Shown here: positions 1-64,000 of the stretch, piece after piece
How positions within the stretch are numbered: position 1 is the first letter of the stretch
Layout: each line of letters begins with the position of its first letter
NCBI RefSeq assembly: GCF_011947195.1
Contig: NZ_JAATVY010000002.1
Span: 434,001-498,000, forward strand
Reading direction: 5' to 3'
Length of the DNA: 64,000 bases
From: Planosporangium thailandense
GTDB lineage: Bacteria; Actinomycetota; Actinomycetes; Mycobacteriales; Micromonosporaceae
Made by a program: the position numbers and the translations under genes
Notes under the pieces: model-generated
The model's input: only the letters and a program-made list of their open reading frames with translations
Told to the model about the DNA's origin: nothing
The model's database searches: none

Positions 1-1333
1 GGCAGGTGCGGGCCGGATCCGCGCGGTAGAGCCGTTCGAAGGCGTGCCGCGCCTCGGCGACGCTCATGCCGGGGCCCTCGTCGGCGACCTCGACGACCGC
101 GACCGGCACCCCGTCCGGCAGCGTCGCGCCGACGGTCGCCGCCGGCAGCGGCTGCGTACGCGCGTCGGGTCCGGTTTCCCAGCGGCCGGGCGTGCCGACC
201 CGGACCACCACCGGACAGTCGTCGGGCGTGTGCTGGAGGGCGTTCGCGACCAGGTTCGTCACGACCTGCCGGATGCGGGATTCGTCGCCGAGGACGGTGA
301 CGGCTTCGAAGGTGTCGCTGGTGTCGTCGAGGGCGGCGAGCTGGACGAAGCGGGTGGGTACGCGGACGTGGGCGTCGCGGACGGCGTCGGCGGCGACGGC
401 GAGCAGGTCGACGGGGCTGCGTTCGAGGGGGCGTTCCTCGTCGAGGCGGGCCAGCAGCAGCAGGTCGTTGATGAGCAGGCGCGCGCGGCCGACCTCGGCT
501 TCGATGCGGACCATGGCTTCGTCGAGGGCGGGGCCGGGTGGGGCGCCGCCGCGGCGGTACAGCTCGGCGAAGCCCTGGATGGAGGTCAGTGGGGTGCGCA
601 GCTCGTGGGAGGCGTCGGCGAGGAACTGCCGCAGGCGCCGCTCCGAGGCCCCGCGGTCGGCGAGGGCCGCCTGTACGGGGCGCAGCCCGGCGCGTACGAC
701 CGTCGCCGCGGCGAGCGCGATCAGCAGCACCACCGCGGACGCGATCACCGCGTGTACGAGGATCAGCGACCGTTCGGCCGTCTCGACCGTGCGCATCGAA
801 ACGGCGTGCACCAGGTACTGCCGGCCGTCCGCGATCGGAGTGACCAGCACCCGCCAGTCGCCGCTGGCGCCGACGACGGTGAACGGCGTCGCGGCCGCCC
901 GGGTCGCGATCGCCGGGATCCGCGCGAGGTCCGGCCCGCCGTCGCCGGCGTCCGGAACCGGATGCAGCCGGGTGCCGTCGGTGGCGTACACGAACATCCG
1001 GCAGTCCAGGCCGGAGGCCGACCGGTACCGGGCGGGCAGGAACCGCGCCGGTTGATCGGTCGTACCCGGCGCCGGAACGGGTGCGGCCGGCGTTCCGGTC
1101 AGCGCCCGGGCCTCCGCCTCCAACTGCGTGTCGAGGCGTCCGACCAGATAGGACCGGACCAGCACCGCGTCGGTCAGGTCGGTCACGATCAGCCCGGTCG
1201 CCGCGAGCGCGGCGACCGTGAGCACGACCCGGTGCCGCAGCAGGGCCAGCGGCCGGCCCCGCCGTACCCGCAGCAGCCTCACCCGGCAGGCCCGGCGGTG
1301 GCGGGAGCGGGCGTGGCGGTCAGCCCGGGTCAT
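1..1333 (-). CDS. Sensor histidine kinase, partial (C-terminus off the window)
   Basis: Membrane sensor kinase of a two-component system, partner of the regulator that starts just upstream. Reading the minus strand from the ATG at 1333 gives a basic N-terminus, a first membrane helix (about residues 27-45), an extracellular sensor part, a second helix, then a linker with the H-box ASHELRTPLTSIQG, where the His is the predicted phosphorylation site. The N-box region DESRIRQVVTNLVANALQHT and a G1-box ADEGPGM follow. The frame stays open to base 1, so the end of the ATPase domain is missing. The start overlaps the end of the response regulator gene by 14 bases, which fits translational coupling in an operon. 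The stimulus cannot be read from the sequence. Confidence 0.9.
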   Translation of the reverse strand, partial: MTRADRHARSRHRRACRVRLLRVRRGRPLALLRHRVVLTVAALAATGLIVTDLTDAVLVRSYLVGRLDTQLEAEARALTGTPAAPVPAPGTTDQPARFLPARYRSASGLDCRMFVYATDGTRLHPVPDAGDGGPDLARIPAIATRAAATPFTVVGASGDWRVLVTPIADGRQYLVHAVSMRTVETAERSLILVHAVIASAVVLLIALAAATVVRAGLRPVQAALADRGASERRLRQFLADASHELRTPLTSIQGFAELYRRGGAPPGPALDEAMVRIEAEVGRARLLINDLLLLARLDEERPLERSPVDLLAVAADAVRDAHVRVPTRFVQLAALDDTSDTFEAVTVLGDESRIRQVVTNLVANALQHTPDDCPVVVRVGTPGRWETGPDARTQPLPAATVGATLPDGVPVAVVEVADEGPGMSVAEARHAFERLYRADPARTC

Positions 1334-2084
1334 CGGGCGCCAGCCGCAACGCGTATCCGACACCGCGCACGGTGTGCAGCAGCGGCGGTCCGTACTTGTC
1401 GATCTTGCGTCGGAGGTAGTAGACGTACGACTCCACGATCCGGCCGTCGCCACCGAAGTCGTAGTGCCACACCTGTTGCAGGATCTGTGCCTTGCTGACC
1501 ACCCGGCCGGCGTTGTTCAGCAGGTACCGCAGCAGGTTGAACTCGGTCGGCGAGAGGTCGACGAGCCGGCCGGCCCGGCGTACCGCGTGGGCCTCCTCGT
1601 CGATCTCCAGGTCGGCGTAGCGCAGCACGCGGCCCGGGCGGCGGCCCTGCGGCGCCTTCGCCGCGGCGCTGCGCCGCAGGATCGCCCGGATCCGCAGCAC
1701 GACCTCCTCCAGGCTGAACGGCTTGGTGACGTAGTCGTCGCCGCCGGCGGCGAGGCCCGAGATCCGGTCGTCGACCGCGTCCCGCGCGGTCAGGAAGAGG
1801 ACCGGGGTCGGCTGGTCGGTCATCCGCAGCCGCTGCGCCACCTGGAAGCCGTCGAGGTCGGGCAGCATGACGTCGAGGACGACCAGATCCGGCTCGGACT
1901 CCGCCGCGGCCGCGAGCGCCTCCCGCCCGCACCTGGCCACCCGCACCTCGAACCCGGCCAGTCGAAGGGTCGCCGACAGGAGGGCCCGGATGTTCGCCTC
2001 ATCGTCCACAACGAGCAGTCGGCCGGCCGCGCCGGGTGAGTCGATCCCGGAGGGCATGGCCACAGTCGCATGCGTGCCTGACAC
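1320..2084 (-). CDS. OmpR/PhoB-family response regulator
   Basis: DNA-binding response regulator of 254 residues. The receiver domain begins with LLVVDDEANIRALL (acidic pocket), has the phosphoacceptor Asp in LVVLDVMLPD and the conserved Lys in DDYVTKPFSLEE. The C-terminal half is a winged helix of the OmpR type, visible in SPTEFNLLRYLL and in VRGVGYALR near the end. The GTG at 2084 is the first start; an ATG at 2057 lies ten residues in, before the receiver domain, and is an alternative. It is the first gene of an operon with the overlapping histidine kinase. The target genes are unknown. Confidence 0.93.
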   Translation of the reverse strand: MSGTHATVAMPSGIDSPGAAGRLLVVDDEANIRALLSATLRLAGFEVRVARCGREALAAAAESEPDLVVLDVMLPDLDGFQVAQRLRMTDQPTPVLFLTARDAVDDRISGLAAGGDDYVTKPFSLEEVVLRIRAILRRSAAAKAPQGRRPGRVLRYADLEIDEEAHAVRRAGRLVDLSPTEFNLLRYLLNNAGRVVSKAQILQQVWHYDFGGDGRIVESYVYYLRRKIDKYGPPLLHTVRGVGYALRLAPDDPG

Positions 2085-2151
2085 ACGGACCCTCTACCGG
2101 AATAAACTCCGGGCTAACTGGCAAAAAGCTGAGAATCACGGCGCGCCGGCC

Positions 2152-3561
2152 CTACTCCACGTGGACACCGGCCCTGGTCGCACCGGCCTCCCCGACCCAC
2201 ACCGTCTTGATGTTGCAGAACTCGCGGGGTCCCAGCTCGGCCAGCTCACGCCCGTACCCGGAGTGCTTGACCCCGCCGAAGGGCAGCTCCGGGTACGACG
2301 TGGTCATGCCGTTGACGAAGACCATTCCGGCGTCGAGATCGTCGGCGAAGCGCTCCTGCTCGCCGGGATCGTTGGTCCAGGCGTTGGAGCCCAGCCCGTA
2401 CGGGCTGTCGTTGGCGATCTCGACGGCCTCCTCGTAGGACGACACCCGGTACAGGCCGGCGACGGGGGCGAAGACCTCCTCGTGCCACATCCGCATCTCG
2501 GGGGTGAGGTCGGTGACCACGGTCGGCGGGTACCACCAGCCGGGGCGGTACGGGCGTTCGCCGCCCAGCAGCACCTTGGCGCCCTTGGACACGGCGTCGC
2601 GCACCTGCTCGTCGGCGTCGATCGCGCCCTGCTCGATGGCGAGCGGACCGACGTCGGTGGCGTCGTCCATCGGGTCCCCGACGACCAGCGACGTCATCTT
2701 CGCCACGAACCGTTCGGCGAAGGCCTCGTACACGTCGGTGTGCACGATGAACCGCTTCGCGGCGATGCAGGACTGGCCGTTGTTCTGGCACCGCGCGATC
2801 GTCGCCACCTCGGCGGCCTTGTCCAGGTCGGCCGACGGCATCACCACGAACGGGTCGCTGCCGCCCAGCTCCAGCACCGTCTTCTTGAGGACACGGCCGG
2901 CGATCCCGGCCACCGACCGGCCGGCGCCTTCGCTTCCGGTCAGCGTCGCCGCCCGTACCCGGTCGTCGGTGAGGACCGCTTCGACCTTGTCCGAGCCGAT
3001 CAGGAGCGTCTGGAACGCGCCGTCCGGGAAGCCGGCCCGCCGGAACAGCTCGCCCAGGAACAGGGCGGTCTGCGGCACGTTCGACGCGTGCTTGAGCAGG
3101 CCCACGTTGCCGGCCATGAGCGCGGGCGCGGCGAAGCGGATCGCCTGCCACAGCGGGAAGTTCCACGGCATGATCGCCAGGACCGGCCCGATCGGCTGGT
3201 AGCGCGTGTACGCCCGCAGCGCCTTGACGGCCTTCGCGCCCCGCGGCTCGTCGGCGAGCATCGCCTCGGCGTGCTCGGCGTAGTACCGGCAGCCGGTCGC
3301 GCACTTGGTCACCTCGGCCTTGGCGGACGCGAGCGTCTTGCCCATCTCCGTGGTCATCAGCGCCGCGAGCTGATCGCGCTCCGACTCCAGGATGTCGGCG
3401 GCCGCGCGCATCCAGGCCGCCCGTTGGTCGAACGACGTACGCCGCAGCGCGGCGAACCCGTCCACCGCGGTCCGCAACCGCTCCTCGATCTGGTCGGCCG
3501 ACATCGGCTCGAAGGTCTTCAGCACCTCACCCGTGGCCGGGTTGATCGTCGCGATCGGCAC
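2152..3561 (-). CDS. NAD(P)-dependent aldehyde dehydrogenase, succinate-semialdehyde dehydrogenase type
   Basis: Oxidises an aldehyde to the acid with NAD(P). The 469-residue length is close to that of GabD-type succinate-semialdehyde dehydrogenases. Visible landmarks are MPWNFPLWQ (cofactor-binding fold), the general-base Glu231 in LELGGSDP, the catalytic Cys265 in NNGQSCIAAKRF and the C-terminal ELPFGGVKHSGYGRE. The N-terminal INPATGEVLKTF is typical of the family. It lies 72 bases downstream of the PLP-enzyme gene on the same strand, so co-transcription is possible. The family assignment is firm. The substrate (succinate semialdehyde) is inferred from overall resemblance. Confidence 0.9.
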   Translation of the reverse strand: MPIATINPATGEVLKTFEPMSADQIEERLRTAVDGFAALRRTSFDQRAAWMRAAADILESERDQLAALMTTEMGKTLASAKAEVTKCATGCRYYAEHAEAMLADEPRGAKAVKALRAYTRYQPIGPVLAIMPWNFPLWQAIRFAAPALMAGNVGLLKHASNVPQTALFLGELFRRAGFPDGAFQTLLIGSDKVEAVLTDDRVRAATLTGSEGAGRSVAGIAGRVLKKTVLELGGSDPFVVMPSADLDKAAEVATIARCQNNGQSCIAAKRFIVHTDVYEAFAERFVAKMTSLVVGDPMDDATDVGPLAIEQGAIDADEQVRDAVSKGAKVLLGGERPYRPGWWYPPTVVTDLTPEMRMWHEEVFAPVAGLYRVSSYEEAVEIANDSPYGLGSNAWTNDPGEQERFADDLDAGMVFVNGMTTSYPELPFGGVKHSGYGRELAELGPREFCNIKTVWVGEAGATRAGVHVE

Positions 3562-3633
3562 GGTGATCCCTCACTTCATCGCTGCACTGCGGTCCTTTCA
3601 CCGGCTTACCCGCGATCTCAAGGTCAAACCGGG

Positions 3634-4842
3634 TCAGAAGAAGGTACGGACAAGATCGGTCACGTGTCCGTCGGAGTCGACGACCGGCAGGGCCCGCCAG
3701 CGCTCAAACGTGGTGCAGGGGTGGGAGATGCCGCAGGCGACCCAGTCCCCGATCGCGACCTCCCCGCCCGGATCGGACAGGTACGCGTGCTGGTCGTTGA
3801 GCGCGGTGATCTCCAGCCGCTCGGCCGGACGCTGCCCGCCCGGTCCCAGGACGGCCACGGGAACCGGTAGGCCCATGTCGTATGAGACGTCCCGCTTGCC
3901 CATGTTGAGGAACGCCAGGCCCGGCTCAGGGGCGGAGACGACCGTGGCCCACACCCGCAGCGCGGGCCGTAGCTCGAACGGCGACAGGGAGGCGTAGCGG
4001 AGGTCGTCGTGCGCCAGGTACGCGCCGGACCGGAGCACGGCCCGCCGCGCACCGGCGAGCCCGGCGAACGACTCCGCGACCAGATCCGGGTACAGGCTGC
4101 CGCCCGCCGTCACGGTCTCCGCGTCGACGACCTCCGCCAGCCGGACCAGCTCGTCGAGGTGGCGGCGCACCGCCGCGACGGAGTCGGCCGACCGGCCGGT
4201 GCCGTACGTGGCCTCGTACCCGGCGACCCCGGCCAGCCGCAGACCGGCCGCCTTCTCGACCGCGCGGGCGACGTCGGTGGCGGCCGGCACGCCCCGGGCA
4301 CCGGTGCGGCCGCCGGGCAGGCCCAGCTCGACGAAGACTCCGACGCTCCGGCCGGCTGCGGTCGCCCGGGCGTCCAGCGCGGCCACACCCTCGCGGGAGT
4401 CCACCCAGCAGTAGATCTCGGCGTGCTCCTGCTCCGCGACGATCCAGTCCAGCGAGGCCGGGTCGATGACCTCGTGGGCGAGCAGGAGCCGCCGGGCGCC
4501 GAACGCCCGCAGTACCCGCGCCTGCGCGACGTTGGCCACCGTGAACGCCCAGGCGCCCCGCCGGGCCTGCTCCGCCGCGAGCGCCGGCGCCATGGTCGTC
4601 TTCACGTGCGGGGCGAACTCCAGACCGCGCTCGGCGCAGAACGCCGCGTAGCGGTCGAGGTTGTCGGCCAGCGCGGGCCCGTCGAGTATCGCCACCGGCG
4701 AGGTGAAGCCATCGACGGGCACCCGCCGCCCGACGAGGTCGGCGAGGCTGCCGATGCCCGGCGGCAGGCCCTTGTACTGCCAGTCCAGGGGCTGGCTGCG
4801 CAGCCGGTCGACCGCGCCGTGATCGATGAGCGGGTAGTCCAC
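3634..4842 (-). CDS. PLP-dependent D-serine deaminase-like / D-threonine aldolase-like enzyme
   Basis: A 402-residue enzyme of the alanine-racemase-N-terminal fold fused to a D-serine-dehydratase-like C-terminal domain. The PLP lysine is visible in FAPHVKTTMAP. A His-X-Cys metal-binding signature is seen near the C-terminus in GISHPCTTFERW, as in zinc-dependent D-serine dehydratases and D-threonine aldolases. The enzyme probably deaminates or cleaves a D-amino acid in the cytoplasm. It is divergent from the methyltransferase gene and upstream of the aldehyde dehydrogenase. The exact substrate cannot be decided from sequence alone. Confidence 0.85.
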   Translation of the reverse strand: MDYPLIDHGAVDRLRSQPLDWQYKGLPPGIGSLADLVGRRVPVDGFTSPVAILDGPALADNLDRYAAFCAERGLEFAPHVKTTMAPALAAEQARRGAWAFTVANVAQARVLRAFGARRLLLAHEVIDPASLDWIVAEQEHAEIYCWVDSREGVAALDARATAAGRSVGVFVELGLPGGRTGARGVPAATDVARAVEKAAGLRLAGVAGYEATYGTGRSADSVAAVRRHLDELVRLAEVVDAETVTAGGSLYPDLVAESFAGLAGARRAVLRSGAYLAHDDLRYASLSPFELRPALRVWATVVSAPEPGLAFLNMGKRDVSYDMGLPVPVAVLGPGGQRPAERLEITALNDQHAYLSDPGGEVAIGDWVACGISHPCTTFERWRALPVVDSDGHVTDLVRTFF

Positions 4843-4885
4843 GGTGGCGATCCTGCCAGAGGTGGACCGGCCAGCGAAGATCGAA

Positions 4886-4911
4886 ACCTGAAGATCACCG
4901 TAGGTTCAGGT
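4886..4911. promoter_or_regulatory. Inverted repeat between divergent genes, candidate operator
   Basis: ACCTGAA and TTCAGGT form a 7-bp inverted repeat with a 12-base spacer. It lies between the divergent starts of the PLP enzyme (4842) and the methyltransferase (4960). A further AGGTT direct repeat follows at once. No adjacent regulator gene is present, so a regulatory role is only suggested by position and symmetry. Confidence 0.3.
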
Positions 4912-4959
4912 AGGTTGGGCCGACAGGATTTTCGGCAGGCCGACCGGTCGCGTACAGAA

Positions 4960-5682
4960 ATGATCTTGTTCATGCCGGAGACATCGGGCGACACCCACCT
5001 CCAATCGCGCGTTCTCGAAGACCTCAGTGACGCCGTCAACTACCAGCGGTGGTTGGCGGATCTGGCGCGGCCCTACCTCGGCGACGACCCGATCGAGCTG
5101 GGCAGCGGAATCGGCGACTACGCGGCGGCGTGGCTGAGTACGGCGCCGAGGATCACCGTCACCGAGGCCGACGACAGCCGGCTGAAGATGTTGACCACCC
5201 GATTCCTCGACGATCCCCGGGTGGACGTGCGGCCGCTGTTCCTGCCCACCGACGAGCGCGCCGAGCACAGCGCCGCGGTCGCGCTCAACGTGCTGGAACA
5301 CATCGAGGACGACCTGGCCGGCCTGACGTCGATCGCCGGGCTGCTGCGGCCGGGCGGCGCGGTCGTCCTGATCGTGCCGGCCTTCCCGTCCGCGATGAGC
5401 CGGTTCGACCGCGCCATCGGACACTTCCGGCGGTACACCGTCGCCTCGCTCGGCGGTGCGCTGACCGCTGCCGGCCTGCGGATCGAACGGCTGCACTACA
5501 TCAACCCGGTCGGTCTGGTCGGCTGGTACACCGCCTGCCGGGCGCTCCGGCTCGCCCCGCACAACGGGCCCCTGGTGCGCGTGTACGACCACCTGGTCGT
5601 ACCGCTGGCCCGCCGCCTCGAACGCAACTGGACGCCGCCGTTCGGCCAGTCCGTCTTCGCGGTCGCCCGCACGCCGCGGTAG
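4960..5682 (+). CDS. Class I SAM-dependent methyltransferase
   Basis: Predicted small-molecule or lipid methyltransferase of 240 residues. SAM-binding motif I is visible as IELGSGIGDYAA, the acidic end of strand beta-2 as ITVTEADDS, and motif IV as SAAVALNVLEHIEDD. LRPGGAVVLIVPAF follows, as is usual in UbiE/COQ5-like enzymes. A longer open frame runs upstream antisense to the PLP enzyme, but the two in-frame ATGs at 4960 and 4972 are the sensible starts; 4960 was chosen as the first. The gene is divergent from the PLP enzyme and convergent with the large signalling protein, ending 16 bases before it. The substrate is unknown. Confidence 0.85.
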   Translation: MILFMPETSGDTHLQSRVLEDLSDAVNYQRWLADLARPYLGDDPIELGSGIGDYAAAWLSTAPRITVTEADDSRLKMLTTRFLDDPRVDVRPLFLPTDERAEHSAAVALNVLEHIEDDLAGLTSIAGLLRPGGAVVLIVPAFPSAMSRFDRAIGHFRRYTVASLGGALTAAGLRIERLHYINPVGLVGWYTACRALRLAPHNGPLVRVYDHLVVPLARRLERNWTPPFGQSVFAVARTPR

Positions 5683-5698
5683 CAGCCGTCTCCGCCGG

Positions 5699-8600
5699 TC
5701 ACGCCTCCGACACCAGGACGGTCACCCCGACCAGGCCCTCGGCCTCGTCCCGCAACGGGATCGCCGAGACGGACAGCCGCCTCCGCCCGCCCTCCGGGGT
5801 GCGGATCATGATCTCCCGCTCGATCGGCTCGACCCACTCCGGCCGCGTCACAAAGCCCGGCTCGTACCGGTACGGGACGCCGGCGCGGTTGGTCGGCGCC
5901 ATGACGTCGAAAAGCCGCGCCAACGGGGTACCCGGTACGACCGGCCACCCCGTGATCTCCACGGCGCCCGGCGAGACCCGGCGCACCGTCAGGTCCGGCC
6001 CGAACAGCACCAGCCCGACCGGTATCCGGTCGAACGTGACGTCCAGGATCCGGTTGGCCCGTACCAGCTGAGCGTGCACCGACGCGTTCTCCAGCGCGAC
6101 CCCGGCCTGCGCGCACAGCACGTCGAGCAGATCCAGGTAGACGTCGGAGAACGCGGCGGCGAGCCGCCGGTGTTCCAGGTACAGCACGCCGAGCAGGGTG
6201 TCACCGCGCACGATCGGCGCGCAGAGCGCCGACCGGGGCCGGTGGGTGGCCAGGTAGTCGTCGGCGGCGAACCGCAGCAGCTCGTCCGGCCCCCCCGTGA
6301 GCACCGTCCGGCTGCGCCCGACGTACTCGAGCACCTCGATCGGCAGCCGCCCGCGCGCCTCGACCCCGACGTCGGCGTCGACGTGGATGCCGTCGCGCCG
6401 GACCTCGGCCGCGGCGGCCGGCCGCAGGGTGGCCCCGTCGGCCAGCAGCAGGCACCCCCGCTCGGCCGACGAGTGCGCGACGATCAGCTCCAACAGGACG
6501 CCGACGAGCCGGTCGAGCCGCAGCTCGCCGGAGATGGAACGGAACGCCCGGACCACGGTCAGCAGGTCGAGCTGGTCGAGCGCGCGGGTGGCGCCCACCG
6601 GCCGGCTGGCAGCAGCCAACAGCTCGTCGAGCTGGTCGAGCTTGGTCTCGGCGCCCCACTGCTGGTAACAGGCGCGCGCCCGGCGCAGGTACGCGACGGC
6701 GTCACCGACCTCGCCGCAGGCGAGGGCGTGCCGGCCACCCCGCTCCGCCGCGAACGCCTCGGAACGGATGAAGTCCGACTCGCGGGCGGCGACGATCGCC
6801 CGGTCGTACCGGACGCGGGCCTGCTCGGCGTCACCGGCCAGCCGCGCGCGCTCCGCCGACAACAGCAGCGTGCGCGCCCGCAGCAGAGCCGGCCCGCGGT
6901 CGGCGAGGTCGTCCAACCGGTCCTGCAGCGTCGCCAGCTCGGCGTACAGCGGGTCCCGCTGCTCCGGCGCGGTGTTCTCGCACCGCTGCACCAACGAGAA
7001 CGCATGCCAGAAGACCGCTTCGGCGGTGAGGAACGTGCTGGGGGAACGCGCCACGATCCGCCCGATCACGTAGCTGAGCGCAGGGTCGTCGTCGTCGAGC
7101 AGGTGCGCCGGCGCGAGCAGCGGGGAGAGCCCGACCACGGTGTAGTAGCGGTACTCACCCCGTACGATCCGCTGCCTGGTCGCGTCCTCCCGGGCGGTCG
7201 GAGCGGGTGACGTACCCGACACCGGTCGTAGCCGGCCCACCGCCTCTTCCAGCAGCCGGTTCACCGCGCCGGCCGCCTCGTCGACGCCGTGCCGTTGGGC
7301 GAACCGCCACCGCGCTTCGAGATCCGCGGCGACCTGGTCCAGCGGCGTGCCCACGGCGAACAGGTGCACCGAGTACACCGCGCCGATGCGCTGCGCCAGC
7401 CGGGCCTCGCCCTCCTCCACGGCGGTCCGGTACGCGGCGTACAGCTCGCGGATCATCGAGGCGGGCCCGTCGAGCCAGCAGGGTCCGAGGACGGCGGCCG
7501 TCGCGCGGGTCACCCCCGCGTAGCGGGTACCGGGCCGCTCCAGCAGCCGCAGCCCGGCCCCGGCGAAGCGCAGGGCGTCCACGTCCTGGCGTCCGTCGGC
7601 GAACACGGCGGCCAGCCGGCACAGCAGGTACGCGGTCGTGGCGGTGGGACCGTGCGCGACCGCCAGGTCGACCCCGACCGTCGCGAGCAGGTCGCGGCCC
7701 TCGCGGTCCGGCCAGACGGGCTGGGCGAGGTCGGCAATGAGGTCACCGGCGAGGACCACCCACGGTTCGGCGCAGTACGGGGTACGGGTGAGTGCGTCGA
7801 GTACAGCGTCGTCGACGTCCCGGCGCAGCCGCTCGCTGGCCTCCCGGCCCGCTTCCCGCCAGGTGGCCGGGTCGGCCGGGACCCGCAGCCCGAGGAGGTG
7901 GAGGGCGTCCACCCCGAAGCGCAGGGCGGCGTCGTCGTCACCGGCGTCCCGGCGCAGCACGGCCCGCGCGCCGAGCAGCCGTGCCCGGTCGGTGGGGTCG
8001 GTGACGTATTCGGCGGCCGTGTCGAGCAGCCGTTCGGCCGTCTCGTAGCTGCCGGCGGCGCGCTCGGCCTCGACCGATGCGACGTGCAGCCGGAGGGTGA
8101 GATCGGGCCACCGGCGCCAGGCCTCGCCGCCGAGCAGAGCCAGTCCGGTCCGCAGGTACCCGCGCGCCTCCGTGACGGCGCCGACGCGGACGGCGCGGGT
8201 ACCGGCTTCGAGGTTCAGCTTGGCCAGGCGCCGCCGCTCGTCGCCAGGCGGCAGCAGGCCTGCGGCGGCGTTGAGCGCGGCGACGGCCTCGAACAGCCGC
8301 CCGGGGTGCGGCGCCAGGGCCAGGCCGGCGGCCAGCCGCAGCTCGGCACGGCGCTGCTCGTCGAGCTCGGCCAGGACGGCGGTGCGCAACCGCTCGTGTC
8401 GCCACCGGTACTCGCCCGGCCGGGCGCCGCCGGTGACCAGCATCGCGCGCACGGCCGGCCGCAGGAGCGCGACCACCCGCGCCGGCTCGCGTTGCCCGGA
8501 CGCGCCGTCGAGCCGGATCCCGGCCCGCTCCGTCGCGGTCGCCAGCGTCGCGGTGTCGAAGCGCGACCCCAGCACCGCGGCGAGCTCGAGTACCTGCCGG

Positions 8601-10264
8601 ACATCTGCCGGGAAGCCGGCCAACGTCGTCCGGACCAGCGCGGTCAGGTCGGCCGCCGGGCGCTCCTCGTCGACCCGGTGGTGCTGCCACTGCCACATCA
8701 CGCCGTCGGCGGAGAACGCCAACAGGTCCCGGTCGGCGAGCGCGTGCAGATAGTGCGTCACCAGCAGCGGGTTCGAACCGGTCCGGGAGGCGACGGTACG
8801 GGCCAGCCAGGAAGCCTCCCGCATGCTCACGCCCAGCGTCTCGGACAGCACACCGGCCACGGCGCTGTCGGCCAGGGGCCGCAGCGCGACCGACGATCTC
8901 GTCACCCGCTCGTCGCGCAGAAGGGCCTGGAGCGGATGGTCCGGCCCCACGTCGGCCGGACGGTAGGTCACGACGACCAGCACCGCCGGTGCGTCCGGCG
9001 CCGCCAGCACGTACCGCAGCAGGTCGACGGTCGGCTCGTCGGCCCACTGGACGTCACGGATGGCGACCACGAGCGGCCGGCCCGGGGCGGTGACCGCGCC
9101 CAGGAGTCGTCGCGCCGCGAGCTGGACCCGCTGTCGCGCGGTCGCGGCCGACCCGTCCGGCGACGGCGCGTCGCCGAAGACGGCGCGCAGCGCCGGAACG
9201 AGTTCGGTGAGCGCCGGACCACCGCCGGCCACCGCGTCGGCGATCCGGCTGCGCTGCTCGGCCGGCGCGTCGACGAGTTGGTCGGCGAGGTCGGTGAGCA
9301 GGCGGGCGACGGCCGCGTACGGCTGGCCGTCGTCGTGGGCGCAGCCGGCCCGCAGGGTCCGGCCGCCGCCCGTGACGATCGAGTCGGTGAAGGTGGCGAC
9401 CGTGGCCCACCTGCCCAGGCCCGCGTCCGCGGTGACCGCGACGAGCTCGGCCGGCCCGCCGGCCGCGACCCGGTCGTACGCCGCCTGCAGCCGGCTGAGC
9501 TGCCGCTCCCGCCCGTGCAGCCGGCCGGTGAAGACCAGCTGGTCGGGCAGGTCGCGGATGCGCAGCAGCAGCGCGCGCCCGGCTTCGCCCGCGGCGAGCG
9601 CCTCACGGCAGCGCTCCAGGTCGGTGGCGAGACCCCGAGCCGTCTGGTACCGGTCGTCCGGCGACTTCTCCAGCAGCAGGGCGACGATCTCGCCGAGCGC
9701 CGGTGGCAGTTCCGGCACGAGCTCGGCGAGGGGCCGCGGGCTCTCGGTGAGGTGGCAGCGCCGCCACTGCGCGGGGGTCTCCGCGTCGAACGGCAGCCGG
9801 CCGCCGAGCAGCCGGTAGTACAGCACGCCGAGGGTGTACAGGTCGGTGCGCTCGTCGATGCCGCGCTCGAGCCGGCCGCTCTGTTCGGGCGCGGCGTAGG
9901 CGGGATCGGGCGCCGGGTAGCCGGGTTCGGGCGCGGCGTGCGCAGCGGAGGGCGGCCCGGCCGGGCCGGCGACGAGCCGGACCGCTCCGGTCGGGCCGAC
10001 ACGGATCACGTCGGGACCCAGGGCCCCGTGCGGCCCGTGGAGCCGGTGCCACTCGTCCAACGCGGCGGCGAGGTCGATGGCCAGGCGGAGAAACTCAACC
10101 GGGGCGAGCGGCCCGGATGCCGTCAGCGGCCCGGATGCCGTCGGTCGCCCGCCTTCTCCGGCGTCATCCGCGGCGGCGTCTATGTGGCCGCGCAATCCAG
10201 CCCCTCCTCGGCTCCGGCATGGCCACACACCCGTTGGCGGGAACACCCGATTGCTCACGGACAC
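5699..10264 (-). CDS. Giant pseudokinase-AAA-GAF-PAS signalling protein
   Basis: A 1521-residue multidomain protein. About residues 50-225 resemble the C-lobe of a serine/threonine kinase (PEQSGRLERGIDERTDLYTLG), but the usual HRD-type loop reads HGALGPDV and no N-lobe Lys region is visible, so it is a likely pseudokinase. Next comes a large AAA/STAND-like ATPase (about 235-620) whose Walker A reads TADAGLGRWATV, without the usual Lys-Thr, while Walker B (VVAIRDVQWAD) is kept. A helical TPR-like region follows, then a GAF domain (about 1190-1370) and a terminal PAS domain. Related proteins often end in a histidine kinase or GGDEF module; this one stops after PAS. The GTG at 10264 is the track-limiting start and the true N-terminus is uncertain. 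Confidence 0.8.
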   Translation of the reverse strand: MSVSNRVFPPTGVWPCRSRGGAGLRGHIDAAADDAGEGGRPTASGPLTASGPLAPVEFLRLAIDLAAALDEWHRLHGPHGALGPDVIRVGPTGAVRLVAGPAGPPSAAHAAPEPGYPAPDPAYAAPEQSGRLERGIDERTDLYTLGVLYYRLLGGRLPFDAETPAQWRRCHLTESPRPLAELVPELPPALGEIVALLLEKSPDDRYQTARGLATDLERCREALAAGEAGRALLLRIRDLPDQLVFTGRLHGRERQLSRLQAAYDRVAAGGPAELVAVTADAGLGRWATVATFTDSIVTGGGRTLRAGCAHDDGQPYAAVARLLTDLADQLVDAPAEQRSRIADAVAGGGPALTELVPALRAVFGDAPSPDGSAATARQRVQLAARRLLGAVTAPGRPLVVAIRDVQWADEPTVDLLRYVLAAPDAPAVLVVVTYRPADVGPDHPLQALLRDERVTRSSVALRPLADSAVAGVLSETLGVSMREASWLARTVASRTGSNPLLVTHYLHALADRDLLAFSADGVMWQWQHHRVDEERPAADLTALVRTTLAGFPADVRQVLELAAVLGSRFDTATLATATERAGIRLDGASGQREPARVVALLRPAVRAMLVTGGARPGEYRWRHERLRTAVLAELDEQRRAELRLAAGLALAPHPGRLFEAVAALNAAAGLLPPGDERRRLAKLNLEAGTRAVRVGAVTEARGYLRTGLALLGGEAWRRWPDLTLRLHVASVEAERAAGSYETAERLLDTAAEYVTDPTDRARLLGARAVLRRDAGDDDAALRFGVDALHLLGLRVPADPATWREAGREASERLRRDVDDAVLDALTRTPYCAEPWVVLAGDLIADLAQPVWPDREGRDLLATVGVDLAVAHGPTATTAYLLCRLAAVFADGRQDVDALRFAGAGLRLLERPGTRYAGVTRATAAVLGPCWLDGPASMIRELYAAYRTAVEEGEARLAQRIGAVYSVHLFAVGTPLDQVAADLEARWRFAQRHGVDEAAGAVNRLLEEAVGRLRPVSGTSPAPTAREDATRQRIVRGEYRYYTVVGLSPLLAPAHLLDDDDPALSYVIGRIVARSPSTFLTAEAVFWHAFSLVQRCENTAPEQRDPLYAELATLQDRLDDLADRGPALLRARTLLLSAERARLAGDAEQARVRYDRAIVAARESDFIRSEAFAAERGGRHALACGEVGDAVAYLRRARACYQQWGAETKLDQLDELLAAASRPVGATRALDQLDLLTVVRAFRSISGELRLDRLVGVLLELIVAHSSAERGCLLLADGATLRPAAAAEVRRDGIHVDADVGVEARGRLPIEVLEYVGRSRTVLTGGPDELLRFAADDYLATHRPRSALCAPIVRGDTLLGVLYLEHRRLAAAFSDVYLDLLDVLCAQAGVALENASVHAQLVRANRILDVTFDRIPVGLVLFGPDLTVRRVSPGAVEITGWPVVPGTPLARLFDVMAPTNRAGVPYRYEPGFVTRPEWVEPIEREIMIRTPEGGRRRLSVSAIPLRDEAEGLVGVTVLVSEA

Positions 10265-10490
10265 CTACCCTGTACGCTCGGTAGGCTTCCGTGGTGACGG
10301 TGACCGATACGAGAGCGTAGCGCGATAGATCGGCAAGGTTGGGTACTTGCCGCTATCGATCTTCAACGGCCCAGGTCGGAGCGGTTCCCACCGGTACGCC
10401 GGCACGATCACAGTGGCAACTACAGTTACACGAGGTGAGCCGGGAAGTCTGGTCGGCGCGTGTTGATCCTGCGCGTCAGAAAGGCCCGAC

Positions 10491-10535
10491 ATGAGCTCGC
10501 TGCCTCCCGTCCGTCGACGGGCCGCCCATGGGTGA
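10491..10535 (+). CDS. 14-codon upstream ORF overlapping the antiporter start
   Basis: A short frame starts at ATG 10491, six bases after an AAAGG ribosome-binding site, and encodes MSSLPPVRRRAAHG. Its TGA (10533-10535) lies just inside the antiporter gene, whose ATG is at 10528, so the two overlap by eight bases in different frames. The antiporter itself has no clear Shine-Dalgarno sequence, so translational coupling is plausible. The Pro-Pro and Arg-Arg-Arg run could slow ribosomes. The coding status is an inference from layout alone. Confidence 0.4.
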   Translation: MSSLPPVRRRAAHG

Positions 10536-11997
10536 GACCGAAGCGTTCGGCGCGGTCGTACTCGCCGTGGCGGTCGTCGGCCTCGCCGCCGTCCTGTCGA
10601 GCCGCGTGAGCGCGAAGTTCCGCATCCCGACTCCGGCGATCTTCCTGCTCTGCGCGGCCGCCGCCTCCGACCTCTGGCCGCGGCTGGGCGCCATTCCGAT
10701 CGGGACCGTCGAGCGGGTCGTCACCGTGGCGCTCGCCGTGATCCTCTTCGACGGCGGCATGCACATCGGCCGGCGGCGGCTGCGTTCGGCGGCCGGCGCC
10801 ACGCTGTGGATCGGCGTGGTCGGGACACTCGCCACGGCGGCGGCGATCGCAGTCCTGGCGCACGCGCTGTTCGGCCTCGACTGGCGGGCCGCGCTGCTGC
10901 TGGCCACGGCGCTGTCGCCGACGGATCCGGCGGTCGTCTTCTCCGTGTTGGGCGGAAAAGAGATCGCGGGGCGCAGCGGAGTTCTGCTGGAGGGCGAGTC
11001 CGGCGCCAACGACCCGGTGGGCATCGCGCTGCTGGTCAGCCTGCTGGTGGCCGGCGGCAGCGGCGGTGGGATGGCCTTCCACGTCGCCGCCGAGTTCGTG
11101 CTGCAGATGGTCATCGGCGCGGCCGTGGGTCTGCTCGGCGCGGCCGGGCTGATCCTGCTGATGCGCCGGGTACCGCTGCCGTCCGGCCCGCTGTACCCAC
11201 TGCGGGTACTCGCGGGTGCGCTGGCCATCTACGGCGCGGCGACCGTCCTGCACGGCTCGGGCTTCCTGGCGGTCTTCGTCGCCGGGATCGCGCTCGGCGA
11301 CGAGCGTGCCCCGTACAAGCGCGAGATCCAGCGGTTCCACTCCTCGCTCGCCAGCCTCGCCGAGATCGTGGCGTTCGTGCTGCTGGGTCTCACGATCCAG
11401 CTGCGCGAACTGCCGCAGCACAACGCGATCGCCATCGGCCTCGGGCTCGCCGTGCTGCTGGCGTTCGTCGTCCGGCCGGTCATGGTCGGGCTGCTGCTGC
11501 TCCCGGTGCGGCTGAGCTGGCCCGAGCGCCTGCTGGTGATGTGGGCGGGGCTCAAGGGCGCGGTGCCGATTCTGCTCGGCGCGTTCATCCTGTCGGCGCA
11601 CGGTCCCGATGCCGGACTGCTCTACCAGCTCATCTTCGTCGTGGTCGCGTTCTCGGTGATCGTCCAGGGCGGGCTGCTGCCGACGGTCGCGCACCGGCTG
11701 GGCGTGCCGCTGCGGTCGGTGCCGCCGGAGCCGTGGAGCCTGGGCGTACGACTGCGGCACGAGCCGCAGGGGGTGGGCCGGTTCCGGGTGGCGCCCGGGG
11801 CGCCGGCCGACGGCGCCCGGGTCAGCGACCTGCCACTCGGTGAGGGGACCTGGGTGAGCATGGTCGTTCGGGACGGCGGACTGCTGCCACCCAACTCCGA
11901 CACCGTGCTGTGCGCCGGTGACGAGGTGCTCCTCCTGGTCGATCCGGACGAGGAGAACGAGCTCCAGCCCGTGTTGTCGCGGATCTTCGCGCAGTAG
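10528..11997 (+). CDS. CPA1-type K+(Na+)/H+ antiporter with C-terminal TrkA_C domain
   Basis: Polytopic membrane transporter of 489 residues that exchanges a cation for protons. About twelve hydrophobic segments fill residues 1-395. The signature ATALSPTDPAVVFSVLGG and LLEGESGANDPVGIALL contain the paired acidic residues of the sodium/proton exchanger ion site. The last roughly 85 residues (GADGARVSDLPLGEGTWVSMVV-like region and VLCAGDEVLLLVDPDEE) look like an RCK/TrkA C-terminal ligand-binding domain, as in NhaP2/CvrA-type potassium/proton antiporters. In other bacteria such domains bind nucleotides, including c-di-AMP. Here that is not shown. Confidence 0.9.
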   Translation: MGETEAFGAVVLAVAVVGLAAVLSSRVSAKFRIPTPAIFLLCAAAASDLWPRLGAIPIGTVERVVTVALAVILFDGGMHIGRRRLRSAAGATLWIGVVGTLATAAAIAVLAHALFGLDWRAALLLATALSPTDPAVVFSVLGGKEIAGRSGVLLEGESGANDPVGIALLVSLLVAGGSGGGMAFHVAAEFVLQMVIGAAVGLLGAAGLILLMRRVPLPSGPLYPLRVLAGALAIYGAATVLHGSGFLAVFVAGIALGDERAPYKREIQRFHSSLASLAEIVAFVLLGLTIQLRELPQHNAIAIGLGLAVLLAFVVRPVMVGLLLLPVRLSWPERLLVMWAGLKGAVPILLGAFILSAHGPDAGLLYQLIFVVVAFSVIVQGGLLPTVAHRLGVPLRSVPPEPWSLGVRLRHEPQGVGRFRVAPGAPADGARVSDLPLGEGTWVSMVVRDGGLLPPNSDTVLCAGDEVLLLVDPDEENELQPVLSRIFAQ

Positions 11998-12054
11998 CCC
12001 GGGCGCGGGTGCCCGGGCTCGCGCCCGGGTGGGCTGCCGCGTCCCGGTGTCTCG

Positions 12055-12696
12055 CTAGGCCGCCGCGTTCCAGGTGGCGGCGAACGCCGCCGCCTCTCCG
12101 GCGAGCCACTGCTCGAGCTGCTCCGGCTTGGTCAGCTCGTCGGTGCGGTGCACCTCGCCGCGGCGCACGTCGACGACGACGGCTTCGGCGCCCGGCAGCA
12201 CGTCGTCCATGTGGCGCTGGGTCAGGTGCAGGGTCGCCAGGATCGCCTCGCGCGGTGGCCGCTCCTCGTCGAAGAGCAGCCGGACCGCCTCCGCCCGACC
12301 GTCGGCGTAGCGCAGCCCGAACTGAGGGTTGATCTTGACCGGCAGGGGGCCGACGAACGCGACCACCTCCTGCGGGCGAACCAGTTCACACTCGGAGAGG
12401 TCGCCGAGCGTCCACAGGTAGGCCTTGGTCGCGGGCACGAGGACGTTGTAAAGCGGCCGCCAGCGGTCCTTGACCGCGGTGCGCACCTGGTCGAGATGGG
12501 TGCCCTCGGTCCGGAACTGGATGTCGGCCTTCAGCGCCTTGAGGAGGGAGCTGTGCGGGTTGAAGCCGGAGTGGCTGGCGCGCTGGCGGCGTAGCCCCCC
12601 GACGAAGGATGCCCGCGATGGGCCGGTGCGGCCGACGTAGCGGGCGAAGCCCAGCAATGTCACGTACGGATTGAGGGTGGGAGTGGGGGTGGTCAC
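12055..12696 (-). CDS. Conserved hypothetical protein
   Basis: A 213-residue protein I do not recognise. It has a good start (GTG 12696, preceded by GGAGGATCT-like ribosome-binding sequence) and normal high-GC codon use. It lacks signal peptide or membrane segments and is rich in Arg, Leu and acidic residues, so a soluble cytoplasmic protein is expected. The centre reads LVRPQEVVAFVGPLPVKINP and the C-terminus ends in an Ala-rich helix. It is convergent with the antiporter and divergent from a DUF1360 gene. A LexA-like sequence sits 24-39 bases upstream of its start. Confidence 0.7.
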   Translation of the reverse strand: MTTPTPTLNPYVTLLGFARYVGRTGPSRASFVGGLRRQRASHSGFNPHSSLLKALKADIQFRTEGTHLDQVRTAVKDRWRPLYNVLVPATKAYLWTLGDLSECELVRPQEVVAFVGPLPVKINPQFGLRYADGRAEAVRLLFDEERPPREAILATLHLTQRHMDDVLPGAEAVVVDVRRGEVHRTDELTKPEQLEQWLAGEAAAFAATWNAAA

Positions 12697-12719
12697 GGAG
12701 ATCCTCCGTTCATGTTCTT

Positions 12720-12735
12720 TCGAACATATATTCTA
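12720..12735. promoter_or_regulatory. Candidate LexA (SOS) box
   Basis: TCGAACATATATTCTA resembles the actinobacterial SOS box TCGAAC-N4-GTTCGA with two changes in the right half. It lies 24 bases upstream of the minus-strand gene starting at 12696. An overlapping ATGTTC-TTTC-GAACAT palindrome (12712-12727) is a competing reading of the same site. Confidence 0.3.
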
Positions 12736-12845
12736 ACGGGAATGGAACTTCGGCGACCAGGTCGTCGCACCTTCTGAAGCCCCGACCGGCGGTGAAGATC
12801 AGGGCGGGCTGCCCGGCGTTTTGTCCTGCTGCGGCCGGGGTAGCC

Positions 12846-13376
12846 ATGGATGGCATGGGACACACCGATACCGCGCTCCGTGCCGTGCAGGGTTACGCGG
12901 AGAAAGCCCCAGACGAGCGCCCCCTCAAGGGCTACGCGATCGCGATGAGCGTCTATGCGGGCGCGGCCGCCGCGGTGGCCGCGGCCGCTCGACTGACCGG
13001 TAAGCGGCTGCCCGACCGGCCAGCCGCGTCAGACCTGGCGCTGCTGGCCATCTCCACCCACAAGGTGTCCCGACTGCTCACCAAGGATGCGGTCACCAGC
13101 CCGCTGCGCGCGCCGGTCACGAAGTTCGAAGGCTCCGCCGGCGAAGCGGAGATCAACGAGAGCCCGCGCGGCACCGGCGCGCAGCACGCCTTCGGGGAGC
13201 TGTTGACCTGCCCCTTCTGTACGGCCGTCTGGGTCGCGGGCGGGTTCGCCGCCGGATTGATCTTCGCGCCCCGGCTGACCCGGTTCGGAATGGGGATCGC
13301 GAGCGCCATCGCGGGCGCCGACTTCCTGCACCTCGGGTACGACGCCGCCAAACGCCTCGCCAACGGCAACGGCTGA
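12846..13376 (+). CDS. DUF1360 family protein
   Basis: A 176-residue protein with a DUF1360-like core. LALLAISTHKVSRLLTKDAVTSPLRAP, followed by ELLTCPFCTAVWVAGG, is the part that identifies the family. The two Cys of CPFC may bind metal or form a redox pair. Hydrophobic stretches near residues 35-50 and 120-160 suggest membrane association. ATG 12846 was chosen over a GTG 54 bases upstream because the extra residues are uncharacteristic; ATG 12855 is also possible. Function of the family is unknown; some members are sporulation proteins in Bacillus. Confidence 0.75.
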   Translation: MDGMGHTDTALRAVQGYAEKAPDERPLKGYAIAMSVYAGAAAAVAAAARLTGKRLPDRPAASDLALLAISTHKVSRLLTKDAVTSPLRAPVTKFEGSAGEAEINESPRGTGAQHAFGELLTCPFCTAVWVAGGFAAGLIFAPRLTRFGMGIASAIAGADFLHLGYDAAKRLANGNG

Positions 13377-13485
13377 GGGCCGCGCGCCGTCGCACCCGCA
13401 GGGGTGACGACCCTGGTGGAACCCGGAGATTTTGGCATTGTGGGTTGTGGCGATCTGTGGCAAATGTAACGTGAGGTCCGGCTGA

Positions 13486-14529
13486 ATGATCACCATCGAC
13501 GACGTACGCGCCGCCGCGAAGAGCATCGCGGGAATCGCGGTGCGCACCCCGCTCCTTCCATCGTGGACGATCGGCCCGGACCTGTGGCTCAAGCCGGAGA
13601 ACCTCCAGCCGGTCGGCGCGTTCAAGGTGCGCGGAGCGGTCCACGCGCTCATGTCGCTGCCGAGCGAAGCCCAGGCGGCCGGCGTCATCACCCACTCGTC
13701 GGGCAACCACGGGCAGGCTCTCGCGTACGCGGCACGGGTCGTGGGCGCTCCGGTCGTCGTGGTCATTCCCGAGGGCGCGCCCGCTGTCAAGGTCGACGCC
13801 ATCCGGGCGCTCGGCGCCGAGGTCGTCCTGGTCCCGCCCGCCGAGCGGGAGAGCCGTACCGCCGAACTGGCCGCCGCCCGGCGGCTCACGATCATCCCGC
13901 CGTACGACCACCGCGACATCATCGCCGGCCAGGGCACGGTCGGCCTGGAGATCGCCGAGGACCTGCCCGAGGTCGAGGTCGTACTCGTACCGGTCGGCGG
14001 TGGCGGGCTCGCGTCGGGCGTGGCGACCGCGATCAAGGCCCTCGTACCGGACGCGGCGGTGATCGGGGTGGAGCCCGCGCTGGCCGGGGACGCGGCGGAC
14101 AGCCTGGCGCAGGGCCGGCTGCGGCCGTGGAGCACCGAGGAGCGGTACCGCACGATCGCCGACGGTCTACGGACCGCCCTGTCGGAGCTGACCTTCGCGC
14201 ACCTGCGCGAGCGGCTCGACGGCATCGTCACCGTCTCCGAGGAGGAGATCCTCACGACCGTCCCGGTGCTGGCCCGCTCGGCCCGGCTGGTGGCCGAGCC
14301 CAGCGGCGCGGTGACCGTGGCCGCCTATCTCCATCATCGAGCGGAGCTGCCCGCCGGCCGTACGGTCGCCGTCATCAGCGGCGGCAACATCGACCCGGCG
14401 CTGCTGGCCGGCCTGCTGATCTCCGAGGAGCTGGACACCCGGCCGGATCAGCCGGCGAGTGACACCCGGCCGGATCAGCCCGCGAGCACGGACGGTGCGG
14501 ATCGCCGTGACGACCCGCACCGTCCGTGA
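13486..14529 (+). CDS. Threonine/serine dehydratase family PLP enzyme
   Basis: Fold-type II PLP enzyme of 347 residues that probably deaminates L-threonine or L-serine to the 2-oxo acid. The PLP lysine is in GAFKVRGA, the Asn-containing substrate loop is SSGNHGQALAYAA and the phosphate-binding glycine loop is VPVGGGGLASG. There is no C-terminal ACT regulatory domain, so it is the short catabolic or serine-racemase-like type rather than the allosteric biosynthetic IlvA. The C-terminus carries a low-complexity tail made of two copies of DTRPDQPAS, unlike typical members. It stands alone between unrelated genes. Confidence 0.88.
   Translation: MITIDDVRAAAKSIAGIAVRTPLLPSWTIGPDLWLKPENLQPVGAFKVRGAVHALMSLPSEAQAAGVITHSSGNHGQALAYAARVVGAPVVVVIPEGAPAVKVDAIRALGAEVVLVPPAERESRTAELAAARRLTIIPPYDHRDIIAGQGTVGLEIAEDLPEVEVVLVPVGGGGLASGVATAIKALVPDAAVIGVEPALAGDAADSLAQGRLRPWSTEERYRTIADGLRTALSELTFAHLRERLDGIVTVSEEEILTTVPVLARSARLVAEPSGAVTVAAYLHHRAELPAGRTVAVISGGNIDPALLAGLLISEELDTRPDQPASDTRPDQPASTDGADRRDDPHRP
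14434..14487 (+). repeat. 27-bp tandem duplication in the dehydratase tail
   Basis: Two adjacent 27-base units (14434-14460 and 14461-14487) differ at only a few bases and encode DTRPDQPAS twice. They lie after the last conserved part of the enzyme, so the duplication probably has no effect on catalysis. Confidence 0.85.
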
Positions 14530-14542
14530 TCAATCCCCCGGA

Positions 14543-15193
14543 TCAAGCAGTGGCGTGGGCCGTGACCGGGCCATGCGCGGCGGCCGGCGCGCGCCGCGTA
14601 CCGAGCCCCGCGACGATCACCCAGAGCGGCAGGAGCACCGCCGGGGCGACCACGAACGAGGTGAGTAGGAGTACGGCGACCACCATGCCGCTGACGGCGA
14701 CCCAGCCCGGCAGCGCACGGGTCCGGGGCGCCCGCAGGCACACCGCGAACGTGGTCGCGGCGAAGGAGAAGACACCGCCCACGATCGCGACCAGCAGACC
14801 GGCGTGGGCGAACGTCTGCGCGATCGCCACGCCCACGAACGGCCGCCCGGAGTTCATCTGCACACTGGACGGGGCGAGCGCGATCGCGCCGCCGACGATG
14901 ACGGCCGCGGTGCCCACCGCCGCCATCCGGCGGACGAATCCGGTGAAGGCGCCGGGCTCCAGCCGGGCCGCCAGTTCGGTGAAGAACCAGGTCATCAGCC
15001 AGCTACCGACGACGAGGACGAAGTAGAGCCCGAGGGCCGTCGCCCGGCGCCCGCCGTCGTGGTAGAAGTCGGTGATCTGCTGGTCGGTGACGTCGCCGCC
15101 ACCGGGGATCGTGAACAGGGTGAACAGGCCCGCGCCGAAGGTGAGCCCGGCGAGTACACCGGCGAGCGGCAGTCGGGATCGGTTCTCGGTCAT
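14543..15193 (-). CDS. Integral membrane protein, function unknown
   Basis: A 216-residue protein with about six hydrophobic helices (for example GVLAGLTFGAGLFTLFTIPG, ATALGLYFVLVVGSWLMTWF and AAVIVGGAIALAPS). The overall pattern is like DUF4386-type or similar small actinobacterial membrane proteins, but I cannot assign a family with confidence. It starts at ATG 15193 and ends convergent with the dehydratase gene. The beta-helix gene ends 20 bases upstream on the same strand, so the two may be co-transcribed. Confidence 0.75.
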   Translation of the reverse strand: MTENRSRLPLAGVLAGLTFGAGLFTLFTIPGGGDVTDQQITDFYHDGGRRATALGLYFVLVVGSWLMTWFFTELAARLEPGAFTGFVRRMAAVGTAAVIVGGAIALAPSSVQMNSGRPFVGVAIAQTFAHAGLLVAIVGGVFSFAATTFAVCLRAPRTRALPGWVAVSGMVVAVLLLTSFVVAPAVLLPLWVIVAGLGTRRAPAAAHGPVTAHATA

Positions 15194-15213
15194 GAGTGCC
15201 TCCGGGTTTCGGG

Positions 15214-16350
15214 TCAGCTGATCTGGTTGCCGCGGATGGTGTTGTCGGAGCCGCTGCCGTCGTAGTTCACGGCGACCGGCGAGCCGCTGATCCGGTTGCC
15301 GGTCACCCGGTTGCCGGTCGGGGCCGCGCCGCCGGTCAGCGCGCCGGCATCGAGTACGGCGACGCCGTAGCCGCCGAACGCGGCCGGGTTGCTCGGCGCG
15401 TTGCCGGTGATCCGGTTACCGGAGACGGTCACCTCGTTGGTGCCGAGAAGCACCACCCCGGCTCCGCTCATGGACGGCGCGTCACCGTCGCCCGGGAAGT
15501 AGCGCGTGTTGTCGCTGATGTCGTTGCCGGTGATCCTCAGGTCGCCGGTCGGGTGGGGGTCGGCGGTGTCGGCCACCATCAGGCCGATGGCGTTGCCGGT
15601 CAGGACATTGCCCGACACCGTGCCGGTTCTGGTGTCGAGCAGGGCCAGGCCGATGCCGGTGTTGCCGGTGAAGCGGCTCGCGGAGACGCGGACGTCGTGG
15701 GAACTCCGTAGTGACGCGGCGGCGAACCCGGCCGTACCCGTCATGGTGACGTGCGAGAGCACGGTGCCGTCGCCGTAGAAGCTCAGCAGCGCCGAGTCGG
15801 CGTTGTCGCGTCCGGTCACCGACTCCACCGTCATCCCGCGGGTGCCGACGGCCTCGATGCCCTCGGTGAAGCCGGCCACCGTCAGGTCCTTCAGATGTAC
15901 GTCGGCGACCGGCGTCACCACGGTCGGCAGGTCACCTTCACCGGGGTCGGGCAGTGCCAGCGTGCCGAGAACGCAGATCCCCACCGGCGAGGGCTGGCCG
16001 TCCACCATGGCGTCCGGGTCGTCGGTGCAGAGGTTGCGGTTGAGCGTCGCCGGCCGCACCAGGGTCACCGTGCCCTGCCCGGCCAGCGTGACCGGCCGGG
16101 TGATGAGCAGGTTCTCCCGGTACGTACCAGCGGTCACGACGACCGTCCCGTGCGCCGGGGCGGCGTCGATGGCGTGCTGGATCGATTCACCTGGGTGCAC
16201 CGTGATCCGGTCCCGCCCCGCCGCACTGTTCGCCGTCGCGCTGTTCGCGGACGCGCTGTTCGCCGCCGCCGGACCGGCCGCCGCCCCGATCACCGCCGCG
16301 GTGGTGACCGCCGCGGCCAGCACCCCGGTCACCGGTCGGATTGTTCGCAT
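15214..16350 (-). CDS. Secreted right-handed parallel beta-helix protein
   Basis: A 378-residue exported protein. ATG 16350 follows a GGAGGA ribosome-binding site and begins a signal peptide (MRTIRPVTGVLAAAVTTAAV) with likely cleavage at AAA or ANS. The mature part starts with a pectate-lyase-like ITVHPGESIQHAIDAAP. It continues with repeated rungs of the type SGNVLTGNAIGLMVADT, ITGNDISDNT and VSGNRITGNAPSN, as in NosD/PbH1 repeats. Such proteins bind or cleave polysaccharides, but no catalytic set is evident here. A longer frame upstream is antisense to the divergent kinase gene and is not used. Confidence 0.88.
   Translation of the reverse strand: MRTIRPVTGVLAAAVTTAAVIGAAAGPAAANSASANSATANSAAGRDRITVHPGESIQHAIDAAPAHGTVVVTAGTYRENLLITRPVTLAGQGTVTLVRPATLNRNLCTDDPDAMVDGQPSPVGICVLGTLALPDPGEGDLPTVVTPVADVHLKDLTVAGFTEGIEAVGTRGMTVESVTGRDNADSALLSFYGDGTVLSHVTMTGTAGFAAASLRSSHDVRVSASRFTGNTGIGLALLDTRTGTVSGNVLTGNAIGLMVADTADPHPTGDLRITGNDISDNTRYFPGDGDAPSMSGAGVVLLGTNEVTVSGNRITGNAPSNPAAFGGYGVAVLDAGALTGGAAPTGNRVTGNRISGSPVAVNYDGSGSDNTIRGNQIS
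16223..16267 (-). repeat. Three 15-bp tandem units after the signal peptide
   Basis: Three consecutive 15-base units share the core CTGTTCGC on the plus strand and encode the run ANSASANSATANSAA-like in the beta-helix protein. They sit at the signal-peptide junction and form a short linker. Slippage could vary its length among strains. Confidence 0.8.
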
Positions 16351-16539
16351 GTGGACTCCTCCGTTCATCGGTCCGGAGCGTTGAACCTCCGGCCCGGTCA
16401 GCGTCGGACCGCCGGCGTCCCGACGTGGAGTACCTGCGCGTCCCCGATGTTCGGGACATCCGTCCGACGACGCGGGGACGCCGGGTACCGGATCATCGGG
16501 TTCGATGTGAAGGGGGGCGGCGTGGTCGAGGAGCGAGTG

Positions 16540-18771
16540 ATGCGCCGATCCCGGCGGTGGGCCGTCGGGATCGTGATCTGGCTGATCGGTGTGCCCGCGC
16601 TCCTGTTCGCTGTGAAGGCGCTGCTGCCCAGTGACAATGTGCTGACGGCACCGCCCGGCAGCGGGGAAGCCGCTGGCGTGGTCGCGCTGCAACCTGTCGG
16701 GACGGTCCCCGGCATTCAGGGCGGTGATGTCCTGCTGGCCGTCGACGGCGTGCCGGTATCGGCGTACCTGCGCGGCGAGCGGCCGGCCCGGTCCGTCCAC
16801 GCCGGCGACGTGTTGACCTACCGCATCCGGCACGGTTCTGACGTGCGCGACGTACCGGTACGCGTCGCCGCCCGCCCCGACCTGCTCAACCTGATCACGG
16901 CCGGGGAGCCCGACGCGGCACTGGTCTCGCTCGCGATGCTCGGGCTCGCGTGCTGGCTGCTGTGGCGGCGCCCCGGTGAGCTCGCGGCGCACGCGTTCCT
17001 GATCTTCGCGGCCGGTTGGGCATCGGACGACGTCTCGTCCTGGGCATGGACGACGCCACTGGACCTCGTCGCCCGGCCGTGGGCGGCAGTCTGGTCCTTG
17101 GCCGGGATCGGCGGTTACCTCGTAACCGGGATCAGCATGCTGCTCTTCGCGCTCGCTTTCCCCCGGCCCGTCGGCTGGTTCCGCCGGCGGCCGTGGCTGC
17201 CGGTTGCGGCGGCGCCACTGCTGTTCTGTGCGGTCATGGCCGGTCGGGCCGTGATCGAGGGGCCGCGGATCGACCACCTCGGCGGATCGGACATCGTCGC
17301 CGAGTTGGTCTGGGAGCCGTGCGTCCTCGGCGCCCTGCTGCTCATGCTCGTGCGGTGGGTGCGACTGCGCAAAGACGCCGAGGCACGCCGCCGGGCCCAG
17401 ATCGTCCTGCTCGGTTTCGCCACGGCGATCGCCGCGATACTCGTCGGCAAGTGGATCGCGGTACCGGCGGGCACGTGGGGATTCGGTCTGCTGCTGCTGA
17501 TCTTCCCGGCGTCGGTCGCGGTCGCGGTCGTCAAGCGGGACCTGTTCGAGCTGGACCTGGCGCTCAACCGGGGGCTGGTCGCGGTGGTGTGCGGCGCGGT
17601 GCTGCTCGGGCTGTACCTCGGTGCGGCCGCGGTGACCGTCGCGCTGAGCGGCCAGCACGGGCCGTCCGCCGCCCTACCGGGCGCCGGCCTGGTCGCGGTC
17701 GCGTTCGCCCCGGTCCGCGCGGCCGCGCAGCGGGTCATCACCCACCGACTGTTCGGTACCGGCGGTGACCCGCAACTGGTGCTGCATCGCCTCGGGGTGC
17801 GGTTGGAGGCCTCCGACGACCCGGAGTCGCTGCTGTCCGCCGTGGTCGACACCGCCGCGGAGAGCCTCCGCCTGCCGTACGTGGCAGTGGAGCTTTGGTC
17901 GGATGCCGGTTGGCAGGCGACCCGGCAGCGCGGCCGGCGCCCGGCGAACGTGGAGAGCACCCTGGAGAGCTTCGATATCAGTGTCGGCGACCAGGTCGTC
18001 GGCCGGCTGGTGGTGGCGCCCCGGCCGGACGCGAAGACTCTGTCGCCGCTGGACCGGCAGCTGCTGTCCGACCTCGCCCGGCACAGCGGCGTCGCCGCCC
18101 GGGTGGTCGGACTGCTGACCGACCTGCGTACCGCGCAGCAGCGGCTGCTCGTGGCCCGGGAGGAGGAGCGCTTCCGGATCCACCGGGACCTCCACGACGG
18201 GCTCGGTTCGAGGCTGGCCGGGCTGGCGCTGCACCTGGAGGTCGCCGCCGACCTGGCCGGCGACGGCGAACTCAGCGCGCTGACCCGGCGTATGCATGGC
18301 GAAGCGACCCGCGCCACCGAAGACGTCCGGCGGATCGTGCGGGAGTTGCGGCCGGGTGAGCTGGAGGAGCTGGGACTGTCCGCCGCGGTCGCCGCGGCAG
18401 CGGCCCGGCTGCGCTCGCCGAACGCGCCCGCCTTCGACCTCGACACCCCGAGCCTGCTGCCGGAACTGCCGGCCGAGGTCGAGGATGCGGCATACAAGAT
18501 CTGCCTGGAGGCGATGACGAACGTGATCCGGCACAGTCGGGCGACCCGTTGCCGCATCCAGCTGCGTGACACCGGCAACGAGCTGGAGCTGGAGATCAGC
18601 GACGACGGTCAGGGTCTCGACGCCGACGGCGACGATCCCAGCGGGGGCGGTACCGGACTCCGGTCGATGCGGGACCGGGCTGCCGCCGCAGGGGGCACCG
18701 TGACGATCACCGGTGACACCGGCACCACCGTATTGGCCCGCCTTCCCCTGGCTCGGCAGGTCGCGTCGTGA
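16540..18771 (+). CDS. NarL-type sensor histidine kinase with PDZ-like N-terminus
   Basis: Membrane sensor kinase of 743 residues, upstream partner of the LuxR-type regulator. A first membrane helix (WAVGIVIWLIGVPALLFAV) precedes a PDZ-like periplasmic part (PVGTVPGIQGGDVLLAVDGV). Several more membrane helices, a GAF-like region and a HisKA_3 dimerisation domain with EEERFRIHRDLHDGLGSRL (phosphorylated His) follow. The ATPase domain shows CLEAMTNVIRHSRAT and ISDDGQGLD. ATG 16540 was chosen because GAGGAG ends six bases before it; GTGs at 16507, 16522 and 16537 are in frame. Its stop overlaps the regulator start in GTGA. Confidence 0.9.
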   Translation: MRRSRRWAVGIVIWLIGVPALLFAVKALLPSDNVLTAPPGSGEAAGVVALQPVGTVPGIQGGDVLLAVDGVPVSAYLRGERPARSVHAGDVLTYRIRHGSDVRDVPVRVAARPDLLNLITAGEPDAALVSLAMLGLACWLLWRRPGELAAHAFLIFAAGWASDDVSSWAWTTPLDLVARPWAAVWSLAGIGGYLVTGISMLLFALAFPRPVGWFRRRPWLPVAAAPLLFCAVMAGRAVIEGPRIDHLGGSDIVAELVWEPCVLGALLLMLVRWVRLRKDAEARRRAQIVLLGFATAIAAILVGKWIAVPAGTWGFGLLLLIFPASVAVAVVKRDLFELDLALNRGLVAVVCGAVLLGLYLGAAAVTVALSGQHGPSAALPGAGLVAVAFAPVRAAAQRVITHRLFGTGGDPQLVLHRLGVRLEASDDPESLLSAVVDTAAESLRLPYVAVELWSDAGWQATRQRGRRPANVESTLESFDISVGDQVVGRLVVAPRPDAKTLSPLDRQLLSDLARHSGVAARVVGLLTDLRTAQQRLLVAREEERFRIHRDLHDGLGSRLAGLALHLEVAADLAGDGELSALTRRMHGEATRATEDVRRIVRELRPGELEELGLSAAVAAAAARLRSPNAPAFDLDTPSLLPELPAEVEDAAYKICLEAMTNVIRHSRATRCRIQLRDTGNELELEISDDGQGLDADGDDPSGGGTGLRSMRDRAAAAGGTVTITGDTGTTVLARLPLARQVAS

Positions 18772-19442
18772 GCCGGCCGATCAAGGTGTTCATCGCCGAC
18801 GACCACCCGATCGTGCGGGAAGGGCTCCGCCTCGTCCTGGAGCGTCGGGGGGATCTCGAGGTCGTCGGCGAGGCCGCCGACGGCCGGAGCGCCATCAGGC
18901 TGGCCACCCAGCTGCGTCCCGACGTCGCGATCGTCGACCTGGACATGCCGCAGCTCGACGGGGTACGCGTCATCGGTGAGCTGGCACGTCAGGTGCCAAC
19001 CTGCCGGTGCCTGGTGCTCACCCTGCATGAGGACGACGCGCACCTGTCCGGCGCGCTCGCGGCCGGCGCGGCGGGATTCCTGGTCAAGGGCGCCGGCAGC
19101 GCCGACATCGAGCGCGCGGTGCGCGCCGCGGCGGCCGGGCAGATGGTGCTCGCACCCGAGGTCGGACCCCGCGTAGCGCGCGCGATGGCCACCAACCGGC
19201 CGGCACGGGGTGGCGAAAGGTTCGCCCACCTCACCCAGCGCGAACTGGACCTGCTCGAACTGCTCGCCGAGGGCGCCGACAACCTGACAATCAGCCGTAC
19301 CCTGCACCTCGCGCCCAAGACCGTGCGCAACCAGGTGTCGGCCCTGCTCGACCGCATCGGAGCGCCCGACCGGGCCGCCGCGGGCCAGACCGCCCGGGAG
19401 GCCGGCCTCGGCCGGCAACCCAGGTGGCCGTCGGTTCCATAG
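18768..19442 (+). CDS. NarL/LuxR-family response regulator
   Basis: Response regulator of 224 residues. The receiver domain has IADDHPIVREGLRLVL, the phosphoacceptor Asp in VAIVDLDMPQLDG and the Lys in GFLVKGAG. The LuxR helix-turn-helix is LTQRELDLLELLAEGADNL through LAPKTVRNQVSALLDRIGA. It is slightly unusual in having DNLTISRTL where GxSNxEIA is common, but the scaffold is intact. The GTG start overlaps the kinase stop by four bases, so both proteins are made from one message. Confidence 0.92.
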   Translation: MSRPIKVFIADDHPIVREGLRLVLERRGDLEVVGEAADGRSAIRLATQLRPDVAIVDLDMPQLDGVRVIGELARQVPTCRCLVLTLHEDDAHLSGALAAGAAGFLVKGAGSADIERAVRAAAAGQMVLAPEVGPRVARAMATNRPARGGERFAHLTQRELDLLELLAEGADNLTISRTLHLAPKTVRNQVSALLDRIGAPDRAAAGQTAREAGLGRQPRWPSVP

Positions 19443-19478
19443 ACTTCTCTCCATTACTGCGAGGGGGAGGCGCGGTCG

Positions 19479-20018
19479 ATGGCCGACGCGGTCGGATCCA
19501 GCTTCGCCAAGTCTGCGGACGGACGCGTACGCGCGACCGTCACGGCGGGTGGACCGCTACGTGACCTGGTCGTCGACCCGCAGCTGATCCGGTCACGTGA
19601 TCCTGAGCTGCTCGTCGAGGAGATTAAGGCGGCCGTCCGAACAGCGATGACAGGCCGTGTACAACCGGTCGGGGGCATGCGGCGGCGGGAATTGGACGAT
19701 GCTGCGTCGGTGACTAGAATTGTAGTCATGACGACGTTGCCGTTGGCCGACGCTAAGGCCCGCCTGTCCGCTGTCCTCGACGAGGTCCGTGACACCCACG
19801 AACGAGTTGTGATCACCCGCAACGGACGCCCGGAGGCGGTCATCATGGCCGTGTCCGACCTCGAAGCCCTCGAGGAGACGCTGGATCTGCTGTCCACCCC
19901 TGGCGCTCTGGACCAGATCCGCCAGGCTGAGGCCGATATTGCCGCTGGTGAAGGTGTTGACGCCGACGAACTGAAGCGCCTGCTGACTGAGCGGGCGGAC
20001 CGGGAGCGCCGTGGCTGA
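19479..20018 (+). CDS. YbaB-like segment read in frame into the antitoxin
   Basis: A frame with a strong ribosome-binding site (GAGGGGGAGG, eight bases before ATG 19479) encodes about 83 residues resembling YbaB/EbfC nucleoid-associated proteins: VRATVTAGGPLRDLVVDPQLI and an amphipathic C-terminal helix. No stop separates it from the downstream antitoxin, so translation from 19479 would give a 179-residue YbaB-antitoxin fusion. Either a YbaB-like gene was truncated by arrival of the toxin-antitoxin module, or the fusion is made. The resemblance to YbaB is by pattern only. Confidence 0.5.
   Translation: MADAVGSSFAKSADGRVRATVTAGGPLRDLVVDPQLIRSRDPELLVEEIKAAVRTAMTGRVQPVGGMRRRELDDAASVTRIVVMTTLPLADAKARLSAVLDEVRDTHERVVITRNGRPEAVIMAVSDLEALEETLDLLSTPGALDQIRQAEADIAAGEGVDADELKRLLTERADRERRG
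19692..19728 (+). promoter_or_regulatory. Leaderless antitoxin promoter with palindromic operator
   Basis: TTGGAC (19692-19697), a 17-base spacer and TAGAAT (19715-19720) form a close match to a housekeeping promoter. Transcription would begin at about 19727, on or next to the A of the antitoxin ATG at 19728. The -10 lies inside an 18-bp palindrome with one mismatched pair, TGACTAGAATTGTAGTCA (19711-19728). Antitoxin binding there would block the promoter, as is usual for Phd/YefM autoregulation. Confidence 0.65.
19728..20018 (+). CDS. Phd/YefM-family antitoxin
   Basis: A 96-residue antitoxin. The Phd/YefM N-terminal DNA-binding fold is visible in LPLADAKARLSAVLDEV and ERVVITRNGRPEAVIMAVSDLEALEET. 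The C-terminal helical, acidic tail would wrap the toxin. It overlaps the toxin gene by eight bases, so the pair is translationally coupled. ATG 19728 is supported by a promoter whose predicted start point coincides with it, implying a leaderless message. The same frame continues upstream into a YbaB-like segment. Confidence 0.88.
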   Translation: MTTLPLADAKARLSAVLDEVRDTHERVVITRNGRPEAVIMAVSDLEALEETLDLLSTPGALDQIRQAEADIAAGEGVDADELKRLLTERADRERRG

Positions 20019-20298
20019 CGAAGCGTACCGCCTATCGCTAGCGCCCGCAGCGCGCCGCACGCTGACCGAGGCACCCCCCGCCGGCCTCCCTCTCGCAGTG
20101 GCGATGGCCGTAGGTGAGTTCATCTCCGGCCCGCTGCTAGATAATCCCCATCGGGTCGGCAAGCCACTCACTCGCGACCTGTCCGGCTATCACTCCGCTC
20201 GGCGCGGCGCCTACCGGGTCGTTTATCGCATTGACGACAACGCTCGCATCGTTCATGTCATGCGCATCGACCACCGCGCCAACGTGTACCACTCCTGA
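20011..20298 (+). CDS. RelE/ParE-family toxin
   Basis: A 95-residue toxin, probably a ribosome-dependent mRNA interferase. The family pattern is visible: LAPAARRTL at the N-terminus, VGKPLTRDLSGYHSARRGAYRVVYRI in the centre and VHVMRIDHRANVY at the end. The Arg residues of the central strand and the terminal HR..VY are those usually conserved in RelE. The GTG start overlaps the antitoxin stop. No third gene is present. Confidence 0.88.
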   Translation: MADEAYRLSLAPAARRTLTEAPPAGLPLAVAMAVGEFISGPLLDNPHRVGKPLTRDLSGYHSARRGAYRVVYRIDDNARIVHVMRIDHRANVYHS

Positions 20299-20453
20299 AG
20301 CTGGGCGAAGGTCGCAGCGCGTGATCGTGGAACGCTCACGTTGTGATAGCAACACTTTCCGTGATCAAGGCGGTCAGCGCCATCTGACATTTTGACGACA
20401 CCTGACGCGACGCGGCGGCGGAACCCGCGCCGTCACGGACCCGTCATATCGGC

Positions 20454-21236
20454 ATGACGGCGCGACTGACTCCGGTAGTCCTGACGACAGTACTGGTGGC
20501 CGCAGGAGGGTGTGCGGCCAAAGGCGGATCTGCGGCGCCTCAGCCGCTCTGGCAGCGAACCTTCCTGTCGACCGCGGTCACCGAGCACGGACAGCCCCGG
20601 CCGCTGGTTGCCGGTACCCGCATCCGGCTGACCTTCGACAACGGCCGGGTGCAGGCGCACGCGGGCTGCAACCAACTGGCCGGGCAGGCCAGGGTCGACG
20701 GTGACCGGCTGGTCGTGTCGCAGGTGATGTCCACCGACATGGCGTGCGGACCCGAGGGCCAGCAACAGGACGCCTGGTTGTCCAGCTTCCTCACCGCCGG
20801 TCCGAACTGGCAGCTCGACGGGGACCACCTGACGCTGCGCACGGTACAGGCGGAGCTGCGGCTCACCGACCGCCGCTCGGTCGACCCGGACCGGCCGCTG
20901 GTGGGTACCCGTTGGACGGTCGAGTCCATCCTCGGCGGTCAGCAGACCAGCTCCATCCCGGCCGGCGTGACGGCGTACCTGACGTTCGACCCCAACGGTC
21001 GGGTGACCGGCTCTACCGGCTGCAACACACTCAGCGCGAGCGCGCGCCGCGACGGCGACACGGTGACGTTCGACGCGGTCACCGTGACCAAGCGGGCGTG
21101 CGACGGCGACGCCGCTCGTGTCGAGTCCGCCGTGCTGGCCGCGCTCACCGGGCGAGCCGCCATCCACATCGCCGCCGACACGCTGACGATCACCCAGCCG
21201 GACGGCCACGGCCTCGGGCTGCGCGCGACCGGCTGA
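20454..21236 (+). CDS. META-domain (HslJ-like) lipoprotein with two repeats
   Basis: A 260-residue exported protein. The N-terminus has a hydrophobic stretch and a lipobox-like VAAGGC, so lipid anchoring at Cys20 is likely. Two META/HslJ-type domains follow. Each has the sequence pattern of a large hydrophobic strand, a central GCN (HAGCNQLAG and GSTGCNTLSA) and a Cys-containing strand (TDMACGPEG and TKRACDGD). In other bacteria META domains occur in heat-inducible or secreted stability proteins of unknown biochemical role. The gene stands alone between the toxin and the protease. Confidence 0.85.
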   Translation: MTARLTPVVLTTVLVAAGGCAAKGGSAAPQPLWQRTFLSTAVTEHGQPRPLVAGTRIRLTFDNGRVQAHAGCNQLAGQARVDGDRLVVSQVMSTDMACGPEGQQQDAWLSSFLTAGPNWQLDGDHLTLRTVQAELRLTDRRSVDPDRPLVGTRWTVESILGGQQTSSIPAGVTAYLTFDPNGRVTGSTGCNTLSASARRDGDTVTFDAVTVTKRACDGDAARVESAVLAALTGRAAIHIAADTLTITQPDGHGLGLRATG

Positions 21237-21679
21237 CCGACCGGGCTGACCGGATCCGCCCGCTTCCCGACGTCGCTCGGGCGTACCTGTGTCGGCTTTC
21301 GCGCTCCGCGTGACACCGGACCTCACGCGCGACCGATCGCCAGCACGAGGCCCGTACGGGGCCCGTACGACGGGCGTACGAGGCCCGCACGAGGGCGGCA
21401 AAGCGGCCGACGACCCGCTCAGTGGCTGAAACCACGCGACCGGCCGCACAGCGGTCGGCAACCCTTCGACGGTAACGGATCCGCGCCAGCGCGGATCCGT
21501 TGATCCTCCGAGGCGACGACGAGCGTCGACAACCCGCACCATCCGTGTCGGATCTACGACCGGGTCGGCGGTCGGTATTCGACAGGCTTCTCTGCGTTGC
21601 GTCCCGGAACGGCGGGTGGTGCCCGAGTCACCTCCCGAGGGGAGCCGAAACCGGGCGCAGACGCCTGAGGGAGGCGCGA
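21237..21679. other. 443-bp intergenic region with GC-rich repeats and a hairpin
   Basis: No convincing gene. The left half holds imperfect direct repeats of an ACGAGGCCCGTACG-like unit (about 21342-21400). A perfect 12-bp stem with a CCAG loop lies at 21474-21501. The right end contains the GGGAGG ribosome-binding site of the protease gene. Confidence 0.6.
21474..21501. terminator. 12-bp perfect hairpin
   Basis: AACGGATCCGCG and CGCGGATCCGTT pair perfectly around the loop CCAG. There is no T-run, but such hairpins often terminate transcription in actinobacteria. An operator for the protease gene is the alternative. Confidence 0.45.
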
Positions 21680-22717
21680 GTGCGATCCAGCAAGGTAATC
21701 CTGGGAGCCGTCGTGGTCGCGGGGATGATCACCACGGGAATCGGCGGCGGCACCGCATGGGCCGCCGCGCCGACCGACCCCAACGCGGCGGTCGTGAAGC
21801 GGTCGACGCAGAGCGTCAGCGACGTACAGAAGTACTGGACGCCGGAGCGGATGCGGGCGGCGAAGGAGGCACCGGTGCCGGCGGCAGCGGCGACCCGGGC
21901 GGCGCCGGCGCAGAGCCACCGGTTACCGGCGACGTCGGCGCCGGGGGCGCTGCCGGCCAAGGTGGCCGGCCCGAGCAACGGCGCGAGTAGCGGCGCGACC
22001 GGTGACCTGGCCATCGGGCCGATGGCTGTCACACAGTCCGCCGTCTGGACCAGCCACGGCGTGATGCCGGCGACCACGGTCGGCAAGCTGTACTTCACCA
22101 CGCCCAAGGGCAACGCCGAGTGCACCGCGTCCGTGGTGAACTCCGGCAACCACAGCATGATCTGGACCGCCGGGCACTGCGTCACCGACGGGGCGCAGCA
22201 CTGGTACAGCAACTTCTCGTTCGTGCCGGACTACCACGACGGTGTGTCGCCGCTCGGCAGGTGGGTGTGGAAGTCCGCCTCCACGCCGACCGCGTACTTC
22301 AACGGCGCGAACTTCGACTACGACCTCGCGGCCATCACGCTGTGGCCGCAGAACGGGGTCAAGGTCGCCGACCGTACCGGCTGGCAGGGGTACAAGTTCA
22401 ACTACGGGTACAACTGGAACGCCTACGAATTCGGGTACCCGTACGACACCCACCCGGCCCGCTCCGGGATCAACGGCCAGCAGCTGAGGTACTGCATCTC
22501 GGGTACCTGGCAGGCCGGTAACCAGCAGGCCATCCACTGCGACCAGGGCCACGGTGCGAGCGGCGGCCCCTGGCTGGACGACCTGCAGCTCTCGCGTGGC
22601 TGGGGGTACCTGATCGGCAACGTCAGCTACCACCCGAGCGACACCTCCGACGAGGAGCGCAGCCCGCACTTCGGTGACGCGGCCGTCAACGTGTACAACG
22701 CGCAGACCAACGCCTGA
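21680..22717 (+). CDS. Secreted trypsin-like serine protease
   Basis: A 345-residue exported protease. GTG 21680 follows GGGAGG and opens a signal peptide (VILGAVVVAGMITTGIGGG) with likely cleavage at AWA-AA. A Pro/Ala-rich pro-region follows. The chymotrypsin-fold catalytic triad is visible: His in IWTAGHCV, Asp in FDYDLAAITLW and Ser in GHGASGGPWL. Two Cys near the Ser could form the usual disulfide. The mature enzyme is rich in Tyr and Trp, like other actinomycete secreted S1-family proteins with an N-terminal pro-peptide. Substrate preference cannot be read reliably. Confidence 0.9.
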   Translation: MRSSKVILGAVVVAGMITTGIGGGTAWAAAPTDPNAAVVKRSTQSVSDVQKYWTPERMRAAKEAPVPAAAATRAAPAQSHRLPATSAPGALPAKVAGPSNGASSGATGDLAIGPMAVTQSAVWTSHGVMPATTVGKLYFTTPKGNAECTASVVNSGNHSMIWTAGHCVTDGAQHWYSNFSFVPDYHDGVSPLGRWVWKSASTPTAYFNGANFDYDLAAITLWPQNGVKVADRTGWQGYKFNYGYNWNAYEFGYPYDTHPARSGINGQQLRYCISGTWQAGNQQAIHCDQGHGASGGPWLDDLQLSRGWGYLIGNVSYHPSDTSDEERSPHFGDAAVNVYNAQTNA

Positions 22718-22726
22718 CCCGACGAC

Positions 22727-22760
22727 CTCGGGGCCGGTCCGCATCCGGGCCGGCCCCGAG
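22727..22760. terminator. Bidirectional terminator between convergent genes
   Basis: CTCGGGGCCGG (22727-22737) and CCGGCCCCGAG (22750-22760) form a perfect 11-bp stem with a 12-base loop. It lies between the protease and oligopeptidase stop codons, which face each other. Confidence 0.7.
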
Positions 22761-22770
22761 ATCACGGGCC

Positions 22771-24849
22771 TCAGGAGGCCCGGCCGACCAGATCCAGCAC
22801 CCAGGCGTTGACGAACGCCTCTTCCTTCCAGGCGTCGTACCGTCCGCTAGGCCCGCCGTGGCCGGCGCCCATCTCGGTCTTCAGCAGCACCTTCGCGCCG
22901 GGCGCGGTGGCGCGCAGGTGCGCCACCCACTTCGCCGGCTCGTGATAGAGCACCCGGGTGTCGTTCAGGCTCGTGATGGCGAGGATCGCCGGGTACCGGC
23001 GGTCGGCCACGTTCTCGTACGGCGAGTACGACTTCATGTACCCGTACACGTCCGGGTCGTCGAGCGGGTTGCCCCACTCCTCCCACTCGGTGACCGTGAG
23101 CGGCAGCGAAGGGTCCAGGATGGAGTTGAGCGGGTCGACGAACGGGACCTGGGCCACGATGCCGGCGAACGTCTCCGGGGCCAGGTTGGCGACGGCGCCC
23201 ATGAGCAGGCCGCCGGCCGACCCGCCGCGCGCCACGAGCCGGTCGCTGGCCGTCCAGCCGGACTTCACCAGGTGCTCGGCGCAGGCGATGAAGTCGGTGA
23301 AGGTGTTCTTCTTGGCCAGCATCTTGCCGTTGTCGTACCAGCGGCGGCCCATCTCGCCACCGCCCCGGATGTGCGCGACGGCGAAGACGACACCGCGGTC
23401 CACGAGGGACAGGCGGGGGATCGAGAACCACGGGTCCATCGAGTGCTCGTACGAGCCGTACCCGTACAGCAGCAGCGGCGTCGAGCCGTCCCGTGGTGTG
23501 TCGCGCAGGCAGACGATCGAGATCGGTACCCGCGTGCCGTCCTCGGCGATCGCCCACTCGCGGTGCTGCTCGTACCGCGACGGGTCGTACCCGCCCAGCA
23601 CCGGCTTCTGCTTGCGCAGCATCAGCGCGCCGGTATCCAGGTCGCAGTCGTAGATCGAGTCGGGCGTGACGAGTGATCCATAGTGCAGCCGGAAGGTGCT
23701 GGTGTCGTACTCGGGGTTGGCGTCCGGGCCGACCGCGAAGATCGGTTCGGGGAACTCGATGTCGTAGCTCGGGCCGCCGTCGAACGGCATCACGCGCAGC
23801 CCGGTGAGGCCGCCCGAGCGCAGGGAGATGACCATGTGCCGGGCGAACGCGTCGACCTCCAGCAGTCGGGTACCCGGCTCGTGCTCGATCAGCGGCGTCC
23901 AGGTGCCGGGCGTGTCGACCGACGTGTACGCGAGCGCGAAGTCCTCCGCGCCGTCGTTGTGCAGGATGAGGAACCGGTGGCCGTGGTGCTCGATCGAGTA
24001 CTCCACGCCCTGCCGCCGAGGCGTGATCACGCGGGGCGGGGACGTCGGCAGATCGGCCGGGATGACGTGCACCTCGCTGGTGACCTTGCTGTGCACGTCG
24101 ATGACGATGAACTTCTCCGACCGGGTCAGGTCGACGCCGACCCAGAACCGCTCGTCGGGCTCCTCGTACACGATCTCGTCCTCGGCCGTCGGCGTGCCCC
24201 GGACGTGGCGCCAGACCCGGTTGGGTCGCCACGCCTCGTCGACGGTCAGGTAGAACAGCACCGACCCGTCGCCGGACCAGGCCGAGCCGTAGAAGGTGTT
24301 CGGGATCTCGTCGTCGAGCACGTCGCCGCTGAGGAGGTCCTTGATCCGCAGGGTGAACCGCTCGTCGCCGTCGAAGTCGCACGAGTACGCCAGCCACCGC
24401 CCATCGGGGCTGACGTCGAACGTGCCGAGCGCGAAGAAGTTCCTACCGGCGGCGAGTTCGTTGCCGTCGAGGAGGACCTCCTCGCCCGGCAGCGGGGAGC
24501 CGTCCCCGGTGGACGGCGGGTCGGTCTCGCCGATCGCGACGGCCCGCCGGCACTGGATTCCGTACTGCTTGCCTTCGACGGTGCGCGTGTAGTACCAGAA
24601 CCCGCCCTTGCGGGTGGGCACCGACAGGTCGGTCTCCTTGGTACGGCTCTTGATCTCGTTGAAGAGCGCGTCGCGCAGTGCGCCCAGATGCGCCGTCGCC
24701 TCCTCGGTGTACGCGTTCTCGGCCTGGAGGTAGGCGATCGTCTCCGGGTCGTCCTTGTTCTGTAGCCACGCGTACTCGTCGATCACAGTGTCGCCGTGGT
24801 GTACCCGCTCGGACGGTACCCGCTTGGCGATGGGTGGCTGGCTCGTCAC
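22771..24849 (-). CDS. ptrB: Oligopeptidase B (S9 family)
   Basis: Cytoplasmic serine oligopeptidase of 692 residues, the usual length for oligopeptidase B, which cleaves peptides after Lys or Arg. The N-terminal part is a seven-bladed propeller without signal peptide. The catalytic alpha/beta-hydrolase domain shows YGYGSYEHSMDPWFS, HIRGGGEMGRRWYD, the nucleophile in ARGGSAGGLLMG, the Asp in LNDTRVLYHEPAKW and the His in GAGHGGPSGRYD. The start at 24849 precedes the family's typical PPIAKRVP N-terminus. The gene is monocistronic between a convergent protease and a divergent small gene. Confidence 0.92.
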   Translation of the reverse strand: MTSQPPIAKRVPSERVHHGDTVIDEYAWLQNKDDPETIAYLQAENAYTEEATAHLGALRDALFNEIKSRTKETDLSVPTRKGGFWYYTRTVEGKQYGIQCRRAVAIGETDPPSTGDGSPLPGEEVLLDGNELAAGRNFFALGTFDVSPDGRWLAYSCDFDGDERFTLRIKDLLSGDVLDDEIPNTFYGSAWSGDGSVLFYLTVDEAWRPNRVWRHVRGTPTAEDEIVYEEPDERFWVGVDLTRSEKFIVIDVHSKVTSEVHVIPADLPTSPPRVITPRRQGVEYSIEHHGHRFLILHNDGAEDFALAYTSVDTPGTWTPLIEHEPGTRLLEVDAFARHMVISLRSGGLTGLRVMPFDGGPSYDIEFPEPIFAVGPDANPEYDTSTFRLHYGSLVTPDSIYDCDLDTGALMLRKQKPVLGGYDPSRYEQHREWAIAEDGTRVPISIVCLRDTPRDGSTPLLLYGYGSYEHSMDPWFSIPRLSLVDRGVVFAVAHIRGGGEMGRRWYDNGKMLAKKNTFTDFIACAEHLVKSGWTASDRLVARGGSAGGLLMGAVANLAPETFAGIVAQVPFVDPLNSILDPSLPLTVTEWEEWGNPLDDPDVYGYMKSYSPYENVADRRYPAILAITSLNDTRVLYHEPAKWVAHLRATAPGAKVLLKTEMGAGHGGPSGRYDAWKEEAFVNAWVLDLVGRAS

Positions 24850-24951
24850 GCTCGCCCACGTTACCCGGCCTGCCCGCCCTCAGGTGGGGACACCCTGGCG
24901 TCGGGGTTGCTGCGTACATTGACGCAGGGCCTCAAGGGGAGGGATCGCGCG

Positions 24952-25386
24952 GTGCTGCGTCGGCGGTGGTGGCTGTCGGTCCTCGCGGCCGTGGCGGTGA
25001 TCGGACTCATCGGTGTGGGCGTGGCCAGGGCGGTCCAGCGGGTGCGATACGGCGACATCCACACCGACGGCGGCTCGCCGGTGGTCGCGGGTCCCGGCCA
25101 CCGGTTTGCGCTGGCCGTGCCGGACCGCGGGGCCTCGGTCGGTGACCACTGGACCGCCACCGTCGCGCCGGACGGCATCGTCGCGCTCGTACGCAGCGAG
25201 CAGGTTGCCGGCAACATCGTCGACCGGTTGATCGGCCCGGCGGTCGGCGGTGGCGCCGGCACCCGGTACTTCGTCTTCGCGGCCCGCCGGGCCGGCACCG
25301 TGGTGATCACGCTGCACAACTGCTTCCGGGGCTGTGACCGCGGCGCGGACCGACGGGACACGGTGTGGGCGGTGACGGTCCGCTAA
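24952..25386 (+). CDS. Membrane-anchored chagasin-like (I42) domain protein
   Basis: A 144-residue protein. A single N-terminal membrane helix or signal anchor (WWLSVLAAVAVIGLIGVGVA) precedes an extracytoplasmic beta domain. GDHWTATVAPDG, the glycine-rich GGGAGTRYFVFAARRAGTVVITLHN and the closing Cys pair in HNCFRGC resemble the chagasin/I42 cysteine-protease inhibitor fold, though the classical NPTTG loop is not present. GTG 24952 was chosen because GGGGAGGG lies nine bases upstream. It overlaps the next convergent gene by four bases. The inhibitor function is a hypothesis. Confidence 0.6.
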   Translation: MLRRRWWLSVLAAVAVIGLIGVGVARAVQRVRYGDIHTDGGSPVVAGPGHRFALAVPDRGASVGDHWTATVAPDGIVALVRSEQVAGNIVDRLIGPAVGGGAGTRYFVFAARRAGTVVITLHNCFRGCDRGADRRDTVWAVTVR

Positions 25387-25778
25387 TGCGAGGGCCGCGC
25401 GCTCCGCTGGCGTACGCCGAGGATCACGGCGACGGCCTCCAGCCACCGGGCGAAGTCCTCGTCGGCGTCCGGACCGGACGCGCCGGTAGCCGCCGTCAAC
25501 CACGCGCGGGCCAGCGCGGTGCGCGCGGCGCCCGGCAGCGGCTCGGGTAGCTGTGCGGCGTAGCCGATGCCGCCCCGCCGGACCACCTCGGCCAGGAACG
25601 CCAGGGACCGGGGCCGCACGCCCGCCCGGTCGGCGGCGATGGCGGCCGCGATCCGCGCGTCGCCGAACAGTTCGGCGTTGGCGGGTCCGCCGGCGGCCAG
25701 TCCGTGGCGCAGCAGCGCGGGTACGTCGAGGTCGGCCAGTTCGCGGTCGGTGCGGCCGGTACCCGGGATGGGCGGCAC
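25383..25778 (-). CDS. Hypothetical protein downstream of the WXG effector
   Basis: A 131-residue, mainly helical, soluble protein of unknown family. GTG 25778 follows AGGAGG, and it begins nine bases after the stop of the WXG cysteine-peptidase gene, so it belongs to the same operon. Its position fits an immunity protein or a secretion chaperone for that effector, but nothing in the sequence proves this. It is Ala-rich with several Arg and ends in a basic tail. Confidence 0.65.
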   Translation of the reverse strand: MPPIPGTGRTDRELADLDVPALLRHGLAAGGPANAELFGDARIAAAIAADRAGVRPRSLAFLAEVVRRGGIGYAAQLPEPLPGAARTALARAWLTAATGASGPDADEDFARWLEAVAVILGVRQRSARPSH

Positions 25779-25787
25779 GGCAGCCTC

Positions 25788-27335
25788 CTAACGTCGGGCC
25801 ACGTTGACGGCGTGCACGGCGGCGGGGACGCCGTCACCGACGACGTTCATACGGTTGTGGACGAAGTCGTCCTCGCTCACCCAGACCGTGTACCCCCAGG
25901 GGTTGTACACCTCCAGCATGTCGCCCTGGCGGCCCACGATCGCCATTTCGTGGCCCTGCCGGCCGTCGGAGACGGTGAACGTGACCGGCAGCCCCTGGTC
26001 GACGGACTTCTCCACGTCGGGTAGGACGTTGCGGCGGTCTCCGGTCGAGTCGACCGACACCTGGTCGTAGTGCGCGCCGGTGTGCGAGGCCACCTGCTCG
26101 TCGGCGACGTCGCGCGCCTGTCCCTCGGTCATGCCGTCGCGGCCGAACAGGTCCTGCAGCCAGTTGCGGCCGCCGTCGTAGACGCGGTGCTGCTCATCGC
26201 GCAGCCGCCGGGCGAACGCGTCGCCGTTGTCGTACGCCGGGTCACCCGGGTGGCCGCCGGTGGTCAGCTCCAGCGCGTACAGCGGGTCGACCTTGGCCCG
26301 GGCCAGCACGGTCGACATCGCCACGCAGGTCGGCTCGGGGCCTTGCGCCCACGGCCGGCCGCCGAACTCGACCGGGCGCCGCCGGTGGAGCCGGTCGGGC
26401 CCCGCGATCTCGCCGATCGGCGTCAGGTGCTGCCGCAGCCAGCGCGGGTCGCCGGCGTGGTCGTGAATCTTCGAGTCGAAGGCTCTGATCTCCTTCACGC
26501 TGTAGCCCGCCGCCAGGGCCTGCAGCAGGTAGGCCTGCTCCTGCGGCGAGCGGCACTCGTGCACCAGCCCGATGAAGGATCTGCGGTCGTCCCGGCTGAG
26601 CGTGAAGAGGTTCGCGTCCGCGCGGCTCGCCGCGGCGGCCGTGAGGATCAGGTTGGCGTCGTACGGGCCGCCCGGGACGGCGGCGTCCGCGATGACCAGC
26701 TGTTCGAGGTTGTCCAGCCCGGTGAGCCTCATCCGGGCGGCGTGCGCCCGCGCCGACAGCTCGGCGAACTGCCGCGCCAGCAGCCGGCTCGCCTCGTCGA
26801 GGTGGCGCGCGCCGGCGACCATCGCCGAGATGCCGGCCTTCGCCTCGTTGTGGGCGTGCTCCATGGTGGCGTTGTCGTAGTCGAACGGGCCGCGCAGCCG
26901 TAGGCCGTCCAGCAGGGACACCGCGTACTCGAGGTGTCCGCGGCCGCGGCGGTCGGTCGCGCGGGCTTCACCGATCGCCTCCACGAACCGGGCGAGCGCC
27001 TGCGCGGCTTCGTCGAAGACCTCCCCGGTGCGTCGCAGTTCGTGGTCGAACGCCATGGCGCAGGTCTCGGCGCGGTCAGCGGCCGTACCGGTCCAGACGG
27101 CCGACACCCTGTCCCTGACCTCGGTCCGAGCGAACGTACGTTGCGCGTCGCACTCGTGCGCGGCCGCCCGGAGCGCGGCCACGCGCTTGTCGAGCTCGTC
27201 GACCGACCCACGTGGCGGCGGCTCCCGCTGTGCCCGCTCCACCTCACGGAGTAGCAACGTGACGCCGAGAAAGCCGTAGTGGTCGTCGATGGCTTTCTTG
27301 ATCTTTTCCAGCCGCTCGAGCGCGGTCCCGCCCAC
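25788..27335 (-). CDS. WXG-motif protein with C-terminal cysteine-peptidase-like domain
   Basis: A 515-residue protein, probably a type VII secretion effector. The N-terminal 200 residues are long helices with a W-X-G turn at Trp81 (VSAVWTGTAADRA). The C-terminal domain shows a papain/C39-like triad: Cys337 in GPEPTCVAMSTVLARA, His462 in RQGHEMAIVGRQG and Asn478 in LEVYNPWGYTVWVS. There is no signal peptide. Upstream by 27 bases is a 100-residue ESX-type protein and downstream by nine bases a small protein. Peptidase or amidase activity on the cell wall or a host/competitor target is inferred. Precise family membership needs a profile search. Confidence 0.75.
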   Translation of the reverse strand: MGGTALERLEKIKKAIDDHYGFLGVTLLLREVERAQREPPPRGSVDELDKRVAALRAAAHECDAQRTFARTEVRDRVSAVWTGTAADRAETCAMAFDHELRRTGEVFDEAAQALARFVEAIGEARATDRRGRGHLEYAVSLLDGLRLRGPFDYDNATMEHAHNEAKAGISAMVAGARHLDEASRLLARQFAELSARAHAARMRLTGLDNLEQLVIADAAVPGGPYDANLILTAAAASRADANLFTLSRDDRRSFIGLVHECRSPQEQAYLLQALAAGYSVKEIRAFDSKIHDHAGDPRWLRQHLTPIGEIAGPDRLHRRRPVEFGGRPWAQGPEPTCVAMSTVLARAKVDPLYALELTTGGHPGDPAYDNGDAFARRLRDEQHRVYDGGRNWLQDLFGRDGMTEGQARDVADEQVASHTGAHYDQVSVDSTGDRRNVLPDVEKSVDQGLPVTFTVSDGRQGHEMAIVGRQGDMLEVYNPWGYTVWVSEDDFVHNRMNVVGDGVPAAVHAVNVARR

Positions 27336-27362
27336 CGTCGTCTCCCCGTCGTCAGGCGCCGC

Positions 27363-27665
27363 TCAGCGAGGGCCCAGGCGCTCGGCCGCGTCGGCGTCGC
27401 CGCCTACGTAGTTGTCGATCGCCTCCCGCACCGACCCGCTCCACTCGTGTGCCGCCCAGGACGCGATCTTCACCTCGTCCGTCCACACTTTGAGCAGATC
27501 GCTCCAGGCCTTGGCCGCGCCGTACTCGGCGAACACGGCGTCGTCACCGCTCGCGTACCGACGCAGGCACCGGGACACCCCGGTGAGGGCGTTGCCGAGC
27601 CGATCCATGCTGTCGGCGATCGGCGCCAACCGCGCCGGGTCGACGCGAAACGACGGCTGGGTCAT
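27363..27665 (-). CDS. ESX/WXG100-type small secreted protein
   Basis: A 100-residue helical protein of the size of WXG100/ESX substrates. It has two amphipathic helices and, near the C-terminus, NYVGGDADAAERL, which contains the YxxxD type VII secretion signal. ATG 27665 is preceded by GGAGGATCGC. It is the first gene of the operon with the WXG cysteine-peptidase protein and the 131-residue protein, so it may be the partner that escorts the effector. No ATPase or channel gene is in the window. Confidence 0.75.
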   Translation of the reverse strand: MTQPSFRVDPARLAPIADSMDRLGNALTGVSRCLRRYASGDDAVFAEYGAAKAWSDLLKVWTDEVKIASWAAHEWSGSVREAIDNYVGGDADAAERLGPR

Positions 27666-27733
27666 GCGATCCTCCCCGGGCTGGCGAACCGACCAGAGTC
27701 TATGGATCGGTCCGCCGTCCGGGGACCCCGAAG

Positions 27734-28639
27734 TTACGGCCTGTGGATGACTTCCCCGGACAGGTGCGGCTTGCCGGATTTCGCACCGTGCAGCGCGAAC
27801 CGCCAGTCCTCGACGCCTGACCGGGTGGCGCTGAACGCCACCGTCGACGGCAGCGGCACCGGCAGCTTGAACGACACGTCGACCCCGTACGTGCGGGGCA
27901 GCCGCCCTTCGAGCGCGGCCAGGCACCGGGCCTTGCTCCACATCCCGTGCGCGATGGGGGTCGCGAAGCCGAGCAGCCGTGCCCCGATCCGGGAGGTGTG
28001 GATCGGGTTGTGGTCGCCGGACACGTCGGCGTAGTCGGTGCCCACCCGGGGCGTGACCCGCCAGAACGCGCTCGCGTCGGGCGGGGCGGTGCGATCGGCC
28101 CGCCGGTCGCCCCCGCCGGGCGGTCCGGTGCGGTCGCCCCCGCCGGACCCGGACCTCTTCTCCCGGCGCAGGTACACCGACCGGCCCGTCCAGGCGATCT
28201 CGCCGTCGACGAGCGCTTCGGCGACGAGGTCCACCTGCCGGCCGCGCTCGTGCGGGCGCAGGTCTTCCGCCCGTACCCGCAGCTCGAAACGGTCGGCGGC
28301 GGTCAACGGCCGGCGCACCTCGATGCGGTTGGCGACGTGGACGAGTCCGACGAGGCCGAGCGGGAAGTCGGGCCGGGCCATCAGCGCCACCGCCAGCGGG
28401 AACGCCAGGACGTGCGGGTACGTGGCCGGAAGCTCGTCGCTGAGCCGGAACCCGCAGACCCGGTCGTACCGGGCGAGGTGGGCCCGGTCGACGGCGACCT
28501 CGCGTACGCGAAGCTCGGTCTCCGGAAGCGTGTCCGGAGCGCCTCCCCCACCCAGAATCCTGTGCCGGGCGGCGGTCAGCCCCGCGCCGCGGTAGAGCGG
28601 CCCCAGCCGGGGTACCTCGGTCAGCTCCTCCACGGCCAT
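27734..28639 (-). CDS. MaoC-family (R)-specific enoyl hydratase, HtdX-like
   Basis: A 301-residue double-hotdog hydratase that adds water to 2-enoyl-CoA or 2-enoyl-ACP. The catalytic signature is DYADVSGDHNPIHTS, followed by GFATPIAHGMW. A Gly/Arg/Asp-rich linker separates the two hotdog halves. The start overlaps the stop of the long FabG gene (ATG 28639, or GTG 28645 with a four-base overlap). The pair matches the mycobacterial htdX-fabG4 order, so both probably act on the same acyl chain. The physiological chain is unknown. Confidence 0.85.
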   Translation of the reverse strand: MAVEELTEVPRLGPLYRGAGLTAARHRILGGGGAPDTLPETELRVREVAVDRAHLARYDRVCGFRLSDELPATYPHVLAFPLAVALMARPDFPLGLVGLVHVANRIEVRRPLTAADRFELRVRAEDLRPHERGRQVDLVAEALVDGEIAWTGRSVYLRREKRSGSGGGDRTGPPGGGDRRADRTAPPDASAFWRVTPRVGTDYADVSGDHNPIHTSRIGARLLGFATPIAHGMWSKARCLAALEGRLPRTYGVDVSFKLPVPLPSTVAFSATRSGVEDWRFALHGAKSGKPHLSGEVIHRP

Positions 28640-28641
28640 AC

Positions 28642-29961
28642 TCACGCCCCCAGCAGGCTCTGGCCGCAGACCCGGACCACGTTGCCGGTGATGCCCGCCG
28701 ACGCGGGGCTGGCCAGCCAGGCGATCGTCTCGGCCACGTCGACCGGCTGGCCGCCCTGGGACATGCTGTTCATGCGCCGGCCGGCCTCGCGAACCATGAT
28801 CGGCATCGCCGCCGTCATGCGCGTCTCGATGAAGCCGGGCGCCACCGCGTTGATGGTGACCCCCTTGTCCGCGAGCACCGGCGCGTACGACTGGACCAGG
28901 CCTATGACGCCGGCCTTGGACGCGGCGTAGTTGGTCTGGCCGCGGTTGCCGGCGATGCCGGACATCGACGACACGGACACGATCCGTCCGCCGGCCGGCA
29001 GCAGGTCGGCCGCGAGCAGCGCGTCGTTGACCCGCTCCTGGCTGGACAGGTTGACGTCCATCAGGACGTCCCACTTGTCCTCCGACATCCGGGCGAGCGT
29101 CTTGTCGCGGGTGATGCCGGCGTTGTGCACGACGATGTCGACGCGGCCGTGACGTTCGGAGAAGTGGTCGACCAGGCGCTGCGGCGCGTCGGCGGCGGTG
29201 AGGTCGAGCTGGAGGGCGCTGCCGCGGATGTCGTTGGCGACGGCCGACAGCGGCTGGCCGGCCGCCGGGACGTCCAGGCAGACGACGTGGGCGCCGTCGC
29301 GGGCGAGAAGGCGGGCGATCGCCTCGCCGATGCCGCGGGCGGCGCCGGTGACGAGCGCGATCTTGCCGTCCAGCGGCTTGGTCCAGTCCTTCGGCTGATC
29401 CACGTGTGCCGGCCCGACCCGTACGACCTGGCCGGACACGTACGCGGACTTCGGTGACAGCAGGAACCGCAGCGTCGACTCGATCGCGTCCTCGGCGCCC
29501 GGTGCGACGTACACGAGCTGCGCGGTGGTGCCGCGGCCGAACTCCTTGCCGACCGAGCGTACGAACCCTTCCAGCGCCCGCTGTGCGGTGGCCTCGCGCG
29601 GATTCGCGCAGTCCTGCGGCGCGGTGCCGAGCACGACGACCCGCCCGCACGGGCGAAGTGAGCGGGCGACCGGGTGGAAGAAGTCGTAGAGCGCGCGGAG
29701 CCCGGCCGAGTCGGTGATGCCGGTCGCGTCGAAGATCAGCCCCGTGTACGGGCCGTCGCCCTCGATCGCCGCGCCCAGCGACCGGAGCAGCTTGCGTACC
29801 GGGTCGGCGAGCCGACCGGCGCCGCCGACCAGCACGGTGCCTGCCACGTCGGGGTCGCCCGGCTGGTATCTGCGCAGCCGTAGCGGTTCGGGCAGGCCGA
29901 GCCGCTTGACCACCGCCCGGCCGGCGGGCGTGTTGGCGAAGCTGGTGTAGCGATCGGACAT
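28642..29961 (-). CDS. Long-type 3-oxoacyl-ACP/CoA reductase (FabG4-like)
   Basis: A 439-residue short-chain dehydrogenase, longer than standard FabG by about 200 residues at the N-terminus, like the high-molecular-weight FabG4. The C-terminal catalytic half has the cofactor motif VTGAARGIGEAIARL, NAG in VVHNAGITRDK, Ser in SVSSMSGIAGNRGQ and the YAASK catalytic pair in TNYAASKAGVIG. The N-terminal half keeps a degenerate Rossmann fold. ATG 29961 follows GGAGGA. It reduces 3-oxoacyl chains; the neighbouring hydratase and divergent thiolase belong to the same pathway. Confidence 0.9.
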   Translation of the reverse strand: MSDRYTSFANTPAGRAVVKRLGLPEPLRLRRYQPGDPDVAGTVLVGGAGRLADPVRKLLRSLGAAIEGDGPYTGLIFDATGITDSAGLRALYDFFHPVARSLRPCGRVVVLGTAPQDCANPREATAQRALEGFVRSVGKEFGRGTTAQLVYVAPGAEDAIESTLRFLLSPKSAYVSGQVVRVGPAHVDQPKDWTKPLDGKIALVTGAARGIGEAIARLLARDGAHVVCLDVPAAGQPLSAVANDIRGSALQLDLTAADAPQRLVDHFSERHGRVDIVVHNAGITRDKTLARMSEDKWDVLMDVNLSSQERVNDALLAADLLPAGGRIVSVSSMSGIAGNRGQTNYAASKAGVIGLVQSYAPVLADKGVTINAVAPGFIETRMTAAMPIMVREAGRRMNSMSQGGQPVDVAETIAWLASPASAGITGNVVRVCGQSLLGA

Positions 29962-29983
29962 GGCTGCCGCTCCTCCTAACTTC

Positions 29984-30013
29984 TTACTCATGCGTAATCT
30001 TACTCGTGAGTAA
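29984..30013. promoter_or_regulatory. Two tandem TetR-like operators in a divergent promoter
   Basis: TTACTCATGCGTAA (29984-29997) and TTACTCGTGAGTAA (30000-30013) are 14-bp palindromes of type TTAC-N6-GTAA, placed two bases apart. The second has perfect six-base arms. They sit between the divergent fabG4-like and thiolase starts, so one repressor could control both operons. TetR-family lipid regulators bind sites of this kind. No regulator gene is adjacent. Confidence 0.65.
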
Positions 30014-30034
30014 GTCTGTTGGTAAGGTGGCGGT

Positions 30035-31369
30035 ATGCAGTCAGCTCCACGCCGTGTGGCGATCCTCGGTGGCAACCGGATTCCCTTTGCCCGATCCAAC
30101 GGGCCTTACGCCCGCGCCTCGAACCAGGACATGCTGACCGCCGCGCTGGACGGGCTCGTCGCCCGGTTCGGCCTGGCTGGCGAGCGTCTCGGCGAGGTGG
30201 TTGCCGGCGCCGTGCTCAAGCACAGCCGGGACTTCAACCTCACCCGCGAGTGTGTGCTCGGCTCCCGCCTCGACCCCCACACCCCCGCGTACGACGTGCA
30301 GCAGGCCTGCGGCACCGGCCTCGAGGCGGTCACCCTGGTGGCCAACAAGATCGCCCTTGGGCAGATCGACGCCGGCATCGCGGGCGGGGTCGACACCACC
30401 TCCGACGCGCCGCTCGCCGTCAACGAGGACCTGCGCCAGGCGCTGCTGGAGCTCAACCGGGCCCGCTCGCTGCAGCAGCGGCTGGCGGCGATCGCCAAGC
30501 TGCGGCCCACCCAGCTCGTCCCGGACATCCCGCGCAACGGCGAGCCCCGCACCGGGCTGTCGATGGGTGAGCACGCGGCCATCACCGCCAAGGAGTGGGG
30601 AATCGGCCGCGAGGAGCAGGACGAACTGGCGCTCCAGTCACACCAGCGGCTCGCCGCCGCGTACGACCGCGGGTTCTTCGACGACCTGCTCACCCCGTAC
30701 CTCGGCCTGACCCGCGACCAGAACCTCCGCCCGGACACCAGTCTGGAGAAGCTCGCCTCGCTCAAGCCGGCGTTCGGGACCGGTCTGGGTCGCGGCGTGG
30801 CGTCAGACACGCCGAGCCAGACTGGTCAAAAGGGCGAGGGCGCGACGATGACGGCCGGCAACTCGACCCCGCGCTCCGACGGCGCGGCTGTCGTGCTGCT
30901 GGCCAGCGAGGAGTGGGCCGCGGCCCACCACCTGCCGGTGCTGGCGTACTTCGAGACCGCCGAGACGGCGGCGGTCGACTTCGTGCACGGTGGCGAGGGC
31001 CTGCTGATGGCCCCGACGTACGCGGTGCCCCGGATGCTGGCACGCGCCGGCCTGGGCCTCGGTGACTTCGATTTCTACGAGATCCACGAGGCGTTCGCGT
31101 CGCAGGTGCTGGCCAGCCTCAAGGCGTGGGAGGACCCGGCGTACTGCAAGGGCCGGCTCGGCCTGGACACGCCACTCGGCGCGATCGACCGGTCGAGGCT
31201 GAACGTCGCCGGCTCGTCGCTCGCCGCGGGCCACCCGTTCGCCGCGACCGGCGGCCGGATCGTCGCCACGCTCGCCAAGCTGCTGCACGAGAAGGGATCG
31301 GGCCGGGGCCTGATCTCGATCTGCGCCGCCGGTGGCCAGGGCGTGACCGCGATCCTGTCCGCGAAGTAG
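30035..31369 (+). CDS. Thiolase / acetyl-CoA C-acyltransferase (FadA2-like)
   Basis: A 444-residue thiolase. The nucleophile Cys is in VQQACGTGLEAV, the base His in AAGHPFAATGGR and the second Cys in SICAAGGQGVT. It catalyses the reversible Claisen condensation or thiolysis of 3-oxoacyl-CoA. ATG 30035 follows a promoter region that contains two palindromic operators. The divergent reductase and hydratase form with it a compact fatty-acyl conversion set. It ends before a convergent minus-strand gene. Confidence 0.9.
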   Translation: MQSAPRRVAILGGNRIPFARSNGPYARASNQDMLTAALDGLVARFGLAGERLGEVVAGAVLKHSRDFNLTRECVLGSRLDPHTPAYDVQQACGTGLEAVTLVANKIALGQIDAGIAGGVDTTSDAPLAVNEDLRQALLELNRARSLQQRLAAIAKLRPTQLVPDIPRNGEPRTGLSMGEHAAITAKEWGIGREEQDELALQSHQRLAAAYDRGFFDDLLTPYLGLTRDQNLRPDTSLEKLASLKPAFGTGLGRGVASDTPSQTGQKGEGATMTAGNSTPRSDGAAVVLLASEEWAAAHHLPVLAYFETAETAAVDFVHGGEGLLMAPTYAVPRMLARAGLGLGDFDFYEIHEAFASQVLASLKAWEDPAYCKGRLGLDTPLGAIDRSRLNVAGSSLAAGHPFAATGGRIVATLAKLLHEKGSGRGLISICAAGGQGVTAILSAK

Positions 31370-31512
31370 ACGACCCTTACGGCCTCACATGCTCACCCCC
31401 ACGGAATGGGTGCCGCTGCTACAGTTGATGCGAGCCGCCCGCCGCTGACGGGTCGGAAGTGGACCGAGGACTCCTGATGGATTTCAGGGCCTCGGTTCCG
31501 CGTTTTCAGGGA

Positions 31513-32082
31513 TCAGCCCAGCTCCACTCGGTAGTGGGTAACGAGGCCAGCCAGTTCCTGGGCGAGCAGGTCACCGCGGTCGAGCTCCGCGCCCACCGCG
31601 CCGGCGACGATGTCGGGGACCCAGAGCAGTGGTTCGCCATTGGGGCCGGTCGGGTAGCCGTGCTCGACGACGATGTCCGAACCGATCAGTCCGGCGGCGC
31701 GAAAGGCGTCTACCGCTTCGATGTCGCGAGTGTTCAAGCGGGGTTCGCGGGCCTCCATGACGACTCGGGCAACCCCGGCCTGTTCCAGCTCGAACAGCAG
31801 TCGGCGCAGGCAGTGTCGGCGGGCGCGCTCCTGGCGGCGCGGATCCAGGGGAGCGGCGATTACAACAAGGTGCAGTGCCGGTAGTCCGGCGACGGCACTG
31901 ACTGCCTTGCGCTGCACCGGCGTGGCCGCCTGTCGCCAGTGAAATCGCTGGCCAGGCTTGGCGAGTGCAGCCACCGCATGCCGCGCCTGCTCCTCGTGCT
32001 CAACCTCCAGGCAGGCGGCGGCGAGCACGTACACGCCGACACCGGCGCGCATCGACTCGTCACCGTCGGCGGTCCACGTCAC
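31513..32082 (-). CDS. Hypothetical protein, DUF3800/RNase H-like pattern
   Basis: A 189-residue protein. The start GTG 32082 keeps the N-terminal DGDESMRAGVGVYVLAAACLE, which resembles the acidic DES strand of DUF3800-type RNase H-like proteins; a shorter version begins at ATG 32052. Further on it shows HLVVIAAPLDPRRQERARRHCL and VVMEAREPRLNTRDIEAVDAF. Other actinobacteria encode similar proteins of unknown role. It is divergent from purB. Nuclease activity is unproven. Confidence 0.6.
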   Translation of the reverse strand: MTWTADGDESMRAGVGVYVLAAACLEVEHEEQARHAVAALAKPGQRFHWRQAATPVQRKAVSAVAGLPALHLVVIAAPLDPRRQERARRHCLRRLLFELEQAGVARVVMEAREPRLNTRDIEAVDAFRAAGLIGSDIVVEHGYPTGPNGEPLLWVPDIVAGAVGAELDRGDLLAQELAGLVTHYRVELG

Positions 32083-32145
32083 CGGCGTACGGTACGCGTC
32101 AGCACCGACACCGAGGGGGCGCGAGCTGCCTGGGATACTGACCGG

Positions 32146-33579
32146 GTGACGGAGAAGCCCCTGGTCCCTGACGTCCTCGCCGCCCGATACGCCTCGCCCG
32201 AACTGGTCACCCTCTGGTCGCCGGAGGAGAAGGTACGCGCGGAGCGCCGCCTCTGGCTCGCGGTCCTCTCCGCGCAGCGCGACCTGGGCGTCGAGGTCCC
32301 CGACGGCGTCATCGAGGCGTACGAGCGGGTCCTCGACCAGGTCGACCTGGCGTCGATCGCCGCTCGGGAGCGGGTCACCCGGCACGACGTGAAGGCGCGT
32401 ATCGAGGAGTTCTCGGCGCTCGCCGGGCACGAGCACATCCACAAGGGGATGACCTCGCGCGACCTGACCGAGAACGTCGAGCAGATGCAGATCCGGGCCT
32501 CGCTGTCGCTGATCCGCGACCGGATGGTCGCCGCCCTCGGGCGGCTGGCCCGCCTGGCGATCGAGACTGGCGACCTGGTCATGACCGGGCGTTCGCACAA
32601 CGTGCCGGCGCAGGCCACGACGCTCGGCAAGCGCTTCGCGAGCGCCGCCGAGGAGCTGCTGATCGCGTACGAGCGGGTGCAGGAGCTGATCGACCGGTAC
32701 CCGCTGCGCGGCATCAAGGGTCCGGTCGGCACCGCGGCCGATCAGCTCGACCTGTTCGACGGCGACGAGAGCAAGCTCGCGCGCCTGGAGGAGCGGGTGG
32801 CGGCGCACCTCGGCTTCCAGCGCGTACTGCACAGCGTCGGCCAGGTCTACCCGCGTTCGCTCGACTTCGACGTGCTGTCGGCGCTGGCCCAGGCGGTGGC
32901 CGGCCCGTCCAGCCTGGCCACGACGATCCGGCTGATGGTGGGCCAGGAGCTCGTGACCGAGGGCTTCAAGCCCGGCCAGGTGGGTTCGAGCGCCATGCCG
33001 CACAAGATGAACACCCGCTCGTCGGAGCGGATCAACGGGCTCGCCGTCGTGGTGCGCGGATACCTGCACATGGCCGGCGAGCTGGCCGGTGACCAGTGGA
33101 ACGAGGGCGACGTCTCCTGCTCGGTCGTCCGCCGGGTGGCGCTGCCGGACGCGTTCTTCGCCGCCGACGGGCTGTTCCAGACCCTGTTGACCGTACTCGA
33201 CGAGTTCGGTGCCTACCCGGCCGTGATCAGTCGGGAACTTGACCGGTACCTGCCGTTCCTCGCGACGACGAAAGTGTTGGTCGCGGCCGTCCGCAAGGGC
33301 GTCGGGCGGGAAACCGCCCACGAGGCGATCAAGGAGCACGCGATCGCGGTCGCTCTCGCGATGCGGGAGAAGGGCCAGGGCGACAACGACCTGTACGACC
33401 GGCTGGCGGCCGACTCCCGCCTGCGCCTGTCCCGCGCCGAGATCGACGCTCTGGTCGCCGACCCGTCGGCGTTCACCGGGGCCGCATCCGCGCAGGTCAA
33501 GGCCGTCACTGACCGGATCGCGGCGGTCGTCGCCCGGCATCCGGAGGCGGCCGCGTACGCGCCGGCGCCCATCCTGTAG
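32146..33579 (+). CDS. purB: Adenylosuccinate lyase
   Basis: Cytoplasmic enzyme of purine synthesis that splits SAICAR and adenylosuccinate with release of fumarate. The 477-residue length is standard. The fumarase-superfamily signature GSSAMPHKMNTRSSERI is intact, and the substrate-binding MTSRDLTENVEQ and TGRSHNVPAQATTLGKR are visible. GTG 32146 is preceded by GATACT at the -10 distance, so a leaderless message is possible. It is followed by an 18-bp hairpin and then purS. Confidence 0.95.
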   Translation: MTEKPLVPDVLAARYASPELVTLWSPEEKVRAERRLWLAVLSAQRDLGVEVPDGVIEAYERVLDQVDLASIAARERVTRHDVKARIEEFSALAGHEHIHKGMTSRDLTENVEQMQIRASLSLIRDRMVAALGRLARLAIETGDLVMTGRSHNVPAQATTLGKRFASAAEELLIAYERVQELIDRYPLRGIKGPVGTAADQLDLFDGDESKLARLEERVAAHLGFQRVLHSVGQVYPRSLDFDVLSALAQAVAGPSSLATTIRLMVGQELVTEGFKPGQVGSSAMPHKMNTRSSERINGLAVVVRGYLHMAGELAGDQWNEGDVSCSVVRRVALPDAFFAADGLFQTLLTVLDEFGAYPAVISRELDRYLPFLATTKVLVAAVRKGVGRETAHEAIKEHAIAVALAMREKGQGDNDLYDRLAADSRLRLSRAEIDALVADPSAFTGAASAQVKAVTDRIAAVVARHPEAAAYAPAPIL

Positions 33580-33588
33580 CTCTTGGCG

Positions 33589-33636
33589 GATCTTGGACAC
33601 TTGTGCGGCCTGTGGGTGGCACAAGTGTCCAAGATC
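33589..33636. terminator. 18-bp perfect inverted repeat between purB and purS
   Basis: The arms 33589-33606 and 33619-33636 are perfectly complementary over 18 bp around a 12-base loop. It begins nine bases after the purB stop. No T-run follows, so it is either a U-tract-less terminator or a structure that controls readthrough into the purSQL operon. Its stem is less GC-rich than its surroundings. Confidence 0.65.
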
Positions 33637-33735
33637 GTAAAGCGCCCAGATGCTGGTCGTCACACAGGCGGTAGCCGGCGTTTGCCGTGTAACGGGTACG
33701 CTAGGGCGCCTGCGTCGAACAGTCAGGAGTGCTCC

Positions 33736-33990
33736 GTGGCCCGCGTCGTGGTGGACGTCATGCTCAAGCCCGAAATCCTCGACCCTCAGGGTCAGGCCGT
33801 CGTCGGTGCCTTGCCACAGCTCGGCATCGAGAACGTGCGGTCGGTCCGCATCGGCAAGCACATCGAGATCGAATTCGATGGGGAGGCCGACCTCGACCGC
33901 GCGCGCGAGATCGCGGACAAGTTGCTCGCCAACCCGGTGATCGAGGACTTCACGCTGCGTGTCGAAGAGCTCGAAGAGGCGGACCGGTGA
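33736..33990 (+). CDS. purS: Phosphoribosylformylglycinamidine synthase subunit PurS
   Basis: An 84-residue subunit that helps move ammonia between PurQ and PurL. The pattern [21 protein letters not shown] and the C-terminal [20 protein letters not shown] are characteristic. GTG 33736 has GGAG six bases upstream. The stop overlaps the purQ start (GTGA), and purQ overlaps purL, so the three subunits are translationally coupled. A promoter must lie in the short gap after the hairpin. Confidence 0.95.
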
Positions 33991-34667
33991 GCATGCGGAT
34001 CGGTGTCGTCACGTTCCCCGGGTCGCTCGACGACCGGGATGCTCAGCGTGCCGTCCGGATCGCGGGCGGGGAGGCCGTGTCGCTGTGGCACGCCGACGCC
34101 GACCTGCACGGCGTCGACGGGGTGGTCCTGCCCGGCGGGTTCTCGTACGGCGACTACCTGCGCTGCGGCGCGATCGCCCGCTTCTCCGCGGTGATGGAGT
34201 CGGTCGTCAAGGCCGCGCACGACGGAATGCCCGTGCTCGGCATCTGCAACGGCTTCCAGATTCTGTGCGAAGCACACCTCCTGCCCGGTGCCCTCACCCG
34301 TAACCAGCACCTGCACTTCCGCAACCGTGACCAGTGGCTGCGGATCGAGTCGACCGGGACCGCCTGGACCGCCGGCTTCGAGGCCGGCCAGGAGATCCTC
34401 ATCCCGGTCAAGAACGGCGAAGGTCGATACGTGGCCGACGCGCGTACGCTTGACGAGCTCGAGGGCGAGGGCCGGATCGTCGCCCGCTACGTGCGGGGCA
34501 ATCCCAACGGATCGGAGCGCGACATCGCTGCGGTCCGCAACGAGGCCGGCAACGTTGTCGGCATCATGCCGCACCCCGAGCACGCCGTCGAGGCGCTGAC
34601 CGGTCCGTCCGTCGACGGGCTGGGCTTCTTCACCTCCGTGCTCGCACACCTCGGAGCGCACGCATGA
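33987..34667 (+). CDS. purQ: Phosphoribosylformylglycinamidine synthase subunit PurQ (glutaminase)
   Basis: A 226-residue class I glutamine amidotransferase that supplies ammonia for FGAM formation. The catalytic Cys is in [14 protein letters not shown] and the His in [10 protein letters not shown]. The N-terminus [19 protein letters not shown] is typical. The GTG at 33987 overlaps the purS stop by four bases; ATG 33993 is an in-frame alternative. The stop overlaps the purL ATG in ATGA. Confidence 0.95.
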
Positions 34668-37348
34668 CCGCGACACCGCGTACCAACGAAAGCGTCGTCG
34701 CGCCGGCCCCCGTGGACCGGCCCGACGAGGTGGAAAACCCGACTCCAGCAGCCACCGTAGCGGAGACTGCCGGCGAGAGCGTCACCGTCGACGTGACCGA
34801 CGCCGCCATCTCGCCGTACTACGACGAGGGCCCCGACACCGTCGAGCGGGCCGCCGGCACCCCGGACGAGGACCAGCCGTTCCTCGAGCTGGGCCTGCGC
34901 GACGACGAGTACGCCCGGATCCGGCAGATCCTCGGGCGGCGTCCGACCCAGGCCGAGCTGGCCATGTACTCGATCATGTGGAGCGAGCACTGCTCCTACA
35001 AGTCGAGCAAGGTCCACCTGGAGCAGTTCAAGGCGAAGGCTCCGAAGTCGGACCGGATGCTCGCCGGCATCGGCGAGAACGCCGGGGTGGTGCAGATCTC
35101 CGACACGCTCGCGGTGACGTTCAAGGCCGAGTCGCACAACCACCCGAGCTTCGTCGAGCCCTACCAGGGTGCGGCCACCGGCGTCGGCGGCATCGTCCGG
35201 GACATCCTCGCCATGGGCGCCCGGCCGATCGCCGTGATGGACGCCCTCCGCTTCGGCGCCGCCGACCACCCGGACACCAAGCGCGTCCTGCCCGGCGTCG
35301 TGGCCGGCGTCGGCGGGTACGGAAACTGCCTGGGCCTGCCCAACATCGGTGGCGAGGTCGTGTTCGACCCCTGCTACCAGGGCAACCCGCTGGTCAACGC
35401 GCTCAGCGTGGGTGTGCTGCCGGTCAGTCGCCTGCAGAACAAGGCCGCGGCCGGCACCGGCAACGTGGTGATCCTGCTCGGCGCCAAGACCGGCCGCGAC
35501 GGCATCGGCGGCGTCTCCGTGCTGGCCAGCGCCACCTTCGAGAGCGGCAGCGAGGGGCGGCGGCCGTCGGTGCAGGTCGGCGACCCGTTCATGGAGAAGC
35601 TGCTGATCGAGTCGTGCCTGGAGGTCTACGACGCCGGGCTCATCGTCGGCATCCAGGACCTCGGTGGCGCCGGCCTGACCTGCGCGCTCAGCGAGACCGC
35701 GGCGGCTGCCGGCACTGGCATGGACATCGACCTGGATCTGGTGCCGCTGCGCGAGCCGTCCATGGAGCCGCACGAGATCCTCGCGAGCGAGTCCCAGGAG
35801 CGGATGCTGCTGATCGTCGAGCCTTCCAAGGTCGACAGCGTGCTCGCGGTCGCCGCGAAGTGGGGCGTGCTCGCGACCCCGCTCGGCACGGTGACCGACA
35901 CCGGCCGCCTGGTCATCAAGTGGCGGGGCAGGCCCGTCGTCGACGTGCCGCCCGGCTCGCTGGCCGACGACGGCCCGGTCTACGCCCGGCCCCTGCGCGA
36001 ACCGGCGGACCTGATCCTGCTCAACGCCGACCGGGCGGAGACCCTGCCGCGGCCGAAGACCGGCGACGAGCTGCGCGCGACCGTCCTGCGGCTGGCGGCC
36101 AGCCCCAACCTGTGCGACAAGACCTGGGTCACCGAGCAGTACGACCGGTACGTGCTCGGCAACACCGTGCTCGCCCAGCCCGAAGACTCCGGCGTGATCC
36201 GGCTCGACGAGGAGAGCGGCCTGGGTATCGCGCTGTCGCTGGACGGCAACGGCCGGTACGCCCGGCTCGACCCGTACAACGGGGCGAAGCTCGCCCTCGC
36301 CGAGGCGTACCGGAACGTGGCCGTCACCGGCGCCACGCCGGTCGCGGTGACCGACTGCCTCAACTTCGGCTCGCCGGAAGACCCGACCGTGATGTGGCAG
36401 TTCGCCGAGGCCGTACGCGGTCTTGCCGACGGCTGCCAGGAGCTGGGGATCCCGGTCACCGGCGGCAACGTCAGCTTCTACAACCAGACCGGGGCCGCCC
36501 CGATCAACCCGACGCCTGTCGTCGGCGTCCTCGGTGTCCTGTCCGACGTCACGAAGCGGGTGCCGATGGGCTTCTCGGCCGACGGGGACGTCCTGATCCT
36601 GCTCGGTCAGACCCGCGCCGAGCTGTCGGGCTCGGAGTGGGCGTGGGTCGAGCACGGGCACCTCGGCGGTCGCCCGCCGATGGTGGACCTCGCCGCCGAG
36701 AAGCTGCTCGCGTCCGTCCTGGTGACCGCCGCTGAGCGGGGCCACCTCGGCGCCGCGCACGACCTGTCCGACGGCGGCCTGGCGCAGGCCCTGGTCGAGG
36801 CCTGCCTGCGGCACAACCTCGGCGCGACGATCTCGTTCCCCGACGAGGTCGACCCGTTCGTGCTGCTGTTCTCCGAGTCGGCCGGCCGGGCGCTCGTCGC
36901 GGTGCCGCGCGGGCACGAGGAGGAGTTCCTGGCGCTGTGCACGGAGTGGAACCTGGCCCACGCCCGTATCGGCGTGGTCGACGGCCGCAGCGCGGCCCTC
37001 GAGGTCAGCGGCCAGTTCCGCATCCCGTTCGCCGAGCTCCGGGAGGCGTTCACGTCGACCCTGCCGGGCCTGTTCGGCCACGTGGTGGGCGCCACCGGGC
37101 AGCAGGACGCCCCGGCCGCCGGTGCTGTCGCCGACGCGGCGGCTGACACCGCACCCGAGGCCGACCTGGCGCTCGAAGCTGACCAGGCGGCCCGGGGTGA
37201 GCTTGCCGCCGAGGCGGTGGTCGCCGCGGACGCGACGGACGGCACCGAGCCCGGCGAGCCGGCGGCGGAGGCCGCGGAACCGGCCAAGCCGGCGGCGGAG
37301 GCCGCGGAACCGGCCGAGGACGCGACGGAGACCGGCACGTCGGACTGA
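34664..37348 (+). CDS. purL: Phosphoribosylformylglycinamidine synthase subunit PurL
   Basis: Synthetase subunit of 894 residues, about 150 longer than usual small PurL proteins. The core begins near residue 75 ([21 protein letters not shown]) and shows [12 protein letters not shown], the substrate His in [13 protein letters not shown]-type ATP loops such as [17 protein letters not shown] and the second-half NCLNFG-like [11 protein letters not shown]. The extra length is a Thr/Ala/Asp-rich N-terminal extension and an Ala/Glu/Pro-rich C-terminal tail of roughly 110 residues with an internal repeat. Both tails look disordered. It closes the purS-purQ-purL operon. Confidence 0.95.
37259..37318 (+). 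repeat. 30-bp tandem repeat in the purL tail
   Basis: Two 30-base units (37259-37288, 37289-37318) differ at one position and encode [10 protein letters not shown] and [10 protein letters not shown]. They lie in the disordered C-terminal extension of PurL and are candidates for copy-number change between strains. Confidence 0.85.
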
Positions 37349-37393
37349 CGCGGGCCTGCCGGTACCCGGCAAGCTGTCGGTCAACAGTTCATA

Positions 37394-37439
37394 GAAAAGG
37401 GCGGCGGGGTTCGTGGAAACGAACCCCGCCGCCCTTTTC
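37394..37439. terminator. Bidirectional terminator after purL
   Basis: Arms of 20 bp (37394-37413 and 37420-37439) are perfectly complementary around the loop TGGAAA. The stem starts with GAAAA and ends with TTTTC, so it carries a T-run in both directions. It separates purL from the convergent surface-protein gene. Confidence 0.9.
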
Positions 37440-37454
37440 GCTGCGGCTTGAACC

Positions 37455-39200
37455 CTAGTCGTCGAGCCAGTTGAGCTGCTGCCGGTCGCCGCCCTGACCC
37501 GCCTGCGGCGCGCCGCGCCGGGCCGCACCCGCCGTGGGCGCCGGCGGGGGCTCCTCCTGGTGGTACGGGTCCTGGGGCGGCGGGTAAGCGGCGGTGTTGT
37601 CGTAGCCGCCGTGCTGCTGCTGTGCGCCGTAGCCGCCCTGCTGGGGCCCAGCGGCGGGGTAGGTGCCCCCGTCGCCCTGCCACGGCCGGGTGGCCTCCTC
37701 GTAGCGCGGAGGGGCACCGGCGGGGCCGCCGTAGCCCGGCTGCCCACCGTAGGCCGGCTGCTGCCCGCCATAGCCGGGCTGCCCGCCGTAAGCCTGCTCG
37801 CCGCCGTAGCCGGGCTGTCCCCCGTACGCCGGCTGACCGCCGTACGGGTTGCCGTACTCGCCGCCCTGCATCGCGCCCGGCCCGTACATGGCCGTCGGAG
37901 CGCCGGCGTAGCCCTGCTGCTGCGTCGCCTGGTCGTAGCCGGCCGGGTAGCCGACCTGGGTCGGTGCGTCGTAGCCGCCGTACCCGTTCGGTGCCGGCGG
38001 GTAGCCGGGGTGCTGGGTCGGGTAGGGAGCCGCGTACGGGTCGGGGAACTCGTCCTCCGGACGCGCCGGGGGGATGATCGCGGTGGCCGCGTCCGAGACC
38101 CCGGGCATCCCCATCGCCTGCGTCATGCCGGGATGTCCGACCATCGGGGCGCCGCCGTACATCCCGGCACCGGCCGGTCCGTTGGGGCCGCTCGGCGCGG
38201 CACCCTCGTCGCCTTCGTCGTCGTCGCGCTTGCGGCGGTTGACGAACATCATGACGAACACGCCGATGCCGGCCAGGACGAGCAGCACGGCCAGGACGAG
38301 GATGATCCACGAGACGGCGCTGAGGCCGGTGCTGGAGGCCGCCTTCTGGGTGTTCGGAGCGGCCGCCTGCGGCGTGGCCCCGTCGGCGCTCGGGGCCTGG
38401 CCGTCGAGGCTGGGCAGCGCTTCCGGGCTGGCCGAGTCGCTGGCGACGGCGGTCGGCTTCAGCGCGAACACGACGTTGACGGACTGGCCGGCCTGCGCGT
38501 CGACACCCTTGACCTGGGTTTCGTACCCGTTCTTGCTGACGCCGATCTGCAGGGTGCCCGGCGTGATGGGCTTGTCCGATGTCGCGGTGAACTTGAAGTT
38601 GCCGTTGTTGTCGGTGCCGGTCTGGCACGGCGACTTCCCCGGCGCGCAGGCGCCGTTGTCGCCCAGCGCCACCAGGGCGTTCTTGACCGCGGCGCCGGTC
38701 GTGGAGTCCTTCACCGTGCCGGTGACCTGCGTGACCGTCGGCGCCTTCGTCGGCGACGGCTGGGGGCCCTTCACGGTGGCGCTGAAGCTCCCCGAGTCGC
38801 TGGCGCCGGTCGTGTCATTGGCGGTGACCGTGCCCTGAATCTGCTTCGACTGCCCGGGATCGACGTTCCCGGTCGCCTGCAGGGTGATGCGCACCGTCTT
38901 CGACGACGGGGCGGTGAAGGTGAGGGTGCACCGAACGCCGTCCCAGCCCTGGCAGTCCGCGGCCGTGGCGGTCGCGTTGGTGGGGTTCGGCAGCGTGAGG
39001 GTGACCTTGGCCGCCGGCGACGTCTCGGTCACCGTGACGTTCAGCGTCTGCTGCTGGTTGGGGGCGAAGTCCGGCAGCGATCCGACCTTCACCGTGACGG
39101 TGCCGGGGTCGGCGTACGCGGGGCCCGCGATGGCCAGGGCACCGAGCGCGGCGATCCCCGCCACGCCGGCGCCCATCAATGCTTTCGGGTGTCTGGTCAC
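37455..39200 (-). CDS. Membrane-anchored surface protein with long YGGQP-rich tail
   Basis: A 581-residue protein. GTG 39200, with GGAGG seven bases upstream, starts a signal peptide (KALMGAGVAGIAALGALAIAG) ending near AYA-DP. The outer part has a DUF11/Ig-like domain and a carboxypeptidase-regulatory-like or Cna-B-type domain (VTGTVKDSTTGAAVKNALVAL, TDNNGNFKFTATSDKP). A membrane helix (SWIILVLAVLLVLAGIGVFV) and a basic stop (NRRKRDDDE) follow. The last 250 residues are cytoplasmic, disordered and rich in Gly, Tyr, Pro and Gln, with repeated YGGQPGYGG units. It resembles cell-surface scaffolds, but the function is unknown. Confidence 0.85.
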   Translation of the reverse strand: MTRHPKALMGAGVAGIAALGALAIAGPAYADPGTVTVKVGSLPDFAPNQQQTLNVTVTETSPAAKVTLTLPNPTNATATAADCQGWDGVRCTLTFTAPSSKTVRITLQATGNVDPGQSKQIQGTVTANDTTGASDSGSFSATVKGPQPSPTKAPTVTQVTGTVKDSTTGAAVKNALVALGDNGACAPGKSPCQTGTDNNGNFKFTATSDKPITPGTLQIGVSKNGYETQVKGVDAQAGQSVNVVFALKPTAVASDSASPEALPSLDGQAPSADGATPQAAAPNTQKAASSTGLSAVSWIILVLAVLLVLAGIGVFVMMFVNRRKRDDDEGDEGAAPSGPNGPAGAGMYGGAPMVGHPGMTQAMGMPGVSDAATAIIPPARPEDEFPDPYAAPYPTQHPGYPPAPNGYGGYDAPTQVGYPAGYDQATQQQGYAGAPTAMYGPGAMQGGEYGNPYGGQPAYGGQPGYGGEQAYGGQPGYGGQQPAYGGQPGYGGPAGAPPRYEEATRPWQGDGGTYPAAGPQQGGYGAQQQHGGYDNTAAYPPPQDPYHQEEPPPAPTAGAARRGAPQAGQGGDRQQLNWLDD

Positions 39201-39352
39201 GCCGCCAGCCCTCCGGTTCGTTCCCCGCTGAACCTCATCCGAGCCCTTCCCCGCCGCTGTCGACTGCGCCATGTCGAGCGGCGTTCCTGTAGCGTGCTGC
39301 ACCGCAGCAAACTATGCCTTGTCCATCGGCCTGCGCGAAAGGCAGGCACGTG

Positions 39353-39388
39353 TTGCCATCGTCCTACGGCCGGTCGTATCGTCCGGAC
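39353..39388 (+). promoter_or_regulatory. Candidate promoter for a leaderless message
   Basis: TTGCCA (39353-39358), an 18-base spacer and TATCGT (39377-39382) are followed after six bases by the GTG at 39389. Transcription would start at the start codon itself. No Shine-Dalgarno sequence is present, in agreement. Confidence 0.45.
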
Positions 39389-39742
39389 GTGTCCGACAAG
39401 CCACCGTATTACCAGGCTGTCGCGGCTGTGCTTGATGCGCTGGCAAATGGCCGTACTCCAGACCGCGCGACAGTACGCGACGCCGTGCGGACAACGCTTT
39501 CCGTGCTAGCGGCCAAGTCTCCGGGCCGTTCGGTGGAGGTGAGGGTTCCTCCGTACGGAGCCGTCCAGTGTGTGGGTGGTCCTCGCCACACCCGGGGCAC
39601 GCCGCCGAACGTGGTGGAAATGGACCCGGTGACCTGGCTTGAGCTGGCCATCGGCCGCACTGGCTGGGCCGCCGCGGTGACTGCCGGCCGGGTCGCCGCA
39701 AGCGGCGTTCGGGCGGACTTGTCGTCTCTCCTTCCGCTGTAA
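39389..39742 (+). CDS. Sterol-carrier-family (SCP2-like) protein
   Basis: A 117-residue soluble protein with the pattern of bacterial SCP2/MDMPI-C-like small domains: [37 protein letters not shown] and [16 protein letters not shown]. In actinobacteria such a gene is usually next to purF, as here. It may bind a lipid or other hydrophobic ligand in the cytoplasm, but no ligand is known. GTG 39389 has no ribosome-binding site but an upstream promoter positioned for leaderless translation. Confidence 0.85.
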
Positions 39743-39895
39743 CGACGGGGTGGGCGACTAGATCACGGCCCATGTCCGAATTGTGCCAGTGGGTCGGAGT
39801 ATGAACCTCGGGTACGCTGGGTGCCGCGACGACCAGCGTGTGCGTGGCGGCAACGTCACCCCGACGCCCCACGGCGACATTTCACAGGAGCGGCA

Positions 39896-41530
39896 GTGCC
39901 CCGAGGCGACGGTCTGCTTACGCATGACCTCGATCCCCAACACCCCGGCCCGCAGGATGCGTGTGGCGTCTTCGGCGTCTGGGCGCCCGGCGAAGAGGTC
40001 TCCAAGCTGACGTACTTCGGGCTGTACGCGCTGCAGCACCGGGGCCAGGAGGCGGCCGGCATCGCCGTCTCCGACGGGTCGAGCGTGGTGGTCTACAAGG
40101 ACCTGGGCCTGGTGGCACAGGTCTTCGACGAACCGACCCTGGCGAGCCTGCGCGGCCACATCGCCATCGGTCACGCGCGCTACTCCACCACCGGCGCCTC
40201 CACCTGGGAGAACGCCCAGCCGACGCTGCGGGCGACCCCGCCGCGCGGCCCCGCCGGGGGCGAGTCGGCGGCCACGACGATCGCCCTTGCGCACAACGGC
40301 AACCTGGTCAACACCGCCGAGCTCGCGCGCCGCGTGGCCGAGCTGGGCATCACCGACACCAACGCGACCTCGGACACCGCGCTCGTCACGGCGCTTCTCG
40401 CGGCCAAGCCCGACCTGTCGGTCGAGGCCGCGGCGCTCGAGGTGCTCCCCACCCTGCGCGGCGCCTTCAGCTTCGTCTTCATGGACGAGAACACCCTGTA
40501 TGCGGCGCGCGACCCGCAGGGGGTACGGCCGCTGGTGCTGGGCCGCCTGGAGCGGGGCTGGGTGGTCGCGAGCGAGACCGCCGCCCTCGACATGGTGGGC
40601 GCCAGCGTGGTCCGCGAGATCGAGCCGGGCGAGCTGGTCGCGATCGACGAGCACGGGCTGCGCTCGAGCCGGTTCGCCGTCCCGGACCCCAAGGGCTGCC
40701 TGTTCGAGTACGTCTACCTGGCGCGCCCGGACAGCACGATCAGCGGCCGCAACATCTACGCCGGCCGGGTGGCGATCGGGCGGGCGCTCGCCCGCGAGTA
40801 CCCCGCCGAGGCCGACCTCGTGATCCCGGTTCCCGAGTCGGGCACTCCGGCCGCGATCGGGTACGCGGAGGAGTCGGGGATCACCTACGGCGCCGGGCTC
40901 GTCAAGAACGCCTACGTCGGGCGCACGTTCATCCAGCCGTCGCAGACGATCCGTCAGCTGGGCATCCGGCTGAAGCTCAACCCGCTGCGCGACAACGTAC
41001 GGGGCAAGCGGGTCGTCGTGGTCGACGACTCGATCGTGCGGGGCAACACGCAGCGGGCGATCATCCGGATGCTGCGCGAGGCCGGCGCCGTCGAGGTGCA
41101 CGTCCGCATCTCGTCTCCGCCGGTCAAGTGGCCGTGCTTCTACGGCATCGACTTCGCCACGAAGGCCGAGCTGCTCGCCAACGGCCTGGACACCGAGGGG
41201 ATCCGGCGGTCGATCGGGGCCGACTCGCTGGGGTACATCTCGCTGCCGGGCCTGATCGCGGCGACCGAGCAGCCCAAGACCCGGCTGTGCCGGGCGTGCT
41301 TCGACGGGGAGTACCCGATCGACCTCCCCGCCGATAACGTCATCGGCAAACACGTGCTGGAGGGGCTGGCCAAGACGGCCAGCAGTTCCGGTGGCCGTGC
41401 CCCGCGGCGCGAGGCGGACTCGTCGCACCCCGGCGAGAACGCCCGGCGCGCCGGTAATGATCTGCAGGCTGGCGGCGGCGATCGCGTCGCGGCAAGTCCC
41501 GGCGGCGCGGATGCCCTGTTGCGTCCGTGA
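39896..41530 (+). CDS. purF: Amidophosphoribosyltransferase
   Basis: First enzyme of purine synthesis: transfers glutamine ammonia to PRPP. GTG 39896 follows AGGAG by five bases. A 22-residue propeptide precedes Cys23 in DACGVFGVWA, which becomes the N-terminal nucleophile after cleavage. The PRPP-binding motif is VVVVDDSIVRGNTQR. Cys residues in KGCLFEY, KWPCFYGID and RLCRACFDGEY fit the [4Fe-4S] type known in Bacillus. The roughly 45-residue C-terminal tail after the conserved part is Arg/Ala-rich and unusual. Confidence 0.95.
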   Translation: MPRGDGLLTHDLDPQHPGPQDACGVFGVWAPGEEVSKLTYFGLYALQHRGQEAAGIAVSDGSSVVVYKDLGLVAQVFDEPTLASLRGHIAIGHARYSTTGASTWENAQPTLRATPPRGPAGGESAATTIALAHNGNLVNTAELARRVAELGITDTNATSDTALVTALLAAKPDLSVEAAALEVLPTLRGAFSFVFMDENTLYAARDPQGVRPLVLGRLERGWVVASETAALDMVGASVVREIEPGELVAIDEHGLRSSRFAVPDPKGCLFEYVYLARPDSTISGRNIYAGRVAIGRALAREYPAEADLVIPVPESGTPAAIGYAEESGITYGAGLVKNAYVGRTFIQPSQTIRQLGIRLKLNPLRDNVRGKRVVVVDDSIVRGNTQRAIIRMLREAGAVEVHVRISSPPVKWPCFYGIDFATKAELLANGLDTEGIRRSIGADSLGYISLPGLIAATEQPKTRLCRACFDGEYPIDLPADNVIGKHVLEGLAKTASSSGGRAPRREADSSHPGENARRAGNDLQAGGGDRVAASPGGADALLRP

Positions 41531-41617
41531 CGTGAGGTTCGACCCGCGGGCGTCGAGTAATCGATCCGGCGGTACTCGCGGTAGCAGCCGCGATGCATAT
41601 GGGAGAAAGTGACGCAC

Positions 41618-42814
41618 GTGACTGAGCGCATCGACAACGCGGACGCCAACGGCGTACCTGGAACCGCCGACAACGGAGAGACGGCCGAGACGACCGAGCA
41701 GGGCAGGAAGGCCGACAAGCAGCTGTGGTCGGCCGGCAGCAACGGCCGCGAGCGGCGCCGGCGTACCGTCACCTACGCCGACGCGGGCGTTTCGATCCAC
41801 GCCGGTGAGCAGGCGGTCGAGCTGCTCAAAGGCAAGGTCCACCGCACCTGGCGGCCGGAGGTCGTCGGCGACATCGGCGGCTTCGCGGGCCTGTTCCGGC
41901 TGGACGTGAACAAGTACCGCAACCCGGTCCTGGCCTCCTCCACCGACGGCGTCGGCACCAAGCTGGTCATCGCCCAGCAGATGGACATCCACGACACGGT
42001 CGGCATCGACCTGGTCGCGATGGTCGTCGACGATCTCGTCGCGTGCGGGGCTGAGCCGCTGTTCCTGCTCGACTACATCGCGTGTGGCGAGGTCGTGCCC
42101 GAGCGGGTGGCCGAGATCGGCGCGGGGATCGCCGACGGCTGCCGGTACGCCGGATGCTCGCTGCTGGGCGGCGAGACGGCCGAGCACCCGGGCGTGATGC
42201 GGCCCGACGAGTACGACATCTCCGGCACCGGCGTCGGTGTGGTCGAGGAGGACCAGATCCTGGGCCGCGACCGGGTCGAGGTCGGCGACGTCGTGATCGC
42301 CATGCGCTCCTCGGGGCTGCACTCCAACGGCTACTCGCTGGTCCGGCACGTCCTGCTGGGCGCCGGTCGGATGCGGCTGGACAGCGTGGTGGAGGAGTTC
42401 GGCCGGCAGCGCACGCTCGGCGAGGAGCTGCTCACGCCGACCAAGATCTACGCCCGGGACTGCCTGGACCTGATCACCGAGTGCGACGTGCACGCGCTGG
42501 CCCACGTGACCGGCGGCGGCATCCCCGGCAACCTGGTCCGGGTGCTGCCCGACCACGTCGACGCCGTGGTCGACCGGGCCACGTGGCGGCCGCAACCCAT
42601 CTTCGAGCTGGTGCGCACCAAGGGGCGCATCGACGACATGGAGATGGAGAGCACGTTCAACATGGGCATCGGCATGTTCGCGATCGTCGCGGCCGAGGAC
42701 GCCGACCGTACGCTGGCGTTCCTCGCCGGTCGCGGGATCGACTCCTGGCAGGTCGGCGAGGTCATCGAGGGCACCGGGAATGTCCAGATGGTCGGTTCCC
42801 ACACGCGAGGCTGA
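41618..42814 (+). CDS. purM: Phosphoribosylformylglycinamidine cyclo-ligase
   Basis: AIR synthetase, which closes FGAM to aminoimidazole ribotide using ATP. The 398-residue length includes about 50 extra residues at the N-terminus, rich in Glu, Thr and Ala, before the conserved TYADAGVSIHAGEQAVELLK. STDGVGTKLVIAQ, LLGGETAEHPG and HVTGGGIPGNLVRVLP are typical motifs. GTG 41618 was chosen; GTG 41609 is in frame but almost touches the GGGAGA ribosome-binding site. It is preceded by purF in the same direction. Confidence 0.95.
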   Translation: MTERIDNADANGVPGTADNGETAETTEQGRKADKQLWSAGSNGRERRRRTVTYADAGVSIHAGEQAVELLKGKVHRTWRPEVVGDIGGFAGLFRLDVNKYRNPVLASSTDGVGTKLVIAQQMDIHDTVGIDLVAMVVDDLVACGAEPLFLLDYIACGEVVPERVAEIGAGIADGCRYAGCSLLGGETAEHPGVMRPDEYDISGTGVGVVEEDQILGRDRVEVGDVVIAMRSSGLHSNGYSLVRHVLLGAGRMRLDSVVEEFGRQRTLGEELLTPTKIYARDCLDLITECDVHALAHVTGGGIPGNLVRVLPDHVDAVVDRATWRPQPIFELVRTKGRIDDMEMESTFNMGIGMFAIVAAEDADRTLAFLAGRGIDSWQVGEVIEGTGNVQMVGSHTRG

Positions 42815-42903
42815 CCCACAGACCTCCCGACGGATCTAGAACCCGGTACCGCCACCGCATACGCTGAACCTTCCTACGGCGCCAGCCCGAGGAGGACACC
42901 GGT

Positions 42904-44007
42904 TTGTGGACGGGCATGCGAGGGATCGCCCCGGTTCCGGGGTACGTCGTCATGCAACCGACCACCTTGTGCAATCTCGACTGCGCGTACTGCTACCTGC
43001 CGCATCGCGCGGTTGACCGCCGCATGCCGGCGGAGGTGGCGCGGGCGGTCGCGTCCTCGGTCAACGGGTGGGCGGCCGCGAACGACCGGTTCTCGGTGGT
43101 CTGGCACGGCGGGGAGCCCCTCGCGGCCGGGCGGGCGCACCTCGCCGACCTGATGGCGCCGTTCGCCGGTGTCGAGCACCACGTACAGACGAACGCGACA
43201 CTCATCGACGACGCCTGGTGCGAGTTCTTCGTCAGGCACGACGTACGCGTGAGCGTCAGCGTCGACGGGCCGGCGGAGTCGAACTCCGACCGGGTCACCC
43301 GGGGCGGCTCCCCGGCGTACGGGCGCATCCTGCGCGGCGTCGAGGCGCTGCGCAGGCACGGCATCCCGTTCTCCGCCCTGTGCGTGGTCTCCGCCCCCCG
43401 CGGCGGCCTCGCCAAGGAGCTGTACGCGTACTTCCTCGAGCTCGGCTGTGAGGTGCTGGGCTTCAACATCGAGGAGCGGGAGGGCGTCAACTCCCGCTCC
43501 AACGATTTCGGCGACGACGCCGTGCGTACCTTCTGGGCCGAGCTGGTGGAGGCCTGGCGGTCGGACCCCCGGCTCCACGTCCGGGAGGTCGAATGGACTC
43601 TGCGGTACGCCGGCGCCGTCCTCGACGGGACGGCTGACGAGGTGCTGCCCCGGGCGCTCGACCCGATCCCGACGGTCGCCGCCGACGGCCGGGTCTTCCT
43701 GTTCTCACCCGAGCTCGCCGGCTTCACCGACCCGCGCTACGGCGATTTCAGCAGCGGCAACGTGTTGACCACCCCGCTCGACGAGGTGTTGCGTGGGGCC
43801 GCGGGCTCCGCGTCCTGGGTACCCGAGTACCTCGCGGGGGTCGAGGCGTGCCGGAACGCGTGCCCCTACTTCGGGTTCTGCGGCGGCGCCCACGCGGCCA
43901 ACCGGTACTTCGAGCACGGCCGCTTCGACGGTACGCAGACCAGCCACTGCCGAAATAGCAAGATCCAGCTACTGGAGGGAGTGCTCGACCATGCCCGAAC
44001 CCACTGA
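42904..44007 (+). CDS. amcB: Radical SAM/SPASM cyclophane-forming peptide maturase (AmcB-like)
   Basis: A 367-residue radical SAM enzyme. Cys23, Cys27 and Cys30 in LCNLDCAYCYLP bind the [4Fe-4S] cluster that cleaves SAM. WHGGEPLAAG and SVSVDGPAESN are standard core motifs. The C-terminus has a SPASM-like set, Cys316, Cys320, Cys326 and Cys349 (ACRNACPYFGFCGG ... SHCRNSK), for auxiliary clusters. TTG 42904 lies eight bases after GGAGGA; the ATG at 42916 is an alternative. The gene overlaps the start of a 65-residue precursor-like peptide by 17 bases. The predicted action is a bond between an aromatic ring and a beta-carbon two residues downstream. The AmcB name is from recall of the family, not a search. 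Confidence 0.8.
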   Translation: MWTGMRGIAPVPGYVVMQPTTLCNLDCAYCYLPHRAVDRRMPAEVARAVASSVNGWAAANDRFSVVWHGGEPLAAGRAHLADLMAPFAGVEHHVQTNATLIDDAWCEFFVRHDVRVSVSVDGPAESNSDRVTRGGSPAYGRILRGVEALRRHGIPFSALCVVSAPRGGLAKELYAYFLELGCEVLGFNIEEREGVNSRSNDFGDDAVRTFWAELVEAWRSDPRLHVREVEWTLRYAGAVLDGTADEVLPRALDPIPTVAADGRVFLFSPELAGFTDPRYGDFSSGNVLTTPLDEVLRGAAGSASWVPEYLAGVEACRNACPYFGFCGGAHAANRYFEHGRFDGTQTSHCRNSKIQLLEGVLDHARTH

Positions 44008-44188
44008 TGCGGTCGCGGCTCGGGTGCGCGGGGCTGCCGCTGGCCTCGAGCGTTTGCTGGCGCACGCCCGGGCGGCCCGTTCCGCGCGGTCAGAACTCCC
44101 CGGCGGCGACGGCGGCAGCGCGGTGTGCGCCTGGAACCACTTCGAGAACATCCCGACGTTCTACAACTGGAACAACCGTCCGCGGTGA
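43991..44188 (+). CDS. amcA: RiPP precursor peptide with packed cyclophane motifs (AmcA-like)
   Basis: A 65-residue peptide. Residues 1-40 form a helical, Ala/Arg-rich leader (GLERLLAHARAARSARSE). After a glycine-rich PGGDGGSA, the core holds Cys46 and four aromatic-X-X motifs: Trp48-Asn-His, Phe51-Glu-Asn, Phe57-Tyr-Asn and Trp60-Asn-Asn. Three-residue cyclophane enzymes join the first and third residue of such motifs. The ATG lies inside the maturase gene, so both are translationally coupled. A hairpin follows 24 bases after the stop. No protease or exporter is adjacent. The product structure is a prediction. Confidence 0.8.
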   Translation: MPEPTDAVAARVRGAAAGLERLLAHARAARSARSELPGGDGGSAVCAWNHFENIPTFYNWNNRPR

Positions 44189-44211
44189 CCCACAACGTCG
44201 CCTGAGCCGTG

Positions 44212-44245
44212 TCTCCCGTGCGGTACGTGCGTACGGCACGGGAGA
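44212..44245 (+). terminator. Terminator after the precursor peptide gene
   Basis: TCTCCCGTGC and GCACGGGAGA form a perfect 10-bp stem, extended inward by GTAC-GTAC pairing. It lies 24 bases after the precursor stop and closes the maturase-precursor operon. Confidence 0.75.
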
Positions 44246-44388
44246 TCGGCACAGTGGGACCTGGGTGTGACCAGTGCGCCGCTCACGGAAGGCGCCCGTG
44301 GCGCACCGTCGGAGGGTGATCGGGTGGAGTGACCCGGACAGAACGCGGCACGCGGATCAAGTCCACGTGCCCGAGGTGATGTGAGAGG

Positions 44389-44616
44389 TCAGCGACGGCC
44401 CGGAGGTGAGCTTCTTCCCGCCTCGCGGTCGTCCTCCTCTTCCTCGTCCTCCTCGTCGTCTTCGACGTACTCGCCGTACTCGTCGAAGTCGTCGTCGGAC
44501 GTCCGCTTGTTTCCGGCCAGCTCCCGCTGCAACGCGGCGAGGTCGGTGTTCGGGGAGTGGTACTTCAGCTCCCGGGCCACCCTCGTCTGCTTGGCCTTAG
44601 CACGGCCGCGCCCCAT
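44389..44616 (-). CDS. DUF3073 family protein
   Basis: A 75-residue actinobacterial protein. The basic N-terminus MGRGRAKAKQTRVARELKYH, followed by a highly acidic tail of Asp and Glu, is the family hallmark. ATG 44616 gives the usual MGRGR start; the longer reading frame upstream is not used. Function is unknown. The charge split suggests nucleic-acid or ribosome binding. Its location near purM and the branched-chain dehydrogenase is common in actinobacteria. Confidence 0.92.
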   Translation of the reverse strand: MGRGRAKAKQTRVARELKYHSPNTDLAALQRELAGNKRTSDDDFDEYGEYVEDDEEDEEEEDDREAGRSSPPGRR

Positions 44617-44812
44617 GGCTCGACCCCCTCGCACGAAATTACGGGGCAGCCGTTCCCGGCGAGCCCCACACGTCAGGCATCTCTCGTGGCTCTTACGGTA
44701 CATGTCGTCACGCGGTTTCGGCATCTCGCCCTCCCCGGCGTGCCGGTGGCTTTGCACACCGGTTCGGCCAGGGTCGTAATGCCTGGTGGCAGGGCTAGCC
44801 CGGCACCACGGG

Positions 44813-44852
44813 ATGATCAGGGAGCGTTCCGGACGGAACGCTCCCTGATCAT
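44813..44852. terminator. Perfect 18-bp hairpin downstream of the dehydrogenase
   Basis: Arms 44813-44830 and 44835-44852 pair perfectly around a GGAC loop. It lies 13 bases beyond the dehydrogenase stop, which is read on the minus strand, and separates that gene from the DUF3073 gene. It is likely a strong terminator. Confidence 0.85.
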
Positions 44853-44865
44853 GGAGAGGGCGGGC

Positions 44866-45957
44866 TCAGCGCTCCCGGGGCAGCCGGATCGTCCGCAGCC
44901 GGCCGACATCGGCCATCCGGCGCTCGGCGAGCCGGTCGGCGGCGACCGCCGGGGGCACACCCTCGTCGCGAGCCAGCTCCAGGATCTGCCGGGTGGTGTC
45001 GTAGATCTTGCTGGCGCGGGACTTGGCCCGGTCGAAGTTGAAGCCCTCGATCTCGTCGGCGACCTGGATCACGCCGCCCGAGTTGACCACGTAGTCGGGG
45101 GCGTACAGGATGCCCCGCTCGTCCAGCAGCTTCTCGATACCGGGGTGCGCGAGCTGGTTGTTGGCCGCCCCGGCGACGATCTTGGCGCGCAGCAGGGCGA
45201 CGGTGTCGTCGTTCAGGGCGCCGCCCAGCGCGCAGGGGGCGTACACGTCGATGTCAGACGTGATCAGCTTGGTCACGTCGTCGACGAGGTCGACCTGGGA
45301 ATAGGTGGTCCGCGCCCACTCGAGGGCGCGCTCGGACACGTCCGTGGCCACCACCTGGGCGCCGTCGTCGAGCAGGTGCCTGGTCAGGTGCTTGCCCACC
45401 TTGCCCAGGCCGGCGATGCCGACCCGCCGGCCGGCGAGGGTGGGCGTGCCCCAACGGTGCTCGGCCGCCGCCCGCATGCCCTGGAACACGCCGTACGCGG
45501 TCAGGACGGAGGAGTCGCCGGCGCCGCCGTGCGCCTCGGAGCGTCCGGTCACGAACCGCGTCTCACGCGCGATGACGTCCATGTCCTGGACGTAGGTGCC
45601 GACGTCACACGCGGTGTAGTAGCGGCCACCGAGCGACTCGACGAACCGCCCGTACGCGCGCAGCAGCGGTTCGGACTTGTCGCGATCGGGGTCGCCCCAG
45701 ATGACCGCCTTGCCGCCGCCGAGGTCGAGGCCGGCGAGCGCGTTCTTGTACGCCATGCCGCGGGAGAGGTCGAGCGCGTCGCGGACGGCGTCCTCTTCAC
45801 TGGCGTACGGGTAGAAGCGGGTACCGCCGAGCGCGGGCCCGAGGGCGGTGGAGTAGATCGCGATGATCGCGCGGAGGCCGCTCTGCTTGTCCTGGCAGAA
45901 CACGACCTGCTCATGACCGGTCGGCTCGTAGCCGTCCGAGGCGGTGAAAACGCCCAT
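44866..45957 (-). CDS. Valine/leucine dehydrogenase
   Basis: NAD-dependent amino-acid dehydrogenase of 363 residues, near the length of streptomycete valine dehydrogenase. The substrate-binding [21 protein letters not shown] and catalytic Lys in [17 protein letters not shown] are visible. The Rossmann motif is [17 protein letters not shown], and NNQLA and [16 protein letters not shown] belong to the Glu/Leu/Phe/Val family. It deaminates branched-chain amino acids, supplying precursors for branched fatty acids. ATG 45957 has AAGGAG upstream. The choice between valine and leucine as substrate is open. Confidence 0.9.
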
Positions 45958-46151
45958 GGGAACTCCTTGTGGGGCCAAGGCAATGGAAGGCCGGCCGGGT
46001 GGTGCCGGCAAGACCTGAGCCTAGTGCTCCGAGCCCGTACGCGCGTCGATCGACGGCTGAGTGCCCCATTTCGTGGACCGGCTGCCCGGATTGATGACGT
46101 CCCATCGCGGGGAAAGTGCGGCGGCGTGTCCAAACGTGGCACGATCGCGGC

Positions 46152-46991
46152 GTGCCGTCACTGTTCGCCTCATACCTTCGGGTGTACGAGCCACTTACCG
46201 CGTTCGACCGGGAGCGTCAGGTCTACTGGCGCCGCTACGTGAAGGAGGGGCGCGCGGTGGCGCCCGCCGAGGGGCCGGGCCGCCAGCGTACGGCCGTCCT
46301 GGAGGCGCTCGGCGCGGGCTGGACCCGACTACCCGAACTGCCCGACGAGGCGTACGTCCTCGAAGCCGACGAGAACCTGCTGATCTGCCCGTGGAACCTG
46401 CGCATCCGGGTCGCCGAAGCCGCGCTCACCGCGCGCGACGGGGTGCCGGGCGTCCTGGCCGACGCGTTCGTGCCGCCGCTGTTCGCCGGACTGGCGCGGA
46501 GCGTCCTCGATGACTGGCGTAGCGGCGCCCGGGTGCTGGAACGGGGCATGCCGAGAGTGCACGAGCAGGTGGCCACCTGGGGTGTGCCGCTGCGTTGGTT
46601 CGTCTTCGTGGACCTGTCCGAGCGCGAGCTGGTGCTGGGTCCGGAGCGGCGCGTGCTGCGTTACCGGACGGAGATCGCCAAGGCGCGTCGCCGGGCCCAC
46701 CGGGCGCGGTCGGTGCTGCGCCGGTCGCTCGGCGACGCGCCGATCACGGCCGCGGTCGAGGAGACGGCGCGGTGGCTGGAGGAGTTCCACCCCCGCTCGG
46801 TCGTCGAGCTGGACTACGGGGGCCTTGTCAATCTGCTATCCGACGATTCCCTCGCCGAGGACGACTCTCCAGGGTTGGTGGCGGCAGGCCTTGCGGCCGT
46901 CGGTCGGGGCGAAGCAGACTCCGCTACCTCGGCATATGAGCGCCTCGTGGAGCGGTGGCGCGCCGTGCAACTGCTGGAACGGTGCAACTGA
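46152..46991 (+). CDS. Conserved actinobacterial hypothetical protein
   Basis: A 279-residue soluble protein I cannot name. GTG 46152 is followed by PSLFASYLRVYEPLTAFDRE, a start that is common to homologues next to bldC. The middle reads WNLRIRVAEAALTARDGVPGVLAD and ELDYGGLVNLL, with Trp, Arg and Leu conserved in appearance. No membrane segments are evident. It sits between the dehydrogenase and bldC. Confidence 0.75.
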   Translation: MPSLFASYLRVYEPLTAFDRERQVYWRRYVKEGRAVAPAEGPGRQRTAVLEALGAGWTRLPELPDEAYVLEADENLLICPWNLRIRVAEAALTARDGVPGVLADAFVPPLFAGLARSVLDDWRSGARVLERGMPRVHEQVATWGVPLRWFVFVDLSERELVLGPERRVLRYRTEIAKARRRAHRARSVLRRSLGDAPITAAVEETARWLEEFHPRSVVELDYGGLVNLLSDDSLAEDDSPGLVAAGLAAVGRGEADSATSAYERLVERWRAVQLLERCN

Positions 46992-47307
46992 TGTCGGGCG
47001 GCCGGTGGACACCTCCCGTACCATACGAGCGGCCTGTTTGGGTGGTTTTTATCAAATGGGTGAATTTGGGGGTGGCCAGACGCGAGCGCTTTTCGCGTTT
47101 GGAGGCCGATTTGGGGTAGCGGAACGCCCGATTTATGCCGTAGGATCCCCTCAAAGCGGCAAAAATTCGCCGATTCATCATCCATCCATACAGCGACCTT
47201 CAGCCGTTCGGCCCATGTCGGACATCGGGGACTAGCCGGACCATGAGAAACGCGCCGGCCGGCGGGGACACCGGTCGTCGTATATGGGACCTGTGGAGGA
47301 GTGACCG
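46992..47307. other. 316-bp AT-richer region upstream of bldC
   Basis: No gene. The sequence contains T-runs and A-runs (for example GGTTTTTATCAAATGGG near 47044) that are unusual for this genome. This is expected for a regulated developmental promoter. The TATATGGGAC at 47281 just before the bldC ribosome-binding site may be a -10 element. No clear operator was found. Confidence 0.5.
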
Positions 47308-47517
47308 ATGGCATCGCGTACGCACGAACCCGAGCCGCTGTTGACGCCGGCGGAGGTGGCGTCGATGTTCCGCGTCGACCCGAAGACCGTGACCCGCTGG
47401 GCCAAGGCGGGCAAGCTCAGTGCAATCCGTACGTTGGGTGGCCACCGGCGTTACCGCGAGTCGGAGGTCCGTGCCCTGCTGCAGGGGCAGATCCCCTCGC
47501 AGCGGGTGGGCGACTGA
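47308..47517 (+). CDS. bldC: Developmental transcriptional regulator BldC
   Basis: A 69-residue MerR-like DNA-binding protein that consists of the helix-turn-helix alone. The start TPAEVASMFRVDPKTVTRWA and the wing GKLSAIRTLGGHRRYRESE match the conserved BldC sequence of streptomycetes and relatives. It binds direct repeats as a head-to-tail oligomer and controls the timing of sporulation in Streptomyces. GGAGGAGTG precedes the ATG. The gene is alone, with a 316-bp upstream region and a 381-bp downstream region. Confidence 0.95.
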   Translation: MASRTHEPEPLLTPAEVASMFRVDPKTVTRWAKAGKLSAIRTLGGHRRYRESEVRALLQGQIPSQRVGD

Positions 47518-47898
47518 CGCACCACCGGGTGCGCCCGATCGTGATCGGGGTGGCGAGGTCGCTGCGGGATCAGCGGGTTCGCCGCCCCGATCGTGAGAAG
47601 CGGGGGCCCGTGGGCAGCGCGGTTTGGCGGCCGTGAATTGCCCATTCGTGCAGCGAATTCGATGGGTTGACGACAGGGCCGGGATCCGGCTATCGCCGAC
47701 CGAGGACGCCATCGCCGCCCGCTTGGCGGGCGACTACGGCGGCGGATGCGGCGTCCGACTGTTACCTTGGTGTCTGCGAAGACGCGTTTCGATGTGATCT
47801 GCGTTCCGCTGTGTCGACCGCTGGACCCGTCCCGCGGGTGGCTGTGGAGGCTGAGGTGACGGACCCGCTGCCGCGCCGGCTGAGAGAGTCGCGCTGAC
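47518..47898. other. 381-bp intergenic region after bldC
   Basis: No gene is supported. A short hairpin CCCGATC-GT-GATCGGG (47534-47549) lies 17 bases after the bldC stop and may terminate it. The right part presumably holds the promoter of the beta-lactamase-like gene. Confidence 0.5.
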
Positions 47899-48864
47899 AT
47901 GCGACGCAACCCGCTGGTGATCACGGCTGGAGCGCTCGTGCTCACGGTCGCGGCGGTGGTTGCGGTCAAGTACGCGCGCTCCTACGAGTCCCCTGCCGTC
48001 GCGGGCGCGCCGACGGCCATCGCGCAGAGCCCCGATCACGCCGCCGTCGCCAACGGCCCGCCCGACGCCGGAGCGGTCCCGTCAGCCCGCGCGCAGGCGG
48101 GTGACCCGGCGGCGCAGCAGCGGTTCGAGGCCGCGGCCGAACTGGTCAAGAAGGCCAATGGCCATCTCGGCGTGGCCATCCGCGACCGGCGGACCGGCAC
48201 CGAGTGGCGCGCCGGTGAGCTGGACCGGCCCTCCTGGGCGTCATCCACCGTCAAGCTCGCGATGGCCGCCAACCTTCTGGAACGCGGACGCAACGGCGAG
48301 ATCAAGCTGGACACGACGGCCCGCAAGAACATCGCCGACATGCTCGAGAACTCCTCGGACACGGCCGCGGACGCGCTGTGGGACAGGTACGGCAAGGACG
48401 GCTTCGTCCCGTGGTTCCAGCAGCAGTACGGCATGGTGAAACTGCAGTTCGCGGCGGGGGCCGCCCGGCGTTGGAACACCCTCACCTGCGTACCGGACGA
48501 CCTGCTGCACCTCGTCACGTACGTGCTCGACCGGGCCGACCCCGGTGACCGCGACTACCTGATGGCGGCGACGCGCCGGGCCGGCGCCGCCCAGCACTGG
48601 GGCGTGTGGGCGGCCGGGGCGCCCAACCAGCCCGGCGTCACCAACGGCTGGGCGCTGGAGACCGACGACAAGGTCAAGCACTGGGTCACGGACAGCGTCG
48701 GCTTCGCCGGCCCGGAGGCCCGCTACGCCATCGCGATCATGTTCGACCAGCCGCCGGGCGGCACCCTGGACGCGGGCGTGCACACCGCCAGCGACGTCAT
48801 CGCGACGGCGCTCGGGGCGAAGACGCCCGCCGACGTGACCGTGCCGAGCGCCGCTACCCGTTGA
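47899..48864 (+). CDS. Secreted beta-lactamase-like serine hydrolase
   Basis: A 321-residue exported protein. The N-terminal helix (PLVITAGALVLTVAAVVAV) acts as signal or anchor, and a Pro/Ala-rich linker follows. The class A beta-lactamase-like domain has the S-X-X-K pair in SWASSTVKLAMA and an SSDTAAD motif in the SDN position, while a standard KTG triad is replaced by VTNGWALE. Hydrolysis of beta-lactams is therefore not certain. The gene overlaps the convergent transketolase gene by 11 bases at their ends. Confidence 0.8.
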   Translation: MRRNPLVITAGALVLTVAAVVAVKYARSYESPAVAGAPTAIAQSPDHAAVANGPPDAGAVPSARAQAGDPAAQQRFEAAAELVKKANGHLGVAIRDRRTGTEWRAGELDRPSWASSTVKLAMAANLLERGRNGEIKLDTTARKNIADMLENSSDTAADALWDRYGKDGFVPWFQQQYGMVKLQFAAGAARRWNTLTCVPDDLLHLVTYVLDRADPGDRDYLMAATRRAGAAQHWGVWAAGAPNQPGVTNGWALETDDKVKHWVTDSVGFAGPEARYAIAIMFDQPPGGTLDAGVHTASDVIATALGAKTPADVTVPSAATR

Positions 48865-49732
48865 CGAACCCGCCGATCCGGCTCCGCAGCGATGCCGGAT
48901 CAAGCCCATGCCACCGGTCGTGATCGGCCGGAGAACCGTACCGCCGTACCTCCGCGCGGCCCACCCCGAGGCTCAGCAGGCGGTGGGGTACGTCCGACAG
49001 CGCCGCGGCCACCAGTCGGGCCGACGTCCCGGCGAGGTACGGCTCGACGAGTACGACCCGGTCGCCGGCGATCGCGCGCAGACCGGCCGCGTCGAACGGG
49101 CGCGGAGTGTGCGTGTACGCCACGGTCACGTCCAGCCCGCGCGTGGCGGCCAGGACGGGATCGAGCATCGGGCCGACCGCGACCACCGTCGCCCGCGCGC
49201 CCCGCCGCAACACCCGCAGGGTCCCGGCGTCCGGGTAGGCGTCGGCGTTCGCCCGGCCGGACAGCCGCGCGTACACCGGGTCGTCGTGCCGCGCGGCCGT
49301 GCGCAGCAGGACCGCCGCCTCGTCCGGGTGGCCGGGCACGTGGACCGTCCAGCCGCCGTTCAGCGTGTCGATCAGCGCGACGTCGCCCGGTGACTGGTGG
49401 GTGCGCCCCTCGGCCGAGGCGTCGTACGAGCCGCCGATGCTGACCAGCACCGCCCCGACGCCCTGGTGGTCGAGGTCGAGTTTGATCTGCTCGTACGCCC
49501 GGTCGATCAGGAACGGCGCGTACGAGTGCACGTACGGGCGGAGTCCCGTCAGCGCCAGTCCGCCCGCGACGCCGAGCATCAACTGCTCGCGGATCCCGAC
49601 GTTGACCACCCGGTCCGGGTGTCGCCGCACGGCCGGGGCGAAGCCGTCGACGGAGATGTCCGCGAGGACCACCGCGGTACGCGGGTCGTCGTCGAGCAGC
49701 GCGGTCGTGGTGTCGATGAAGGTTTCACGCAT
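48854..49732 (-). CDS. Transketolase C-terminal section (PP/C domains)
   Basis: A 292-residue protein that corresponds to the second half of transketolase. VVNVGIREQLMLGVAGGLALTG carries the Glu that activates the thiamine ring. SYAPFLIDRAYEQIKLDL and a C-terminal domain with PRPFDAAGLRAIAG follow. It starts eight bases after the N-terminal section, so the two make a split heterodimeric enzyme, as in some actinobacterial and archaeal transketolases. The acceptor and donor sugars are unknown; a role in a special pathway is possible. Confidence 0.88.
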   Translation of the reverse strand: MRETFIDTTTALLDDDPRTAVVLADISVDGFAPAVRRHPDRVVNVGIREQLMLGVAGGLALTGLRPYVHSYAPFLIDRAYEQIKLDLDHQGVGAVLVSIGGSYDASAEGRTHQSPGDVALIDTLNGGWTVHVPGHPDEAAVLLRTAARHDDPVYARLSGRANADAYPDAGTLRVLRRGARATVVAVGPMLDPVLAATRGLDVTVAYTHTPRPFDAAGLRAIAGDRVVLVEPYLAGTSARLVAAALSDVPHRLLSLGVGRAEVRRYGSPADHDRWHGLDPASLRSRIGGFVNG

Positions 49733-49740
49733 GGTCGCTC

Positions 49741-50436
49741 CTAGGAGAACTTGGGCTCGACGCGGGCCACGACGACGTGCGGCCGGTCGGGCGATCGGGT
49801 GAGCAGGCCGCGGGCGATGTCGTCGTGGTCGCGACCGTCGACCTCCGCCGTGGTCCAGCCGTTGACGGCGAAGCGGGCGGCGATCCCACCCGGCCAGCCG
49901 TGCGTCGCCGAGCGGTTGTCGATCACGATCGCGGTAAGGCTGGCCAGGCCGGTCGCCCCGGCGTACGCGATCGCCTCGTGGTTGGAGCCCTCGTCCAGCT
50001 CCGCGTCGCCGACCAGGACGTAGACGTGCGGCGCGGTGCGGCCCTGGGCGCGAAGGCCCAGGGCGGTGCCGACGCCGAGCCCCAGGCCGTGTCCGAGCGA
50101 ACCGGCGCTGATCTCCACGCCGGGTACGAGGTTGCGGTCGGGGTGGTGGCCGAGCCGGCTGCCGGGGCCGGCGAGATCATCGAGCCAGTCGGCGGGGAAG
50201 AACCCCTTCGTGGCCAGTACGGCGTAGTACGCGGCGGGACCGTGCCCTTTGGACAGCAGGAACCGGTCCCGGTCGGGGTCGTCCGGCCGCGCCGGATCGA
50301 CCCGCAGGATGCGGTCGTAGAGCACCCAGAGCACGTCGAGGGTGGACAGCGCGGCCGGCGCGTGCTTCTCGTCCCCGGTCAGTCGGTACAGCGCCGCCAT
50401 CAGTTCGGCGGGGCGGGTGGTCGTTGCCAAAGTCAT
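49741..50436 (-). CDS. Transketolase N-terminal section (TPP-binding domain)
   Basis: A 231-residue thiamine-diphosphate-binding half. KGHGPAAYYAVLATKG, SLGHGLGLGVGTAL and the metal/diphosphate motif VLVGDAELDEGSNHEAIAY, closing in IVIDN, are visible. ATG 50436 gives the start MTLATTTRPAEL; the upstream TTG at 50451 would overlap the SoxR palindrome and is less likely. It forms an operon with the C-terminal section. It is divergent from soxR across a 20-bp palindrome, so redox control is plausible. Confidence 0.88.
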   Translation of the reverse strand: MTLATTTRPAELMAALYRLTGDEKHAPAALSTLDVLWVLYDRILRVDPARPDDPDRDRFLLSKGHGPAAYYAVLATKGFFPADWLDDLAGPGSRLGHHPDRNLVPGVEISAGSLGHGLGLGVGTALGLRAQGRTAPHVYVLVGDAELDEGSNHEAIAYAGATGLASLTAIVIDNRSATHGWPGGIAARFAVNGWTTAEVDGRDHDDIARGLLTRSPDRPHVVVARVEPKFS

Positions 50437-50450
50437 TTGCCTAGGCTGCA

Positions 50451-50470
50451 AGTTGAAGTGAACTTCAACT
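50451..50470. promoter_or_regulatory. Palindromic SoxR operator candidate
   Basis: AGTTGAAGT, two bases and ACTTCAACT form a perfect 9-bp inverted repeat. It sits between the divergent transketolase (50436) and soxR (50482) starts. MerR-family regulators such as SoxR bind such palindromes in the spacer of their promoters. Confidence 0.7.
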
Positions 50471-50481
50471 CAAGGACTGTG

Positions 50482-50922
50482 ATGCAGAACGCGCTCACCA
50501 TCGGCGAACTGTCCGCCCGCAGCGGCGTGGCCCCGTCCGCGCTGCGGTACTACGAGCGCCTGGGCCTGATCTGGTCCAGCCGTACCGGAGGCAACCAGCG
50601 CCGCTACGAGCGGGCGATGCTGAGACGCGTCGCGTTCATCCGGGTGTCGGCGCAGGTCGGCATCCCCCTTGAGGAGATCAGGGCGGCGCTGGCCTCGTTG
50701 GGCGACGGGCGAACCCCGACCAAGGCCGACTGGACGCGGCTGTCGCGCGCCTGGCGCAGCCGGCTTGACGAGCGGATCGCGCTCCTGGAGAAGGTGCGCG
50801 ACCAGCTCGACGACTGCATCGGATGCGGCTGCCTGTCGCTGAAGTCGTGCGGGCTCTACAACCGCGACGACGAGCTGGCCAGCAAGGGGCCCGGCCCGGT
50901 CAAACTGCTGCGTCGGGATTGA
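50482..50922 (+). CDS. soxR: Redox-sensitive MerR-family regulator SoxR
   Basis: A 146-residue regulator. The MerR helix-turn-helix is LTIGELSARSGVAPSALRYYE with the wing SRTGGNQRRYERAMLRRVAFI. A [2Fe-2S] cluster motif Cys112-X2-Cys115-X-Cys117-X5-Cys123 (CIGCGCLSLKSC) is diagnostic of SoxR. It senses redox-active compounds and activates promoters with its palindrome in the spacer. ATG 50482 has AAGGA five bases before. Its end overlaps the convergent quinone oxidoreductase by 23 bases; in streptomycetes SoxR targets include such oxidoreductases. Confidence 0.95.
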   Translation: MQNALTIGELSARSGVAPSALRYYERLGLIWSSRTGGNQRRYERAMLRRVAFIRVSAQVGIPLEEIRAALASLGDGRTPTKADWTRLSRAWRSRLDERIALLEKVRDQLDDCIGCGCLSLKSCGLYNRDDELASKGPGPVKLLRRD

Positions 50923-51874
50923 CCAGCACGATCTTGCCGAAGTGCTCGCTCGACTCCAGAATCCGGTGCGCCTCGCCGGCCTGCGGCATCGGTACCGTCC
51001 GGTAGACGATCGGGCGGATCCGGCCGTCCTCGACCAGGGGCCACACCCCGTCGCGTACGCCCCGGACGATCGCGGCCTTCTCCGCCAGCGGCCGGGTCCG
51101 CAGGGTCGTGGCCGCCACGAGACCCCGCTTGGCGAGCAGCAGGCCGACGTCCAGGTCGCCCGTACGGCCGCCCTGCGTCGCGATGATCATTAATCGGCCG
51201 CCGGTGGCGAGCGTCCTGACGTTCTTCGGCAGGTACGGCCCGCCCATGATGTCGAGTACGACGTTGACCTGGTTCTTCAGCAGATCGGCGAAGTCCTGCG
51301 TCGTGTAGTCGATCGTGACGTCGGCGCCCAGGTCGGCAAGCTTGTCGTGCTTGGCCGCCCGGGCCGTCGTGACGACCTTCGCGCCCAGCGCCTTGGCGTA
51401 CTGGACGGCGAACGTGCCGATACCGCTGCCGCCGCCGTGGACCAGGAACGTCTCCCCGGCACGCAGCTTCGCCAGGTCCGTCACGTTGGACCAGACGGTG
51501 CACGAGACCTCGGGCAGCGCCGCCGCCTCGGTGAGGCTGACCGAACGCGGCTTCGGCAGTACCTGGCTCGCCGGGACGGCGACCTTCTGCGCGTACCCGC
51601 CGCCACCGAGCAGGGCGCACACCTCGTCGCCCGGCTGCCAGCCCTCGACCCCCTCGGTGATCCGCTCGATCACGCCGGAGCACTCCAACCCCGGATAGGG
51701 TGGGGCACCGGGCGGCGGCGGGTAGAAGCCCTGGCGCTGCAACACGTCCGCGCGGTTGACCGCCGTCGCGGTCACGTTGATCACCACTTCGCCCGGCTGC
51801 GGCTCGGGATCGGGTACCTCGGTCCACTCCAGGACGTCGGGACCTCCCGGCTCACGGATCGTCACCGCGTACAC
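50900..51874 (-). CDS. NADPH:quinone oxidoreductase (zinc-independent MDR type)
   Basis: A 324-residue medium-chain dehydrogenase of the PIG3/quinone-reductase class. The N-terminal catalytic domain shows VNRADVLQRQGFYPPPPG and GLECSGVIERI. The cofactor fold shows VHGGGSGIGTFAVQYAKALG. The enzyme reduces quinones or enals with NADPH. GTG 51874 gives the usual MYAVTIREPGG start. Its 3' end overlaps soxR convergently. No palindrome like the SoxR box was seen in front of it. Confidence 0.88.
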   Translation of the reverse strand: MYAVTIREPGGPDVLEWTEVPDPEPQPGEVVINVTATAVNRADVLQRQGFYPPPPGAPPYPGLECSGVIERITEGVEGWQPGDEVCALLGGGGYAQKVAVPASQVLPKPRSVSLTEAAALPEVSCTVWSNVTDLAKLRAGETFLVHGGGSGIGTFAVQYAKALGAKVVTTARAAKHDKLADLGADVTIDYTTQDFADLLKNQVNVVLDIMGGPYLPKNVRTLATGGRLMIIATQGGRTGDLDVGLLLAKRGLVAATTLRTRPLAEKAAIVRGVRDGVWPLVEDGRIRPIVYRTVPMPQAGEAHRILESSEHFGKIVLVNPDAAV

Positions 51875-51926
51875 GTTGTCTGACGTTAGTCGGTGGGCGG
51901 GATCCGCCGCTGAGGAGGGTACGCGA

Positions 51927-52691
51927 TCATGCTTCCGCCGTGGTCGCATCGTCGGGCGCCTCCGCCGCGTCGACATCGGGCCGCCTGCGCAGCGCCAGAG
52001 TGAGGAGAACGCTGCCGCCGACCATCGTGAACAATCCCAACAGGACGGCGAGGACGGTACCGACAGAGCTGCCGGCCGGGGGTTTCGTGGTGGCGCCGGC
52101 GATCCCGGAGCCGCCCGCGTCGCTCGGCTCCTCGCTGGGCAGCGGGTCCGTGCTCGCCGGGGCGGAAGCGCTCGGACTCGGCGTCGCGGTCGGGGTCACC
52201 GACGGGCCCGGGTGCACGCTCGTGGCTGGGGCGATGGTCGCGGGTACCGGGCTTGGAGCGGTCGGCGGCGGGCTGGGGACCGGGGCGGGCGTGCCCGATC
52301 CGGTGACGGTGAACTGCGCCTGGGCGGTGTCGGTGTCCTGCGTGCCCGCGACGGTGTGCGGACCCGGTGAGTCGAGCCCTTTCGGCGGGGTGAAGGTCAG
52401 GGTGGCCGCGCAGTAGGTCCCGGCGGGATTGGGCCGACCCGGCCCCTGAAGCCGCTGACCGTCCCACGTGAACGTGACCTCCGCACCGCACCCGCCGTTG
52501 GGGCCCTTACGTCCCAGCGGCACGTAGCGGTACGTGGCGGTGATGGTCGTCGTGCTCGGACCCGAGCTCGGGGACAGTGTCAGGGAGACCAACACCGAGC
52601 GCGCCGACGCCTGCCACGGATCCGCAACGGTCGCAGCCACCGCGGCGACAGCCGCCGCCACGGTGATCGCGATCCGCCGAGGAATTCGCAC
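51927..52691 (-). CDS. Secreted, C-terminally membrane-anchored surface protein
   Basis: A 254-residue protein. An N-terminal signal (RRIAITVAAAVAAVAATVA) leads to a beta-rich domain of about 90 residues with a likely Cys pair. A Pro/Ser/Thr-rich wall-spanning linker of roughly 75 residues and a C-terminal membrane helix (SSVGTVLAVLLGLFTMVGGS) with a basic stop (LRRRPD) follow. The layout is that of an actinomycete surface protein without sortase motif. Start GTG 52691 was chosen for the signal peptide. Function unknown. Confidence 0.75.
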   Translation of the reverse strand: MRIPRRIAITVAAAVAAVAATVADPWQASARSVLVSLTLSPSSGPSTTTITATYRYVPLGRKGPNGGCGAEVTFTWDGQRLQGPGRPNPAGTYCAATLTFTPPKGLDSPGPHTVAGTQDTDTAQAQFTVTGSGTPAPVPSPPPTAPSPVPATIAPATSVHPGPSVTPTATPSPSASAPASTDPLPSEEPSDAGGSGIAGATTKPPAGSSVGTVLAVLLGLFTMVGGSVLLTLALRRRPDVDAAEAPDDATTAEA

Positions 52692-53003
52692 TCGGCAATG
52701 ATTACCTGGCCGTGCGGGTGCTGTCACCTGCGCGTACGGGTGACGGGACGGCGTGCCGATCCCGTACAGGTCCGGTCGGAACGGTGCCGCAGGACAGGGC
52801 CTGCCGGGCGTCGCGTGGGCGGCGTGCTCGCGGAAGCGCAGTCGTGCGGTCGGCCGGGAGATTCTCGTGCGTTCGGGTACCGCTGCCCGTCTGTCAGGTC
52901 GCTTGCTTGAAGTGATCAAGCGAGGCGACAATGCGCATGCATCGATGTTGATCACCCCGGTTCTTCGGCGTTCGCCGACTCATTCGCATCGGTTAGGAAC
53001 AAC
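52692..53003. other. 312-bp divergent intergenic region
   Basis: No gene is seen. It holds the promoters of the surface protein (minus) and of the FG-GAP-like protein (plus), the latter with AGGAAC before the ATG. A GATCAAGCG...-type stretch near 52915 and GCATGCATCGATG near 52936 are AT-richer, but no clear operator was identified. Confidence 0.5.
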
Positions 53004-54224
53004 ATGCGTAACCGCCTCTTTTCCGCCTTCGCGGCCGCGGCGCTGGCCACGGCGGCGGTCCTGGTCGCGACGGCCGGCCCCGCCGGTGCCGGCGCATCGG
53101 CTCCGCGGCCGGCGAGCCGGATTCAGGCTTCCTCCTGCCCAAATACGCCGGCCACGCCTTTCCGGGCACCGCGGACGATGAAAGCCGACTTCAACGGTGA
53201 CGGGTTGGATGACGTCGGGCTGTTCTACGACTACGGCAACGGTCACGTGGCGCTGTTCACGATGACCGGCCACGGCTGCAACTCGTTCGACCCGCCGGTG
53301 CTGCGCTGGGACGCCCCGCACTGGGGCGGCGGTACGAAGTTCGTCGTCGCGGGCGACTTCAGCGGTGACGGAACCTCGGACATCGCGCTGTTCTACGACT
53401 ACGGCAACGGTCACGTCGCGGTGTTCACCCTGTATGCCGACATCAACCGCGACGGGGGCCTCTCCGGCCCGACGCTCGGCTGGGACGCCCCGCACTGGGG
53501 CAGCGGTACGAAGTTCGTGCGTTCCGGCAACTTCACCGGGTACTTCCAGGACGACCTCGCCCTCTTCTACGACTACGGCAACGGTCACGTCGCGGTGTTC
53601 ACGCTGTACGCCAAAATCGTTGGTGGCTTCGGCTCCCTTCGGCTGTGGTGGGACGCCCCGCACTGGGGCGTCGGCACCAAGTTCGTTGACATGGGCAACT
53701 TCAACGGTGTTAGCCCGTTCGCTGACACCATGGCGATGTTCTACGACTACGGCAACGGACATGTCGCGGTGTTCACCCTGACCATCTCCGACACCCCATC
53801 CGGCGAGGGCCCCTATATGCGGCTGTCCCTCAGATGGGACGCCCCGCACTGGGGTAACGGAACGAGGTTCGTCAACGCCGGTGACTTCAACGGTGACGGA
53901 ATCGCGGACGTCTCGCTGGTCTACGACTACGGCCACGGGCATGTCGCGCTGTTCACGCTGAGCGGCACCTTCAACGGTGGCTCCTTCCCGGGCGCGGTGC
54001 GTCGCTGGGACGCGCCCCACTGGGGCGGCGGCACGAAGTTCGTCACCACGGGCGACTACAGCGGTGACAGAATCGCCGATTTCTCGCTGTTCTACGACTA
54101 CGGCAACGGTCATGTCGGACTGTTGTCGCTGACCGCCAACTCCAGCCGTGACGGTGGTTTCTCCGGTCCGGTGACCGGCTGGAACGCTCTGCACTGGGGC
54201 AGCGGCACCAAGGTGATCATCTGA
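53004..54224 (+). CDS. Secreted FG-GAP/VCBS-like protein with six repeats
   Basis: A 406-residue exported protein. The signal peptide (LFSAFAAAALATAAVLVATAG) ends near AGA. The mature part has six near-identical units: FYDYGNGHVALFTL followed by a variable loop, then RWDAPHWGGGTKFV and a calcium-loop type GDFNGDGIAD. Units 1-6 occur at roughly 55-residue spacing, so a six-bladed propeller is expected. Such proteins bind ligands or carbohydrates outside the cell. The strongly conserved aromatic residues (WDAPHW) suggest a recurring binding pocket. No catalytic motif is seen. Confidence 0.88.
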   Translation: MRNRLFSAFAAAALATAAVLVATAGPAGAGASAPRPASRIQASSCPNTPATPFRAPRTMKADFNGDGLDDVGLFYDYGNGHVALFTMTGHGCNSFDPPVLRWDAPHWGGGTKFVVAGDFSGDGTSDIALFYDYGNGHVAVFTLYADINRDGGLSGPTLGWDAPHWGSGTKFVRSGNFTGYFQDDLALFYDYGNGHVAVFTLYAKIVGGFGSLRLWWDAPHWGVGTKFVDMGNFNGVSPFADTMAMFYDYGNGHVAVFTLTISDTPSGEGPYMRLSLRWDAPHWGNGTRFVNAGDFNGDGIADVSLVYDYGHGHVALFTLSGTFNGGSFPGAVRRWDAPHWGGGTKFVTTGDYSGDRIADFSLFYDYGNGHVGLLSLTANSSRDGGFSGPVTGWNALHWGSGTKVII

Positions 54225-54363
54225 CGGCGGGTACGCGCCGTACCTGATCGCAAGGCGGGCCGGTCGATCGCGATCGGCCCGCCGCCCCCTCCTGCCGGCC
54301 CCCTTATGAGGGCCGGACCGGAATGCGGGCCCCGCAGGACCCCGCCGGCCTGCGGGCGGTCCG

Positions 54364-54490
54364 GTGGCCGAGGTGGCACGTACGCTGGGCCACAGTGTGG
54401 CCGTTCTGATCAAGATCCGCGCCAACGGTGTTTGCGGGGAAGAGCACAGATCATGAACGGACGGATCGAGTCGGCTTTGGGGGCTGCCGG
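54364..54490 (+). pseudogene. Integrase C-terminal remnant, upstream of tRNA-Ser
   Basis: VAEVARTLGHSVAVLIK and, after a frameshift, MNGRIESALG are the last part of a tyrosine recombinase. The place of the catalytic Tyr reads KIRAN, so Tyr is changed to Arg. It ends about 90 bases before the tRNA and is a decayed relic of an earlier integration. Confidence 0.75.
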
Positions 54491-54578
54491 TGAGGATGGC
54501 ACACTAAGCACGGCTGCGGACCAGTCACGGACCGGGGACGAGGAATCGGATCATTGTCCGGGGCGAAACCGCGGCGTT

Positions 54579-54668
54579 GGAGGGCTCGCCTAGTGGCCGA
54601 TGGCGGCGGTCTTGAAAACCGCTAGGGCGGTATCCCCGTCCTCGTGGGTTCGAATCCCACGCCCTCCG
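54579..54668 (+). tRNA. tRNA-Ser (anticodon UGA)
   Basis: A 90-base tRNA with long variable arm. The acceptor stem GGAGGGC pairs with GCCCTCC at 54661-54667. The anticodon stem is GCGGT/ACCGC with loop CTTGAAA, giving anticodon TGA at 54613-54615, and the T-loop is GTTCGAATC. CCA is not encoded. Its 3' part is repeated at 57568-57629, marking it as an integration site. Confidence 0.95.
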
Positions 54669-54671
54669 CTC
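54610..54671 (+). repeat. Attachment-site direct repeat, left copy (within tRNA-Ser)
   Basis: This 62-bp segment, from the anticodon loop to just past the tRNA 3' end, matches 57568-57629 with three mismatches. Integrases of actinobacterial elements commonly use the 3' half of tRNA genes, so it is the left att site. Confidence 0.9.
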
Positions 54672-54875
54672 CACCTGCGCCGGAAGAGTCTCTTGGCAGT
54701 GCGAGCCTGTCCCGTGCCCAGGTTCCGGCCACCCGGGGAAAGTCTGGCCAAGTCCAGCAAAGTACGGCTTGTTGTGGGCACACGGTGGGCACCGCGATCA
54801 TGATGCCTACGCGGCAAAGCCGGCACCGCGACGGTTACGTACGATCGGATTTCGCGTCGGGGGAGGCGGGTGGCG

Positions 54876-55349
54876 ATGAAAGCGGACCAGGTGGTGTCAC
54901 TGCTTCACGCCCTACACGATCGTGGTCTGCGGGCGTGGGTAGCTGGCGGATGGGCGGTAGACGCAGTTGCGGGCAGGCAGAGTCGTCCGCATCGGGACCT
55001 CGATCTCGCTATTGACGCTGGCCAGCTCAGCTTGGCGCGCGCCGTGCTCGCTGATCTGGGCTTCGCGCTAACGGTGGACTGGCTTCCGGTACGTGCGGAG
55101 CTGACCGCCGCGGATGGCCGCAAGGTCGACATCCACCCGGTGAACTTCGCCGCCGACGGTAGCGGAACCCAAGCAGGCCTTGACGGCATGACCTTCTTCT
55201 ACGCTGCTGACGGGTTCGATGAGGGGCGCATCGCGGGGGAGCGGGTCCCCTGCCTGTCCGTCACCCAACAGCTCCGGTTCCGGCAGGGCTACGAGCTGCG
55301 CGACACCGATCACCACGACCTGGCTCTTTTACGCCAGCATGACCGGTAG
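54876..55349 (+). CDS. Nucleotidyltransferase of the lincosamide/aminoglycoside resistance type
   Basis: A 157-residue protein. The nucleotidyltransferase motif AWVAGGWAVDAVAGRQSRPHRDLDLAID has the Gly-Gly-Trp and the two metal-binding Asp of the fold. RKVDIHPVNFA gives the third acidic residue, and YELRDTDHHDLALL is the C-terminal helix. It resembles lincosamide O-nucleotidyltransferases and ANT(2'')-like proteins. ATG 54876 is nine bases after GGGAGG. A small hairpin (55363-55381) follows. Whether it gives resistance is not known. Confidence 0.8.
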   Translation: MKADQVVSLLHALHDRGLRAWVAGGWAVDAVAGRQSRPHRDLDLAIDAGQLSLARAVLADLGFALTVDWLPVRAELTAADGRKVDIHPVNFAADGSGTQAGLDGMTFFYAADGFDEGRIAGERVPCLSVTQQLRFRQGYELRDTDHHDLALLRQHDR

Positions 55350-55362
55350 CGACCGAGACCGA

Positions 55363-55381
55363 AATCCGCGACCTGCGGATT
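55363..55381 (+). terminator. Small hairpin after the nucleotidyltransferase
   Basis: AATCCGC and GCGGATT pair over 7 bp with a five-base loop, 13 bases beyond the nucleotidyltransferase stop. It is a plausible weak terminator. Confidence 0.4.
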
Positions 55382-55529
55382 AAGAGGACTGCCGTCCGAT
55401 CATAGCCAGACCGTGTGGCCTCGGGTGGGCTTGCCGCGCCGTCGTGCTGGCGGTGCTCATCGTTCGCAGGGTTGGCGTCGCGTAGGGGTCAGGACTGAAA
55501 TCACGAGACGAGTAGGCCGGCACATCGGG

Positions 55530-55790
55530 TTACCAGGGCCAGACGCGTTCGACGAGCCAGATACAACCCAGAACCAGGGCGACCAGGACCCTGAGTCGTG
55601 ATTCCTCGTCCGGCTGCCTCAACCAACGCCAACGTGGCACTCGCGCCATTCCCCGGCTCGTCCGGACCGAAGTGCGCACGAAACGCTCGGTCAGGTTCTT
55701 GAAGTCCGTAGCGAGTACCAGTCCGACAGCCAGGTACGCGCCGCCGAACACCAAGGTGGCTAACGACCGACCGACGCTCTCCCCCGACAC
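55530..55790 (-). CDS. Small membrane protein of unknown function
   Basis: An 86-residue protein. GTG 55790 has GGAGGAAGC seven bases upstream, which makes it more convincing than the longer frame. Two membrane helices are seen (SLATLVFGGAYLAVGLVLA and LRVLVALVLGCIWLVERVW), joined by a basic loop. It lies inside the tRNA-Ser element in opposite orientation to its neighbours. No family is recognised. Confidence 0.6.
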   Translation of the reverse strand: MSGESVGRSLATLVFGGAYLAVGLVLATDFKNLTERFVRTSVRTSRGMARVPRWRWLRQPDEESRLRVLVALVLGCIWLVERVWPW

Positions 55791-55918
55791 CCGCTTCCTC
55801 CAACCTCGCCGGCGCTGGAGGAACACGTTAGTCGATCTCTCGCCGGAGGCGGCGCTCGCTGCAGCGGCCGATCGCCGGAAGTCCGACGGCGGGTGCCCAT
55901 GCTCTTGGCGGGACTTTC

Positions 55919-56181
55919 CTGACACGGAGTACGGGAAGGTGTGGCGGATGGCCCGAGAGAAGGCGTTGACGCCGGCGCAACAGGCGTCGCCGCTGGCTCG
56001 CCGACCCTACGAGCTTCGGCACGCCGCGGCGTCGCTGTGGCTGAACTCGGGGATTCCCGCCACCGAGGTCGCTCGGCGCCTGGGCCACAGCGTGACCGTG
56101 CTGCTGCGGGGGTACGCGAACTGCATCGATGGGCAGCAGGCCACGATGAACGGCCGGATCGACGGAGTCCTGGGTGGCTAG
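55919..56181 (+). pseudogene. Tyrosine recombinase (integrase) C-terminal fragment
   Basis: About 85 residues of a phage-type integrase catalytic end: YGKVWRMAREKALTPAQQAS, the HxxR region ELRHAAASLWLNSGIP, TEVARRLGHSV and the Tyr in GYANCIDG, ending MNGRIDGVLGG. The N-terminal two thirds are missing, and the fragment is fused to unrelated sequence. It belongs to the element at tRNA-Ser. Confidence 0.85.
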
Positions 56182-56305
56182 GCCGTCTTTCACGAGCAGC
56201 GACGTCGCCGACCGCAGATTCGTGGAGCACGCCGAACCCGGTGATGAACGGCTGGGCCCTAGCGCGAGTCGGACCATCGCCGACAGTGAAACTTGTACTG
56301 GCGGG

Positions 56306-56342
56306 TTGATACAAGCGCTGAATCCTGCTTACCTTGTATCAA
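56306..56342. promoter_or_regulatory. GntR operator: 10-bp inverted repeat
   Basis: TTGATACAAG (56306-56315) and CTTGTATCAA (56333-56342) are perfect inverted copies 17 bases apart, 24 bases before the membrane-protein start. TTGATA in the left arm can act as -35, with TTACCT 17 bases on as -10, so bound regulator would cover the promoter. A further ACTTGTA half site lies at 56291. Confidence 0.75.
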
Positions 56343-56365
56343 CATCTCGACACAAGGAGCGGGTA

Positions 56366-57094
56366 ATGACCATTGGCGGACGATGGCGAATGGCAGGTTT
56401 CGCGGTCGGGACGGGCGTCGCGTTCACACTGACGCGTACCTATCTGTTCGACCTGGCGCCGGTCGCTCTGGCCCTAGCGGTCAGCCTCGGTGTACTCGTC
56501 GGCGAAGTGGTGACGCCCCGACCGGCGCGTGCCCGAGGTACCGCCAGCCTGATCCCCCGACGGATGCGCGACTACCTGCCAAAGACCGCCCTGGCCACTA
56601 TCGGGCTTCTCGGCGCGGGAATTGCGATCTTCGCCGCGTATCCCACCCCGGACCGTCCCGACCACGAGGTCAGGTACTTCGGTACTGCGGCACCGGTGAG
56701 CCTCGTCAGCACGCTGGTGACCCTCAGCGTTGTCGCAGTGCTTACCGCCCTGGCTGCATGGCTCATCGTTCGCAGCCCTCAGGCGGGGGTCGACGAGTCC
56801 GAACGTGCCGCGGACGAAGTGTGGCGTAGCAGTGCTGTCCAGCGCCTTGTCTACACCTGTGCTGCGATCTTCGCGACCGTCTTCACCGCACTGGGATTCT
56901 GGTACGCCGACGCCCAGTGGGACTGGCGTGGCGGCGGATCGCCGGCATGGGGTTTTGGGCTGAGCATCCTCGCGGGTCTCGGCCTGGTTACCTTCGCCCG
57001 GTACGCCGGCACGCTGGCGTTCGCCCCACCCGACCCTCGTCGCCCCGGTATAGGCACGGCCGGTGGCGCCGTCACTGATGTGGTCGCGAAGTGA
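56366..57094 (+). CDS. Integral membrane protein paired with a GntR regulator
   Basis: A 242-residue protein with six membrane helices (for example FAVGTGVAFTLTRTYLFDLA, ALATIGLLGAGIAIFAAYP and TLVTLSVVAVLTALAAWLIV). ATG 56366 follows AAGGAGCGGGTA. It overlaps the GntR-type gene by four bases, and the perfect inverted repeat upstream suggests that the regulator controls the pair. Bacillus YtrA operons have similar regulators with transporters, but no ATPase is present here. Function unknown. Confidence 0.8.
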   Translation: MTIGGRWRMAGFAVGTGVAFTLTRTYLFDLAPVALALAVSLGVLVGEVVTPRPARARGTASLIPRRMRDYLPKTALATIGLLGAGIAIFAAYPTPDRPDHEVRYFGTAAPVSLVSTLVTLSVVAVLTALAAWLIVRSPQAGVDESERAADEVWRSSAVQRLVYTCAAIFATVFTALGFWYADAQWDWRGGGSPAWGFGLSILAGLGLVTFARYAGTLAFAPPDPRRPGIGTAGGAVTDVVAK

Positions 57095-57471
57095 CTACGC
57101 CCCCGGCGATCCGGATCGACCCAGCTTCGGCCGTGCCCCCGTTCGAGCAGGTTCGAGGGCAGATCGCGGATCTGATCAGGCTCGGTGCACTGCCCGCGGG
57201 GCAACGGCTGCCCACGGTCCGGCAGCTCGCCGCCGACCTCGGCCTGGCCAACGGAACCGTTGCCCGCGCATACCAGGAACTGGAGGCGGCTGGCCTGGTC
57301 GTCACGAAGCGAGCCGCCGGCACCCGGGTTGCTCCCCTTGCCGACGCATCGCCAGACGTGCGCGCCGAAGCTCTTACCGCGCGGGCGCGTGAGTATGTCC
57401 TCGCGGGCCGCTTACTCGGTGCCACCGACACCGAATTGACCGATGCCCTCATCGCCGCGCTGGGGGCCTAG
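57091..57471 (+). CDS. YtrA-type GntR-family transcriptional regulator
   Basis: A 126-residue regulator with an N-terminal GntR winged helix (PPFEQVRGQIADLIRLGALP, PTVRQLAADLGLANGTVARA, YQELEAAGLVVTKRAAGT) and a short C-terminal helical dimerisation part of about 50 residues, as in the YtrA subfamily. The GTG start overlaps the membrane-protein stop. The inverted repeat upstream of that gene is the likely operator, giving autoregulation of the operon. Confidence 0.88.
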   Translation: MTTPPAIRIDPASAVPPFEQVRGQIADLIRLGALPAGQRLPTVRQLAADLGLANGTVARAYQELEAAGLVVTKRAAGTRVAPLADASPDVRAEALTARAREYVLAGRLLGATDTELTDALIAALGA

Positions 57472-57567
57472 CGTGCTGTGGGCCCATGGTGGGCACGGAC
57501 GCCGGTTCGGGGATTCTCGGCCGGTCCGGCCTGTTCATTGGCATGATCACCGCTGGAGTTCCGGGGT

Positions 57568-57629
57568 TCTTGAATACCGCTAGGGCGGTTTCCCCGTCCT
57601 CGTGAGTTCGAATCCCACGCCCTCCGCTC
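57568..57629 (+). repeat. Attachment-site direct repeat, right copy (tRNA-Ser 3' fragment)
   Basis: This segment repeats 54610-54671 with three mismatches and ends in the same T-loop and acceptor sequence. The 5' half of the tRNA is absent, so it cannot be a functional tRNA. It marks the right end of the integrated element. Confidence 0.9.
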
Positions 57630-57801
57630 AGACCAGCGAAAATCCCCTACGAGCTGCGTCCGGCCATGTCCCACCTGATCCCACGGCCGACAACGGTTCG
57701 GGGGCGCATCGGCGTACCGCAGGACATTTCGGGACGGTCATCGACTTCGAGACCCGGAACACAAAACTTTGTCTCACACGCCCGGGTTGACGGTCGATGC
57801 C

Positions 57802-59418
57802 ATGGGCATGAGCGCGTTCGTCTCCCGCAGCATTCGTCGCCGTCTGTTTGCAGCGTTCACCCTGATGGCGGCCTTGATGGTCGGCCTAGGTGTGGTGGGC
57901 CTCACCAACGGGTCCCGCCAGGGCCAGACGCAGCGTGACCTGCAGCGGCTCCTGGAGGCCCAGAGCCAGGTGCTGCAGCTGAAGTACGACAACGGCTCGG
58001 TTGCAGCATGGCAGGCCGGCTACAACGTCGACTACATGAGCGGGTCCGTCAAGGGCAGCGAGGAGTCGGTGAACCGCAAGGGCGAGATCGACGAGATCTC
58101 CACCTTCCGTAACCACCTCAAGCAGGTGGACCGGGGCGCCCTGACCGCTCAGGAAGCCGCTATGGTCGACGCGGTGGCCGCCAACCTGGACGACTTCGTC
58201 AAGGTCGATGACCAGATGTACCAGGCTGCGCGGCTTCAGACACCGGCCGGCAACGCCGAAGCGGTCCGCCTGTACAACGGCCCCGCGCTCGATCAGTACA
58301 CCAAGGGCGCCGACATCATCGACAAGCTCGTCGCCTCGGTCCAGAAGCGGGCCGCCGCCGCGGTAAGCGGCGCCGCCTCCGCCGACCGGCTATCGCGCAC
58401 CCTGACCATCGCCACCCTGGCCGCGGCCCTCGTGCTGGCTGCCCTGCTGGCCTGGCGAATCGTGCGCTCCATCGTGCGGCCCCTGGCCGTGGTGGTGCGG
58501 GTGCTGGGCCGACTGGAGCACGGTGACCTGACCGCGCGTACCGAGCTGAACCAGGCCGACGAACTGGGCCAGGTCGGACGCGCGCTGGACAACACCATCA
58601 CCTCGCTGCGCGAAACGGTGACCGATCTGGCCCAGCACGCCGGTTCACTGCAGACGGCCTCGGAGGAGCTGTCCTCGGTGTCGGTGTCCATCGCGGCCTC
58701 CGCCGAGGAGGCGAGCGCCCAGGCCGACACCGTGGCCGCTTCCGCCGGGCAGGTGTCGCACCACGTGGACACCGTGGCCGTCGGCAGCACTGAGATTGGC
58801 GCGTCGATAAGCGAGATCGCCAACAACGCGGGCGAGGCGGCCCGGGTCGCCACCGAGGCCGTCACCATGGCTGCGCAGACCAACGCCACGGTCGCCAGGC
58901 TGGGCGTGTCATCGCAGGAGATCGGGGACGTAGTCAAGGTGATCACGTCGATTGCCGAGCAGACCAACCTGCTGGCGCTCAACGCGACCATCGAGGCGGC
59001 TCGGGCCGGCGAGACCGGCAAGGGGTTCGCCGTGGTGGCCGGCGAGGTCAAGGAGCTTGCGCAGGAGACCGCCAAGGCCACCGGGGACATCACCGCCCGG
59101 GTCGAGGCGATCCAGGCCGACACCGACGCGGCGGTCAATGCGATCGAACAGATCAGCCACATCGTCGGACGGATCAGCGAACTGCAGACCGTCATTGCGG
59201 CCTCCGTGGAGGAGCAGACCGCCACCACCTCGGAGATGTCCCGCAACGTCGAGCAGGCAGCGGCGGGCGCCCGGCAGATCGCGGAGAACATCGCCGGCGT
59301 AGCGGAGGCCAGCGGAACCACTACCGCCGGAGTCAGCAAGTCCCAGCAGGCCGCCGACGAACTGGCCCGGATGAGCAGCACGCTCCAGGCCCTGTGCGCT
59401 CAGTTCCACCTCGCGTAA
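57802..59418 (+). CDS. Methyl-accepting chemotaxis protein
   Basis: Chemoreceptor of 538 residues. A first membrane helix (LFAAFTLMAALMVGLGVVGL) is followed by an extracellular four-helix sensor part, a second helix (ATLAAALVLAALLAWRIV) and a HAMP linker. The long signalling coiled coil has the highly conserved tip SIAEQTNLLALNATIEAARA and GKGFAVVAGEVKELA. It would control CheA, but no chemotaxis kinase or flagellar genes are in the window. ATG 57802 was chosen over the TTG at 57769; ATG 57808 is possible. It lies just outside the right att repeat. Confidence 0.92.
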   Translation: MGMSAFVSRSIRRRLFAAFTLMAALMVGLGVVGLTNGSRQGQTQRDLQRLLEAQSQVLQLKYDNGSVAAWQAGYNVDYMSGSVKGSEESVNRKGEIDEISTFRNHLKQVDRGALTAQEAAMVDAVAANLDDFVKVDDQMYQAARLQTPAGNAEAVRLYNGPALDQYTKGADIIDKLVASVQKRAAAAVSGAASADRLSRTLTIATLAAALVLAALLAWRIVRSIVRPLAVVVRVLGRLEHGDLTARTELNQADELGQVGRALDNTITSLRETVTDLAQHAGSLQTASEELSSVSVSIAASAEEASAQADTVAASAGQVSHHVDTVAVGSTEIGASISEIANNAGEAARVATEAVTMAAQTNATVARLGVSSQEIGDVVKVITSIAEQTNLLALNATIEAARAGETGKGFAVVAGEVKELAQETAKATGDITARVEAIQADTDAAVNAIEQISHIVGRISELQTVIAASVEEQTATTSEMSRNVEQAAAGARQIAENIAGVAEASGTTTAGVSKSQQAADELARMSSTLQALCAQFHLA

Positions 59419-59629
59419 AGCGCATCCACGACCTCACTCCTGCTTAGTGCGCTCACCGCCGCACCGCCCCGTCCCCCGACAGGTGCCAAGATCCTGGACG
59501 GCGGACGGGTGGCGTGGACGATCAAGCATCGGGGGACGCCAACGCCGACCACCACGGCCTACGGACCGTGACCGCGCTAAGGCGCGGCGTGGCTGCCACG
59601 CCGCGCGACCCGCTCGCCGCCAGCCGGCT

Positions 59630-60090
59630 CCGACTGGACAGACGACGGCGAGACGCGTCGGGTACGCGGGCTTAAGCGCCGTGCCGAGACCGAGACCCGT
59701 CCCATTCCCATACCGCCGGAGCTGGTCAAGCTTCTGCGCGACCACATCGACCGTGACGGCGTTGCCGAGGACGGTCGTCTCTTCCGAGCAGCTCGGGGCG
59801 GCCATCTGTCCGAGTCCGCCTACGGACGGGTCTGGCGAAATGCCCGAGCCAAAGCGCTTACGCCGGAACAGGCGGCCTCGCCGCTGGCCGGGCGTCCGTA
59901 CACCTTAGGCACGCTGCGGTCTCACTTTGGCTGAACGGGGGAGTGCCCGCGACCGAGGTTGCTCGCCGAGGCGGCCATGGGGTTGCGGTGCTGCTCCGGG
60001 TCTACACCGGCTGCACCGACGGCGAGGAGGGGCTGGTCAACAAGCGGATCGAGCGGGCGTTGAGGGCCAGCCGGGGCCGGGGCCGCATCG
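59630..60090 (+). pseudogene. Frameshifted tyrosine recombinase remnant
   Basis: The frame WTDDGETRRVRGLK, TETRPIPIPPELVKLLRDHI, GRLFRAARGGHLSESAYGRV and AKALTPEQAASPLAGRPYTL is integrase. Near 59906 one base is lost, and the homology continues in another frame as HAAVSLWLNGGVPATEVARR to VYTGCTDGEEG. The N-terminal third is not recognisable. It is a second decayed integrase, independent of the fragment at 56 kb. Confidence 0.85.
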
Positions 60091-60192
60091 GGGGAAGCGG
60101 TCATGATCGCAATAGGTTGCCGGGCATGCCCGCTGGTAGATGAGCTACAGCATGGCCAAACTGCCGCACACTTGAAAACCGTTTCGGCGAGA

Positions 60193-60498
60193 TCAGCTGG
60201 GACGCGGTCCGTCGAGCAGCGCGTCGAGTTGATCCTCCGTACGGCGCACAAGCTCGTCCCGCTCCTGCTGGTCGAGCTGCTCATAATGCGACCAGAACCG
60301 CCCGAACGCCGATCCAAGCGCGTCGCCGTAGGCATCCGACATGGCGGCCCGGCGCAGGTCGAGGTGGCCGCTCAGGACGCCTTCGGCCATTTCGCGCAGC
60401 GGCCCCTCGGGGCCGGTTGCCAGCTTGGTCAGGCTGGCGCGCAGCAGCTTCGCCAGGCGGGGGTCGTCGCTGGCCACTTCGTACACGCTGTCGTGCAT
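60193..60498 (-). CDS. Small acidic helical protein of the secretion-substrate cluster
   Basis: A 101-residue soluble helical protein. It starts 17 bases after the stop of the 366-residue protein and has no recognised domain. LDQQERDELVRRTEDQLDALLDG suggests a coiled coil. It is the last gene of a three-gene operon and may be a chaperone or immunity protein; this is inferred only from context. Confidence 0.6.
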   Translation of the reverse strand: MHDSVYEVASDDPRLAKLLRASLTKLATGPEGPLREMAEGVLSGHLDLRRAAMSDAYGDALGSAFGRFWSHYEQLDQQERDELVRRTEDQLDALLDGPRPS

Positions 60499-60514
60499 GT
60501 CGGCGCCTCCGGCT

Positions 60515-61615
60515 TCAGCTCGCGACCTGGGGGCCTATGGCCAGTGGATTGCTGTAGGCGTTGTACCCGGACAGATTCGGAAAACTTGCGTTCTGCAGCA
60601 TGGGCAGTAGCGCGTCGATGGCTCCGACGGCGCCCTGCACGAAACCGTAGACCTTGCTCATTGCTGCGGTGGCGTCGGCCCACATGTTGAGCATCTCGCA
60701 CACCTCGACGGTCGCGACGCCGTATCCGACCACCGCGCCGACGCCGGTCTCGGCGGTTACGGTTCCGGCCGCGGCTGCGATGCCCGCGATGATGGCAGCA
60801 TCAGCGATGCCTTTGAGCCAGCCTGTTACCGCTTCTGAGACGCTGTACACGCCATGTGCGATCGAGTCGAACTGCTTGGAGATCTCCCGTATCGGGTTGA
60901 CCAGATCGTCGATACCACCCGCCAGCCCAGTGAAGTGCTGGTAGGCGGCGCCAGCGGCGACGCCTGTCCAGCCGCCGCGAAGCGCGATGGCGCCGCCCTG
61001 CACGTTGTATCCAAGGTCGTGCAGCGCGTCGGCGGCCCGACCGATCGCCACGCCGCCCTTGGCGACGGCCTGCCAATCGCCAATGAAGAACTCTGAGGCC
61101 TTGTCCAGCGGGTTGAAGCCGAAAACGAAGTCGAAGCCCTTCAGCATCCAGTTGGAGATGCTGATGTCGTCCATGAAGGACAACGGGTGCGTGTACTTCA
61201 CGTCGTCAACCGGTTTGAGTCGCCCGGATGGCTCGCGGGAATCGGAGAAGGACGGAGCACACTCGTTGGCTGCCCACTCCTTCTCTAAGGCTGTTAGTGC
61301 GCCCGCACACCGGCCGGGTAGCGTCGCATCCGCTCGTGCAGCAGCGGCAACGTCAGCCGTCCGGTAATAGGTTGCTGCCCGCGCAAGCCCCTCCTGGCTG
61401 TCGTGCAGGATCCTCGCGGCCTTCGCCGCCGCCTCGGCGGCGGTACTCATTGCGCGGATTTGCGCGGTGCCAGCCAGTTCGATGAGCGGTCCGTTTAAGT
61501 TACCGTCGGTCCTGTACTGGTCTAGGTACCGCTTCACGCTGGTGGCATCGTCTGCGCCCCTGCCCAACTGGGCCGCGTAGCCGTCAAGATAACTCGGCTG
61601 CACTTTCAACGTCAC
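60515..61615 (-). CDS. ESX/WXG-like secretion-type protein of unknown function
   Basis: A 366-residue protein. The first 100 residues are helical, like WXG-type secretion domains (SYLDGYAAQLGRGADDATSV and AAEAAAKAARILHDSQEGLARAA), with no W-X-G turn seen. The middle has a hydrophobic glycine/alanine stretch (AIIAGIAAAAGTVTAETGVG), and the C-terminus is YNAYSNPLAIG. It lacks a signal peptide. GTG 61615 is the start. Its neighbours are a small membrane protein upstream and a small helical protein downstream, a layout shared with polymorphic-toxin clusters. Confidence 0.65.
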   Translation of the reverse strand: MTLKVQPSYLDGYAAQLGRGADDATSVKRYLDQYRTDGNLNGPLIELAGTAQIRAMSTAAEAAAKAARILHDSQEGLARAATYYRTADVAAAARADATLPGRCAGALTALEKEWAANECAPSFSDSREPSGRLKPVDDVKYTHPLSFMDDISISNWMLKGFDFVFGFNPLDKASEFFIGDWQAVAKGGVAIGRAADALHDLGYNVQGGAIALRGGWTGVAAGAAYQHFTGLAGGIDDLVNPIREISKQFDSIAHGVYSVSEAVTGWLKGIADAAIIAGIAAAAGTVTAETGVGAVVGYGVATVEVCEMLNMWADATAAMSKVYGFVQGAVGAIDALLPMLQNASFPNLSGYNAYSNPLAIGPQVAS

Positions 61616-61640
61616 GACTGTTCCCCCGTAGAGATCAGGC

Positions 61641-61985
61641 TTAGTGGTGAGCGCGCCAGGACAACCAGGTCACGAGGAAGAACTCCACGAACCCGACTAC
61701 CGTGCAGATCGCCGCCCAGAAGCCGAAGCGCCGCGACGTCTTGATCTCCGCTGCGCGGTGCGCGCAGATGCCGAGCACGGCACCGGCCAGCATCACCAGA
61801 CAGCCAGGCGCGATGGCCCACGACACGTTGCCTCGCGCCATCGCCAACAACCCGAAGAGGCCGATCATCCCGAAAAGGATGGACAGGTTTGCCGCATAGA
61901 AACGAATCCGCCAGATGGGACTGCTCTCCGTCTCCGCTGCTAGCTGCCGGCGCACATCTGCTATGAACGTACGTCGAAACGACAC
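61641..61985 (-). CDS. Small four-helix membrane protein
   Basis: A 114-residue protein with about three or four membrane helices (NLSILFGMIGLFGLLAMARG, APGCLVMLAGAVLGICA and FWAAICTVVGFVEFFLVTWL). GTG 61985 starts it. It is 25 bases upstream of the secretion-type gene and heads the operon. No family is recognised. Confidence 0.65.
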   Translation of the reverse strand: MSFRRTFIADVRRQLAAETESSPIWRIRFYAANLSILFGMIGLFGLLAMARGNVSWAIAPGCLVMLAGAVLGICAHRAAEIKTSRRFGFWAAICTVVGFVEFFLVTWLSWRAHH

Positions 61986-62209
61986 GCCTAACTCCCCGGT
62001 GATCTCACTCGTGGCCCAAGCGTATCGGCGATTGTCATTAGAGGTGGTCCCCGTCTCGGCGCAGTGGGCCCTCTCTGGCTGAACTGGTCGGGTCGGACGA
62101 GGTGATTCGTTTTATGTCTTATGGGTGATTCGTCGACGTCCCAGAGAGATAGCCGACCCGGCGTCGCCCGGATCGCTCAGGTGTCGTGGGTACCGGCCGA
62201 TGATCTGGC

Positions 62210-63352
62210 ATGAGCTTCACCACGCCCGCGCCCGGCGCCGACGCGCCGATGGACTGGCACCGCGCGCTGGCGGCCGTCCTGGCGGGCACCGACCAGCCTG
62301 CCCTGGTCACTCAGCCGATCGTCGACGTGGCCCACGCGAGGGTCGCAGGGTTCGAGGTGCTGTCCCGGTTCAGCGGCGGACCGGAGGAGCCCCCGGACGT
62401 CTGGTTCGCCCAGGCCGAGCGGCTCGGATGCGCCGCTGAGCTCACCGCCCGGGTGATCAACAAGGCGCTGGCCCTGCGCCGGACGCTGCCGCCGAACACG
62501 TTCCTCACGGTCAACGTCGAGCCGCATCTGGTATCGCACCCGGCGGTCCGCGACGCGTTGCACGCCGAAGGCGGCCTCCAGCGCCTCGTCGTCGAGCTCA
62601 CCGAGCACGTCCAGGCGACCGATGAGCGGAAGCTGCGTACCGCGCTCGACGAGATTCGCGCCGCCGGTGGTCTCATCGCCGTCGATGACGCCGGTACCGG
62701 GTACGCCGGCCTCGGCCAGCTCCTGGCGGTCCGGCCCGACATCGTGAAGCTCGACCGGGAGTTCATCGCCGGCGTCGACACCGACCCGACCCGGCGCGCC
62801 CTCGTGCAACTCATCGGCGATCTGGCCGCGCGGATGGACTGCTGGTTGCTGGCCGAAGGGGTTGAGACGGTCCCCGAACTGCAGACCCTCGCGTCGCTGG
62901 AGGTGCCGCTCGTGCAGGGATGGCTGCTGGCCCATCCCGCCGCGCCCTGGCCGGCGCTCGACTCCGGGGTGGTCGACCTGCTCCACGGCCTTGCCCAGCG
63001 GGTGAAGCTCGGCGAGTACGTGGCCCATCTCGTACGGGACTGTCCGCGGGCGCAGCTGCCCTCCGCAACGCCGGGGGTGATCTGCGACGAGGCGCCGGGT
63101 ACCGCGATCGTCGACGACCTGGGCCGTCCCCTGGGCGTGGTGGTTGGCGATTCGCTCGGCACCGCGCGCCTGGTACCGACGCTCACGGTCGCCCCGTCGT
63201 CGACACCTGTCGACCTCATCCGCCGCGCCATGGCCCGACCTGTCTGGCAGCGCGGTGCCCCGCTGGCCTGTACGGACGTCAGCGGCCGGCTGATCGGGCT
63301 CATCGACATCGCCGAGCTCAGCGAGGCCGCGATCACCGTGCTGCAACGGTGA
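62210..63352 (+). CDS. EAL-domain c-di-GMP phosphodiesterase with CBS-like C-terminus
   Basis: A 380-residue protein that probably hydrolyses c-di-GMP. The EAL domain (about 30-265) has EVLSRF in the EAL position, the metal ligands in NVEP, ELTE and DDAGTGYAGLGQL, the Lys in IVKLDREFIAG, the Glu in LLAEGVET and QGWLLAHP. The C-terminus (about 285-375) contains two strands GTAIVDDLGRPLGVVVGD and LACTDVSGRLIGLIDIAEL, like a CBS pair. There is no GGDEF domain and no membrane segment. The gene is followed by a DUF1059 gene. Confidence 0.88.
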   Translation: MSFTTPAPGADAPMDWHRALAAVLAGTDQPALVTQPIVDVAHARVAGFEVLSRFSGGPEEPPDVWFAQAERLGCAAELTARVINKALALRRTLPPNTFLTVNVEPHLVSHPAVRDALHAEGGLQRLVVELTEHVQATDERKLRTALDEIRAAGGLIAVDDAGTGYAGLGQLLAVRPDIVKLDREFIAGVDTDPTRRALVQLIGDLAARMDCWLLAEGVETVPELQTLASLEVPLVQGWLLAHPAAPWPALDSGVVDLLHGLAQRVKLGEYVAHLVRDCPRAQLPSATPGVICDEAPGTAIVDDLGRPLGVVVGDSLGTARLVPTLTVAPSSTPVDLIRRAMARPVWQRGAPLACTDVSGRLIGLIDIAELSEAAITVLQR

Positions 63353-63413
63353 CCGGCGTAGCACCGACCACGCAGTCCGGAAGCGACCGGACCGGTAACG
63401 AAGGGAAAGCACC

Positions 63414-63590
63414 ATGAAGAAGTTCCGCTGCGGCGACATCATCCCGGGCTGCGATGCTGTCTACACCGGCGACGAGGCGAGCATCCTCGCAGCCGCCGCC
63501 GTCCACGCCACAGCCGACCACGGTCTGCCGGAGTTCCCGGACGAACTCGCGGCCCGCGTCCGTGCCGCGATGTCCGAAGTCTCGGACTGA
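63414..63590 (+). CDS. DUF1059 small protein
   Basis: A 58-residue protein, MKKFRCGDIIPGCDAVYTGD at the N-terminus. The two Cys in FRCGD and PGCDAV and the His in HATADHGLPEF are the features of the DUF1059 (small predicted metal-binding) family. It lies 62 bases after the EAL gene and may be co-transcribed. The family function is unknown. Confidence 0.8.
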   Translation: MKKFRCGDIIPGCDAVYTGDEASILAAAAVHATADHGLPEFPDELAARVRAAMSEVSD

Positions 63591-63650
63591 TGGACGTGGG
63601 GTGGGTGCCGTCCTGAGGTGGCAGCCACCCCGCGATACTCCGCGTCCACT

Positions 63651-63697
63651 GATTTTGATCTCGGTCGACGCCGTTGTCGGCTGTGCGGATCAAAATC
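63651..63697. promoter_or_regulatory. 10-bp perfect inverted repeat before the AraC-family gene
   Basis: GATTTTGATC (63651-63660) and GATCAAAATC (63688-63697) are perfect inverted copies separated by 27 bases. They lie 55-101 bases upstream of the AraC-family start, the right place for an operator of that gene or of the DUF1059 gene side. An AT-rich motif stands out in this GC-rich DNA. Confidence 0.55.
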
Positions 63698-63751
63698 TTG
63701 ACGTACTGGCGGACACCCGGCCGGCTACCCTCCGAGATTTATGCTGGTGCG

Positions 63752-64000
63752 GTGAGGCCCGACGAGCTCAAGCACCTGCGGCGCGCCCGTGACCTGATCG
63801 ATCGGGAGTACGCGCGCCCGCTGGACGTACCGGCACTCGCCCGGGCCGCGCTCATGTCCCCGGGCCACTTCTCCCGGCAGTTCCGCGCGGCCTACGGCGA
63901 GACACCGTACAGCTACCTGATGACCCGGCGGATCGAGCGCGCCAAGGCCCTGCTGCGCCGTGGCGACCTGAGCGTCACCGAGGTGTGCATGGCCGTCGGC
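63752..64000 (+). CDS. AraC-family transcriptional regulator, partial (C-terminus off the window)
   Basis: The first 83 residues of an AraC-type regulator. The helix-turn-helix begins almost at the start: ALMSPGHFSRQFRAAYGETP then the second HTH begins at ERAKALLRRGDLSVTEVCMA. The DNA-binding domain therefore is N-terminal, with any ligand domain beyond the window end. GTG 63752 is the start. The inverted repeat at 63651-63697 is a candidate binding site. Confidence 0.85.
   Translation, partial: MRPDELKHLRRARDLIDREYARPLDVPALARAALMSPGHFSRQFRAAYGETPYSYLMTRRIERAKALLRRGDLSVTEVCMAVG

Follow-up and report, generated by a model that had tools for sequence, protein, structure and literature searches.

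Among the closest described systems are the triceptides: peptides with aromatic-x-Asn/Asp motifs paired with a radical SAM maturase, as in the systems of XncB, OscB, MscB, YxdB, HaaB, and YhhB (PMC11002830). In the XncB and OscB systems, Trp or Phe becomes linked to the beta-carbon of Asn (PMC11002830), and this ring chemistry is the template for the mechanism proposed below. According to a 2025 paper, the bioactivities of triceptides are not yet elucidated (PMC12257519). A second point of reference is mycofactocin, which was argued to be an electron carrier on the basis of an invariant C-terminus that comes without a transporter or an immunity gene; bacteriocin products change fast and come with export, whereas the parts of cofactors stay constant (PMC3023750).

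Here we describe a maturase and precursor pair, amcBA, in a 64,000-nucleotide stretch of the Planosporangium thailandense genome (7.01 Mb, 114 contigs), which we call the window. The closest PurM is that of Planosporangium flavigriseum, at 96% identity. On sequence grounds, positions 42904-44188 are a member of AmcB/AmcA, a kind already named, and the assignment stands because both genes pass curated cut-offs. The maturase scores 498.5 bits against NF041718, NCBIfam's AmcB model (cut-off 425; positions 1-361 of 362), and the precursor scores 113.7 bits over the whole of NF041722, the AmcA_3a model (cut-off 65; positions 1-58). Nothing excludes membership. The family is covered by these two models together with NF041721 (AmcA_1), NF041723 (3b), and Pfam PF28164. 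The GrrM/OscB family (TIGR04261) differs: AmcB scores 252.1 bits against a cut-off of 310. Models of DynA and DarE also match, far under their cut-offs. Viperin identity was considered and rejected: the PADLOC matches are weak and confined to the radical SAM core (residues 19-154).

The precursor matched 1077 proteins at E <= 0.001, and NCBI names the AmcA relatives "multiple cyclophane-containing RiPP AmcA". A genome-contig scan provided 80 Micromonosporaceae loci, the best 80 of 168 confirmed relatives, and in all 80 a precursor lies behind the maturase. The pair is therefore not a chance arrangement, given the curated cut-offs passed, the 1077 matches, and this constant association. An earlier note on the window, made by reading the letters and their open reading frames, had placed the pair with AmcA/AmcB, a filing that the curated models bear out; its coordinates, frames, 17-base overlap, 65-residue peptide, and four motifs were all found again. 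It had also held that the proposal would fall if the frame at 43991 were not conserved beside homologous maturases, and a precursor proved to stand there in every one of these loci. The locus is new and its kind is named; the interest lies in a frozen peptide core and a fixed chromosomal place. The literature searched yielded no paper describing AmcA/AmcB, the frozen core, or the fixed place.

Table 1. Features of the amcBA locus, in window coordinates.
Feature	Position	Strand	Basis or remark
purF	39821-41530	same as amcB/amcA	
purM	41609-42814	same as amcB/amcA	
TACGCTG, -10-like element, possible own promoter of amcBA	42860-42866	+	between purM and amcB
amcB, 367-aa predicted cyclophane-forming radical SAM maturase	42904-44007	+	NF041718, 498.5 bits; TTG start
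amcA, 65-aa precursor	43991-44188	+	NF041722, 113.7 bits; PF28164 precomputed
Leader, residues 1-43, variable	43991-44119	+	column counts over 80 rows
Frozen core AVCAWNHFENIPTFYNWNNRPR, residues 44-65	44120-44185	+	21 of 22 columns invariant, Tyr58 in 78 (80 type-3a rows)
Doubtful fourth motif Trp48-Asn-His50	44132-44140	+	invariant in 80 type-3a rows
Predicted ring A motif Phe51-Glu-Asn53	44141-44149	+	F-E-N in 80 type-3a rows
Predicted ring B motif Phe57-Tyr-Asn59	44159-44167	+	F-Y-N in 3a; F-F-N in Catellatospora
Predicted ring C motif Trp60-Asn-Asn62	44168-44176	+	W-N-N in 3a
Strong hairpin 3' of amcA, possible transcript end	44211-44245	+	folding against shuffles
DUF3073 gene	44389-44757	opposite to amcB/amcA	
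Glu/Leu/Phe/Val dehydrogenase	44866-46011	opposite to amcB/amcA	
MerR-type regulator, 69 aa	47308-47517		beyond the dehydrogenase gene

The core is where conservation concentrates. Among the best 80 of 168 loci, 77 retain the 22-residue core AVCAWNHFENIPTFYNWNNRPR and 76 have a precursor ending exactly in it, with one more adding a Gln; the departures include two Catellatospora loci, where Phe replaces Tyr58, and one locus (L043) with a type 3b precursor, the other 79 being type 3a. The same ending recurs in 115 of the best 120 of the 1077 precursor matches, the window's own included (four others add one residue and one ends in RPPR), and a further 32 loci, one of them the window's own and the rest chosen as best scoring, all carry it. 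Across 80 type-3a rows (the window plus 79 loci), mean pairwise identity is 0.998 in the core, 0.564 in the leader, 0.786 in AmcB, and 0.851 in PurM. The leader is not without fixed points: L19, L22, A29, R30, R33, and E35 are constant in all 80 rows, R11 and A26 in 79, and E25 in 77. The leader is likely to be the helix by which AmcB recognizes its substrate.

At the DNA level the picture changes: the core is encoded by 63 different DNA sequences in the 80 rows. At core positions 44-62, silent sites vary about as much as they do where amcB, purM, purF, and the dehydrogenase gene have invariant columns (78 rows); 673 of 5000 draws gave a sum no higher than the one observed. Because silent sites vary in the core as they do in housekeeping genes, it is the peptide on which selection acts, and this test lends no support to an additional constraint on the core at the nucleotide level. 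Recent spread can be ruled out as the cause of core identity, because there are 63 DNA versions, because silent variation is housekeeping-like, and because AmcB follows PurM in descent (identities correlate at r 0.889, and 0 of 2000 permutations reached as high a value).

The maturase shows a matching pattern of fixed residues. Eight cysteines are invariant in AmcB over the 80 rows, at positions 23, 27, 30, 106, 316, 320, 326, and 349. Cys23/27/30 are those of the radical SAM cluster and Cys316/320/326/349 are of the Aux II type, both sets as the earlier note had assigned them; Cys106 is invariant alongside them. The description of a radical SAM/SPASM enzyme stands in part: the Aux II-type cysteines are present, but the CX9-15GX4C segment with which the seven-cysteine SPASM motif starts (PMC5715301) is missing, and the SPASM part is a reduced version. 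AmcB thus does not carry the full motif (CX9-15GX4C..CX2CX5CX3C..C), whose seven cysteines serve two auxiliary clusters; after the radical SAM core it has just Cys316/320/326/349 in all 80 rows. The window's AmcB has no cysteine between 182 and 316 and would thus hold a single auxiliary cluster, that of the Aux II type.

A structure model of AmcB reached a pLDDT of 88.9. The solved folds closest to it are ChlB with ChlA (PDB 9gmc, 9gm3) and anSME (4k37), at TM-scores of 0.68-0.75, although ChlB and anSME share just 19-22% identity with it. The title of the ChlB paper reportedly terms ChlB a "multiple cyclophane synthase". anSME has two auxiliary clusters (PMC5715301), whereas AmcB has cysteines for one.

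The pair also holds its place. Among the best 80 of 168 loci, 78 have purM immediately upstream in the same orientation, all 80 have DUF3073 next downstream on the opposite strand, and 78 have a bldC-like regulator nearby, the contigs of the other two ending before bldC is reached; in the window, we take the 69-aa MerR-type regulator to be bldC. Where the surroundings are rearranged, the pair stays: both Catellatospora loci have the pur block inverted with amcBA still beside DUF3073, and four 3b loci (L157-L160) have the downstream side rearranged and bldC inverted close by, with amcBA still behind purM. amcBA acts as its own unit. What the earlier note had singled out as a natural-product candidate is thus less an isolated one than a frozen, position-fixed part of the Micromonosporaceae chromosome.

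Within the locus, the ATG of amcA at 43991 precedes the end of the amcB stop codon at 44007, which gives the 17-base overlap, and GAGGAGG precedes the TTG start of amcB. Upstream of amcB, the pattern TA[ACG][CG]CT[GA] occurs in 62 of 81 stretches, whereas Markov resamples average 3.1; the pattern was picked after inspection of the data, in stretches that are related rows, and both Catellatospora upstream stretches lack it. Obligate co-transcription with purM is doubtful, because the pur block is inverted away in the two Catellatospora loci and the -10-like element is present in 62 of 81 stretches. Downstream, segment 44185-44270 has a folding energy of -51.5 kcal/mol (z -4.88 relative to shuffles); the hairpin within it has no T run and is absent from the terminator-scan output. 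No transporter, protease, or immunity gene was found among the eight neighbor proteins of amcBA that were scanned. Two other proteins of the region deserve mention: a conserved 291-aa protein with no Pfam match (46116-46991), present in 79 of 80 syntenic loci (the contig of the other ends early), and a 615-aa protein (37455-39302, minus strand) adjoining the purine genes, with a weak, below-cut-off CarboxypepD_reg-like stretch and a tail rich in Gly, Tyr, and Gln.

The pair is widespread in one family. AmcB exceeds its cut-off in 208 of 250 Micromonosporaceae genomes; the AmcA_3a model is matched at E <= 0.001 in 199 (193 over cut-off, one match per matched row), two of which, G043 and G063, have AmcB fragments only. 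Counted by model matches and not by purM position, the two occur together in 197 of the 208. In ten of the remaining 11 the maturase does follow purM; what comes next is a different precursor or, in G093, the end of the contig. The eleventh, G041, has no amcB behind purM; it was dismissed as an AmcB genome outside the pattern, having only an AmcA_1-type paralogue and grouping with the amc-less rows. Under the AmcB cut-off are 42 genomes, and 37 of those listed belong to nine genera without any passing genome; in G043, G059, and G063 fragments lie where contigs break off, and the contig of G073 ends within purM. Beyond the family sample, AmcB was matched at E <= 1e-60 in 2 of 396 genomes across the phylum and at E <= 1e-50 in 12 of 121 across the order, all of them Micromonosporaceae. 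The purM-linked pair spans some 34 genera of the family, and 10 lack it.

Descent can be read against PurM. In a PurM tree with 114 rows, a single branch (SH-aLRT 99) has all 19 rows without amc to one side of it, and the same holds for 20 such rows when G041 is added and the very long row L169 is removed, again with SH-aLRT 99; both trees come from a quick method with a midpoint root, and the types of L172 and L129 were taken from genus or a weak match. The simplest reading of these sequences is a single gain of purM-linked amcBA; a single loss, instead of a gain, would be compatible with them. Types 3a and 3b each require three changes on the PurM trees, so 3a is not one clean clade. Among twelve amc-less regions, four (L174, L175, L178, and L182) have DUF3073 0.4-3 kb behind purM with no amcB, and the other eight showed no DUF3073 within the 7-9 kb read.

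How many rings the core closes is best approached through its relatives. A 3b query gave 149 proteins, and the best 120 of these sister precursors all read F-E-D at the ring A position and F-Y-Q at the ring B position, with F-T-N (118) or F-S-N (2) at the ring C position; the ring B position reads F-Y-E in L165 and F-W-E in L169. In these three persisting motifs, the third residue is Asn, Asp, Gln, or Glu. At the Trp48 position, the same 120 of 149 sisters have W-x-P (110), F-x-P (2), P-x-P (2), or W-x-A/S/V (6), so that the third residue is mostly Pro (114 of 120) and the first is non-aromatic in 2; the L157-L160 precursors have no Trp. We predict from these alignments three core rings (51-53, 57-59, and 60-62) and an optional one at 48-50: all four motifs named in the earlier note are in the window, but Trp48-Asn-His is not retained in sister precursors, and three rings are thus better supported than four. 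That all four motifs close, making the mature type-3a peptide ring-ring-IPT-ring-ring, is a serious possibility that we nonetheless do not expect. Trp48-Asn-His50 is invariant in all 80 type-3a rows, and it directly adjoins motif A, just as motifs B and C adjoin each other, an arrangement in which rings on neighboring triplets would share no residue; set against this are the Pro of the sister precursors and the PVAGPRPFED group, which lacks Trp. Since Trp48 is retained in 116 of the best 120 of 149 sisters, it may still have some role.

The freeze is one within subtypes, since the 3b, g23, and g33 cores differ from 3a. At the purM locus of other lineages, 3b and 3b-like cores read GWRPFEDAFPTFYQFTNRPR, PVAGPRPFEDAFPTFYQFSNRPQR, GWRAFEDSFPTFYEFTNRPR, and GWRAFSDAFPTFWEFSNRPR; the g23 core reads PRWTDVFTTQFTEFSNRPR; and the g33 core, CESTGTYYNWNNRSR, is shortened to just two motifs, with motif A missing, an exception to the persistence of three. 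Cys46 is absent from these variant cores outside 3a, except in g33. At the purM locus of L163, L164, and L167, the precursor has PRWTDVFTTQFTEFSNRPR at or close to its end; the two g23 precursors scanned (L164, L167) pass neither AmcA_3 cut-off, one being unmatched and one reaching 21.5 of 65 bits, so this form lies outside those models. The g33 genome has amcB and amcA in a single open frame, uninterrupted by a stop and with a possible internal GTG (L170:1483-2730, also L186 and G033:C429, with core CESTGTYYNWNNRSR); a public record lists it as a 413-aa "radical SAM protein" from a Dactylosporangium MAG. We rejected fusion as the general form: the search returned one protein (P0242), apparently from the same contig, so the fused frame could be an isolated oddity or an artifact of assembly.

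Some genomes carry elsewhere a second AmcB, 40-43% identical (L089-L096, L173, L187, L188), with AmcA_1 precursors such as KFDNRPTWDNKGKFDSRPGWDNWNKKK. In genus g4, AmcA_1 loci have eight core forms in ten loci (93% mean identity) against one core in 30 type-3a loci (of the 32 further loci), both samples being small and chosen by score. The AmcA_1 cores vary, and the AmcB family therefore also makes changing products.

Together, these features suggest the following route to a product. The overlap of amcB and amcA would couple translation of enzyme and substrate, and the AmcA leader helix would dock on AmcB. A 5'-deoxyadenosyl radical could then take a beta-hydrogen from Asn53, Asn59, and Asn62, and the resulting carbon radicals would add to Phe51, Phe57, or Trp60; an electron would exit via the one Aux II-type cluster, with 2.016 Da lost per ring. 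A protease encoded elsewhere may cut near residues 43/44 of AmcA. Two observations suggest that the product would be a fixed, self-directed molecule (a cofactor, a metal or redox ligand, or a signal): its sequence is conserved in the manner of an active site, and none of the eight neighbors scanned encodes a transporter, a protease, or an immunity function. On balance, we consider it probable that AmcB ties core aromatics to the beta-carbon two residues on, giving a three-ring, at most four-ring, peptide that serves the producer itself.

What kind of service this is can be weighed from the same evidence. An unchanged core in 77 of the best 80 of 168 loci, together with a constant chromosomal place for the two genes, points to a likely housekeeping role in Micromonosporaceae, not a weapon. 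A secreted antibacterial like darobactin and dynobactin is accordingly the explanation we find least credible: such cross-linked peptides can mimic beta-strands (PMC12257519) and the DynA and DarE models do match AmcB, though far under their cut-offs, yet a frozen core, near clade-wide presence, and descent with PurM are unlike an arms race, and the eight neighbors scanned include no transporter, protease, or immunity gene. The marks of a bacteriocin-type RiPP, a changing core with linked export, protease, and immunity genes, were not found among those eight neighbors and this core. Those of a peptide-derived cofactor (an invariant core, no linked transporter, vertical descent) were found, and they would equally fit a conserved signal.

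An exported developmental or quorum signal of Micromonosporaceae is less improbable than an antibacterial, though we still regard it as unlikely. Freezing and clade-specificity would be expected of it too, and a bldC-like regulator lies about 3 kb away (in 78 of the best 80 of 168 loci); but the regulator's nearness reflects old shared gene order, and no exporter is among the eight neighbors scanned. Slightly ahead of the signal, and still tentative, is a more specific form of the self-directed reading: type 3 AmcA as the precursor of a clade-wide intracellular multi-ring cofactor, or redox or metal ligand, the first such triceptide, born once at the purM-DUF3073 junction and kept since.

Compared with known systems, amcBA shares with the triceptides its motifs and its radical SAM maturase, and it offers them a directly testable case for a role: a frozen core at one place, without linked genes, in some 34 genera. 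Natural variants (3b without His50, g23, and the two-motif g33 core) could show which motifs form rings without the making of mutants. In its pattern of conservation, the pair appears to resemble the frozen precursor of mycofactocin more closely than a bacteriocin. As described in PMC3023750, the mycofactocin precursor is, like AmcA, small, with 23 strongly conserved C-terminal residues, a diverse N-terminus, and no transporter or immunity gene; mycofactocin differs in being a widely spread gene cluster with dependent dehydrogenases, whereas amcBA is a bare pair, found here in one family only.
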